This document shows positions 1 through 45,166 of a stretch of DNA of 45,166 nucleotides, piece after piece. Where the stretch lies: NCBI GenBank assembly GCA_028717805.1, contig JAQUNC010000015.1, positions 1 through 45,166 of the forward strand, in the 5' to 3' direction. The notes beneath the pieces were generated by a model. The model worked only from the letters and a program-made list of their open reading frames with translations, was not told the origin of the DNA and ran no database searches. Source of the DNA: Atribacterota bacterium (lineage in GTDB: Bacteria; Atribacterota; Phoenicimicrobiia; Phoenicimicrobiales; Stramentimicrobiaceae). The translations under genes and the position numbers were made by a program. Position 1 is the first letter of the stretch; every line of letters starts with the position of its first letter.

Positions 1-141
1 AAAAGAAGGGTATTTGATGTGTATTTTAAGCTATCATAGTCTTTTCTAACCTGTAAGGTAGGTCTACCTGAAACCAGGAACATTTTGGCAGCAGAAAAAA
101 GTACCCACAAAAATTTGACACAGACGAGGCAATTCGAATAA
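1..141. other. Window-start non-coding stretch, possible IS end
   Basis: No gene is visible here. A nested inverted repeat lies at about 51-79 (GGTAG/CTACC inside CCTG/CAGG). Read on the minus strand from 120, the sequence starts TGTCAAATTTTTGTGGGTAC, which has the look of an insertion-sequence terminal repeat with the element lying to the left. This is only a resemblance; the other end is not in the window. Confidence 0.25.
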
Positions 142-170
142 TTGACAAAAACCCTTTTATATAGTATCAT
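115..170 (+). promoter_or_regulatory. Tandem sigma-70-type promoters for gyrB-gyrA
   Basis: TTGACA at 142-147 and TATCAT at 165-170 are separated by 17 bases, a near-consensus housekeeping promoter about 90 bases before gyrB. A second candidate uses TTGACA at 115-120 and AATAAT at 137-142 (16-base spacer). The upstream -35 box coincides with the possible IS end noted at 1-120. Confidence 0.6.
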
Positions 171-203
171 TTAATATGATTATATACTATATATAATGTT
201 AGA

Positions 204-228
204 AAGCCGTGGCCTTCAGTCACGGTTT
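204..228 (+). promoter_or_regulatory. Hairpin in the gyrB leader
   Basis: AAGCCGTG (204-211) can pair with CACGGTTT (221-228) over a 9-base loop and is followed by AATTTT. It sits between the promoter and gyrB, so it would be in the mRNA leader. It could be a weak attenuator, or a fossil hairpin like those at IS200/IS605 ends, which often have a GCCGTGGC-type stem. No transposase gene of that family is next to it. Confidence 0.4.
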
Positions 229-259
229 AATTTTGCCTGATGGATTATGGAGCAGATGA

Positions 260-2206
<1,947 letters not shown>

Positions 2207-2260
2207 TGGCTTACCAAATATTTAAATATAAATACAATTTTACAGCAAGGTTTATTTATT

Positions 2261-4780
2261 ATGAGCGAAGATTTAAAAAGAAATAATCAAGAAGAAAAAG
2301 AAAAGATAAAAGTAATAGGACCACAGGAAATTCCTACTGATATTACTGATGAAATTAAAACATCTTATTTGAATTACGCCATGAGCGTAATTGTAGGAAG
2401 GGCTATTCCTGATGTACGGGATGGATTAAAGCCGGTACATAGGCGTGTTCTTTATTCAATGTATAAACTGGGGAACACACCTGATAGACCATATAAAAAG
2501 TCTGCCAGAATCGTGGGAGATACTTTGGGTAAATACCATCCGCATGGGGATATGGCTGTCTATGATACCATTGTTAGAATGGCACAGGATTTTTCCTATC
2601 GTTATCCACTGGTAGATGGACAAGGGAATTTTGGTTCTATTGATGGTGACGCAGCAGCAGCTATGCGTTATACTGAAATTAGAATGTCACATCTTGCTCA
2701 GGAGATGCTTGCCGATATAAAAAAGGATACCGTTGATTTTATTCCTAATTTTGATAATTCACTGGAGGAACCTACCGTCTTACCGTCTCCTGTTCCTCAG
2801 TTGTTAATCAATGGTGCCTCTGGTATTGCAGTAGGTATGGCTACCAACATTCCTCCCCATAATCTGGGAGAAGTAATTGATGCCTGTGTTCTGCTAATTG
2901 AAAGCCCGGAGGCTACCTTAGAAGAAATCATGAAAGTTCTGCCTGGTCCGGATTTCCCTACTGGTGCCACAATATATGGTGTTTCTGGAATTAAAGAAGC
3001 CTACCAAACCGGAAAGGGTATTATTACTCTACAGGCTAAGGTAATTTCGGAAAATTTTGAGAAAAAAAGCAAACATGCCCCGGTACTAGTGGTAAAAGAA
3101 TTACCTTATCAGGTCAATAAAGCTAACCTGGTTGAAGAAATAGCATCACTGGTACAGGATAAAAAAATTAATGACATCATTGCCTTAAGAGATGAATCAG
3201 ATAGAAATGGGATGCGTGTTGTTATCGAGTTGAGAAAAAACGCCAATGTCAATGTGCTATTAAATAATTTATTTAAACATACTAATCTACAAACAACTTT
3301 TGGTATTAATATGCTGGCCATTGTAGATGGAAAACCAAAACAACTCAGTATTCGGGAGGCACTGGTCTATTTTTTAGCTCATCGCAAGACGGTTGTTGAA
3401 AGGCGTTCCCGATATGATTTAAAACAAGCCCAGGAAAGAGCTCATATTGTAGAAGGATTAAAAATTGCCCTGGCCAATATTGATGAAATTGTGCAGATTA
3501 TTAAAAAATCAAAGGATGTTGATTCAGCCCGGCAGAACCTAATAAATCGATTCCAGCTCAGTGAAAAGCAAGCCCAGGCTATTCTAGATATGCGTTTACA
3601 GAAACTTACCTCTCTGGAGACCCAAAAACTGGAAGAAGAGTATCTGGAACTGATCAAAAGAATTGCCTATTTACAGGAAATTCTGGAAAATGAGAGGAAA
3701 TTGATGTTGACTATAAAGGATGAATTATTAGATTTGAAGAGTAAATATGCTGATAATAGGCTTACCCAGATTGTTAAAGAAGAAAAAGAGCTAGAAGTAG
3801 AAGATTTTATTGCCGAAGAGGATATCGTTATTACCTATACCAAAGATGGATACCTGAAAAGATTACCCTTAAATACCTATCGGAAACAGCGAAGGGGGGG
3901 CAGAGGAGTAATCGGCATGGGAGTTAAACAAGAGGATCTGGTCGATAATCTTTATATTACCACAAACTTACATGACATCTTATTTTTCTCTAACAATGGG
4001 ACTGTTTATAGGAGGAGAGCATATCAGATTCCAGAAGGGGGGAGAACTTCTCGCGGTATTGCAGTCGTTAATTTATTAGGCATTGGCAAGGGTGAGAGAA
4101 TTACAACTGTTATTCCTATTCGTGAATTAGAATTTGAAAAATCTCGTGAGACTAATGATTTATTTCTCTATATGGCAACCAAACAGGGGAAAGTTAAGAA
4201 GGTTCCTCTTCACGCTTTTGCAAACCTGAGAAATAAAGAGATTATAGCTATCTCTTTAAATGAGGGAGATGAGTTAATCGGAGTAAGGATAGCCAACGTT
4301 GATGATAACGTTATTTTAACCACAAGAAAAGGAAAATCTGCTTACTTTTCTGGAAAGAAAATTCGTTCCATGGGTCGAACTGCCATGGGATGTCGCGGAA
4401 TTTCTCTGGCTAAAGATGATTATCTAATTGACATTAGCTTGGTGAAATCCGATTCTGACGAAGAATTACTGCTGATTACTGAAAATGGGTCAGGTAAGAG
4501 AACTCCCATAAAATTTTATCGACTTTCTAAAAGCAGAGGAGGTAAAGGCGTTAAATCAATTCATCTAAGTAAAGAGAGGGGCAAGGTAATTTCTGTTAAA
4601 ATAGTAAATGACAGAGATGAGTTGGTTGTGATTAGCCAAAAAGGAATTATTATTCGTGTTCCTGTTAAGGAGATAAGCACAACTGGCAGGAATTCTATGG
4701 GTGTTAAGGTTATGAATCTGGATAAGGATGACAAAGTAGCCAGCGTAGCTATTGTACCCCAATCTCAGGTTATAGAATAA
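2261..4780 (+). CDS. gyrA: DNA gyrase subunit A
   Basis: This is the DNA-cleaving and DNA-wrapping subunit of gyrase. The 839-residue length matches the family. The catalytic tyrosine is Tyr137 in the [11 protein letters not shown] context, and the preceding winged-helix region has the conserved [18 protein letters not shown] stretch. The C-terminal beta-pinwheel begins near residue 530 and holds an intact GyrA box, QRRGGRG at about 543-549, the sequence that separates gyrase from topoisomerase IV. The quinolone-determining region reads [11 protein letters not shown], so Asp rather than Ser follows the HPHG motif. The gene lies directly behind gyrB. The next gene has its own promoter and T-box leader. 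Confidence 0.97.
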
Positions 4781-4883
4781 TGTATTTCCAATTCCTTTGT
4801 TTAACCAGAAAGCTTCTTTCTCAGAAGAGGTTAATGTTTAAATCCAATATTTTAACAATTTAAAAGATATTATAAAATTTCCT

Positions 4884-4912
4884 TTGACAAATAAAATTGC
4901 TAATGTTAAAAT
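4884..4912 (+). promoter_or_regulatory. Promoter of the hom operon
   Basis: TTGACA at 4884-4889 and TAAAAT at 4907-4912 are separated by 17 bases. Transcription would start near 4919, immediately upstream of the T-box leader. Confidence 0.75.
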
Positions 4913-4919
4913 AGCATAA

Positions 4920-5107
4920 ATTTATCCAGAAAGACCAAAGATGGGAAGAGTAGGGTAGATTAAAACACTTTTAGATATCCGAAGACCAGCCCGGAGGTTA
5001 TTTATAAGATTAAAGAGTTGCTTAAACAATATTTTATTGTTTAAGAAGTAAAGTGGAACCGCGAAAAGAGAAGCCTTTCGTCTTTAGATAGAACGAAAGG
5101 CTTTTTT
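4920..5107 (+). promoter_or_regulatory. T-box leader, predicted threonine-responsive
   Basis: The T-box signature AAAGTGGAACCGCG lies at 5050-5063, just upstream of a terminator. A stem III hairpin is formed by CTTAAACAAT (5021-5030) and ATTGTTTAAG (5036-5045). The 5' part has an AGTA element near 4949 and the opposing GAA at 4981-4983, which is the S-turn that brackets the specifier loop; ACC at 4985-4987 is the likely specifier codon, followed by A. ACC codes for threonine, which fits the downstream threonine pathway genes. Stem I appears very short: GGGTA pairs with TATCC and is capped by TAAAA-CAC-TTTTA. Uncharged tRNA-Thr would stabilise the antiterminator and switch the operon on. Confidence 0.88.
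5072..5107 (+). terminator. Regulated terminator of the T-box
   Basis: AGCCTTTCGT (5072-5081) pairs perfectly with ACGAAAGGCT (5093-5102) and runs into TTTTTT. Its left arm lies next to the T-box sequence, the usual mutually exclusive antiterminator arrangement. Confidence 0.9.
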
Positions 5108-5146
5108 ATTATATAGCAATAAATTTATTCGGCGAGGTAGAGGACA

Positions 5147-6448
5147 ATGTGGAATAAAGAGATAGGTATTGGTATTTTGGGACTGGGGAATGTAGGAGGA
5201 GGCACTCTGGCAATTTTGGAGATGAATAAAGCTTTTATTGAGCAAGAAATATTTCCCTATAAAATAAAAATAGTTGGTCTGGCTGATTTAGATGCTAACA
5301 GGGAGCCTAAGTCTAAAGTGGACTACCTTTTTTTTACTACTGTAGCCCAGGGAGTTATTAAACATCCTGACATCCAGATTGTCATAGAAGCAATCGGAGG
5401 CGAGTACCCCGCCTATAATCTGATTAAACAAGCTTTAGAGAAAGGCAAACATGTAGTAACACCTAACAAGGAAGTGGTAGCAAAACATGGATATGAATTG
5501 CTCGAAATTGCTCATAAGAATAATGTTCAATTCTTATTCGAAGCCTCTGTGGGAAGTGCTATTCCTATTCTAGAAGTTATTTTGAATATTCTAACATCAT
5601 GTCCACTTAGTGAGATTAGCGGAATTTTAAATGGCACCACCAATTACATTCTGGATTTGATGTGGGAACAGAATATAACTCAGAAAGAAGCGTTGAAAAA
5701 GGCACAGAATATGGGTTATGCAGAGGCAGATCCCAGCAAAGATATTAATGGATTGGATGCTATGTATAAGATGTTTATTCTGGCTACCCTTGGCTTTAGA
5801 GGAAGGTTGAATTTGAACCAGATTAATTATTCCGGCATTGGCCATATTGCCCTTGATGATATTCAGTTAGCAAAACAGCTTGGTTATCGTATTAAATTAC
5901 TAGCCACAGCCAGAAAAAAATATAATGAATTAGATTTCCGGATTAGCCCTGTTTTAATTAAAGAGGATCATCTGCTTTCTAATATTCAGGGTGCCAATAA
6001 TGGGATATTTTTATCTGGCAATGGCTATGGAGATTTATTCTTTTCTGGTGCAGGCGCAGGGGGCATCGCTGGGGCTAGCATGATTATCAGCGATATTATA
6101 AGAATTATCAGAAAGCCCCAGAACTTTGAATATAATTTTTTGCTTAAAGATTTTGAAGAATTGAAGATTGAAAAACTGGATCAGGTTGAGCATTCATATT
6201 TTCTGAAAATCAAAATAGGAAATAAGCAAGAAGATAGAGAAAATATAAGGAATGTTTTGTTAAAGAATAGTCTATTAGTGGATGGAGTTTCAGAGATAAA
6301 ACACAAAGATAATACCTTAACCATAGGCTTTATCATTGATTCAATAGAGGAAAGGAAAGCAAAAGAGGCTATAAGAGAAATAAAAAAAGTTAATTATATT
6401 CAAGCAATAGATTATCTCGAGGTATATCAGAAGGCAATACAAAAATAG
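5147..6448 (+). CDS. hom: Homoserine dehydrogenase
   Basis: The enzyme reduces aspartate-semialdehyde to homoserine with NAD(P)H, the branch point toward threonine and methionine. The 433-residue protein has an N-terminal Rossmann fold with GLGNVGGG at 12-19, the catalytic-domain signature with NGTTNYIL at about 161-168 and the conserved DINGLDAMYK segment. The C-terminal ~80 residues look like an ACT regulatory domain, which suggests threonine feedback. It is monofunctional, without the aspartokinase fusion seen in ThrA. ATG 5147 is preceded by GGCGAGGTAGAGG. It is the first gene of the T-box operon and is followed by the kinase fusion and asd. Confidence 0.95.
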   Translation: MWNKEIGIGILGLGNVGGGTLAILEMNKAFIEQEIFPYKIKIVGLADLDANREPKSKVDYLFFTTVAQGVIKHPDIQIVIEAIGGEYPAYNLIKQALEKGKHVVTPNKEVVAKHGYELLEIAHKNNVQFLFEASVGSAIPILEVILNILTSCPLSEISGILNGTTNYILDLMWEQNITQKEALKKAQNMGYAEADPSKDINGLDAMYKMFILATLGFRGRLNLNQINYSGIGHIALDDIQLAKQLGYRIKLLATARKKYNELDFRISPVLIKEDHLLSNIQGANNGIFLSGNGYGDLFFSGAGAGGIAGASMIISDIIRIIRKPQNFEYNFLLKDFEELKIEKLDQVEHSYFLKIKIGNKQEDRENIRNVLLKNSLLVDGVSEIKHKDNTLTIGFIIDSIEERKAKEAIREIKKVNYIQAIDYLEVYQKAIQK

Positions 6449-6494
6449 GTTTTTAACAATAGTTTTTATGACATTGTCCTGATTGTGTCAATCA

Positions 6495-6525
6495 ATAAAC
6501 CTGATTAGGCAATAATCAAGTTTAT
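6495..6525 (+). repeat. Inverted repeat between hom and thrB-lysC
   Basis: The arms 6495-6507 and 6513-6525 pair over 13 bases with one mismatch and a 5-base loop. A weaker TGACA/TGTCA pair precedes it at 6468-6489. There is no good T-tract, so it is more likely an mRNA processing or stability element than a full terminator. Confidence 0.4.
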
Positions 6526-6565
6526 CTATTATCTTATGCCATGTTTATCTAAAGGAGAGGAAATA

Positions 6566-8710
6566 ATGGTTAAAGTAAGAGTACCAGCTACAACAGCAAA
6601 CCTGGGCTCAGGTTTTGATTGTCTGGGAATGGCTTTATCTCTTTACCTGGAAATAGAAATGGAGAAAATTGGGCAAGATTTTGTGTTTCAGGCAGAAGGA
6701 GAAGGAATGGAAATGCTTTCCTCTGATAAAAGCAATTTAATCTATAGAGCAGCCAGCGTGGTAATGGATAAAGCTAATATCAACCCGGTTAATAGGGGTA
6801 TAAGGATTACTGTTAAAAATGAGATACCTATTGAAAGAGGATTAGGAAGTAGTGCAGCTGCCATTATTGGTGGAATCATGGCAACGAACCAGCTCTATGA
6901 TCTTAATTTAAGCAGGGAAGAAATATTACAAATGGCCTTCAGTTTGGAAGGTCATCTTGATAACATCGTACCAGCACTTATTGGTGGTTTTACCATTTCG
7001 TATAGAGATCAGAGGGGGCAGATAAGGTGGGTAAAATTGGATATACCTCATGACATGAGAGCAGTAGTGGGGATACCTTCTTTTACCTTAAGTACAGAAG
7101 AGATGAGAAAAGTATTGCCCGAACAGGTTTCTCTTCAGGATGCTGTGGATAATCTAAGCAAATCTGCCTTACTGGTAAATGCCTTACAACAATCGAAATG
7201 GGAACTTATTCCTGAGGCAATGCAGGATCGTCTTCATCAACCGTTCCGCCTCCCCTTTATTAAAGGAGCTAAGAATATCTTTACAGAGGTGCAAAAAAGT
7301 GGAATAGCTGGTGTGGCGTTAAGTGGTTCAGGTCCTACCATCATTTCACTGGTGAAAGATGGCCTGGAAAACGAGATTATAAAAATCATGAGGAAAACCT
7401 TTTCCGCTGCCAGCATTAAAAGCCAGGTAAAAGTACTGGATCCCGATATAGATGGGGCTATTGTAATAAAGGGAGAGAAAGATTGTCCTATTATTGTGCA
7501 AAAATATGGAGGGAGTTCTGTTGCTGATATCGAAAAAATTAAAATGGTAGCTCGAAAGATTGTAGAACAAGCAAGACTGGGAAATCGTTTAATTGTAGTA
7601 GTTTCAGCTATGGGTAAAACAACAGATGATCTAATAAATAAAGCTCGCCAAATAATACCAAATCCTAGTGAAAGAGAAATGGATATGTTATTATCCACCG
7701 GTGAACAGGTATCAATTGCCTTAGTAACGATGTCTATTCAAGCCCTGGGGGAGAAGGCGATTTCATTTACCGGAGCCCAGGCTGGCATTAGAACTAATAA
7801 TTCTTACACCAGAGCCAGAATTAATAGTATAAATGAACAACGTATCAAGAAGGCTTTGAATCAAGGAAAGATAGTAATTGTTGCCGGATTTCAAGGTATT
7901 GATGATGAAGGGAATATTACCACCCTGGGAAGAGGGGGTTCTGATACTACTGCTATTGCTCTGGCAGCCAGGGTGAAGGCGGCGTGTTGTGAAATTTATA
8001 CTGATGTAGACGGTGTTTTTACTGCTGATCCTGGACTGGTACCCGAGGCAAGGAAAATTAAAGAAATTTCTCATGATGAAATGTCCGAAATGGCTATCTT
8101 GGGTGCTAAAGTATTGTATTATCGGGCAATTGATATTGCTCGAAACCATAGTGTAGAGATATTAGTAAAATCAAGTTTTCATAATGGTCCAGGAACAATC
8201 ATTAGAACAGGGGAGGAGATATTAATGTTAGAGAAAGTAAATGTAAGAGCAGTAACATATGAGGTAAATGTTGGTAAAATAATAATCAAAAATGTTCCAG
8301 ATATTCCTGGCATTGCTGCTAAATTGTTTAGAGCGCTAGCTAAGGAGGAAATTACTGTCGATATGATTATCCAGAGCGCTGAACATGATAAAGTTAATGA
8401 CATTGCTTTTACAGTTGCTCAGGACAATCTGGAAAAAGCGCTTAACATAACCAACAAGGTTGAGTCTGAGATTGGTTCTCCAGAGGTACTTTCCGATAAT
8501 GATGTTGCCAAGATATCCATTGTAGGAGCTGGAATTACATCTGATCCCCTCATTGCAGCTCGCATGTTTGAATCCTTGGCGCGTAATAATATCAATATTG
8601 ATATGATTAGTACCTCAGGAACAAGAATATCTTGTCTGATTAACCAAAAAGATATTGAGACAGCCGTTAGAGCCGTACATCAAGAATTTCAATTAGAGGA
8701 GGAAGGTTAA
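6566..8710 (+). CDS. Homoserine kinase-aspartokinase fusion protein
   Basis: One reading frame carries two enzymes. Residues 1 to about 300 are a GHMP homoserine kinase (ThrB), with VPATTANLGSGFDCLG at the start, the phosphate loop RGLGSSAAA at about 91-99 and GSGPT at 254-258. Residues ~308-714 are an aspartokinase of LysC type (KYGGSSV at 313-319, GRGGSDTTA, YTDVDGV) with two C-terminal ACT domains. The aspartokinase part is about 407 residues, normal for LysC alone. The start is taken at ATG 6566, which follows AAAGGAGAGG; an upstream in-frame ATG at 6536 lacks a site. The protein would catalyse the first step of the pathway and the phosphorylation of homoserine. It lies between hom and asd, completing aspartate to O-phosphohomoserine in one operon. 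The fusion is unusual; a single-base error at the junction should be excluded. Confidence 0.9.
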   Translation: MVKVRVPATTANLGSGFDCLGMALSLYLEIEMEKIGQDFVFQAEGEGMEMLSSDKSNLIYRAASVVMDKANINPVNRGIRITVKNEIPIERGLGSSAAAIIGGIMATNQLYDLNLSREEILQMAFSLEGHLDNIVPALIGGFTISYRDQRGQIRWVKLDIPHDMRAVVGIPSFTLSTEEMRKVLPEQVSLQDAVDNLSKSALLVNALQQSKWELIPEAMQDRLHQPFRLPFIKGAKNIFTEVQKSGIAGVALSGSGPTIISLVKDGLENEIIKIMRKTFSAASIKSQVKVLDPDIDGAIVIKGEKDCPIIVQKYGGSSVADIEKIKMVARKIVEQARLGNRLIVVVSAMGKTTDDLINKARQIIPNPSEREMDMLLSTGEQVSIALVTMSIQALGEKAISFTGAQAGIRTNNSYTRARINSINEQRIKKALNQGKIVIVAGFQGIDDEGNITTLGRGGSDTTAIALAARVKAACCEIYTDVDGVFTADPGLVPEARKIKEISHDEMSEMAILGAKVLYYRAIDIARNHSVEILVKSSFHNGPGTIIRTGEEILMLEKVNVRAVTYEVNVGKIIIKNVPDIPGIAAKLFRALAKEEITVDMIIQSAEHDKVNDIAFTVAQDNLEKALNITNKVESEIGSPEVLSDNDVAKISIVGAGITSDPLIAARMFESLARNNINIDMISTSGTRISCLINQKDIETAVRAVHQEFQLEEEG
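8225..8710 (+). CDS. Internal start for an aspartokinase beta subunit
   Basis: Inside the fusion gene, GGGGAGGAG (8210-8218) stands 6 bases before an in-frame ATG at 8225. The product would be a 161-residue protein consisting only of the two ACT domains. Bacillus aspartokinase II is known to make a beta subunit of about this size from an internal start in lysC, assembling as alpha2-beta2. The strong site and matching position argue that the same happens here. It shares its frame and stop with the full-length protein. Confidence 0.65.
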   Translation: MLEKVNVRAVTYEVNVGKIIIKNVPDIPGIAAKLFRALAKEEITVDMIIQSAEHDKVNDIAFTVAQDNLEKALNITNKVESEIGSPEVLSDNDVAKISIVGAGITSDPLIAARMFESLARNNINIDMISTSGTRISCLINQKDIETAVRAVHQEFQLEEEG

Positions 8711-8714
8711 AGAA

Positions 8715-9716
8715 ATGAAATATTATAATGTAGCAATAATAGGTGCCACCGGAGCTGTGGGCGAAGAAATGACCAGAATTCTGGAACAGAGAAATTTCTC
8801 GGTAAATCAACTTTTGCTATATGCTTCACACCGTTCAGTGGGCAAGGAATATTATTTTAAAGGTGAAAAAATTAAAGTGAAAGAACTAAAGGACGATTCT
8901 TTTCAGGGTATTGATATTGCTCTCTTTTCTGGAGGAGATGAGGTTAGTAAATATTTCGCACCGCTTGCTGTTCAGGCAGGAGCAGTAGTTATAGATAATG
9001 GTAAATACTACAGAATGGATCCCAAGGTACCTCTGGTCATTCCTGAAGTTAATCCGGAAGATGTTAGACAACACCAAGGCATCATAGCCAATCCTAATTG
9101 CTCTACCATTCAAATGGTAGTTGCCTTAAAACCAATTTATGATGCAGTTGGAATTAATAAAGTAATTTGTGCCACCTATCAATCAGTATCCGGTACAGGG
9201 AAAGAAGCTATAGAGGAGTTAGCAGAACAGACCGATTCGTTTTTGAAAGATGAGAATATTAATATTAGTGTATATCCTCATCAGATTGCTTTTAATGTGC
9301 TGCCTCACATTGGCTCTTTTGATGAATATGGTTACTCCTCAGAAGAGATGAAGATGCTGCATGAAACTAGAAAGATTCTTCATGATGATCATATTAATAT
9401 TTCGGCAACAACGGTAAGAGTGCCAGTTTTTCGATCTCATGCTGAAGATGTGCATATCGAAACCAAAAAAGAGATAAGTCCTGAACAGGCAAGGAAGTTT
9501 TTAACTAATTTTCCCGGCATTAAGGTAATTGATCAGCCCAATGAGTCTAATTACCCGCTTTCCTTGACGGCAGAAGGGAAAGACGATGTGTTTGTAGGGC
9601 GAATAAGAAATGACCTGGTATTTAATCCGGGATTGGTTATGTGGATTGTTTCTGATAATCTCAGAAAAGGCGCAGCTTTAAATGCGGTCCAAATTGCTGA
9701 GGTATTGATTAGATAG
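8715..9716 (+). CDS. asd: Aspartate-semialdehyde dehydrogenase
   Basis: The enzyme converts aspartyl phosphate to aspartate-semialdehyde with NADPH, linking aspartokinase to homoserine dehydrogenase and to lysine synthesis. The 333-residue protein has the nucleotide-binding GATGAVGEEM at 10-19 and the catalytic cysteine Cys129 in NPNCSTIQ. The substrate-binding RVPVFRSHAE segment is present. The start ATG 8715 follows GAGGAGGAAGG that overlaps the end of the kinase fusion gene, so the two are likely translationally coupled. It is the last gene of the T-box operon; no threonine synthase gene follows. Confidence 0.96.
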   Translation: MKYYNVAIIGATGAVGEEMTRILEQRNFSVNQLLLYASHRSVGKEYYFKGEKIKVKELKDDSFQGIDIALFSGGDEVSKYFAPLAVQAGAVVIDNGKYYRMDPKVPLVIPEVNPEDVRQHQGIIANPNCSTIQMVVALKPIYDAVGINKVICATYQSVSGTGKEAIEELAEQTDSFLKDENINISVYPHQIAFNVLPHIGSFDEYGYSSEEMKMLHETRKILHDDHINISATTVRVPVFRSHAEDVHIETKKEISPEQARKFLTNFPGIKVIDQPNESNYPLSLTAEGKDDVFVGRIRNDLVFNPGLVMWIVSDNLRKGAALNAVQIAEVLIR

Positions 9717-10028
9717 ACATGGTGGAGTTTTCTTTAGTACAGTTAAAATGAAAGCAATCTCCCACTTTGCTTAATCCAGAACAACTCATTATTTGAAGAT
9801 TTAGATAGGTAATGGATCAAAATCGTCAAAGGTTAATTATAAATAGTATCTAGTCTATATTTTCAGAAACGATAGGAGTAATTACCATTATTATGGTATA
9901 CTTAGTTAAGATAGTTCTTATAGATTAGTTTATGAAATTATGGAATATATGTTTATGAAGAAAACTGAATAAGGAAAATGTTTAAGAGCATATCTTTATA
10001 TAATGTAACAAAAAGGGGGATTTAGATA
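9717..10028 (+). other. Intergenic stretch after asd
   Basis: No open frame with a plausible start or homology is visible. There is no clear terminator. TATAAT at 9999-10004 is a possible -10 box for the next gene, although no good -35 sequence stands at the right distance. AAAAGGGGG just before ATG 10029 is a ribosome-binding site. Confidence 0.5.
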
Positions 10029-10775
10029 ATGCCAGAAAATTTTATTTTTACCATTCTTGGTTTTTTCTTGGCATTTATTCTTTTTATAATCTTATGGTGG
10101 TTATTCTTTCGCCCTCGTGGTTCAGGAAAAGAGGTTCGTATATATTCATCAATTGAACAACTTCGTTCGGTAGGAGAATTGGTGGCTTTTAAGATGGTTA
10201 CCAAGGAAATTGTTACTGCCTCTCAACATTGGTTTGGTGATACTGGCAAGAGATACTTTCAATGGTTAGTTTCTACCAAGAAGATGGCTATGATTTTTGA
10301 ATTTGATATTGATTTCCGTTACGACCTGCGTAGTACTGATTTTAAAATCGAACAGTTAAATGAGAATAGATATACATTAAAAATGCCTCCCTGTCTTTAT
10401 CAAGTGCATATTCGCGATATAAGTTTTTATGATGAACAGAATTCCAAATTCCTACCCTGGTTACTGCCTGATTTACTCAATCGTGCTTTTGGTTCCGGGT
10501 TCAGTGAAGCAGATAAAAATCTATTGAAAGAGGAAGCAAAAAATCAAGCTGCTAAGCTGGCTGAAGGAGTGGTTAATAAATTACAATCAGAAGTTGAAAA
10601 TTCGGCACGGCAGACACTGCTGACTTTAGTTAAAAGCTTAGGAGTAGAAAAGGTAGCCATTGATTTTAGTCAGTCTAAAATTGTTCCCAGTACTGTTCAG
10701 ACTAATGAACTGGAAGCCAATATGCAAAAAGCCAAAAACAAAATTAAAAGCTTGGTCAGTAAAAAAGAAGAATAG
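10029..10775 (+). CDS. DUF4230-like membrane-anchored protein
   Basis: The 248-residue protein has one N-terminal transmembrane helix (about 6-27) followed by a positively charged stretch, so the rest probably faces one side of the membrane as an anchored domain. From about 38 it reads SIEQLRSVGELVAFKMVTKE, which resembles the opening of DUF4230 proteins; the C-terminal half (about 160-248) is Lys/Glu/Ala-rich and helical, perhaps coiled coil. No catalytic motif is seen and the function is unknown. ATG 10029 is preceded by AAAAGGGGGATTT. It stands alone in front of the potassium-regulation cluster with 431 bases between, so a functional link is not established. Confidence 0.6.
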   Translation: MPENFIFTILGFFLAFILFIILWWLFFRPRGSGKEVRIYSSIEQLRSVGELVAFKMVTKEIVTASQHWFGDTGKRYFQWLVSTKKMAMIFEFDIDFRYDLRSTDFKIEQLNENRYTLKMPPCLYQVHIRDISFYDEQNSKFLPWLLPDLLNRAFGSGFSEADKNLLKEEAKNQAAKLAEGVVNKLQSEVENSARQTLLTLVKSLGVEKVAIDFSQSKIVPSTVQTNELEANMQKAKNKIKSLVSKKEE

Positions 10776-11206
10776 GCTTATAGAAATTTTTATCATATAT
10801 TAGCAATTTTCAATAACCCCCCAAACTTCTATAGAAAAGCTTTCTAATAACAGCAAAAAACATATTATTTGATTTCTTTAAATTCCAGCTGAATAAAGTA
10901 AGAGGTAAGGATAAATTATCAAATATATTATAGGCTACTTTAGAAAAAAAATTATTAGGGTATGGATTGAATTAGTAAAAGTGATGAAAAAAACATGGAC
11001 AGTAGTGCAGTAGACCTGTTTTTAAAATGTTATAATTATATAGTTTATAGGTAGCATGAACTGAGTTAACTCTTTTTTTAAATGTTTGATTGATATGTTT
11101 ATTAAGTTACAATAATATATAAAGGTTATACAGTGTTAAACAATTAAAAGGGCAAATATTAAAAAATTTAACAATTACTCTTTTTCTAAATATATCAGCT
11201 ACACTT
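10776..11206 (+). other. Intergenic stretch before the histidine kinase
   Basis: No separate gene is seen. From 11123 to 11206 the frame of the following kinase stays open and reads like an extra hydrophobic helix, but it has no ATG, GTG or TTG. A 10-base palindrome GAGTTAACTC at 11063-11072 is followed by a T-run. I looked for a c-di-AMP riboswitch, which often controls potassium genes, and did not recognise one. Confidence 0.45.
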
Positions 11207-12586
11207 TTGTCTCTACTTTTTCAACATTTAGGTTTTAAAGAAGTAAATTTTGTGGTTACATATATTTTGTCTGTCCTGTTAACCTCACGTTATACTATGG
11301 GATATGCTTATGGGATTATAGCATCGGTCATTTCCATGTTTTTCTTTAATTTCTTTTTTACTGAGCCCATATATAGCTTTAATGTGGATGATCCCACTTA
11401 CATTTTTACCTTTATGGTAATATTAATTGCTGCTGTTTTTACCAGTGCATTGACCAGCAAACTAATCTTCTCAAAGGAACTTGCCGATAAACAGGAGAAA
11501 CAAGCAAAAACGTTATATCAGATTACCAGCTCTCTGGCAAAAACCGGAGGTGTAGAAGAGGTTGCTGTTGTCTCGGTACAATGTTTGGTAGACCTGTTAA
11601 AAAGTGATGTAATTTTTATTATAATAAATCAAAAAGATAATACAGTAAAAAAATTAGCACCTGCATTATCTGGATATGGTATTATTGTGAAGGATATTAA
11701 ACTAGATAATATTGAAGATATAATATTAAATCATTATACTTTCCCCATTATAGTTCGCGAAAGGTATGTCGGTTATATTTGCTTACCTAAAGAATTGGAG
11801 AATATAGAAAATGAAAACCGGTTTATTTTGGATTCAGTTATTATGCAAATTACTATTGCTATACAGCGAGAAATGCTTACTGCTGAAAAAGAAGCTGCCA
11901 AAGCTGAAACTGATAGAGAAAGGTTAAGGAGTAATTTACTTAGAGCAATTTCCCATGACTTAAGAACTCCACTTACCGGAATTATGGGGTCTGCCGAGAT
12001 GCTTCTACAACAACTTGAAAGCAAAAAACACATTAAATTAGTACAGGATATATATGAAGAGTCAGGTTGGCTTATTCGTTTGGTTGAGAATATTTTAAGC
12101 CTAACTATGATTAAGGAAGGACGTTTGGCTGTTAATATTAAACCAGAGGCAGTGGAAGAAATAGTAGCAGAAGCTGTAAGCCGTGCTTCAAAATATACAC
12201 CTAATAATAGGATTTCTATTTCAGTTCCAGAGGATGTATTATTTGCACCAATGGACGGGAAATTAATAGTGCAGGTTCTTATTAATATTATTGACAATGC
12301 AATAAAACACACAATACCAACTGATGAGATTCATGTATCAGTTCAAGTGGAAGATAAGAAAGCCTGGTTTGAAGTATCAGATAATGGGATAGGAATTAAT
12401 GAAAAGGATTTACCAAAGATTTTTGATATGTTTTTTACTACTCGAAATTCTCATATAGATGCAAAGCACGGAATTGGACTAGGACTGGCTATCTGTAAAG
12501 TGATTGTGAATTTTCATGGTGGGGAAATATTTGCGAAGAAAAATAAAGAAAAAGGTTCTACCTTTAGATTTTATCTCAATCTTTGA
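11207..12586 (+). CDS. KdpD-type sensor histidine kinase, short form
   Basis: This is a membrane sensor kinase related to the C-terminal half of KdpD. The first ~85 residues are hydrophobic and match the four-helix DUF4118 membrane domain of KdpD. A GAF-like region (about 95-220) follows, then the dimerisation helix with the phospho-accepting His250 in ISHDLRTPL, the N box IIDNAIKHT, and ATP-lid motifs DNGIGI and GIGLGL. The N-terminal KdpD and UspA sensor domains of full-length KdpD (about 890 residues) are absent. The only conventional start is TTG 11207, without a clear ribosome site, and it cuts off the first membrane helix, because the open frame continues back to 11123. The regulator gene begins 13 bases downstream and a TrkH gene follows, so the pair probably controls potassium uptake or osmotic response. 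Confidence 0.82.
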   Translation: MSLLFQHLGFKEVNFVVTYILSVLLTSRYTMGYAYGIIASVISMFFFNFFFTEPIYSFNVDDPTYIFTFMVILIAAVFTSALTSKLIFSKELADKQEKQAKTLYQITSSLAKTGGVEEVAVVSVQCLVDLLKSDVIFIIINQKDNTVKKLAPALSGYGIIVKDIKLDNIEDIILNHYTFPIIVRERYVGYICLPKELENIENENRFILDSVIMQITIAIQREMLTAEKEAAKAETDRERLRSNLLRAISHDLRTPLTGIMGSAEMLLQQLESKKHIKLVQDIYEESGWLIRLVENILSLTMIKEGRLAVNIKPEAVEEIVAEAVSRASKYTPNNRISISVPEDVLFAPMDGKLIVQVLINIIDNAIKHTIPTDEIHVSVQVEDKKAWFEVSDNGIGINEKDLPKIFDMFFTTRNSHIDAKHGIGLGLAICKVIVNFHGGEIFAKKNKEKGSTFRFYLNL

Positions 12587-12599
12587 AGTAAGGGTGGCA

Positions 12600-13286
12600 A
12601 TGTTGTTTTTAATTATTGAAGATGATATTAAAATAAGAAAGTTCATTAATTTTTCACTTAAATTCCAGAAGTATGACTGTATTGAAGCAGCAACAGGAAA
12701 AGAAGCCATGAGTCTTTTAGCTACTCAACAGAATCTCAAGGCAATTATCCTGGATTTAGGATTACCCGATATGGATGGGCTTGATATCATCAAGCAGGTA
12801 CGTGAGTTTTCAGATGTTCCTATTATTGTGGTATCTGCTCGAGATCAGGATAATGAAAAGGTGGAGGCGCTGGATGCTGGAGCTGATGATTATCTAACCA
12901 AACCATTCAGTATTAAAGAGTTACTTGCAAGAATTCGTGTAGTCTTTAGACACAGCAAAGATAATAAAAAAGAAGTAGTGACCTCCATTTATAAGATTGC
13001 CAATTTAGAAGTAGACTTAGAGAAGCATAGAGTAATATTAGATAGCAGGGAGATACATTTTACACCGATAGAATATCAAATACTCACTTTATTGATTAAA
13101 AATGCTGGTAAGGTTTTAACTCATAACTATATCTTAAGAGAAGTATGGGGAACTTACCTTGATACCGATATGCAATCTTTACGGGTATTTATGGCAAACA
13201 TTAGAAGAAAGCTGGAGGAAAATCCAGCAAAACCTAGATATATTATAACTGAAGTAGGAATTGGATACCGTTTTAATGATGAGTAA
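12600..13286 (+). CDS. KdpE/OmpR-family response regulator
   Basis: This is the DNA-binding partner of the upstream kinase. The receiver domain (1-~115) has the acidic pair IEDD, the phosphorylation site Asp52 in LDLGLPDMDG, and the KPF lysine switch. The C-terminal winged helix (about 130-226) has the OmpR pattern ending in RYIITEVGIGYRF. The start is placed at ATG 12600 because AAGGGTGG precedes it and receiver domains begin at this point; a longer frame from 12516 would overlap the kinase gene. The protein is 228 residues, normal for the family. It probably regulates trkH, which lies next, and perhaps its own operon. Confidence 0.92.
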   Translation: MLFLIIEDDIKIRKFINFSLKFQKYDCIEAATGKEAMSLLATQQNLKAIILDLGLPDMDGLDIIKQVREFSDVPIIVVSARDQDNEKVEALDAGADDYLTKPFSIKELLARIRVVFRHSKDNKKEVVTSIYKIANLEVDLEKHRVILDSREIHFTPIEYQILTLLIKNAGKVLTHNYILREVWGTYLDTDMQSLRVFMANIRRKLEENPAKPRYIITEVGIGYRFNDE

Positions 13287-13350
13287 TGATATAACAAGGG
13301 GTAATGAATAACAAGCTAACATCTGATTATTTATACAATCTTTATATGAA

Positions 13351-13393
13351 CCTCGATATAATATGTGTGTTTTGGAAGTAGATATTATCGAGG
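13351..13393 (+). promoter_or_regulatory. Hairpin covering the trkH ribosome-binding site
   Basis: CCTCGATA (13351-13358) can pair with TATCGAGG (13386-13393), and the pairing continues imperfectly inward (ATAATA/TATTAT). The right arm contains the start of GAGGTGA (13390-13396), the ribosome site for ATG 13409. A TATAAT at 13357-13362 within the left arm could alternatively be a promoter -10 box. Confidence 0.45.
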
Positions 13394-13408
13394 TGAATTT
13401 ATTTATAT

Positions 13409-14854
13409 ATGAGTTTTAAAGTAATTGGAAATATGCTTGGGAAGTTATTGATGTATTTTAGTACATTAATGATTTTTCCTCTCTTGGCTGCGTATCATTA
13501 TCATGAAATAATTGCAGTGATAGCATTTATATGGTCTATTATAATTACCTTTTTAACCGGTTTATTTTTACAAGTCTTATGTTCGTTTAAAAATTCTATT
13601 GGCAACAAAGAGAGCTACCTTATTGCTACTCTTGGCTGGGTATTTGTCTCTGGATTTAGTACACTTCCTTTTCTTTTCAGTAAAACCATTCCAGATTTTC
13701 TTAATGCCTATTTTGAACGTATGTCTGGATATACTGCAACAGGTGCAACGATATTAACCGATATTGAATCAAATCCACTTTCCATTTTACTTTGGAGAAA
13801 TGAAATTCAATGGATTGGGGGAATGGGAATCATTCTCTTGGTGGTGGCTTTGTTACCTCTTCTAGGAGTAAGCGGAATGAGATTGGTGAAATCCGAATTT
13901 CCTGGATTTGAGTTGGATAAAATAAAACCGAGAATATTGGAAACCGCAAGGACTATTTGGCTAATTTATATTTTTATTACTCTTGCAGAGATTATATGCC
14001 TATATTTATTTGGCATGCCTTTATTTGATGCAATTATAAATACATTTGGCACTGTTCCTACTGGGGGTTTTAATCTCAAAAATAATAGTATCGCTTATTA
14101 TAATAATGTTATTTTTGAAATTATTATCATGATTTTTATGTTTATATCCGCTGTTAATTTTAGCTTACATTATCGATTTTTTAGAGGTGATCGAAAAGTA
14201 TATTATAAAGATCAAGAATTTTTATTTTTTATATCTATTATCTTGATTTCAATATTATTAGTAACTTTACAGTTGAGATTTTCTATTTATGATTCTATAC
14301 ACAATGCTTTAAGATATGCCTCATTTCAAGTTGTATCGATAGTTACCACAACTGGTTTTATAAATGCGGATTATGGTAATTGGCCACACTTTTCACAACT
14401 TATTTTAGTGTTATTGATGTTTTTAGGTGGTTGTGTGGGTTCAACTGCCGGAGCCATTAAAAGCGTTAGAATGCTATTGATGTTCAAACAGTTAAAACAA
14501 AGCTTTGATAAATTACTCCATCCTCATGCAATAGTGCAAGTTCGTCTGGGAGGTAAAGTTATTTCTGATGATATCATGCAAAGCATTAAATCTTTTTTCC
14601 TCATTTATATTTTTGTTTTCATAGCAGGTGTGATGATAATTACTGCTACAGGCTTAGATATTACTAGTGCTATAGGCGCGGTGGCTGCTACTTTAGGAGG
14701 CGTAGGACCTGGTTTAGGACTGGTTGGCCCTACTCAGAATTATGCCTTTACTTCTTCTATTGGTAAGATAACTTTAATTATTTGTATGCTTTTAGGTCGT
14801 TTAGAAATATACACCGTAATTGTTTTGCTTGTGCCAGAATTCTGGAAAAAATAG
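13409..14854 (+). CDS. TrkH/KtrB-family potassium transporter
   Basis: This integral membrane protein carries potassium (with sodium or protons) into the cell. The 481 residues form about ten helices in the four-fold MPM repeat design of the family. Pore-loop-like glycine motifs are visible: GYTATGATIL, TVPTGGFN, VSIVTTTGFI and AATLGGVGPGLG, one for each selectivity-filter repeat. The length fits TrkH better than KtrB. The required cytoplasmic RCK/TrkA subunit is not encoded in this window. ATG 13409 follows GAGGTGA. It lies downstream of the KdpD/KdpE-like pair, replacing the KdpFABC pump that such pairs usually control. Confidence 0.9.
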   Translation: MSFKVIGNMLGKLLMYFSTLMIFPLLAAYHYHEIIAVIAFIWSIIITFLTGLFLQVLCSFKNSIGNKESYLIATLGWVFVSGFSTLPFLFSKTIPDFLNAYFERMSGYTATGATILTDIESNPLSILLWRNEIQWIGGMGIILLVVALLPLLGVSGMRLVKSEFPGFELDKIKPRILETARTIWLIYIFITLAEIICLYLFGMPLFDAIINTFGTVPTGGFNLKNNSIAYYNNVIFEIIIMIFMFISAVNFSLHYRFFRGDRKVYYKDQEFLFFISIILISILLVTLQLRFSIYDSIHNALRYASFQVVSIVTTTGFINADYGNWPHFSQLILVLLMFLGGCVGSTAGAIKSVRMLLMFKQLKQSFDKLLHPHAIVQVRLGGKVISDDIMQSIKSFFLIYIFVFIAGVMIITATGLDITSAIGAVAATLGGVGPGLGLVGPTQNYAFTSSIGKITLIICMLLGRLEIYTVIVLLVPEFWKK

Positions 14855-14855
14855 C

Positions 14856-14878
14856 TATCAATCAAAGCTTGATATTTT
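14856..14878 (+). terminator. Weak terminator after trkH
   Basis: TATCAA (14856-14861) pairs with TTGATA (14869-14874) over a 7-base loop and is followed by TTTT (14874-14877). The stem is short, so termination may be partial. Confidence 0.4.
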
Positions 14879-14968
14879 AGTCTAAAAAATAGGAAAGCTA
14901 AAATCAAATCATATTCTCTAGGGAATCTTTTAGATTTAACATTTATAATTTGCTTCCATTCAATTACC

Positions 14969-14998
14969 TTGGAAAATTAGTAAGCATATCGGTATAAT
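14969..14998 (+). promoter_or_regulatory. Promoter candidate for the molbindin gene
   Basis: TTGGAA at 14969-14974 and TATAAT at 14993-14998 are 18 bases apart. A second TATAAT at 15050-15055 has no good -35 element. Confidence 0.45.
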
Positions 14999-15104
14999 GG
15001 GGACGCAAGAATGTTTAGAATATGAGTTATCAAAAAAACATAGAAGGTCTATAATAGATAGATAATAAATACTAGAAGAAAAAACCTGAAGGGAGGAATT
15101 TTAT

Positions 15105-15317
15105 ATGAAAATAAGCGCCAGAAATATGCTCAAAGGCAAAGTCAAAGCCATTACTGAAGGAGCCGTTAATGATGAGGTGATTATTGGATTACCCAATGGT
15201 TTGGAAATTACTTCTGTCATTACCAAATCTTCTGTCCATAACTTGGCATTGGAAGTAGGTAAAGAAGTATATGCAGTTATCAAAGCTAGTAATGTGATGA
15301 TAGCGGTTGATGAGTAA
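15105..15317 (+). CDS. Molbindin, Mop-type TOBE protein
   Basis: This small cytoplasmic protein binds molybdate or tungstate oxyanions, as a store or homeostasis protein. All 70 residues are one TOBE/Mop domain: ISARNMLKGKVKAITEGAVNDEV at the start, SVITKSSVHNL in the middle and VYAVIKASNVMIAV at the end. These are the family's oxyanion-contacting segments. Family members form hexamers of this single domain. ATG 15105 follows GGGAGGAATT. It has its own promoter candidate and precedes the riboswitch-controlled transport genes. Confidence 0.92.
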   Translation: MKISARNMLKGKVKAITEGAVNDEVIIGLPNGLEITSVITKSSVHNLALEVGKEVYAVIKASNVMIAVDE

Positions 15318-15357
15318 AATTTGATAGATTTTTTCTTTTATATCATCTTCTGTTGAG

Positions 15358-15385
15358 TTGACAAAATACTAATATCATTTATAAT
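15358..15385 (+). promoter_or_regulatory. Promoter of the molybdenum/tungsten transport operon
   Basis: TTGACA at 15358-15363 and TATAAT at 15380-15385 are separated by 16 bases. The transcript would start near 15392 and carry the riboswitch as its leader. Confidence 0.7.
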
Positions 15386-15443
15386 TTACAGTGGCGTTAG
15401 AATGAAATTTCCGTAAAATGATATGTAGTATAATAATAATTAA

Positions 15444-15557
15444 TCTCTTCGATTTGCCTGGTCTAAGGAGTATTCTATGACCGGTAAACACAAGATGCAA
15501 AAGGTCTTAAGGGCTTAGATAGAAATGTCAAAGCCTCCCGTGTTTGGAAAGGAGAGA
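15444..15557 (+). promoter_or_regulatory. Moco/Tuco-type riboswitch aptamer
   Basis: The segment with GCCTCCCGTGTTTGGAAAGG (15533-15552) resembles the conserved 3' part of the Moco RNA motif, recognised from memory. Stems can be drawn: UCUCUUC (15444-15450) with GGAGAGA (15551-15557) closes the domain; CUGGUC pairs with GACCGG (right arm ending near 15484); GGGCUU (15510-15515) pairs with AAGCCU (15531-15536). The position between molbindin and a molybdate/tungstate permease fits the known targets of this class. Whether molybdenum or tungsten cofactor is sensed cannot be read here. The closing stem contains the ribosome site of a short leader frame at 15561. Confidence 0.75.
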
Positions 15558-15560
15558 ATC

Positions 15561-15593
15561 ATGAAGTTAAAAATATATAGCAGTACTTTTTGA
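15561..15593 (+). CDS. Ten-codon leader peptide of the riboswitch
   Basis: ATG 15561 follows AAAGGAGAGAATC, one of the best ribosome sites in the region, and opens a 10-codon frame (MKLKIYSSTF) ending in TGA at 15591-15593. The ribosome site is the right strand of the riboswitch closing stem. The stop codon falls inside the left arm of the terminator at 15577-15631. Its likely role is to place a ribosome on the terminator rather than to make a functional peptide. No direct evidence of translation exists here. Confidence 0.6.
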   Translation: MKLKIYSSTF

Positions 15594-15638
15594 TCTAACT
15601 TGTTGTTAGAAATATCAAAAGGCGCTGCTATTTTATTT
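15577..15638 (+). terminator. Riboswitch-controlled terminator upstream of modB
   Basis: The 18-base arms 15577-15594 and 15614-15631 pair with one mismatch and two G-U pairs. A small inner hairpin CTAAC/GTTAG (15595-15609) lies in the loop, and TTTTATTT follows. It stands between the aptamer and the permease gene and would cut off the operon when formed. Confidence 0.8.
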
Positions 15639-15672
15639 CTGGGGAAAATATTATCTTAGGGAAAGAGTATAA

Positions 15673-15708
15673 ATGTCTATGAAAATAATAAAATGGTTTG
15701 CTTATTAA
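15673..15708 (+). CDS. Second mini-frame coupled to the permease start
   Basis: ATG 15673 after AGGGAAAGAGTATAA opens an 11-codon frame (MSMKIIKWFAY) whose stop TAA at 15706-15708 is one base from the permease ATG at 15710. The permease start has no ribosome site of its own, so this frame may deliver ribosomes to it by translational coupling. It could also be chance. Confidence 0.4.
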   Translation: MSMKIIKWFAY

Positions 15709-15709
15709 G

Positions 15710-16513
15710 ATGAGAAAAAATATCGATATGTTCTATCTAATTTTTATTTTACTTGGGATCATTACTATCTTGTTTATACTTCTTCCACCACTAAAGACTA
15801 TTCTCTATACCCCATTGTCTATATTGTGGAATACGATTTTAGACCCGGAAGTAAATTACTCAATCTATTTAACTGTGACAGCTGCATTGACAGCAACGAC
15901 TATTGGTTTTTTATTGGGAGTGCCCTTGGCTTATCTATTGGCCAGGCATCATTTTTTGGGCAAAAAGATATTAGAGGCAATGATAGATATACCCATTGTA
16001 ATACCGCATTCTGCAGCAGGAGTAGCTCTTTTATTTGTATTTGGCCGTAATTATTTTCTGGGGAGAGTTTTTAAAATTATCGGTATCGATTTTTTCCAGA
16101 CCTTTGCTGGGATTGTCCTGGCTATGATGTTTGTTAGTGTTCCCTTTTTAATTGATTCAGCCAAGGAAGGCTTTATAGCCATTAATACTGAATTAGAAGA
16201 GATTGCCTATACCTATGGAGCGTCACATTGGCAGGTATTCTGGTATATATCCCTGCCTTTAGCCTTAAAAAGTATTTACTCCGGCTCCATTCTCATGTGG
16301 GGACGTGGTGTAAGCGAATTTGGCGCAGTAATGATCATTGCTTATAATGCTTCCTTTTTGGGCAAGAGTGGAAAGGCATTGCCAGTTTTAGTATCTGACC
16401 GCTTTAATTTTGGTCTTTCCTATGCTCGTCCTATTGCAGCTCTGGGAGTGTTAATATCGCTTATTATCTTTATAATTTTAAGGATTTTAATAACCAGAAA
16501 TAAAAACAATTAA
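15710..16513 (+). CDS. Molybdate/tungstate ABC transporter permease (ModB/WtpB type)
   Basis: This is the membrane channel of an oxyanion ABC importer. The 267 residues contain about six helices and the binding-protein-dependent transport domain, with the cytoplasmic EAA loop reading EEIAYTYGASHWQVFWYISLP at about 164-184, where the ATPase docks. IDIPIVIPHSAAGVALL is characteristic of ModB-like permeases. A TTG at 15698 could give four more residues; neither start has a clear ribosome site, and ATG 15710 is chosen because the preceding mini-frame ends next to it. The binding protein gene lies two genes on, but no ATPase gene is present in the window. Confidence 0.88.
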   Translation: MRKNIDMFYLIFILLGIITILFILLPPLKTILYTPLSILWNTILDPEVNYSIYLTVTAALTATTIGFLLGVPLAYLLARHHFLGKKILEAMIDIPIVIPHSAAGVALLFVFGRNYFLGRVFKIIGIDFFQTFAGIVLAMMFVSVPFLIDSAKEGFIAINTELEEIAYTYGASHWQVFWYISLPLALKSIYSGSILMWGRGVSEFGAVMIIAYNASFLGKSGKALPVLVSDRFNFGLSYARPIAALGVLISLIIFIILRILITRNKNN

Positions 16514-16610
16514 TGAAAATATTTAATCAGGAAGGGGAGTGAAATTATAGTTTAACTAAAAATAATATGTGTTAAATTTTCAGCAAAATTAATAAATATG
16601 GAGGAATAAG

Positions 16611-17588
16611 TTGAAGATAAATAAATTTAAAGTAGCAATTTTATGGGTAGTGATAACTATAATGTTTTGTACAGTAAGCAGTGTTTTGATAGCGCAGGAA
16701 GATATTGCCTTAAAAATAGCTTCTGGTGATACTGTAAAAACACTGACTATGGAGGAGATTAAAGAGTTACCTGCTTTGGAAGGCTGGGGCGGAAGAATGC
16801 GCAGCACTGGTGCTATTGAGGGACCTTTTGAATTAAGGGGAGTCTCTATAATAGATCTATGTGATATGGTTGGAGGAATAAATCCTGATACCGCGGTTAA
16901 GTTTATCTCCAGAGACGGTTATGCCATGACCTTCAGCTATAAACAGGTAAAAGAGAATGATTTTATTACTTATGACCCAGTTTCTCTCAATGAAGTGCCT
17001 CATGGTGATCTACATATGATTCTGGCTTACCAGACTGATGGAGATGAAATGACTTTTGAGCTGGGAGGCCCACTAAGACTGGCTATCCTCAGTGAAAAGA
17101 ACCAGGTGACTGATGGTCATTGGTGGAGTAAATGGGTTGAGCAGATTGAACTGGTTCCAGCTCCCAAAGATTGGATTTTACAGTTAAAAGGTGCCCGAGA
17201 TGAAGATATTGATAGAGGTACATTCGAATCCGGTGCCTCTGAAGGATGCCATGGTGTTAAATATATTGACGATAAAGGTAGGGAGTGGGAAGGCATTCCT
17301 CTTTGGTTACTGGTAGGACGGGTAGATGATGATAATCCTCATGAAGGTAAAGCCTTTAATGATTCCCTGGTACAGGATGGTTATGAGGTAGAAGTTATTG
17401 CTGTAGACGGATTTATTGCTACTTTGCCTATTTCTTCTATCGCTCGCAGGAATCAAATTATTGTAGCTTATAAATTGGACGGAGAATCCTTACCAGAAAA
17501 TTACTGGCCATTAAGACTGGTTGGAGAAAACTTAACCGGGAAAGAACAGGTGGGGCAAATCAAAGAGATTAAAGTAATTTTCCCATAA
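16611..17588 (+). CDS. Secreted molybdopterin-oxidoreductase-like protein with duplicated domain
   Basis: A signal peptide or membrane anchor (about 1-28) leads into two related domains of the sulfite-oxidase/YedY molybdopterin-binding type, about 33-183 and 188-325. Both halves share a hydrophobic patch (RGVSIIDLCDMVG / EGIPLWLLVGRVDD), a DGY or DGF turn (DGYAMTFSY / DGFIATLPI) and a late PLRL segment. The second half has GASEGCHGVKY (about 206-216), whose Cys could be the metal-ligand position; the first half lacks an equivalent Cys. It may bind a molybdenum or tungsten cofactor or the oxyanion outside the cytoplasm, but catalysis is not shown. TTG 16611 follows GGAGGAATAAG. It lies between the permease and binding protein of the transporter, so it shares the riboswitch control. 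Confidence 0.72.
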   Translation: MKINKFKVAILWVVITIMFCTVSSVLIAQEDIALKIASGDTVKTLTMEEIKELPALEGWGGRMRSTGAIEGPFELRGVSIIDLCDMVGGINPDTAVKFISRDGYAMTFSYKQVKENDFITYDPVSLNEVPHGDLHMILAYQTDGDEMTFELGGPLRLAILSEKNQVTDGHWWSKWVEQIELVPAPKDWILQLKGARDEDIDRGTFESGASEGCHGVKYIDDKGREWEGIPLWLLVGRVDDDNPHEGKAFNDSLVQDGYEVEVIAVDGFIATLPISSIARRNQIIVAYKLDGESLPENYWPLRLVGENLTGKEQVGQIKEIKVIFP

Positions 17589-17632
17589 AAGGAATTGTGA
17601 AAATTCTCTGAATACCTAACAGGGGAGGAATA

Positions 17633-18715
17633 ATGACAACAAAATTGTTCAGAAAAGCTGTTCTAGGTGCCTTTTTGCTTTTGTTAATTCTTGGTTTAGT
17701 TTTAACAGGATTTTGTCAGGAGAAAAAAACTGTCAAAATCCAAGCAGCTGGCAGCTTATTAATTCCTTTTGGAGCGATAGAAAAAGCATTTGAGGCAGAA
17801 AATTCAGATATTGATGTCCTTGTTGAAGGGCATGGTAGTATTCAGGTTATTAGGCATGTCATTGAACTGCCAGCTTTTTCAGGAGAGCCTATTGCTGATA
17901 TTGTTGCAGTGGCAGATTATTCGTTGATACCAAAATTGATGTATGAAACAATGCTTCCGGAAAGTAACCAACCTTATGCTGAGTGGTGTATCCAATTTGG
18001 TACAAATACTCTAGGATTAGCTTATACCTCTAAGAGCAAATATGCTAAAGAGATAAACGTAGATAACTGGTATCAAATTCTAGCCAGGCCAGAGGTAAAG
18101 GTAGGAATTTCGGATCCCCGCTTTGATGCCTGTGGTTATCGGTCTTTGATGGCTTTAAAATTAGCAGAATTATTTTATCGAGAAGAAGATATACTACATA
18201 GTATAATTGGAAGATTCTCTTATCCTATCAAAGTGCAAGAAAATGATAGTAGCTGCACAATTCTGATTCCAGAAATTTTGGAAGCGGAAAGGCTTGCTAT
18301 CAGAGATTCCAGTATCAAATTACTTTTCCCTATTCAGTCAGGCGACCTGGATTATGTTTTTGAGTATAAAAGTGTTGCCCAGCAGCATGAGGTCAACTTT
18401 CTGGAGTTTCCACCGGAAATTAACCTAGGTTCTGAGGAATACAAAACATTGTATCAGGATATGAAAGTCAAACTGGCTTTTAAAAGATTTGCTTCAGTCA
18501 ATCCGGATTATGATATTTTACCTATTATCTATGGAATGACAATTCCCGGTAATTCCCCTCATCCGCAAGAGGCAGTCAGGTTAGTGGAATTTATCCTGAG
18601 TCAGCGTGGTCAGGAGATAATGGAAGAATCAGGGCAGGTTGTCATTAATCCACCCATTGTGGATATTTTAGATAATCTTCTCCAGCAATTAGCTGATATA
18701 GTAATCGAAAAATAG
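17633..18715 (+). CDS. Tungstate/molybdate-binding protein, WtpA type
   Basis: This is the extracytoplasmic solute-binding component that feeds the ModB-like permease. The 360-residue protein has an N-terminal signal sequence (about 1-28), possibly a lipoprotein as it ends LTGFCQ. The oxyanion-binding fold starts QAAGSLLIPFGAIEKAFE and has GSIQVIRHVIEL, ADIVAVADYSLIP and the GISDPRFDACGYRSLMALKLAE segment, typical of WtpA/ModA group III proteins that prefer tungstate. ATG 17633 follows GGGGAGGAATA. It is the last gene of the riboswitch operon and ends before a long hairpin. Confidence 0.9.
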   Translation: MTTKLFRKAVLGAFLLLLILGLVLTGFCQEKKTVKIQAAGSLLIPFGAIEKAFEAENSDIDVLVEGHGSIQVIRHVIELPAFSGEPIADIVAVADYSLIPKLMYETMLPESNQPYAEWCIQFGTNTLGLAYTSKSKYAKEINVDNWYQILARPEVKVGISDPRFDACGYRSLMALKLAELFYREEDILHSIIGRFSYPIKVQENDSSCTILIPEILEAERLAIRDSSIKLLFPIQSGDLDYVFEYKSVAQQHEVNFLEFPPEINLGSEEYKTLYQDMKVKLAFKRFASVNPDYDILPIIYGMTIPGNSPHPQEAVRLVEFILSQRGQEIMEESGQVVINPPIVDILDNLLQQLADIVIEK

Positions 18716-18730
18716 TAAAGAAATAAAATA

Positions 18731-18771
18731 ACAGAATAGATACCTGTTTTAATGCCAGGTATCTATTCTGT
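18731..18771. terminator. Long hairpin between convergent operons
   Basis: A perfect 16-base inverted repeat (18731-18746 with 18756-18771) surrounds a 9-base loop. It lies between the end of the transport operon and the end of the minus-strand sigma operon, so it probably serves both directions. The T-tracts on either side are weak. Confidence 0.7.
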
Positions 18772-18837
18772 TATAAGATTAGTAGAGTATCATAATAATT
18801 AGTTATTTAATTTTTACCAAGAGAAACGAGAGCTTAA

Positions 18838-19572
18838 TTAAATATTAAATCCTGATTTTTTTCCTTTGCCTTGGAGTGAGCCCCTGGGAATCCTGATTTC
18901 AGTAGCTTTAAAAGTATCTTCAGATAGTTTCTGTCCCAATATCTTTATTTCTAGATTCTGAGTCAATGTTAACATTCCCTTTACTCTAACCTGACTGATA
19001 TCAATTTTCCATTCCTTATCAAGATAGTCTCTTAGTTGCAACAAATTATTTTCTAATTCCAGGGAAACAACAATACCACTTAACAAACCCTTTTCAGGAT
19101 GCATCCATTGATTTTCTCTGCTATAGACTAAATGATGATAGCCCGGTATTCTAATTCTTAGCTGCCTATCAACAGTTTCAGTCCAGCCGTATTGATAAAA
19201 GCCCAGTCCCATTAAACCGCTAATGATGAGACTAATAAAAAATATCATTATAAATCGGTAGCGATAACCAGTTCGGGTATGGATAAAATTATAGTAAGTG
19301 ATAAACAAAAAAAGCAGTAACAAGACAATCCATAGGTAGGGAAGGCTCATTAGTAATGCTTTGGGCAAGCCGATACCAAGATAATGATAAATATCCCAAT
19401 CCAGATCGCCGGTAATAAACATAATCATTCCAAAAGCAATACCACCCAGCACTGTAGTCAAAGCAAACATTAACCAGAAAAAGTAATTCCTGGTTAAAAA
19501 ATACCAGCGTGGTTTGGGCTGTACTTTCCCCTTTTTTATTTTTTCTAAAGTATCTTTGCTGATATCAACCAT
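18838..19572 (-). CDS. Membrane protein, probable anti-sigma factor
   Basis: The 244-residue protein has a short cytoplasmic N-terminus with the IKKGKVQPKPRWYF segment, four hydrophobic helices (about 29-52, 70-91, 104-124 and nearby), and a C-terminal soluble domain of about 110 residues that may be extracytoplasmic. It has no zinc anti-sigma HxxxCxxC motif. The start ATG overlaps the last 8 bases of the ECF sigma gene, so the two are translationally coupled; this arrangement is what suggests it is the sigma inhibitor. The inhibitor role is inference from context; the domain itself I do not recognise. Confidence 0.65.
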   Translation of the reverse strand: MVDISKDTLEKIKKGKVQPKPRWYFLTRNYFFWLMFALTTVLGGIAFGMIMFITGDLDWDIYHYLGIGLPKALLMSLPYLWIVLLLLFLFITYYNFIHTRTGYRYRFIMIFFISLIISGLMGLGFYQYGWTETVDRQLRIRIPGYHHLVYSRENQWMHPEKGLLSGIVVSLELENNLLQLRDYLDKEWKIDISQVRVKGMLTLTQNLEIKILGQKLSEDTFKATEIRIPRGSLQGKGKKSGFNI

Positions 19573-20155
19573 ATTTTATACCTGCTTTATACTTTTCAAT
19601 TTCTTTCAATAGTAACTTTTTTGCACGATTAATTAGAGTACCGACCGTTCCTATGGGTTTTCTTACGATGTCACTAATTTCCTGATAATCCTTTCCTTCT
19701 AGGAATTTTAATAATAGTACCTCTTTATATTTTAATGGTAATAAATCGATTATACATAGCAAATTTTCATAATCAATTTTTTGTAAGAAGTTTTTTTCCA
19801 GATTAAAATCAGATTGTACCAACTGGTCTAAATCATGCTCATCCCAGGAGATATTCTGGTAGTATCTTGGCTTTTTACGAATCGTACTAATAGTATAGTT
19901 ATGGGCAATACGATAAATCCAGCTGGAAAATTTGAAATCTTCATTATAATCATTCAAATTTTGATAAGCAAGGATAAAAACTTCCTGTAAAATATCCTGA
20001 ATATCCGTTCTGTTCATTCCAGATAGTCTATAGATATAGTTCATCAAGGCAGATTCGTATCTTTTCATAAGACAATAGTAATATTCCTGATTTTTTAAAG
20101 TCAGGGCAACCAACTGGGAATCTGTTTTTTGCTCACAATCAGAAATATTGATCAT
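19565..20155 (-). CDS. ECF-family RNA polymerase sigma factor
   Basis: This is a small alternative sigma factor directing RNA polymerase to stress or envelope-response promoters. In 196 residues it has sigma region 2 (about 25-95) with DILQEVFILAYQNL and FSSWIYRIAHNYTISTIRKK, and region 4 (about 130-190) with LLPLKYKEVLLLKFLEGKDYQEI and a helix-turn-helix GTVGTLINRAKKLL. Region 3 is absent, as in ECF factors. It is co-transcribed with the membrane protein that overlaps its end. A GGAAAC at 20260-20265 (minus strand) upstream resembles an ECF -35 box and hints at autoregulation, but the -10 part is not clear. Confidence 0.92.
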   Translation of the reverse strand: MINISDCEQKTDSQLVALTLKNQEYYYCLMKRYESALMNYIYRLSGMNRTDIQDILQEVFILAYQNLNDYNEDFKFSSWIYRIAHNYTISTIRKKPRYYQNISWDEHDLDQLVQSDFNLEKNFLQKIDYENLLCIIDLLPLKYKEVLLLKFLEGKDYQEISDIVRKPIGTVGTLINRAKKLLLKEIEKYKAGIKYG

Positions 20156-20635
20156 AAAATCTTTCTTTAATTTGCAAAAAGTACTTTCTTTCAGAAAATA
20201 AAATGGTAAGAATATTAGCTTATCTATTATAATATATTATTATTGTGATTTATTAAATAGTTTCCATAATGCTGGACATGCCATAAAGCATGAAAGATAC
20301 CAATGAGACCCATGGCCATAGAAAATTCGACATGCCAGAATAAACAATCAAAATTTATCTATTTGAACCAACTAAAATCTCTGATTGGTATCAATGTATC
20401 TACCGCATTCACCAGGGAAAGGATCTTTATATTCTTTTTACTGGATAAATGCATATATTTCCTCAATTCTTTAAAAGATTGCATTTTTATTGTCAATTAT
20501 AATACGATAAAATTCCCATTTTTCTTTCATTCATTTAGTAGGAAAAATAAGAGGTTTATTTCAGGAAGTCATCCTCAAAAATAATTTGTTGGTTTTAAGG
20601 ATTTACAAAGGAAAAATAGAGAAAAGCAATAGAAG
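20156..20635. other. Intergenic stretch upstream of the sigma operon
   Basis: A plus-strand frame at 20303-20584 has no ribosome site and an unnatural composition and is not accepted. On the minus strand a broken small frame lies at 20227-20454 (listed separately). The promoter of the sigma operon must lie in the part next to 20155. Confidence 0.45.
20227..20454 (-). pseudogene. Possible broken small membrane-protein gene
   Basis: ATG 20454 (minus) follows GAGGAAATAT and opens a 76-codon frame that is interrupted by TAG at codon 32 (20359-20361). The part after the stop includes FWHVEFSMAMGLIGIFHALW, a credible membrane helix with a repeated WHV motif. I recognise no family. It may be a gene inactivated by one nonsense change, or chance. 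Confidence 0.3.
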
Positions 20636-22132
20636 CTAATGATTTTTTATGGGCAGTTCTTGAATGCCTTCTAATAATACCCGCATGGCAATACAGTCAT
20701 CTTCATTATATTGCAGGATACGCTTTTTAATTTCCGGCCTTTCTAGTTCTAACCAGCGATGGTACCATTCAATGGATTCAGCACCAGAGGGATGTTCGTC
20801 CCGCCATCGAAAGCCAAGGTATTGCGCCAGGTCTTTTACCGAATAGCTATAAGTAGGCCATTCCGTATATTTTCTAACAATATCGCTATAAAGATCAATG
20901 ACCAATGGTGATTTAAATAAAGCCTCTAACTCTGATGATGTTATAATCTCGGGATATTTTTCGTTTAATTTTTTCCAAATAGTCTTCTCATAAGGTGAGT
21001 AATAATAAACATTGCAAGGAAAATGTTGCTTAATATAATGCCAGGCATCAATAAATATTCTCTCTTCTTGTTTTTCATCAGCCTTATCAGCAAAAAATGG
21101 TACGTACTTTTCAGTTGCTGGATCCCGATGATGTCTTTCTACAAAACCATGCAGGTAGCAAAAATCACGCATGGGATCAGTTTCCACATCAAAGAATAAT
21201 TCAGTATCTGTCTGGGGTAATTTTATTGTTTTTCTGATATAAGCCTGTTTATCAATGTGCGCCAGTAATCTAGCACGAGCATGATATTTATATAAGGTTG
21301 ATATACCAATACCAGGGAAAATAGTCTTTTTACCGATAATAAGTTCCTGAAAGGATTTATGGGCAAAATCAGTAAATTTTTTCAATTTTTGATGCATAAT
21401 TTCTCTTTTCTTACGACCCAGCTCCGGTATTAATGTCAAGTCTTTCGCTGTTATAAGAGATTTAAGACAATACGTTCTCCAGTGACAGAGTTTACAGGCT
21501 CCCTGATGCGCCGGTGAGGTAGTAATCTTTTTCTCTAAAACCTGTTGTACTTCTGATAGAGTTTGCAGGTATAGATCCCACCAGTTCATTTGATCACGTT
21601 TTCCTATTGATTGTACTAAATCATAGAAGACATCTCTTCCTTTAATATCATGAATAAAAGATGTTTTTGAGGAGGAGTAGTTTAGTTTTTCCAAAATGTC
21701 GGTGTATAAACCTAATTGAATAGCATAATGTATTTTTAGTTTTCCTTCCGATTCATTATTTTCCCCTTCTAGTGCTGAACCACTTTTTATATCTCCAGCG
21801 ATATATCCACCACCCTGTTTTAATAAGAGATCTGGCTCACCAACCAGATTATCAGTACTTATCCGACCGCTATAAATTAATGTGACTCCCTGCCTAAGGG
21901 CTTCTCTTGTTCTGGCTTCTTTTTCTAAACCTGTATAAACGCTTAAATCCAGAAAAGGTTTTTTTAATTCAACCATTACCTGTTTTTCAAAATCAATACC
22001 TCTTTCCCAGAGCAATTTCATAAAAGCACTTTCTGGATCTCTCTTGCTCGGATCTTCGAAAATATCAAGATATAAACGATGAGGGCATTGAATATAATTA
22101 TAAAGCATATCAGCTGAAATTATCTGTCTCAT
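20636..22132 (-). CDS. RecB-like/RNase H-like two-domain nuclease (TM0106 family)
   Basis: The 498-residue protein appears to combine two nuclease domains. The N-terminal part is a PD-(D/E)xK RecB/Cas4-like fold: CPHRLYLDIF near residue 16, the core GEPDLLLKQGGGYIAGDIKSG and a later CKLCHWRTYC cluster; the first Cys and the last three could hold an iron-sulfur cluster as in Cas4 and AddB. The C-terminal part (about 310-495) is an RNase H-like DEDD exonuclease domain: LFFDVETDPMRDFCYLHGF, then VIDLYSDIVRKY and YNEDDCIAMRVLLE. The start is set at ATG 22132, after GGGAGTTAGTAAA; a longer frame begins at 22162. No CRISPR array or Cas gene is nearby, so a role in DNA repair or recombination is more likely than CRISPR adaptation. 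Confidence 0.82.
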   Translation of the reverse strand: MRQIISADMLYNYIQCPHRLYLDIFEDPSKRDPESAFMKLLWERGIDFEKQVMVELKKPFLDLSVYTGLEKEARTREALRQGVTLIYSGRISTDNLVGEPDLLLKQGGGYIAGDIKSGSALEGENNESEGKLKIHYAIQLGLYTDILEKLNYSSSKTSFIHDIKGRDVFYDLVQSIGKRDQMNWWDLYLQTLSEVQQVLEKKITTSPAHQGACKLCHWRTYCLKSLITAKDLTLIPELGRKKREIMHQKLKKFTDFAHKSFQELIIGKKTIFPGIGISTLYKYHARARLLAHIDKQAYIRKTIKLPQTDTELFFDVETDPMRDFCYLHGFVERHHRDPATEKYVPFFADKADEKQEERIFIDAWHYIKQHFPCNVYYYSPYEKTIWKKLNEKYPEIITSSELEALFKSPLVIDLYSDIVRKYTEWPTYSYSVKDLAQYLGFRWRDEHPSGAESIEWYHRWLELERPEIKKRILQYNEDDCIAMRVLLEGIQELPIKNH

Positions 22133-22268
22133 TTTACTAACTCCCAAAGATTCCAATATCACAAATCAATTAGCAATATTCTGACCAAAATACCTTTTCA
22201 TAATAATTTATAACAGTTAGTAAGAATGATTACAAGTATATAAATAGTAAGCACAAAATAGATAGCGG

Positions 22269-22967
22269 TTATTTCGTCGCTTTTTCAATTGCCTTTTGAG
22301 CCAGAATAAAAGTAGGGTCAATAATCGGTATTTCTAGATCACCATCTTTTAATACTAAGGGTATTTCTGTACATCCTAAAATAACGCCTTGAGCACCCTT
22401 TCTTATTTGTAAGCGGGCAATTTCAATAATTTGCTTTTTTAAGAGAAAGAAATCTTGCCCTGCCTTAATCCCATAGATGACTTCCATTAATTTATGTTGC
22501 TCTTCTTCTTCGGGAATTAATATTTCAATATCAAGAGCATTAAGATAAGTTTGATAAAGTCCAGATTGATAGGTTCCCTTGGTGGCAAATAGGCTAACAT
22601 TTTTCAGAAAGGGAAAAGTATGATGAATATATAGTGCTGTTTCCTGGATCATGTTTAAGATTGGGATATTAACCATTTTTTGTATTTCATGGTAATAATA
22701 ATGAGCAGTGTTACAGGGCATAATTATAAAATCAACTCCTGCTTTTTCCAGGGTTCGTGCTGTTTTGATTAATTCTGGCAAGGGATTTTCATTACCATAC
22801 AAGATTGCTTTAGTGCGATCTGGTATCTTGGGATTATTATCTATAATAATTCTAAGATGTTCTTGATCTTGTTGGGCCGGAGTTAACTGAACAATTTTTT
22901 GGAATAAATCTATGGTTGCTTCAGGTCCCATCCCGCCCAGGATTCCAATAATTTTTTCATTTGTCAT
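22269..22967 (-). CDS. Aspartate/glutamate racemase family protein
   Basis: The protein interconverts L- and D-amino acids without a cofactor, using two cysteines as acid and base. Both are present: Cys85 in MPCNTAHYYY and Cys199 in LGCTEIPLV. The N-terminus IGILGGMGPEATIDLF is the aspartate-racemase signature. At 232 residues the length is normal. The distinct IDNNPKIPDRTKAI region is like those of aspartate racemases rather than MurI. It is monocistronic, 136 bases downstream of the nuclease's start side. Confidence 0.9.
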   Translation of the reverse strand: MTNEKIIGILGGMGPEATIDLFQKIVQLTPAQQDQEHLRIIIDNNPKIPDRTKAILYGNENPLPELIKTARTLEKAGVDFIIMPCNTAHYYYHEIQKMVNIPILNMIQETALYIHHTFPFLKNVSLFATKGTYQSGLYQTYLNALDIEILIPEEEEQHKLMEVIYGIKAGQDFFLLKKQIIEIARLQIRKGAQGVILGCTEIPLVLKDGDLEIPIIDPTFILAQKAIEKATK

Positions 22968-23211
22968 AAAACACCTTTGATTTTAGTAAATAATCAGTGT
23001 AGTATTAATTTAATGTCATTACTATATAATAATTTAAAATATGAAACCTGATGAGTAAATATGTAATTAACATTATTAATTATATACTCATCCCAATAAG
23101 ATTTATAGTGGTTTTTTAGTTTTAAATATCATAAAATCAATAGAAAAGATCATAATATGGAAATTATTTATTAATACATAATATTAAGTAAAGTTATAAA
23201 GGAGTGACAAA

Positions 23212-23994
23212 ATGCGAATAGTAAGGTATCAAACAAATGGTGGAGTATTATATGGAGTGTTACAAGGAGATGAGATCAGGACAATCCAAGGTAATCTATT
23301 TGACAAAGTCGTAGTAGGTTCACTAAGAATAAAAAGAGAAGAGGTGAAATTGCTGGCGCCGGTAGATCCTCCTAATGTAATTGCTATTGGTTTAAATTAT
23401 AAAAAACATGCCGAGGAAAGTGGTAACAGTTTTCCGGATAAACCGGTTATATTCCTAAAATCAACCTCCAGCGTAATTGGACCGGAAGATAATATCATAC
23501 TGCCAGAAATAGCCCCTAATGAAGTTGATTATGAAGCTGAACTGGTCATTGTCATTGGCAAAAAAGCGAAAAATATAGAAATCGATGATGTTGATAATTA
23601 TATCTTGGGATATACCTGTGGTAATGATGTATCAGCTAGAGATTGTCAACTCCGTCTCGATCAACAATGGGCTAGAGGTAAGTCTTTTGATACCTTTTGT
23701 CCCCTCGGTCCCTGGATTGAGACCGAACTCCCCAATCCCGATCAATGTAGGATTAGATCCAGATTAAATGGGAAAGTTATGCAGGATTCCAATACCTCTG
23801 ACCTTATCTTTGGAGTAAGGGAATTAGTTAGTTATTGTTCTAAAAACTTTACCCTTTTGCCTGGTTCTGTTATTATGACCGGTACCCCGGGAGGTGTTGG
23901 TTTTACACGCAAGCCCCCGGTATATTTAAAACAAGGAGATATTATTGAGATTGGAATAGAAGGAATTGGCATATTGAGTAACAAAGTGGTTTGA
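23212..23994 (+). CDS. Fumarylacetoacetate hydrolase family protein
   Basis: The family cleaves or decarboxylates beta-diketo or 2-oxo acids using a magnesium ion held by Glu-Glu-Asp. The 260-residue protein has the short N-terminal cap of the FAHD1/HpcE-type group and the core domain: IGLNYKKHAEES, the metal-ligand segment NEVDYEAELVIVIGKKAKN, GYTCGNDVSARDCQ, and the C-terminal GSVIMTGTPGGVGF. The substrate cannot be told; candidates include acylpyruvates and oxaloacetate. ATG 23212 follows AAAGGAGTGACAAA. It stands alone, divergent from the racemase gene, and ends in its own terminator. Confidence 0.9.
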   Translation: MRIVRYQTNGGVLYGVLQGDEIRTIQGNLFDKVVVGSLRIKREEVKLLAPVDPPNVIAIGLNYKKHAEESGNSFPDKPVIFLKSTSSVIGPEDNIILPEIAPNEVDYEAELVIVIGKKAKNIEIDDVDNYILGYTCGNDVSARDCQLRLDQQWARGKSFDTFCPLGPWIETELPNPDQCRIRSRLNGKVMQDSNTSDLIFGVRELVSYCSKNFTLLPGSVIMTGTPGGVGFTRKPPVYLKQGDIIEIGIEGIGILSNKVV

Positions 23995-24018
23995 TAGATT
24001 GATGCCTACTTATTTTGT

Positions 24019-24048
24019 AATCTTTATTGGAAATAATAAAGATTTTTT
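24019..24048 (+). terminator. Terminator after the FAH-family gene
   Basis: AATCTTTATT (24019-24028) pairs perfectly with AATAAAGATT (24035-24044) over 6 bases and runs into TTTTTT. It also lies downstream of the minus-strand operon ending at 24115. Confidence 0.85.
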
Positions 24049-24114
24049 AAGAAGTTTAACAGTTATTGTATATCAATTTTGACTAATAATTTTTCTAACT
24101 AATTGAGATTTTAG

Positions 24115-25554
24115 TTAAGAATGGGAGGATATTGCTTCTATTAATTTTGTTTTCCGGGAATAGATTATTTTAGTCAGTAATCGTAAAGGCCATTTGGAGG
24201 GACTAGATAGTCTTCTCCAGGCTTTTTTGATTTCTTCCAGTTCCTCAGACTGAATTAATTTATTTCCATATCTCTCTTGATTAAAACTATCAATAATTAG
24301 TTGTATATCCTGATAGCTGTCAGGAAAGAAAAATACCAGATGTCTACCGTATTCTAAAGGTGTTTGAAATTTTTTTCGTGAAATACCACTATTCTTACCC
24401 CAATGGCAAAGCTTCTGAAATAGAGCAGATATATTTTCTTTTCTTCTAGAAGCTATCAAAAAGTTGAACAATTTATCCAGAACTTTCTTAACTCCAAAAA
24501 AGATGTGCTTTATCCAGAGCCATAATTCTTCAAAGAACCCTTTTTTTTCAATATCTAGTGTAGTTTTTAAAGAGAACCATTTCCAGAGAGAAAATAATAA
24601 CCAACCTATTGCTAAGGTAGTCAGTAATATTAGTAACGAGATTCCTCCCCAGGTAAGAATCCATTGAAGTATTTTACTCGACCAGGAAAGTTCATTGCTG
24701 TCTAGCAAAGATATTGCTGAGTCAGATGAATGGGTAGGGCTAATATCAGCAGCGCGATAACCGGACCCAAAAAGAAAAATGAGTATTTTTAGGAGGAGCT
24801 TCCCAATAGGATTAGAAACCACTTTTAAGATATTATAACTGGCTTGAGCAACAGAAGTCATTTGTGGTAAGAAGAATAAGAGCGTCCAGCTAACAAGGAG
24901 CAATACTACTGGAATAAACGTAAATATTAATTTGGTTTTACTAAACTGGTTATCAAATTTTATTTTTGAGCTTCTTGAGTTTTGAGCAAGAATAATAGCT
25001 ATCATACTGAAAAGAAAATAATAGCTAATTAAAATACTTGAATTAGGGAAGAGTGTATTGGTACTCCCAGAAATTATAAAGGTTAAGACTAGCATGACAA
25101 TTCCGAGATCAAATTGGGAGGTTATAGCAAAGTAGTCCTTGGAACGATTTGCTAATTTATATCCACAGAACCAAACACAGGAAAACCAGCAAATAAGCAG
25201 GAAATAGGCAAATCCATCCAACGGTCCAAATTGTTTATTGACGAGCGTTTGTATCCATCTTAAATTTAGAAATGATACAGACCGATAACTATAATTATAT
25301 ACAGTATAAGTTAATATTAATACATAGAAAAGGAGATGTAGGATAAAAAGTTCAATAATTCTTTTACCCCTTCCTTTTGTTATAGAGGTAATTATTATGG
25401 GAATAAAAAAGGCCAGCATTGCCGCCCATATAGGAAAGAGGGGGGCATTTAACATTAAGAAGAATACACAGGCTAAGGCATATAACCAGGTTATTTCCAT
25501 CATACCGGAAGCAATGATTAATAGCGTTCCATTTCTTGTTAAATTTTTAGCCAT
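24115..25554 (-). CDS. Multi-spanning membrane protein with C-terminal DUF4129-like domain
   Basis: The 479-residue protein has about seven hydrophobic helices in the first ~230 residues, a loop, another helix near 290-315 and a soluble C-terminal part. The end (about 400-455) reads TPLEYGRHLVFFFP followed by a LIIDSFNQERYG segment, the pattern of the DUF4129 domain found at the end of TgpA-type transglutaminase membrane proteins. The transglutaminase Cys-His-Asp core is missing. It is the third gene of a MoxR-DUF58 operon, the usual partners of such proteins. The function is unknown, probably envelope related. Confidence 0.65.
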   Translation of the reverse strand: MAKNLTRNGTLLIIASGMMEITWLYALACVFFLMLNAPLFPIWAAMLAFFIPIIITSITKGRGKRIIELFILHLLFYVLILTYTVYNYSYRSVSFLNLRWIQTLVNKQFGPLDGFAYFLLICWFSCVWFCGYKLANRSKDYFAITSQFDLGIVMLVLTFIISGSTNTLFPNSSILISYYFLFSMIAIILAQNSRSSKIKFDNQFSKTKLIFTFIPVVLLLVSWTLLFFLPQMTSVAQASYNILKVVSNPIGKLLLKILIFLFGSGYRAADISPTHSSDSAISLLDSNELSWSSKILQWILTWGGISLLILLTTLAIGWLLFSLWKWFSLKTTLDIEKKGFFEELWLWIKHIFFGVKKVLDKLFNFLIASRRKENISALFQKLCHWGKNSGISRKKFQTPLEYGRHLVFFFPDSYQDIQLIIDSFNQERYGNKLIQSEELEEIKKAWRRLSSPSKWPLRLLTKIIYSRKTKLIEAISSHS

Positions 25555-25573
25555 TTTATTACTCTTAAGAATA

Positions 25574-26815
25574 TTATAAGTAATTATTTATATATTGACT
25601 ATCACTTCGAGCAAGATCTATCGCTTCACCATAAATTTCACTAAATAACAATGCTGGAATAGGGGAAAATTTTTTGTGATAAGAAGACTTGGCCAAAAGA
25701 AGATATACAGGTGTATTATGTTTTATCAGGAATTGGCTAATTTGAGTATTTTTTTTATTCATACGATAAGCGCAATAAATACATCCTGTTCCAGCAGGTA
25801 TTTTCATTTCTTTAAACAATATTTCATCCATAGAACAAAATTCTTCTATTGTTAATCTGGCCAGTAATTCCATTGCCCTAGAAACTTGTTCGGGACCAGT
25901 ACCGAAAGAAAAGTTGGTAGTCATATTACTTCCAGTAACTTTACCATTGGAAAAGATACTATATGGACTTCCTTGTTTATCAAATTCTAATACCATTGCG
26001 GCTACTACCTCCAGGATTTTCTCGAATAATTCTTCCTGTCTTTTTTCCCGAAAGGAACTAACATCAACAACTAAAAGTGTTTTTCTTTGAGTGGAAGAAT
26101 CAAAGATTTTGGATTGAAGGTGATTATAACGAGCACTAGCTTTCCAATGGATGTATTTTGCTGGTTCTCCATGTTGATAGTCATGAGTAGCAATGGGATA
26201 GACAGGGTCCTTAACCGGACTATCTATGCCTGTTTTACCGAAGAATTCTTTGATAGGTGTCGAAAGGAAGTTTAAGGATATTGGTCTGGGATAAATGATT
26301 ACCTCTACTGCTGATTGTGACAAATATCTCCTCTTTTGAAAGAAACCCAGAAGATCGCCAGTTTCTAAAAAAGGAGGTCCAATTTGAAAACAACCCCTTT
26401 GTTTGGCAGTTAAATTCCAATTCCACAAGAAATGATCATACCAGAGTAGACTGAATTCTTCACAAAGAAAATTATTTTTCATCTTTATTTCAGGAATAAG
26501 TCTTTTATCCATTGGTATCAATAATTTTATCCATATGGGCAGTATTTTGTTGTTGTAGATTTGTGCCTGTAAGGAAATAATTTCGCCAGGGAATCCCTTT
26601 TTCGTCTCAGCATCAAAAGAGTAATGAATATTCTTTATACTAACATAACTCCATAGTTTACAAGCATAAAACATGGTCAAGAGTAATATGGAGATTAAGA
26701 TGAGATTTTTTTGTACCAAGAGTAATGCAATGAATAATAATATCAGTAACAGGAATCGGAAAAAACCGTCAGTAAAAATAGAGGTGAGTGGACGATCATA
26801 ATTTACATTATTCAT
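25574..26815 (-). CDS. DUF58 domain protein
   Basis: The 413-residue protein has two N-terminal membrane helices (about 16-54) and a soluble domain with the DUF58 signature HWKASARYNHLQSKIFDSS at about 220-238, preceded by the HDYQHGEPAKYI segment. DUF58 proteins resemble von Willebrand A proteins and are thought to act with MoxR ATPases in assembling protein or metal centres. Its first 4 bases overlap the end of the MoxR gene, so translation is coupled. The next gene starts 20 bases downstream. Confidence 0.88.
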   Translation of the reverse strand: MNNVNYDRPLTSIFTDGFFRFLLLILLFIALLLVQKNLILISILLLTMFYACKLWSYVSIKNIHYSFDAETKKGFPGEIISLQAQIYNNKILPIWIKLLIPMDKRLIPEIKMKNNFLCEEFSLLWYDHFLWNWNLTAKQRGCFQIGPPFLETGDLLGFFQKRRYLSQSAVEVIIYPRPISLNFLSTPIKEFFGKTGIDSPVKDPVYPIATHDYQHGEPAKYIHWKASARYNHLQSKIFDSSTQRKTLLVVDVSSFREKRQEELFEKILEVVAAMVLEFDKQGSPYSIFSNGKVTGSNMTTNFSFGTGPEQVSRAMELLARLTIEEFCSMDEILFKEMKIPAGTGCIYCAYRMNKKNTQISQFLIKHNTPVYLLLAKSSYHKKFSPIPALLFSEIYGEAIDLARSDSQYINNYL

Positions 26816-27756
26816 TTACTTATTTCCATTGTTGGTATTTCTGTCTGTTCTAATATTTCTTGCAGTAATTTTTGAGGGGAAGTATTTTTTAACCTTTCCT
26901 TTGTTTCCATAACAACACGATGTGCCAATACTGGAGTAAAAAGCTCTTTTATATCATCAGGTAAGACAAAATCTCTGCCTCTTAAAGCTGCTAAAGCTTG
27001 AGCTGCTCGCATCAGGTGTAGAGAAGCTCTGGGACTAGCGCCAAAACGAATTTGAGAAGAATTCCTAGTAGCATTAGTCAGAGTCACAATATAGTGGTTA
27101 ATTTCTTTAGAAATATGGACCTTTGCCCTTTCTTTTTGTAAGTGTAATATCTCTTCAGGAGTAGTTACGGACTCCAGTTTCTCTAAGGGGTCAACTTTCT
27201 GAAAACGTTCTAAGATTAACATTTCTTCTATATGGGAGGGATAATCCAGTTTAATACGCATAAGGAACCTATCTAATTGTGCTTCAGGGAGAGGAAATGT
27301 TCCTTCCAATTCAATGGGATTTTGAGTTCCAATAACAAAAAATGGTACTGGTAGATCCATAGTTATTCCATCAATTGTAACTTGTCTCTCCTGCATACTT
27401 TCCAATAAACTGGATTGTGTTCTAGGAATGGTTCTATTGATTTCATCAGCTAGCACAATATTAGACATTACCGGACCTGCTTGGAAAACAAACTTACCTT
27501 CTTTTTGATTATAAATATTAAAGCCAGTTATATCTGAAGGAAGCAAATCAGGAGTAAATTGAATACGACGAAAGGTACCACCAATACTTCTAGCCAGAGA
27601 TCTAGCCAGAAGAGTTTTTCCAACTCCCGGTACATCTTCCAACAAAAGATGTCCCTCCGCTAACAGAGTTGTTAGCGTTAATTCAATTGCTTTATTTTTT
27701 CCGACTATGACCTTATTGATATTGTCAGTTATGTTATGACAAATAGAAAAATTCAA
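26812..27756 (-). CDS. MoxR family AAA+ ATPase
   Basis: This is an ATP-driven chaperone-like protein. The 314-residue length is typical. Walker A reads DVPGVGKTLLAR at about 39-50, Walker B is VLADEINRT and sensor 1 is VIGTQNPIE. The C-terminal lid begins near 230 with the RFGASPRASLHLMRAAQALA pattern of the MoxR clade. It is the first gene of the MoxR-DUF58-DUF4129 operon. The promoter region upstream (27757-27917) is very A/T rich. Confidence 0.95.
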   Translation of the reverse strand: MNFSICHNITDNINKVIVGKNKAIELTLTTLLAEGHLLLEDVPGVGKTLLARSLARSIGGTFRRIQFTPDLLPSDITGFNIYNQKEGKFVFQAGPVMSNIVLADEINRTIPRTQSSLLESMQERQVTIDGITMDLPVPFFVIGTQNPIELEGTFPLPEAQLDRFLMRIKLDYPSHIEEMLILERFQKVDPLEKLESVTTPEEILHLQKERAKVHISKEINHYIVTLTNATRNSSQIRFGASPRASLHLMRAAQALAALRGRDFVLPDDIKELFTPVLAHRVVMETKERLKNTSPQKLLQEILEQTEIPTMEISK

Positions 27757-27917
27757 ATCCTACCTCAAATTTTTATGAACATTTATTCATATAAATAAAA
27801 AAAATAAAAAAAATTTTAACAAAGTATAACTAAATTAAAATTATATCAAGGGAATATCAACAAAACAAGTAAAAATTTTAGGAAAATAATTCTTGTAAGA
27901 ATGAAGATGACTATAAT

Positions 27918-28565
27918 TTATTTACATGAATTTTCAAGAGCAACAGCCCTTACCGGGGAACCATCTGCATTTTTTATCTTTAAGGGGAAAACACAGAACA
28001 AAAAATATTCATTTTCAATAGCATCCAGATTAGTTAGGTTTTCAATGATAATCGTTTTTTGGGACAGTAATATTTTATGAACAGCAAAATCAATTGATTC
28101 AGATTGGTCGATGGAGATAGCATCAACACCTATGCCTTTTAAATTAAATCTGGTTAGCCATTCTGCACTTTTTTCATTTAGATGGGGATAGCTTGTATAA
28201 TATTGATTCTTTCCCCAGTGTTGACTCCATCCAGTTTTAAGAATTACAAAATCAACCTTACTTATTTTTTCCTGGTAAGGGAATAAGTCTTGAATGGATA
28301 TATATAGGTATTTATGATGACAAAAATCCAGCATAGTTGCCTTTCCAAAAAAGTGATTAATATCTAGGTTGTCTAGATTAGGACCAGAATTAATCATATG
28401 TGCAGGTGCATCAATATGAGTACCGGTATGTGAATATATAATATATTTTGTTTCTCTGAAGCCATCCCTCTCCAATATATGGGTAATTTGAAAGGAAGGT
28501 GATCCAGCTTGGGAATAAACTGGCATATTGGAACACATTAAATGACTCAGGTCAACAACTTTCAT
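27918..28565 (-). CDS. Cyclase family protein (kynurenine formamidase-like)
   Basis: This family comprises manganese- or zinc-dependent hydrolases that act on formyl amides, lactones and cyclic amides. The 215-residue protein has the family metal-binding HTGTHIDAPAHM at about 46-57, and GVDAISIDQSES further on. The ending VRAVALENSCK follows the usual GSPVRA motif. The family includes kynurenine formamidase, isatin hydrolase and polyketide cyclases; no neighbouring tryptophan genes help decide. It is divergent from the MBL gene and monocistronic. Confidence 0.87.
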   Translation of the reverse strand: MKVVDLSHLMCSNMPVYSQAGSPSFQITHILERDGFRETKYIIYSHTGTHIDAPAHMINSGPNLDNLDINHFFGKATMLDFCHHKYLYISIQDLFPYQEKISKVDFVILKTGWSQHWGKNQYYTSYPHLNEKSAEWLTRFNLKGIGVDAISIDQSESIDFAVHKILLSQKTIIIENLTNLDAIENEYFLFCVFPLKIKNADGSPVRAVALENSCK

Positions 28566-28846
28566 AATTTATACCATTCTTATCTTAAATGAAATGAAAT
28601 AGATAATTTTTCTTTATCTACTTATGATATTATACTATATATAAGTGATTAAGTGCCAAGAATTTTTGCTATGTTTAATTATATAAAAATTACCTTCTAG
28701 CGATTTATGGAAGTGCCTGTAATGTGGTGCTAGGTTTGGGAGGACTTTTTGTAATTAAGAAATCCGATGTTGATGAAAAAAGTTAAAAATTTTAGGATAT
28801 GGTTAAATTTGGAGTAAAATAAAGACACTTTATTAAGGAGGTAATC
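28566..28846. other. Divergent promoter region with gene remnant
   Basis: This stretch separates the cyclase (minus) and MBL (plus) genes. It holds a short coding-like remnant on the plus strand at 28691-28786 (listed). AAGGAGGTAATC precedes ATG 28847. Confidence 0.45.
28691..28786 (+). pseudogene. 3' remnant of a membrane transporter gene
   Basis: A 31-codon open stretch ending in TAA at 28784-28786 reads like the last helix and charged tail of a transporter: AIYGSACNVVLGLGGLFVIK followed by KSDVDEKS. There is no start or ribosome site, and the frame is closed upstream by stops. It looks like the tail left after deletion of a permease gene; the family is not certain. Confidence 0.4.
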
Positions 28847-29677
28847 ATGGAAATCAAAGCAACAGTGCTTTGTGAGAATTGTATATATTTTAATAGCGGT
28901 GTTATTGCCGAGCATGGGTGGTCAGCATATATTGAAACAAAGTATGGTAATTTTCTTTTTGACACTGGCCAGGGGATAGGCATCATTAATAATGCGCACC
29001 ATTTCCATAAAGATTTATCCAATCTGCAGGGTATTATTATCAGCCATCACCATCATGATCATACCGGTGGACTGTTGCGAGTACTAGATTATGCCAGGAA
29101 AGTAAAAGTCTATTCCCATCCAGCACTTTTTAAGAATAGTTTTAATATTCGAAATGGTGTGGAACGCAATATTGGCATTCCTTATCGTCGTGAAGTTCTA
29201 GAAAGCAAAGGAGCAGAGTTTATCTTCAATACCAGTTTTATAGAGATTGCCCCAGGATTGATGTTAAGTGGAGAAATCCCCCGCAGGACGTCTTTTGAGA
29301 AAGGCGATCCTGATTTACTGTTGAAAAATGAGCAAGGTTATCTTCAAGATATAGTTATTGATGATCAAACATTAATAATGAATACTAAAAAGGGGTTGGT
29401 TATCGTATTGGGTTGTTCACATTCAGGGATTATTAATATTATAAACTATATTATAGAAAAAACCGGCCAGAAACATATTCATACTATTTTTGGAGGAACC
29501 CATCTTGGTCCGCTCAGTGAGAAAAGTAAAGCTAAGAGCATAGAAGCCCTAAAAAAGTTTGATATAGAAAGAATAGGCACTTCTCATTGCACTGGATTGG
29601 AAACCTCTATGCGCTTACTCCAGGAATTTGGGAAACGCTTCTTTTTCTGTAATGTGGGAACCGTAATAAAAGTGTAG
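28847..29677 (+). CDS. MBL-fold metallohydrolase
   Basis: The protein has the metallo-beta-lactamase metal motif HHHHDH at 67-72 (SHHHHDHTGG) and the later GCSHSGIINIINY, FGGTHLGP and GTSHCTG segments that supply further ligands. At 276 residues it matches the group that includes the beta-RFA-P synthase-like proteins of methanogens and related bacterial hydrolases; the true substrate is unknown. FDTGQG is the family turn. ATG 28847 follows AAGGAGGTAATC. It ends 105 bases before the convergent LysR gene. Confidence 0.88.
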   Translation: MEIKATVLCENCIYFNSGVIAEHGWSAYIETKYGNFLFDTGQGIGIINNAHHFHKDLSNLQGIIISHHHHDHTGGLLRVLDYARKVKVYSHPALFKNSFNIRNGVERNIGIPYRREVLESKGAEFIFNTSFIEIAPGLMLSGEIPRRTSFEKGDPDLLLKNEQGYLQDIVIDDQTLIMNTKKGLVIVLGCSHSGIINIINYIIEKTGQKHIHTIFGGTHLGPLSEKSKAKSIEALKKFDIERIGTSHCTGLETSMRLLQEFGKRFFFCNVGTVIKV

Positions 29678-29781
29678 AAACTAACTTAAGTAACTTAACC
29701 ATGACTTTTATGAAAAAGAAATAATAACATTAGTAATAATCATCATAATCTACTAGAATTTTTATTGAATCACCAACCTGT

Positions 29782-30681
29782 CTATTTCTTAGTTTTTTGT
29801 TTATAGTATTTCTTTGCAAATTGTATAAACTGTTGACCTATTTTGGGTAATGAATCTTTATTTGTTAAAATGGTTAATGTTAACAGTGGTGTTTCTTTTA
29901 TATTAATTAAGTGAAATTCTTTCTCATAAAAAAAATTAGTTGCTCTAATCCGTGTTTGCAAGGTCACACGCATACCGGCTAGGATATATCTTTTTATAGT
30001 TCCCAGACGTACGTCTGATAGGGTAAGCTTGGGCACAAAGCCATTTATAACACATGTATTGTAAAAAAGCCTAAATAAAGCGCTATCTTCTCTTGGGAAA
30101 CAAAACCTTTCTTCTTTGACAGCTTTTATAGAAATTGATTCATTAATTGCTAGTGGATGGCTATCATGAACGACTAATACTAAATCATCTTTTTTTAGCA
30201 GTATTGAATAATAATTAATGTTTTGTGGCCAAAATTCACGGTAACCAATGACAAGATCAGTTTTACGATTATCAAGCAGATCAAGCATTTCTATATGACT
30301 ACACTCTCTGGATTCAATATAAAAATTAGGTTTATTGTGCTCAAAGGCCACTAATAAATCAGCAATTCCATATTGGGACATTTCATAAAAGGAGGCAATT
30401 CTCATTTTTTTTCTTTCGATTTTGATATGTTCCTTTGTTTCTAATATCATCGTGTCATATACATTTAGGATATGATTGACATACACAGAAATACGTTCAC
30501 CAATAGGTGTTAATTTAATTGGTGAACGATTACGTTCAAATAGTTTTACACCCAATTCATTTTCAAATGCCTTCAATTGTTTTGACAGACCTGATTGAGA
30601 AATATACAAGTTTTCGGAAGCTTCAGAAAAATTGCCATATTTCTTTATTGCTTCGAAACATAATAAGTATTCTATTTTCAT
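29782..30681 (-). CDS. LysR family transcriptional regulator
   Basis: The N-terminal 60 residues hold the LysR winged helix: FEAIKKYGNFSEASENLYIS, QSGLSKQLKAFENELGVKLF and ERNRSPIKLTPIGE. The remaining ~240 residues form the periplasmic-binding-like effector domain, with a type 2 RSxxx pattern absent and a run of small-molecule-binding-like segments. The length of 299 is normal. It is divergent from the UGSC/TRAP operon starting at 31093, the classic arrangement for a LysR activator of the adjacent genes. A candidate operator lies in the 411-base gap. Confidence 0.94.
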   Translation of the reverse strand: MKIEYLLCFEAIKKYGNFSEASENLYISQSGLSKQLKAFENELGVKLFERNRSPIKLTPIGERISVYVNHILNVYDTMILETKEHIKIERKKMRIASFYEMSQYGIADLLVAFEHNKPNFYIESRECSHIEMLDLLDNRKTDLVIGYREFWPQNINYYSILLKKDDLVLVVHDSHPLAINESISIKAVKEERFCFPREDSALFRLFYNTCVINGFVPKLTLSDVRLGTIKRYILAGMRVTLQTRIRATNFFYEKEFHLINIKETPLLTLTILTNKDSLPKIGQQFIQFAKKYYKQKTKK

Positions 30682-31092
30682 ACGCTAACAAACACCTGCT
30701 AATTGTTTATTTGATTATAGAATATAACACCAATACAATAGTTTATTCTAAAATAATTTAATTTGGGTTCATTTTCGTCGGGGTTTAGACCAAATATTTT
30801 GTGATTTTATAAATAGTCAGATTTAATGTACAGATATAATTTGTTATGTGTTTTATTATACACAAATTTATCATTATTTCCAACAATATATAAATAGATT
30901 GTATTTGGCAGCCCATATGGATCAGTACATACTGTTCTAATATTTTAATTGTAATATATGTAATATAAAGGGGTATTAGAGTTTGTATCTTAAACGGAAT
31001 TACTGCAATTCCAAAACGGAATTGACAGTGTGAAATAAAATTAAATAAAATTAAAAGTAACATATAAAGTAGATAGATGGAGGTATACATAA
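30682..31092. other. Divergent regulatory region of the LysR gene and UGSC operon
   Basis: No gene is seen. It carries the promoter and operator-like repeats listed at 30992-31051. The rest is A/T rich and contains no further clear motif. Confidence 0.55.
30992..31051 (+). promoter_or_regulatory. Promoter with LysR-operator-like repeats
   Basis: AAACGGAATT occurs at 30992-31001 and again at 31014-31023, 22 bases apart, about two helical turns. Between them GGAATT-ACTGC-AATTCC (30996-31012) is a perfect 6-base inverted repeat. The second repeat abuts TTGACA at 31022-31027, with TAAAAT at 31046-31051 (18-base spacer). This fits an activator site overlapping the -35 region. Confidence 0.55.
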
Positions 31093-32799
31093 TTGATTAA
31101 TCTCAAATCCAAAGATCTGATTGATCCAAGAGGTCAAGTGAAACGGGGAAAAATAGAGCTGGCTAAACGTTTGCGACTTGAAGAATTAAAAAAGGAAAAG
31201 ATACTCTTCTACAACAACACAAAACTGGATTTTGCCGAATATTACGAGATCTTTACTACTCTCAAAGAAGAGTTTAAAAAGATGGGCCTGTCCAATATTG
31301 TTGAAATAAAGGAAACAGTCCGTGGTAAAGGAACAGACGATTTTTATAAGCAAGCCAAAGGCTTTGCAGAACAAGATTTTAAGGCAGCTGTTGTTGTCTT
31401 GGGAGACATGGGAACCAGCTCTGCCACGACCATCCTGACGATCCAGCTAGAAAAAGTTGGCATTCCATCCGTCTATATCACTGCACCTCCTGGTGCCGGA
31501 TTGGTAGAAAGCGTAGCTTCCTTAAGGGCTGGTCATCTGTGTTTATGTCCCATTGACATCTATCAAGCCAGTACCAAAGAAGAAATTCGAAAAGAAATTT
31601 TAAATAAAATGAACTTTATCATTGATTCTATTACTTTACCACCTGATCAGATTGAGAAGTGCGCTGAGATACCAACTAAATTGGATCAAACTCCCTCTGA
31701 TGGTGTTCTAAAATTAGAGGTAATGAGAGAGGTAAAAGATAATGTTATAGAACCAGGACTATTCATGGAGGAAACGATGGATCTTTTTGATTCATTGCAT
31801 ATCACGGATGGCTTACCTATCATTCCTCCTACTGAGGAAAGATTATCCAACATGATGAGTTATTGTCCTTTTAAAAAGGGTGAAGTCCTGGCTCAAAAAA
31901 TAGGCCCGTCCGGGAAAGACATTACGGTGAAGGATATTGCTGTAGCAGCAGTGATGGCAGGATGCAAACCTGAATATATGCCTATACTAATTACTGCATT
32001 TAGATGTATGGCCAATCAAAAATATAATTTTACACAATCAGTGACTACTTCTCATCCTGGTGGAAATTTAGTTCTAGTCAGTGGACCAATAGCACAGGAA
32101 TTGCATATTCATGGAGGCCAGGGCTGTTTGGGCCCGGGCTTTAGAGCCAATGCTACTATTGGCAGAGCTGTAAATCTTGTACTGATTAATGTATGTCGGT
32201 CTGTTCCAGGCATAGCCGATTTAGCCTGTCTCTCTTCTCAAGCAGAATATACTTACTGCTTTGGAGAGGATCCCACATTAACTTCATGGACGACTATTAA
32301 TCAAGACCATTACGATGCTGAAACCACTGTTGTCTATGTTTTAAAGGCGGAAGGACAACATACGATCATCGAATTTTTAACAAACACAGCAGAGGACTTA
32401 ATAAAGAGCATCATTGATTGTGCAACGACGTTGGGAAGTAATAATTGTTATTGTACTGGTCCTTTAGTAGTCTGCCTTACACCCGATCATGCGAAGATAT
32501 TTGAAAAAGACGGATGGAACAAGGAAGTCATTAAGAATTATATTCACCAGACCGTACATTGGCCAAAAGAACAGGTGATTAACAGAGGTTTGGTCCCTGT
32601 CCGACCAGCTGGTTTTGAATATTTAGAAGAGATACCAGTGACTAGAAACGCTGAAGATATTCAAGTAGTGGTAGCCGGAGGCAGAGGAGGCCATTCCGCT
32701 GTTCTCATACCATGGGCTTTGCACAGCGAAGGCATTATTGAACCGGTGACATTGCCTAATGGGAATATTGCAAAGAGTATTAAAGAATTTATAGTTTAA
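31093..32799 (+). CDS. UGSC-type domain protein with conserved C-terminal domain
   Basis: The 568-residue protein has two parts. The first ~200 residues resemble the UGSC family, named after a Sec/Cys-Gly-Ser-Cys redox motif; here the corresponding place reads LGDMGTSSATTI (103-114), so Sec/Cys and Cys are replaced by Met and Ser. The second part (about 235-568) starts DGLPIIPPTEERLSNMM and continues VKDIAVAAVMAGCKPEYMPIL, GGQGCLGPGFRANATIGRA and GGRGGHSA; I know this pattern as a conserved C-terminal domain in such proteins, without an assigned reaction. TTG 31093 follows GGAGGTATACATAA. It heads an operon with TRAP transport and a FAD oxidoreductase, which suggests metabolism of the transported compound. 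Confidence 0.65.
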   Translation: MINLKSKDLIDPRGQVKRGKIELAKRLRLEELKKEKILFYNNTKLDFAEYYEIFTTLKEEFKKMGLSNIVEIKETVRGKGTDDFYKQAKGFAEQDFKAAVVVLGDMGTSSATTILTIQLEKVGIPSVYITAPPGAGLVESVASLRAGHLCLCPIDIYQASTKEEIRKEILNKMNFIIDSITLPPDQIEKCAEIPTKLDQTPSDGVLKLEVMREVKDNVIEPGLFMEETMDLFDSLHITDGLPIIPPTEERLSNMMSYCPFKKGEVLAQKIGPSGKDITVKDIAVAAVMAGCKPEYMPILITAFRCMANQKYNFTQSVTTSHPGGNLVLVSGPIAQELHIHGGQGCLGPGFRANATIGRAVNLVLINVCRSVPGIADLACLSSQAEYTYCFGEDPTLTSWTTINQDHYDAETTVVYVLKAEGQHTIIEFLTNTAEDLIKSIIDCATTLGSNNCYCTGPLVVCLTPDHAKIFEKDGWNKEVIKNYIHQTVHWPKEQVINRGLVPVRPAGFEYLEEIPVTRNAEDIQVVVAGGRGGHSAVLIPWALHSEGIIEPVTLPNGNIAKSIKEFIV

Positions 32800-32912
32800 A
32801 GAGAACCAAAAGATTGTACATTGATAATAAAGAATATTATGAAAATTTCCCCCTTGTTTGAAAAACTTTTTAGTATGATTCCTTAAAAAATATTAAATAG
32901 GAGGCATTTATT

Positions 32913-33959
32913 ATGAAAAGCAGGTTTATTCCAATAATATTAGTGATTATCAGTTTTGCTGTTAATTTTGGATTTGCTGCTGGAACATCTTCTTTAAATT
33001 TCCCTGACGCATCAAAGGATCCAAAAGTCACCCTTTCATGGGGTAATACAGCAGCTGCAGAAGACTTATCTACAAAGGGAATGGAAAGGGTTGCCGAATT
33101 AATAAAAGAAAGAAGTGGTGGGTCTCTTATAATAAATACTTTCCCCGCTTCTCAGCTTGGAACTGCTGTTACTCAAATGGAAATGGTAATAGCTGGTAGT
33201 ATTGATATTTTTACAGAAGGTTCTAATTACATGGCTGATTTTGGTGTTCCTGATCGCAATATAGCTAGCATGTATTTCCAGATTCCAAGTATGGAGCATG
33301 CTTTGAAATTTATTAATAGCGATCTTTATAAATCTTGGGAAGATGTATTTTTAGCAAATACTGGATTAAGGACTCTTGCCAGCAACTGGATGCGTCCACC
33401 TGTAGTAATTGCATCGAATGTTCCTCTTAACACCTATGAGGATTTTCAAGGATTAAAAATTCGAGCTCTTCCTTCAAAATTTACACTGGCTGCTTTGGAA
33501 TCAATTGGTACAAACCCCACGGCGGTTGCCTATAATGAAGTGTATTTAGCATTGCAACAAGGTATTATTGATGCGACTATAGCTACACGAGATGCAGTAT
33601 ATAAGATGAATTTTTATCAGGTCTCCAAATATCTTTTAATGTATGAGCTTGGTTATGTAAATTTCTCAGTATGGATGAATGAAAATAAATTTCAGTCTCT
33701 GACACAAGCTCAACAAGAAATATTATCCAAAACATGTAAAGAGGTTGGAGATTGGTATGCAGAAACTGTAAGGGAAGAGTTAGATAGCTATGTTGACGAG
33801 ATGGTTAAGCATGGTATAGAGCTCATTAATCTTCCTGAGGAAGAGATACCAAAATTTAGAGCAGCTACCACCAAACTGATTGAACAATATGAGGAAGATG
33901 GAACATTTAGTGCAGGATTGTCTGAGAAATTTTTTAATGCGCTTGGATTGGAAAAATAG
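32913..33959 (+). CDS. dctP: TRAP transporter substrate-binding protein DctP
   Basis: This extracytoplasmic protein captures a small carboxylate or related compound. The 348 residues begin with a signal peptide (about 1-23). The DctP fold is seen in GMERVAELIKERSGGSLIINTFPASQLG and in the binding-site segment around GLKIRALPSKFTLAALESIG, whose Arg normally contacts the substrate carboxylate, followed by NPTAVAYNEVYLALQQGIID. ATG 32913 follows AGGAGGCATTT. It precedes the two membrane components. Confidence 0.95.
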   Translation: MKSRFIPIILVIISFAVNFGFAAGTSSLNFPDASKDPKVTLSWGNTAAAEDLSTKGMERVAELIKERSGGSLIINTFPASQLGTAVTQMEMVIAGSIDIFTEGSNYMADFGVPDRNIASMYFQIPSMEHALKFINSDLYKSWEDVFLANTGLRTLASNWMRPPVVIASNVPLNTYEDFQGLKIRALPSKFTLAALESIGTNPTAVAYNEVYLALQQGIIDATIATRDAVYKMNFYQVSKYLLMYELGYVNFSVWMNENKFQSLTQAQQEILSKTCKEVGDWYAETVREELDSYVDEMVKHGIELINLPEEEIPKFRAATTKLIEQYEEDGTFSAGLSEKFFNALGLEK

Positions 33960-34052
33960 GTAGGAAGGATTGCCTACAGGATAAGCCAACCTAATTAGAC
34001 CATACTATGAATATGAATTTCAAGTTTTTTATTAATAAGGGGGAATTTTAAA

Positions 34053-34667
34053 TTGAGATTGTTGAATTACACAGTCTTCTATATAACAAAAATACTAAAA
34101 TTCTTAGGAAACATTACCCTAATAGCAATATTGCTTACTATAACCCTCGGTATAGTTAGTCGATATGTATTTAGTAAACCATTTACTTGGACAGAAGAAC
34201 TTGCTACTTTTTTAATGGTCTGTCTTGGATATATAAGTGCTGCTATAGTAACAGTGGCAAAAAAGCATATTGTAGCTGATTTTTTAATTAAAAGAGTACC
34301 ACAAAAAATACAAACAATAATGTTGTTTTTAAGTAGATTTATTGCAATTAGTGTATTTGCAATGATTTGTCTAAGTTCATACAAAATGTTAACCACCCCA
34401 TCTGTTTATAAGAGTGCAGCATTGGGATTGCCGAGGCAAATTTATTACATGCCTCTTTTTTCCATGTCAATATTTATGATTTTTGCGATACTAGTAGATA
34501 TTCTTAACGATATCTTCCCTGGTTACAATGTCCAAGCGGATGTAAACCGAAAGGAAGAAGAAATGGCTATCAAAGAGGAATTGATAGAGATGAATGACGC
34601 CAAAGATAAAATTAACCTGTTCTTACAGGATTCAAAACAGTCTGTTATTGAAGATGAAAAGGATTAA
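34053..34667 (+). CDS. dctQ: TRAP transporter small membrane subunit DctQ
   Basis: The 204-residue protein has four membrane helices (about 14-32, 47-66, 88-108, 132-152) and the DctQ motif FTWTEELATFLMVCLGYISAA. The C-terminal ~45 residues are acidic, charged and unusually long for DctQ. TTG 34053 follows AAGGGGGAATTT. DctM begins 20 bases on. Confidence 0.9.
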   Translation: MRLLNYTVFYITKILKFLGNITLIAILLTITLGIVSRYVFSKPFTWTEELATFLMVCLGYISAAIVTVAKKHIVADFLIKRVPQKIQTIMLFLSRFIAISVFAMICLSSYKMLTTPSVYKSAALGLPRQIYYMPLFSMSIFMIFAILVDILNDIFPGYNVQADVNRKEEEMAIKEELIEMNDAKDKINLFLQDSKQSVIEDEKD

Positions 34668-34686
34668 TTGAGAAGGGAGTTGTTTA

Positions 34687-35979
34687 TTGTTGGAAAACAT
34701 ATTTATTGTTTTTGGTATTTTTTTATCTTTACTTTTTTTAGGGGTGCCTGTGGTTTTTTCTCTTGGTTTTCCATCATTAGTATGGTTAACAATGAATCCG
34801 CATATATCAATTACGATAGCTTCTCAAAATATGATGAGCCAATTACTTTCTTTTACAATAATTGCAATGCCTGGCTTCTTGTTTGTAGGACGCTTAATGA
34901 ACACCTCGGGAGTTACTGACCGATTATTTCGGTTTTCTATAGCAATGGTAGGAAGATTCCGGGGTGGTCTTGCCCATGCCAATGCCTTTGCCAGCATGCT
35001 CTTTGCATCAATGTCCGGTAATGCAGTTGCGGACGCAGGAGGCTTAGGCCTTGTAGAAATGACCATGATGAAGAAAGCTGGGTATAAACCTGATTTTTCT
35101 GCAGGAATCACAGCTGCTTCAAGTATTTTAGGTCCAATTATACCTCCTAGTCAAATTATGGTTTTGGTAGGCTCTATTGCTCAAATTTCAGTGGCTTCAC
35201 TGTTCATTGGCGGAATCATTCCTGGTATTATTATGGCTGGATCGTTAATGCTATTGATTTTGTTTCGTGCAACCTTTACTGCAGAAGGGAAAAGTTGGCC
35301 AAGAACTAGAATACCCTGGAAGGAAGCAATTAAAACAATCCCGGCAGCAATACCACCATTGATGACATTTGTTGTTATTATAGGATCAATAATGGGCGGT
35401 ATTTGTACACCAACTGAGGCTGCAGTACTGGCAGTATGGTGGGCAATATTTCTCGGAATATGTTACAGAAGGCTAACATGGAAAACATTATGGAGGACTC
35501 TTGAAGAAACAGTTAGAACTGCAGGGGTTTTTATGCTCATTATGTCTGTTGCCAGTTTCTTTGCTTGGATTGTTACTATTGAAGGTCTTCCCCAAGCCTT
35601 AAGAGGCTTACTAAGTATGCTCTCAGGTGGTAGCATTCCAATTATGTTCTTGATTTGTGGTCTGATATTTGTAATTGTTGGTTGTTTTTTGGATACAGCA
35701 TCAGCAACATTGTTAATAACACCGATTATGATCCCCGCGGTGACACCATTAGGTATCGACCCGATACATTTTGCATTGGTTTTAATTATTGGAATAATAA
35801 TTGGTGCTATAACTCCTCCTTTTGGATTATGTCTTTTTGTTGTTTCCGATGTTGGTAATGTACCAGTGAGGGATGTTACGAGAGAAGCTTTAAAATATTT
35901 GCCTGCTATGATAATCACTTTGATTCTTGTAATGTTATTTCCTCAATTGGTTTTGTGGTTACCTAGTTTATTGGATTAG
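34687..35979 (+). CDS. dctM: TRAP transporter large membrane subunit DctM
   Basis: This is the transport channel of the TRAP system, driven by an ion gradient. The 430 residues form about twelve helices, with family segments SMSGNAVADAGGLGLVEM, GPIIPPSQIMVL and the C-terminal TPPFGLCLFVVSDV. TTG 34687 follows AAGGGAGTTGTTTA. It closes the DctP-DctQ-DctM set. Confidence 0.95.
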   Translation: MLENIFIVFGIFLSLLFLGVPVVFSLGFPSLVWLTMNPHISITIASQNMMSQLLSFTIIAMPGFLFVGRLMNTSGVTDRLFRFSIAMVGRFRGGLAHANAFASMLFASMSGNAVADAGGLGLVEMTMMKKAGYKPDFSAGITAASSILGPIIPPSQIMVLVGSIAQISVASLFIGGIIPGIIMAGSLMLLILFRATFTAEGKSWPRTRIPWKEAIKTIPAAIPPLMTFVVIIGSIMGGICTPTEAAVLAVWWAIFLGICYRRLTWKTLWRTLEETVRTAGVFMLIMSVASFFAWIVTIEGLPQALRGLLSMLSGGSIPIMFLICGLIFVIVGCFLDTASATLLITPIMIPAVTPLGIDPIHFALVLIIGIIIGAITPPFGLCLFVVSDVGNVPVRDVTREALKYLPAMIITLILVMLFPQLVLWLPSLLD

Positions 35980-36112
35980 TTAAAAAATTATTATTCAATT
36001 AATATGTATTTTAAGGAAAACATCAGAAATTTTGTATATAACAAATTGATTTAGTCCCAAATTTACCAAACCAAAAATATTCACAGAAAATTTTAGAAAG
36101 GGATAAAATAAC

Positions 36113-36820
36113 ATGAATGTTCCGATAGGAGTAATAACAAATTTTTTTGCTATATTTTTAGGAGGATTAATTGGTGCTATAAATTATCGCTGGATTCCTG
36201 ACAAGATTAAGGTCTTACTGCCTTCAATATTCGGAGGTTGTGGGTTAGCTCTCGGTATCACCTTTATTGTGAAGGTGGTCAATCTTCCACCTGTTATCTT
36301 GGCATTGATCATTGGCACAATTATTGGACAGAGTCTGAATATTGAAGATAAGCTAACAAACTTTTCGATGCGACTACAAACAAAACTACAAAAAGGGAGC
36401 AAGAAAGTAGACGAAGAACTAATAGCACGTTTTGTTACATTGTTAGTGTTATTTAGTGCTGGTAATGGCATTATCTTGGGCTCTCTTTATGAAGGTATGA
36501 CAGGTGACACAACTCTTTTAATGGTTAAATCTATTCTTGATTTTTTTACTGCCATAATATTTGCCACTTCTATAGGATACTTAGTTATGTTCATCAGTAT
36601 TCCTACTTTAGTTGTGGGAATGACCTTATTTTATCTCGCTACAATAATTTTACCAAACATTAGCGATGTTATGACTGCAGATTTTGCCGCTGGTGGTGGC
36701 ATTCTTACTATGTTCATCGGATTACGCATGATGGAAGTTAAAAAACTACCCGTTGCCAATATGATACCGGCGATTATACTATTTATGCCCTTTTCCTATT
36801 TATGGACCCTATTTTTTTAA
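36113..36820 (+). CDS. DUF554 family membrane protein
   Basis: The 235-residue protein has about seven helices with the DUF554 pattern: GVITNFFAIFLGGLIGA at the start, GGCGLALGI, LSAGNGIILGSLYEGMTGD near 120 and GGGILTMFIGLRMMEVKKL near the end. The family is predicted to transport something, but no substrate is known. ATG 36113 follows AGAAAGGGATAAAATAAC. It lies between DctM and the FAD oxidoreductase, and is probably part of the same operon, 133 bases behind DctM. Confidence 0.88.
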   Translation: MNVPIGVITNFFAIFLGGLIGAINYRWIPDKIKVLLPSIFGGCGLALGITFIVKVVNLPPVILALIIGTIIGQSLNIEDKLTNFSMRLQTKLQKGSKKVDEELIARFVTLLVLFSAGNGIILGSLYEGMTGDTTLLMVKSILDFFTAIIFATSIGYLVMFISIPTLVVGMTLFYLATIILPNISDVMTADFAAGGGILTMFIGLRMMEVKKLPVANMIPAIILFMPFSYLWTLFF

Positions 36821-36877
36821 AATATTTGATGACAATGTATATTAATGAATTAAATTAATCAGAAGGAGGAAATAGCA

Positions 36878-38317
36878 ATGAAGTACGAAAAAGGATTTGA
36901 TGTTATTATTTGTGGAGGTGGGACTTCAGGAGCAGCCGCTGCAATTTCTTCAGCAAGAGCCGGAGCTAAAACCCTTTTAATAGAGAGGCTTGGAGCTTTA
37001 GGTGGTCAAATGAATGTTTCTGGACCACCAGGATTTTCATATGCTTGGTTATTCAATCAGCGAGGTGAGCAGATTATTGCCGGCATTGTGGAAGAGACAC
37101 ACAATAGATTACTTAAAGAAGGACATGCCCTACCCCATAATCATAGTAAATATAGAGAGGGATCTGGATATACTTTTTCTTATGTTGATCCTGATTGGTG
37201 GGGACTTTTAATATTTAATATGATGGAGGAAAATGGAGTAACCTTATTACTACATTCCTTAGTTGTAGATGTAATAAAAGAAGAGAATAAAGTTACCGGA
37301 GTAGTTGTTGAAAACGCTAATGGTAGAGTGGAAATCATGGGCAAAATAGTTATTGATTGTACTGGTGAAGGTTATATTGCTTCTAGAGCGGGAGCGCCTT
37401 GGGAGATGGTTCCCAGAGAAGAGATACAACCACATACCTTAGCTTTCACATGTGATGGAATTGATTGGGATGAATTTTTAGCTTATGTTAGAGCAAATCC
37501 AAGAGAGTTTTATGGTGTTGAAAATGTCATTGGTAGAACAAAAGATGAGATGTATGAGATTCTTAGTAAAGCAAATAACATCATAGACTTGGGAGAGATG
37601 AGAGGCTTCTTCTCAATCTTAAAGAATGTCCTTGCCAAAGGAGAATGGCCTGAAACCACAGGTATGGGTTTCTTCATAATGCCTAAGGGGGATGATCAGA
37701 ATAGAAAAATATTAGCCCATTTCCAGCATTCATCACAAGTTGCCGGACGTTCTCCCGATGATGCATGGGATCTCACCTATTGTGAAGTTGAGTGCAGAAA
37801 ACAAATCCAGATGGCTTTCAAATGTTTCAAAAAATATGTTCCTGGTTTCCAAAATATGTATATTACTAGAATTTGCCCTGAGCTCAGAATTCGCGAAGGC
37901 AGAAGAATCATGGGTGATTATTATTTAACAAGTGAAGATGTTGGCGATGCTAAGAAATTCCCAGATGTTATTGGTAAGAGTGGTTTTGCAGCTGGAGGAC
38001 ATCATGTTGCTACTACAGATACAATAACAACTGACATTCGCTATCGCCCTAAAGATGGCGGTTCACACGACATTCCTTATAGATGTTTAGTGCCGAAAAA
38101 AGTTGAAAATCTGTTGATTGCTGGTAAGGCTATTTCAACTGATAGGGATGCCTATCATCGATTTTTACAACAGACCATGGTAACTGGACAGGCAGCGGGA
38201 GTTGCAGCAGCGTTATGTGCAAAATATAGTATTTCACCAAGAAATCTAGAAAAAGATGTTTCTGAGTTACAGAAAATACTCCTGGAGCAAGGTGCAATAT
38301 TATACGGTACTTACTAA
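36878..38317 (+). CDS. FAD-dependent oxidoreductase (FAD_oxidored type)
   Basis: The 479-residue protein has the FAD-binding Rossmann motif GGGTSGAAAAISSARAGAKT at about 12-31 with ERLGALGGQMN. The middle substrate domain contains VVDVIKEENKVTGVVVENANG, and the C-terminus reassembles the FAD fold with NLLIAGKAISTDRDAYH and TGQAAGVAAALCAK. It belongs to the broad group of FAD oxidoreductases found with TRAP and other carboxylate transporters. The reaction is unknown. It is likely the last gene of the UGSC/TRAP operon. ATG 36878 follows AGAAGGAGGAAATAGC. Confidence 0.9.
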   Translation: MKYEKGFDVIICGGGTSGAAAAISSARAGAKTLLIERLGALGGQMNVSGPPGFSYAWLFNQRGEQIIAGIVEETHNRLLKEGHALPHNHSKYREGSGYTFSYVDPDWWGLLIFNMMEENGVTLLLHSLVVDVIKEENKVTGVVVENANGRVEIMGKIVIDCTGEGYIASRAGAPWEMVPREEIQPHTLAFTCDGIDWDEFLAYVRANPREFYGVENVIGRTKDEMYEILSKANNIIDLGEMRGFFSILKNVLAKGEWPETTGMGFFIMPKGDDQNRKILAHFQHSSQVAGRSPDDAWDLTYCEVECRKQIQMAFKCFKKYVPGFQNMYITRICPELRIREGRRIMGDYYLTSEDVGDAKKFPDVIGKSGFAAGGHHVATTDTITTDIRYRPKDGGSHDIPYRCLVPKKVENLLIAGKAISTDRDAYHRFLQQTMVTGQAAGVAAALCAKYSISPRNLEKDVSELQKILLEQGAILYGTY

Positions 38318-38671
38318 TGTAGATAATTTTTGTTTTATAAATCAAACAGAGATAGTGACAGAAAGCAAAGAAATATTTTTTAAAATTATATTTATAGCAT
38401 ATAGGCTGAACAGAGGCTCTTCTTAAATATGTAATTCTGTTCAGTCTATATGCAATCTATAATATCATAATTTATAATTAACATACGAGTTAATATATTA
38501 TTTTAAATAGCCTATTCAATATAGTAATTAAAATTCATTAATAGAGACAGAACTAAAGGTAATCTATTGAGGAACTCATTATAGCAATAGTTTTTTGAAA
38601 AAAAGACTTTTATTGCCACCATTATTTATGAATACTCATTCTTATAGTAGAAGATTAGATTATATAATTAT
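38318..38671. other. Intergenic stretch after the FAD oxidoreductase
   Basis: It contains the long hairpin at 38397-38453. The remainder is A/T rich with no open frame that I can support. The next gene is on the minus strand. Confidence 0.5.
38397..38453. terminator. Long hairpin between convergent genes
   Basis: GCATATAGGCTGAACAGA (38397-38414) pairs with TCTGTTCAGTCTATATGC (38436-38453) over 18 positions, with one G-U pair; the loop is 21 bases. There is no T-tract, so it may act as a bidirectional terminator or mRNA end stabiliser. Confidence 0.55.
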
Positions 38672-38983
38672 TCAATTACGATTCATATCATATTCTTGTT
38701 TAGAGATAAAGCGTCCACCAGTAATGTCTTCTGATAGATGGTTATAATTTTTATCAAATTTAATGGTTAAGCCGATTTTGTTAGGACATGATGCACCTAT
38801 TAATTCTTTTCTGAAAAGAAAGGCAGGACCTTCTTCTTGATAGGTTGGAGTAAGTTCATGTTTTTTTTGAATTACTGTCCTGAATTTTTCACCACATTGG
38901 TCACATTGAGTAAAGATCCATATTAATTCATCAGAATGATTGTTTCTTTTACTAAACATTTTTCTAATAGATAGAAAGCTCAT
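38672..38983 (-). CDS. Small uncharacterised protein with CxxC
   Basis: A 103-residue protein is read from ATG 38983, which has GGAGG about 11 bases upstream; an in-frame GTG at 38995 would add four residues but lacks its own site. A FTQCDQCGEKF stretch at about 25-35 forms a single CxxC pair, and Cys69 or so is the next cysteine (ASCPNK), so a zinc site is possible but incomplete. No membrane segments are seen. I recognise no family. It is transcribed alone. Confidence 0.6.
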   Translation of the reverse strand: MSFLSIRKMFSKRNNHSDELIWIFTQCDQCGEKFRTVIQKKHELTPTYQEEGPAFLFRKELIGASCPNKIGLTIKFDKNYNHLSEDITGGRFISKQEYDMNRN

Positions 38984-39352
38984 AGCACAAAACACCTCCA
39001 GGGGTAAAAATTTTCTATGTTTTATGATTATTCTACCATAGTAAGAAACATTTTATAGATTGTTCTAGAAGCTTATAAAAATGATCTTTTTGTTTAAGCA
39101 TCAATGTTTATCAATAAGGGATCTATGGTAAAATAAAACCTTTGTTAGTTCATTATAACTTTTTAATGGAGAACTGGTAAGCAAACCAATATTTTTCTTA
39201 CTTATTAGCATAGCATATTTATTAAAGAGATTTTTTAATAAGCAAATATTTTAATAAAGTGTTGATAATTTTTTATTGAAATACTAATATAAGAATATTA
39301 TATAATATACATTATTATGAAATATTAAAAGATATTAGAAAAGGAGTAGAAA
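38984..39352. other. Intergenic stretch before the purine permease
   Basis: It separates a minus-strand gene from the plus-strand permease. TTGATA- and TTGAAA-like boxes and a TATATAATAT run near 39299 look like a promoter for the permease. I looked for a purine riboswitch, which is common before such permeases, and did not recognise one. Confidence 0.45.
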
Positions 39353-40666
39353 ATGCAGGAATTTTTAGAGAAACAATTTCAGCTTTCTAAAAATGGCACT
39401 AATGTAAAAACAGAAGTTATTGCCGGATTTACAACTTTTATGACTATGGCTTACATCATTTTTGTCAACCCATCTATTCTTAGTGATGCAGGTATGCCCT
39501 GGAATGGTGTCTTTATTGCTACCATTATGGGTATCATTCTGGGAACAGTATGTATGGCTTTATTAACCAATTATCCTTTTGCTCTAGCCTCTGGCATGGG
39601 CTTAAATGCCTTTTTTGCTTATTCAGTCGTGATTGGTATGGGAGTCAGCTGGCAGATTGCTCTGGGTATTGTTTTCCTGGAGGGGATTTTATTTATTATT
39701 CTTAGTGTTACCCCCATTAGAGAGATAATTATTAATTGTATACCAATGGGATTAAAATCTTCTATCAGTGCAGGTATTGGACTTTTCATTGCTTTTATTG
39801 GTTTACAGAATGCTGGCCTGGTTATAAAAGATGATGCGACACTGGTGGCACTTGGTGATATAATTAGTGGTCCAGGGATAGTTGCTATTTCTGGTTTAGT
39901 GATTATGGGAGTTTTGCATACTTTAAAAATCAAAGGTTCAATGCTTTGGGGAATTTTAGGTGCCACTATTATAGGCTATCTTCCTGGATTGAATGTTACC
40001 CCACCCTTTCAAGGCTTAGTTGCAGCACCCCAGTTTAGTGACTGGAATGAGGTATTATTAAAAATGGATATTAGGGGAGCTTTGGATTTTTCTTTGATAG
40101 CAGTTATTTTCTCCTTCTTATTTGTAGATTTATTTGATACTGCCGGGACTCTGGTAGGGGTAAGTGCTCAGGCGGGATATCTGGATAAAGATGGTAATTT
40201 ACCAAAAGCAAGCCAGGCTTTATTAGCAGATGCCATTGGAACAGCTGGAGGCGCTATTTTTGGTACCAGCACTGTAACTACTTATATTGAATCAGCATCT
40301 GGTGTTTCTGAAGGAGGAAGAACTGGCTTAACCGGCATTGTAGTAGCAATTCTATTTTTATTATCTCTTTTTTTAAAACCTCTGGTAGGAATTGTGCCAG
40401 GAGCAGCTACTGCTCCTGCTTTAATTGTTGTGGGTACTATGATGATTGGTAATATCTTGAATATTAAATGGGAAGATTTTTCAGAAGCGTTGCCAGCTTT
40501 CGTATGCTTAATTACCATTCCCATGACCTATTCAATTGCTAATGGGATAGCCCTTGGTTTTATTACTTATCCTTTGATTAAGCTGTTAAGTGGGAGAGGG
40601 AAAGAAGTGCACAGTCTGGTTTATATCTTGGGCATCCTTTTTGTTCTAAAGTTTATATGGCTCTAA
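39353..40666 (+). CDS. AzgA/NCS2-type purine permease
   Basis: This is a proton-coupled importer of hypoxanthine, guanine or adenine. The 437 residues have about 13 helices and the AzgA hallmarks: TEVIAGFTTFMTMAYIIFVN at about 20-39, GMGLNAFFAYSV, DLFDTAGTLVGV, and TSTVTTYIESASGV with GGRTGLT. These mark the AzgA branch rather than the uracil/xanthine branch. ATG 39353 follows GAAAAGGAGTAGAAA. It is monocistronic and followed by a strong terminator. Confidence 0.95.
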   Translation: MQEFLEKQFQLSKNGTNVKTEVIAGFTTFMTMAYIIFVNPSILSDAGMPWNGVFIATIMGIILGTVCMALLTNYPFALASGMGLNAFFAYSVVIGMGVSWQIALGIVFLEGILFIILSVTPIREIIINCIPMGLKSSISAGIGLFIAFIGLQNAGLVIKDDATLVALGDIISGPGIVAISGLVIMGVLHTLKIKGSMLWGILGATIIGYLPGLNVTPPFQGLVAAPQFSDWNEVLLKMDIRGALDFSLIAVIFSFLFVDLFDTAGTLVGVSAQAGYLDKDGNLPKASQALLADAIGTAGGAIFGTSTVTTYIESASGVSEGGRTGLTGIVVAILFLLSLFLKPLVGIVPGAATAPALIVVGTMMIGNILNIKWEDFSEALPAFVCLITIPMTYSIANGIALGFITYPLIKLLSGRGKEVHSLVYILGILFVLKFIWL

Positions 40667-40721
40667 AATAGCTTGATTCTATAATCTTATTATTTATAAT
40701 TTAAAAAATTAAGAAATCGAT

Positions 40722-40790
40722 AGTTGGAATAAATAAAAGAGTATCTACTTCTACTATAGAAACTCTGCTTTATTCCAACTTATTTTTATT
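40722..40790 (+). terminator. Terminator after the purine permease
   Basis: AGTTGGAATAAA (40722-40733) pairs perfectly with TTTATTCCAACT (40769-40780). An inner AGAGT/ACTCT stem folds in the loop, and TATTTTTATTT follows. Confidence 0.8.
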
Positions 40791-40917
40791 TGAATATTTT
40801 AAATAATAAATAAGAAATATTTTCCTATAAAAATAAATAGAAGTGAAACAGTTAAGATATAAATAATTGTAGTAATGTATATTACACCAAAGCATTATTT
40901 AAACTGAGGATAATGAT

Positions 40918-41691
40918 ATGAATTTATGGCAAATTGGTCTAATTTTAATTACTGGTATAATAGCTGGATTTATTAATACCTTGGGGGGAGGCGGGTCGTT
41001 GCTCACCATGCCTATGCTAATTTTTTTAGGATTACCAGCAGCAGAAGCTAATGGGACAAACCGTATTGCCATATTTATTCAAGGGATTGTGGGAATTGGT
41101 AGTTTTCGCAGTAAGGGATATTTTTATCCCAAGATTAGTATTATTTTAGGTTTACCAGCAATTCTCGGGTCAATATTAGGTGCAAAAACAGCTATTTCCA
41201 TTTCTGGAGAATTGTTTGAAAAGATACTCGGTATGGTAATGATTTTTGTGTTAATTATAATATTGACACGTCCTGAAAAAAGATTTATTCAAAAAATTGA
41301 AGGTGAAAATTGGAGCAATCTTAGACTAGTTATTGCTATATTAGCTTTTTTCGGAGTCGGTTTTTATGGTGGTTTTATACAAGCTGGTGTAGGCTTTATT
41401 ATTATTGTAGTTCTGACCCTTATCACTGGTATGTCTTTAGTAAAGGTGAATTGCTTAAAAATTTTTATAACATTTATTTTTACCGTATCTTCACTAATTG
41501 TATTTACTATTAATAGTCAAGTTAATCTCTTACTGGGATTAACTCTGGCTGCTGGTAGTGCTATTGGTGCTTATTTCGGGAGCATTGTTGCCATTTCTAA
41601 GGGTGATAGATGGATTAGAATTTTTCTGATTATTACTATATTAGCAATGACTGCCCAATTATGGGGACTATTTGACTTCATTAATATATAA
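40918..41691 (+). CDS. TauE/SafE family sulfite exporter-like protein
   Basis: The family exports or imports small organosulfur or carboxylate anions. The 257-residue membrane protein has about eight helices with two repeats of the glycine-rich signature: AGFINTLGGGGSLLTMPML at about 15-33 and FFGVGFYGGFIQAGVGFIII at about 142-161. The LGAKTAISISGELFEKILG segment between is also typical. The substrate is not known. ATG 40918 is preceded by AACTGAGGATAATGAT. It is followed after 115 bases by the gamma-glutamyltransferase gene. Confidence 0.92.
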   Translation: MNLWQIGLILITGIIAGFINTLGGGGSLLTMPMLIFLGLPAAEANGTNRIAIFIQGIVGIGSFRSKGYFYPKISIILGLPAILGSILGAKTAISISGELFEKILGMVMIFVLIIILTRPEKRFIQKIEGENWSNLRLVIAILAFFGVGFYGGFIQAGVGFIIIVVLTLITGMSLVKVNCLKIFITFIFTVSSLIVFTINSQVNLLLGLTLAAGSAIGAYFGSIVAISKGDRWIRIFLIITILAMTAQLWGLFDFINI

Positions 41692-41806
41692 TTATTTATC
41701 ATAGTAATTTATTGAAGTTTTCTTATTAGCTTCTTAAATTACCTATATTAAAAGAGAAATGTCAAAAGAACAGTAAATCGAAAAAACTAATATTAAGGAG
41801 TGGTTC

Positions 41807-43417
41807 ATGCGACCTTTTGATTCCCAGTCTTATCCATACCCTTCTCAAAGGAGAGTTGTTTTTGCCAGAAATGGAATGGTTGCTACTTCTCAACCCCTGG
41901 CTGCACAGGCTGGCTTGGAAATACTTAGACAGGGTGGTAATGCTATTGATGCTGCTATAGCTACAGCAGCTTGCCTTACAGTAGTTGAACCTACTTCCAA
42001 TGGTATAGGAGGAGATGCATTTGCTCTCATTTGGAGTCAAAATAAACTTCATGGTTTGAATTGCAGTGGTCCAGCACCGAAATCTATCTCATCAGAACTG
42101 TTAAGGAAAGAAGGATATCATAATATTCCTGCTTTTGGCTTGATACCGGTAACAGTACCCGGAGTTCCAGCAGCATGGGCTGAGCTTTCCAGAAAATTTG
42201 GCAACCTTCCTTTTTCTAAAGTTCTTACACCTGCCATAGCATATGCTGATAATGGATTTCCTGTTTCTTCTTTAGTAAGTTATTTATGGGAAAAATCATA
42301 TCAGCAATACTTGCCTTATATAAAAGATGAAGTATTTCATTATTGGTTCGAAGCTTTTGCACCGGAAAATAGGACTCCTGAACCAGGTGAATTATGGCGA
42401 TTACCAGCACAGGCTGAAACAATACAAAAGATTGCCGACAGTAATGCTAAATCATTTTACCGTGGAGAAATTGCTGAGAAAATTGATACTTTTTTCAGTA
42501 AATATAATGGATATCTGAGCAAAGAGGATTTAGCTTCTTTTATCCCTCAGTGGGAAAATCCAATTAGTATTTCTTATAGGGGATATGATATCTGGGAAAT
42601 TCCCCCCAATGGACAGGGCTTGGTGGCTCTGATGGCTTTAAATATATTGGGGAAATTTCACTTTACGAACAGGGAAGAACCGGATATCTTTCATCATCAG
42701 ATTGAGGCAATGAAGCTGGCCTTTATAGATGGACAACATTATATTACAGATTTTTCCGAAATGCAGATAAGAATTGAAGACTTTCTTTCTTCTAAATATG
42801 CTCATCAGAGGAAAAAGTTAATTACTGATAAAGTACTTGATCCTTACTTGGTAAAACCGTTCACCAGTGATACTGTTTATCTGGCAACTGCCGATTGTGA
42901 GGGCAATATGGTATCTTATATTCAGAGCAATTATATGGGCTTTGGTTCAGGAATAGTTATTCCCGATACAGGCATTTCCTTACAAAATAGAGGTGCTAAT
43001 TTTTCTTTAGATCCTTCTCAAGCTAATTATTTGAAACCGGAGAAGAAGACCTATCATACGATTATTCCCGGATTTATAAGCAAAGATGGTCAAGCTATAG
43101 GTCCCTTTGGAGTGATGGGAGGGTTTATGCAACCACAGGGACACGTTCAGATAATTATGAATATGATTGATTTTAATCTTAATCCACAATCAGCTCTCGA
43201 TGCACCTCGCTGGCAATGGATAGAAGGTAAGAAAATTAAGATAGAGAAGAACTTCCCCCAACAGATTATTGAGTTACTGTGTGAAAAGGGACATATTATA
43301 GAGATTAGCTTAGATTCAATTGGATTTGGGAGAGGACAGATTATCTGGAAAGATGAGAATGGGATTATGCTTGGAGCTACTGAACCTAGAGCTGATGGTA
43401 CTGTTGCTGCCTGGTAG
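41807..43417 (+). CDS. ggt: Gamma-glutamyltransferase
   Basis: The enzyme cleaves the gamma-glutamyl bond of glutathione or related compounds and can transfer it to amino acids. It is made as a precursor that self-cleaves before a threonine nucleophile. In this 536-residue protein that residue is Thr356 in TSDTVYLATADCEGN. The large-subunit side shows GGNAIDAAIATAACLTVVEP and NGIGGDAFALI, and the small-subunit side shows the G-G sequence MGGFMQPQGH. No signal peptide is visible, so it may act in the cytoplasm, unlike typical secreted Ggt; such family members also act on acyl amides. The TauE-like exporter upstream is a possible partner in sulfur metabolism. Confidence 0.92.
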   Translation: MRPFDSQSYPYPSQRRVVFARNGMVATSQPLAAQAGLEILRQGGNAIDAAIATAACLTVVEPTSNGIGGDAFALIWSQNKLHGLNCSGPAPKSISSELLRKEGYHNIPAFGLIPVTVPGVPAAWAELSRKFGNLPFSKVLTPAIAYADNGFPVSSLVSYLWEKSYQQYLPYIKDEVFHYWFEAFAPENRTPEPGELWRLPAQAETIQKIADSNAKSFYRGEIAEKIDTFFSKYNGYLSKEDLASFIPQWENPISISYRGYDIWEIPPNGQGLVALMALNILGKFHFTNREEPDIFHHQIEAMKLAFIDGQHYITDFSEMQIRIEDFLSSKYAHQRKKLITDKVLDPYLVKPFTSDTVYLATADCEGNMVSYIQSNYMGFGSGIVIPDTGISLQNRGANFSLDPSQANYLKPEKKTYHTIIPGFISKDGQAIGPFGVMGGFMQPQGHVQIIMNMIDFNLNPQSALDAPRWQWIEGKKIKIEKNFPQQIIELLCEKGHIIEISLDSIGFGRGQIIWKDENGIMLGATEPRADGTVAAW

Positions 43418-43506
43418 GTTTGATTTCTCATTCATTTCATGATTATGGTATATGGAAGTAATTAATATAGAAGTGGATAGTCTGTTTGGGATTTGGAAAG
43501 ATAAAA

Positions 43507-43545
43507 GGATAAAAATAGCTCCCATAAAGGGAGCTATTTTTATCC
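43507..43545. terminator. Bidirectional terminator between ggt and hsp20
   Basis: A perfect 17-base inverted repeat (43507-43523 with 43529-43545) has a 5-base loop. The arms contain AAAAAT and ATTTTT runs, so each strand ends its stem in Ts. The genes on both sides point toward it. Confidence 0.85.
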
Positions 43546-43558
43546 AGTGTGGTATGTA

Positions 43559-44002
43559 TTAATCTGTTTCTATGGTGATTTCTTTTGGTTGAACTTCAGG
43601 CTTCTTGGGCAAAGTAATTTCTAGAATGCCATTTGTAAACTTAGCACTTATCTTATCTTTGTCAACTTCAATTGGCAAAGAAATGGTCCGTGTATAATTA
43701 CCGTGAGCCCTTTCTCGATAATAATAATCTTCTTTCTTTATTTCCTCGTCTTTCTTAATCTCACCCTGAATAGTTAAACTATTGTCAGTTAGGGATAATT
43801 TGACATCTTTCTTTTCCACACCCGGTAGTTCCACTTTGGCAATTAACTTATCTTTCTTGTCGATTAAGTCAATCGCTGGTTCCCACATACCACCTTCCGA
43901 CCAGTTTCTTCTTCCTCTACCAGGACTTTCCATAATATCAAAGAAATCCTCAAAGAAACTTTTCATTAAACTTCTTCTTGGTTCCCATCTAATTAGATCC
44001 AT
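43559..44002 (-). CDS. Hsp20/alpha-crystallin small heat-shock protein
   Basis: This ATP-independent chaperone prevents aggregation of unfolding proteins. The 147 residues begin MDLIRWEPRRSLMKSFFEDF and have an alpha-crystallin domain (about 40-132) with the WEPAIDLIDKKDKLIAKVELPGV start and the FTNGILEITLPK signature; a C-terminal extension VQPKEITIE supplies the I-x-I anchor. ATG 44002 follows GGAGGTGTTATT; a longer frame from 44068 lacks a site and runs across the operator. A promoter and palindromic operator lie just upstream. Confidence 0.95.
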   Translation of the reverse strand: MDLIRWEPRRSLMKSFFEDFFDIMESPGRGRRNWSEGGMWEPAIDLIDKKDKLIAKVELPGVEKKDVKLSLTDNSLTIQGEIKKDEEIKKEDYYYRERAHGNYTRTISLPIEVDKDKISAKFTNGILEITLPKKPEVQPKEITIETD

Positions 44003-44053
44003 AATAACACCTCCATAAGCATTTTTAATTTTAACATTAGTGCTATCAACATA

Positions 44054-44070
44054 ATATGCTAATAGCATAT
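44054..44070 (-). promoter_or_regulatory. Palindromic operator of hsp20
   Basis: ATATGCTA (44054-44061) and TAGCATAT (44063-44070) form a perfect inverted repeat around one base. It lies about 14 bases downstream of the -10 box, across the likely transcription start, and is not the CIRCE sequence. A further TGCTAT half site is at 44041-44046. Confidence 0.6.
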
Positions 44071-44083
44071 ATTTCTATTAACA

Positions 44084-44111
44084 ATTATAATGGAATAAAT
44101 AGATTTGTCAA
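44084..44111 (-). promoter_or_regulatory. Promoter of hsp20
   Basis: On the minus strand TTGACA (44111-44106) and TATAAT (44089-44084) are 16 bases apart, both consensus boxes. Confidence 0.8.
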
Positions 44112-44168
44112 TAGGTTTTTAAAAAAATTTTATTTTAAAATTTATTGGGGAAAAGAGTGAGGAAATAA

Positions 44169-44198
44169 AAAACCCTTTGGTATATACCAAAGGGTTTT
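44169..44198 (-). terminator. Terminator of the RRM protein gene
   Basis: AAAACCCTTTGGTA (44169-44182) pairs perfectly with TACCAAAGGGTTTT (44185-44198). On the minus strand it is followed by TTTTTTATTT, a strong intrinsic terminator 9 bases after the RRM gene. Confidence 0.9.
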
Positions 44199-44206
44199 AT
44201 TAATTA

Positions 44207-44482
44207 TTAGAAGCGTTTTCTGGGACCAGAATTGAAATCTCTTCTAGGTTTACGGGGACGAGCTTCATCGATTTTTAATGGACGTCCATGAAATTCCTGA
44301 TCATTCAAAGCTTCCTTTGCTGCTTCTGCTTCTTCGTTAGTAGACATTTCGACAAAACCAAAACCTTTGCCTTCAATGATGTTGACACTTTGCACGGTAC
44401 CATGATTTTCAAATAGTTCCCTCAATTGATCTTCATTGACGGCGTAGTTCAGATTTCCCACATACAGCTTATTACCTTGCAT
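44207..44482 (-). CDS. RRM-type RNA-binding protein
   Basis: This 91-residue protein is one RNA-recognition motif plus a basic tail. RNP2 is LYVGNL (about 6-11) and RNP1 is KGFGFVEM (about 39-46), the aromatic residues that stack on RNA. The tail PRKPRRDFNSGPRKRF is Arg/Gly-rich. Similar small RRM proteins in bacteria are often cold-induced. ATG 44482 follows GAAGGAGGTAAAG, an extended ribosome site. Confidence 0.95.
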   Translation of the reverse strand: MQGNKLYVGNLNYAVNEDQLRELFENHGTVQSVNIIEGKGFGFVEMSTNEEAEAAKEALNDQEFHGRPLKIDEARPRKPRRDFNSGPRKRF

Positions 44483-45040
44483 CTCTTTACCTCCTTCTTT
44501 AATACTATATTTATTATTTCTTCAGTAACATTTCTTTAGAGGCAAAGTAGAGCAAAGTCAAAAGCACCGAAAAGCTCTAACAAAAATATCACTGGAGACA
44601 GATCTATGATATTTATTATATACCATAGACCACTAATATTATCTTACAAATTTTTTTATTTGTAAATAACCAAAAAACATTATAATTAAAAATAATATGA
44701 TGTCAAATTTTTCGGTAAAATATTATTTGCTTCTTATTTAATGTTATCAACCTATCGTTATCCTATAACGAGATATTTAATAAATGAAAAAACCTTTACA
44801 GATGAAATTATTACTGAATTGGGAAAGGAATAATTCATTTTATTTAATCATAAAGTTTAAAATGGGCAAGTTTGTTATTTTTAACCAAAGAGTTTCCTGA
44901 AATACCATATTGCTGGGAAAAAATAGTTAAAAGAGTAAATCGAAGAAAATAAGAGTACTCTTAAAATCCTATTCTATACGATTATGATGTTTATTTATGT
45001 TAAAATAATATCATAGCGTTATTTAGATGGTAGTTAATTT
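44483..45040. other. Long non-coding region upstream of the RRM gene
   Basis: No gene is seen. The minus strand carries a TATAAT near 44614-44619 flanked by inverted TCTATG/CATAGA (44603-44608 with 44624-44629), a possible promoter with overlapping operator about 130 bases upstream of the RRM start, which would give a long leader. A TCGTTAT-CCT-ATAACGA inverted repeat lies near 44755-44771. Confidence 0.4.
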
Positions 45041-45166
45041 TATACTGCTCCCCTTTAACAAAAGGATGATTTTAAGTTAGAATAAGCTCATAATTAGAAA
45101 GGAGTCTATTCTAAGATGAAACGGCGTACATGGGAGAGCAGTCAAAAATTAAAGATTGTTCTGGAG
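45041..45166 (+). mobile_element. Left end of an IS3-type insertion sequence
   Basis: TATACTGCTCCCCTTTAACA at 45041-45060 resembles the terminal repeats of IS150-group IS3 elements (CTG followed by a C-run). It lies 75 bases before a transposase start. The right end is outside the window, so the boundary is approximate. Confidence 0.55.
45116..45166 (+). CDS. IS3-family transposase OrfA, partial
   Basis: ATG 45116 follows GAAAGGAGTCTATTCTAAG, and the 17 codons before the window end read MKRRTWESSQKLKIVLE. This is the usual opening of the helix-turn-helix OrfA of IS3-family transposases (RRTW...QKLKIVLE). The rest of the gene is beyond the window. Confidence 0.75.
   Translation, partial: MKRRTWESSQKLKIVLE

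Follow-up and report, generated by a model that had tools for sequence, protein, structure and literature searches.

A Moco/Tuco riboswitch leader in Atribacterota with a mini-ORF that overlaps an intrinsic terminator: a possible ribosome-mediated expression platform

We analyzed a 45,166-nucleotide stretch (the window) of contig C15 from an Atribacterota genome (G000). A sigma-70-type promoter (TTGACA-16-TATAAT; positions 15358 to 15385, forward strand) matches the consensus at 12 of 12 positions and aligns with promoters in the orthologous leaders of all relatives described below as group A, with the exception of an altered -35 element in L072. The putative regulated gene (15710 to 16513, forward strand) codes for a WtpB-like molybdate/tungstate ABC permease. 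Its best family match was NF040839, with 257.7 bits, yet this score is below the curated cut-off of the family; the match to PF00528 exceeds its cut-off. Downstream in the operon, on the same strand, are genes for a molybdopterin-domain protein (16611 to 17588; PF00174, 50.8 bits), also present in the orthologous operons L056 and L024, and for the tungstate/molybdate-binding protein WtpA (17633 to 18715; TIGR03730, 294.6 bits, cut-off 242.75). Molybdenum/tungsten uptake by the WtpB-like permease and WtpA, together with the molybdopterin-domain protein, is a gene context that fits a Moco riboswitch. A small Mop/TOBE gene lies upstream of the promoter (15105 to 15317), and the region just upstream (11207 to 14854) encodes a KdpD-like kinase, a KdpE-like regulator, and a TrkH potassium transporter.

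The leader contains a Moco/Tuco riboswitch aptamer. The covariance model RF01055 matched positions 15435 to 15570 of the forward strand over its full length (model positions 1 to 135), with 78.8 bits (E value of 1.4e-17) against a gathering score of 36 bits, and both P3 and the GAAA loop of P4 are present. A sequence-only reading of this DNA had suggested the Moco class and had held that the lack of a match to the Rfam model would speak against it; the match removes that objection. The minimum free energy (MFE) fold and the model alignment place the 5′ strand of P1, UCUCUUC, at 15444 to 15450, and sequence and MFE fold place its 3′ strand, GGAGAGA, at 15551 to 15557, both on the forward strand. 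This closing pair had been proposed earlier with coordinates that proved exact to the base. The 3′ strand is also the Shine-Dalgarno (SD) sequence of a leader mini-ORF, and GGAGAGA is identical in all six group A leaders. Elsewhere in the 2.27-Mb genome, Moco RNA matches were found on contigs C28, C14, C7, and C20, which with that on C15 makes five, four of them above the cut-off; the expression platforms of the five differ.

The mini-ORF (15561 to 15593, forward strand) has 10 codons, MKLKIYSSTF*, with its ATG at 15561, an SD spacing of 6 nt, and a TGA stop codon at 15591 to 15593. It runs into an intrinsic terminator hairpin (15577 to 15631, forward strand) composed of a left arm (15577 to 15594), an apical stem (15595 to 15599 paired with 15605 to 15609), and a right arm (15614 to 15631), followed by the U-rich tract UUUUAUUU (15631 to 15638), which reads TTTTATTT or TTTTTTATTT in relatives. 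The predicted energy of the hairpin was -24.0 kcal/mol, and none of 200 shuffled sequences was as good (z of -6.15). A simple terminator scan of the window did not report this hairpin. The sequence-only reading had described a strong terminator overlapping the frame, the GGAG as the ribosome site of the 10-codon frame, and the stop codon inside the left arm, and the sequence and folding agree with it on each of these features. An SD and a short open reading frame overlapping the left arm are the layout of a leader-peptide attenuator. The frame ends more than 110 nt upstream of the wtpB start, and the leader is not a usual translational Moco platform, since the SD in P1 serves the 10-codon frame and not the regulated gene.

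The pattern GGAGAGANNNATG occurs once in the 45 kb, compared to 0.10 expected. The mini-ORF alone is not improbable, since shuffling the spacer recreated an ATG at good spacing and a stop codon in the left arm in 5 to 8% of trials. Two further features were observed in this region. The start-codon region (15558 to 15567) can pair with part of the left arm (15585 to 15594); this hairpin is kept in L040 with two compensatory pair changes, and the other group A leaders have a different start-codon hairpin. Moreover, a second mini-ORF, MSMKIIKWFAY* (15673 to 15708), ends one base 5′ of the wtpB ATG. A frame of the same place and length is found in L040 (MTIKRRKGFAY*) and is absent from L041, L043, L045, and L072. 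Since wtpB has no evident SD, coupling of this second frame to wtpB is possible.

Using Rfam searches, we collected 57 Moco RNA matches from 23 Atribacterota genomes and grouped them by expression platform. Group A comprises the leaders of wtpB operons, six including that of the window, from five genomes, two families, and about three lineages; the orthologs besides the window (L040, L041, L043, L045, and L072) come from four genomes. All of them keep the UCUCUUC/GGAGAGA pair and the arrangement GGAGAGA-N3-ATG, with a spacing of 6. The frames have 10 codons, or 13 in L072, and their stop codons fall 12 to 22 nt into the left arm. The ortholog frames read MKPVIYSSVF, MKLITEAVLF, MKLITKAVLF (two copies), and MKLITEAVLFLRY. 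The window and the L041/L043 type differ by a 1-nt deletion before the arm together with a stop codon shifted by 1 nt, so that the frame length stays at 10 codons. Start and stop placement is thus kept in six leaders of about three lineages, as for a leader-peptide attenuator, and the possibility that the mini-ORF and its stop in the arm would lack conservation, which had been named as counting against the earlier proposal, was not borne out in any of the five orthologs. Because the lineages number about three and each leader carries the 5 to 8% chance estimated by shuffling, this conservation is supportive and not proof. We found neither runs of regulatory codons nor a conserved stalling peptide of the trp, his, or tna type in the group A peptides, which vary freely; the leader is therefore not a trp-type attenuator. 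Which amino acids the frame encodes probably does not matter; what the orthologs retain is the position of its start and stop. We also considered whether all Moco RNAs keep the mini-ORF and rejected this, as groups C, D, and E are mostly devoid of an SD or a start codon.

To look for an RNA antiterminator, we cut the leaders before the right arm of the terminator and determined by constrained folding the cost of opening P1. This approach replaced an earlier search based on duplex energies with shuffled arms, which was not decisive because it was too noisy in AU-rich arms. The test covered the leaders in which P1 and the terminator were correctly detected, leaving aside L076, L047, L049, L081, L082, and group F. 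In all six group A leaders, the aptamer and P1 were predicted to stay intact, and opening P1 cost +5.0 to +7.7 kcal/mol. The textbook arrangement was predicted for the majority of leaders in groups B, D, and E: the conserved aptamer segment CCCGUGUUUGG (or CCCGUAU) pairs with the left arm while P1 opens. Group C was intermediate, with a cost of 1.8 to 5.4 kcal/mol. In this limited thermodynamic test, no antiterminator exclusive with P1 was predicted in any of the six group A leaders, and the folding disfavors an RNA-only switch in this group. The absence of a predicted antiterminator is not decisive, since group C and some distant leaders without a mini-ORF also favor P1 (ddG up to +5.8 in the latter), and outside Atribacterota the test failed to separate mini-ORF leaders from the others.

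For recurrence, we sampled 80 Moco leaders from distant families. All three leaders of one family (L149, L157, and L101) have frames of 5 codons each starting from the SD in P1 (MFSPS, MDISI, and MFLLN), with stop codons 1 to 2 nt before the left arm. In genus g52 (L170, L171, and L172), a frame of 19 to 26 codons runs from the SD in P1 through a hairpin, and its stop codon overlaps the wtpB start; the wtpB products of L170 and L172 are 50 to 52% identical to that of the window. L121 and L091 are single cases of such a frame touching a terminator or hairpin. Of 77 leaders that have an SD but no gene starting directly from it, 29 carry a well-spaced ATG, compared to 9.4 expected from shuffled sequences. 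When each family is represented by a single leader, this excess shrinks to 6.1 versus 3.0 (p of about 0.07); a few families contribute most of the enrichment. In about 15 of the 80 distant leaders, the adjacent gene uses the SD in P1 directly. A scan of viral contigs for the SD/ATG motif gave one phage match, which was unrelated.

Additional short frames were seen in other leader sets. In group B, from family f2 (L066 to L071, L073, L075 to L077, and L079), short frames lie between P1 and a CCAACAC terminator. Most consist of an SD, 8 or 9 nt, AUG (once GUG), one codon, and a stop codon 9 to 11 nt before the terminator, and A/G changes in start and stop preserve the codon function. The frame of L073 is 4 codons long, and L074 lacks one; leaders with these mini-frames also have a predicted RNA antiterminator. 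In genus g135, a leader peptide of 22 to 25 amino acids (MRFVYSDY...LIIFFYP) starts from the SD in P1 and is conserved in four genomes (L179 to L182), although L182 seems to carry an in-frame insertion of 9 nt; a terminator was not found in any of these four leaders. A second set of Moco leaders from this genus (L183 to L186) has frames of 20 or 50 to 61 codons after the SD in P1 that are similar within genome pairs. In four of four group C leaders (L008, L009, L012, and L013), a short frame without an SD (e.g., MFISGLP* or MFVFGLP*) ends in the terminator loop, which may only reflect the hairpin sequence.

We propose, as the best-supported reading, that the leader is an OFF riboswitch for Moco (or Tuco) whose expression platform is the mini-ORF overlapping the intrinsic terminator, and we give this proposal about an even chance of being correct. 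The SD in the 3′ strand of P1 and the stop codon in the left arm are read from the sequence itself, and no competing helix between aptamer and arm is predicted for group A. According to our model, when cofactor is scarce, P1 would be open for enough of the time that a ribosome could load onto the mini-ORF and translate it. A ribosome at the stop codon, with its P site at 15588 to 15590, would reach with its leading edge to about 15604 and cover the left arm; with the arm covered, RNA polymerase would read into wtpB. Bound cofactor would stabilize P1 and hold the SD, no ribosome would load, the hairpin would form, and uptake would stop. This is the wiring put forward by the sequence-only reading, and it has gained from the conserved placement of the mini-ORF, the lack of a predicted antiterminator in group A, and the analogous mini-ORFs of other families; translation of the frame, ligand binding, and the direction of regulation are steps that we infer. 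Work in E. coli showed that termination falls from about 90% to under 10% when a stop codon lies 5 bp before a terminator; with more than 27 nt between the two, the repression is gone and termination is full (PMC4824070). Our main doubt is kinetic: a ribosome would have to load and translate 10 codons in the time that the polymerase needs to clear about 70 nt. Pausing of the polymerase would help; in E. coli, unless such a pause occurs, a ribosome is said to be unlikely to catch up with RNA polymerase over the first 100 bp (PMC4824070).

We weighed three other explanations. In classical RNA-only attenuation, an aptamer or leader segment would pair with the left arm in the absence of ligand and the mini-ORF would be incidental. 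In the phylum, the majority of other Moco leaders with a terminator are predicted to work this way, by pairing of CCCGUGUUUGG with the left arm, but in all six group A leaders no left-arm pairing beats P1 (ddG of +5.0 to +7.7). Two weak candidates were found. One pairs a P2 segment of the aptamer with the left arm (-14.9 kcal/mol; shuffle p of 0.12), but it was seen in L002 only and is not common to the relatives. The other pairs the start-codon region AUCAUGAAGU with ACUUUUUGAU and is the hairpin that L040 retains through two compensatory pair changes; since it does not overlap P1, the ligand would not directly control it. We consider RNA-only attenuation unlikely for this leader.

Alternatively, the mini-ORF could be a relic of a translational Moco platform, and the terminator could damp expression constitutively or be read through by independent means. 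An SD in P1 belongs to the family consensus; E. coli moaA (PMC2408646) and the roughly 15 distant leaders mentioned above use it directly, and in a comparable SAM-II leader an SD and AUG1 are combined with an intrinsic terminator for which no antiterminator is predicted (PMC9373788). Retention of start and stop placement in the orthologs and similar frames in unrelated families argue against a relic, which we regard as distinctly improbable. Translation of the mini-ORF might also have a different role: to hold P1 open, to protect the leader against Rho or RNases, or to hand ribosomes to wtpB. The g52 frame that ends on the wtpB start codon is in line with the last of these, and a riboswitch-controlled upstream frame with termination-reinitiation coupling is known from M. 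tuberculosis ppe2 (PMC11260477). The mini-ORF of the window, however, stops more than 110 nt before wtpB and inside a strong terminator, and such roles appear very improbable to us.

Control of a terminator by a ribosome on a leader frame has precedents. The signal at the E. coli pyrBI attenuator is polymerase pausing, set by the UTP level, and not an aptamer. At the E. coli ampC attenuator, a ribosome on a minimal leader frame has been proposed to block the terminator in response to growth rate, again without an aptamer; this attenuator resembles the AUG-X-stop leaders of group B. The likeness of pyrBI to our model is that a ribosome on the leader frame prevents the terminator hairpin (discussed in PMC4824070). 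Among Moco RNAs, Regulski et al. (2008) described platforms with the ribosome site in P1 and platforms with terminators; the terms leader peptide and stop codon are absent from their text (PMC2408646). E. coli moaA shares with the window the aptamer class, a ribosome site in the 3′ strand of P1, and expected repression by the ligand, but its SD serves the regulated gene, whereas that of the window serves a 10-codon frame ending inside a terminator (PMC2408646). Moco RNAs with intrinsic terminators likewise present an aptamer, a terminator, and then the operon (PMC2408646), but group A is devoid of a predicted RNA-only antiterminator and has a leader frame that bridges aptamer and terminator. 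In the S. meliloti metA SAM-II riboswitch, an SD sequestered near AUG1 also precedes an intrinsic terminator that has been verified and for which no antiterminator is predicted, but AUG1 is in frame with metA and is unused in its natural context, and a link between translation and termination was not shown there (PMC9373788). The B12 riboswitch of M. tuberculosis ppe2 hides the SD of a short upstream frame, and the gene depends on translation of this frame, but the riboswitch works mainly by termination-reinitiation coupling and has no intrinsic terminator (PMC11260477). Judged by title and within incomplete literature coverage, we found no paper on a wiring of Moco riboswitch, leader peptide, and terminator. 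The combination of a Moco riboswitch bearing its SD in P1 with ribosome-mediated control of an intrinsic terminator, each of a kind already known, is therefore provisionally novel.

More broadly, these leaders could represent a recurrent and undescribed Moco/Tuco platform of several families, in which P1 gates ribosome loading on a mini-ORF that either occludes the terminator or continues across it into the gene; one element would then read both cofactor level and translation capacity. We hold this wider reading tentatively, at somewhat less than an even chance. The start and stop codons of the mini-ORF provide single-base test points. If the model is true, an SD-sequestering riboswitch can control intrinsic termination through the ribosome and not through an RNA antiterminator, which would offer a simple route by which translational control could evolve into transcriptional control, and a reading of Moco RNA function where no antiterminator can be drawn.
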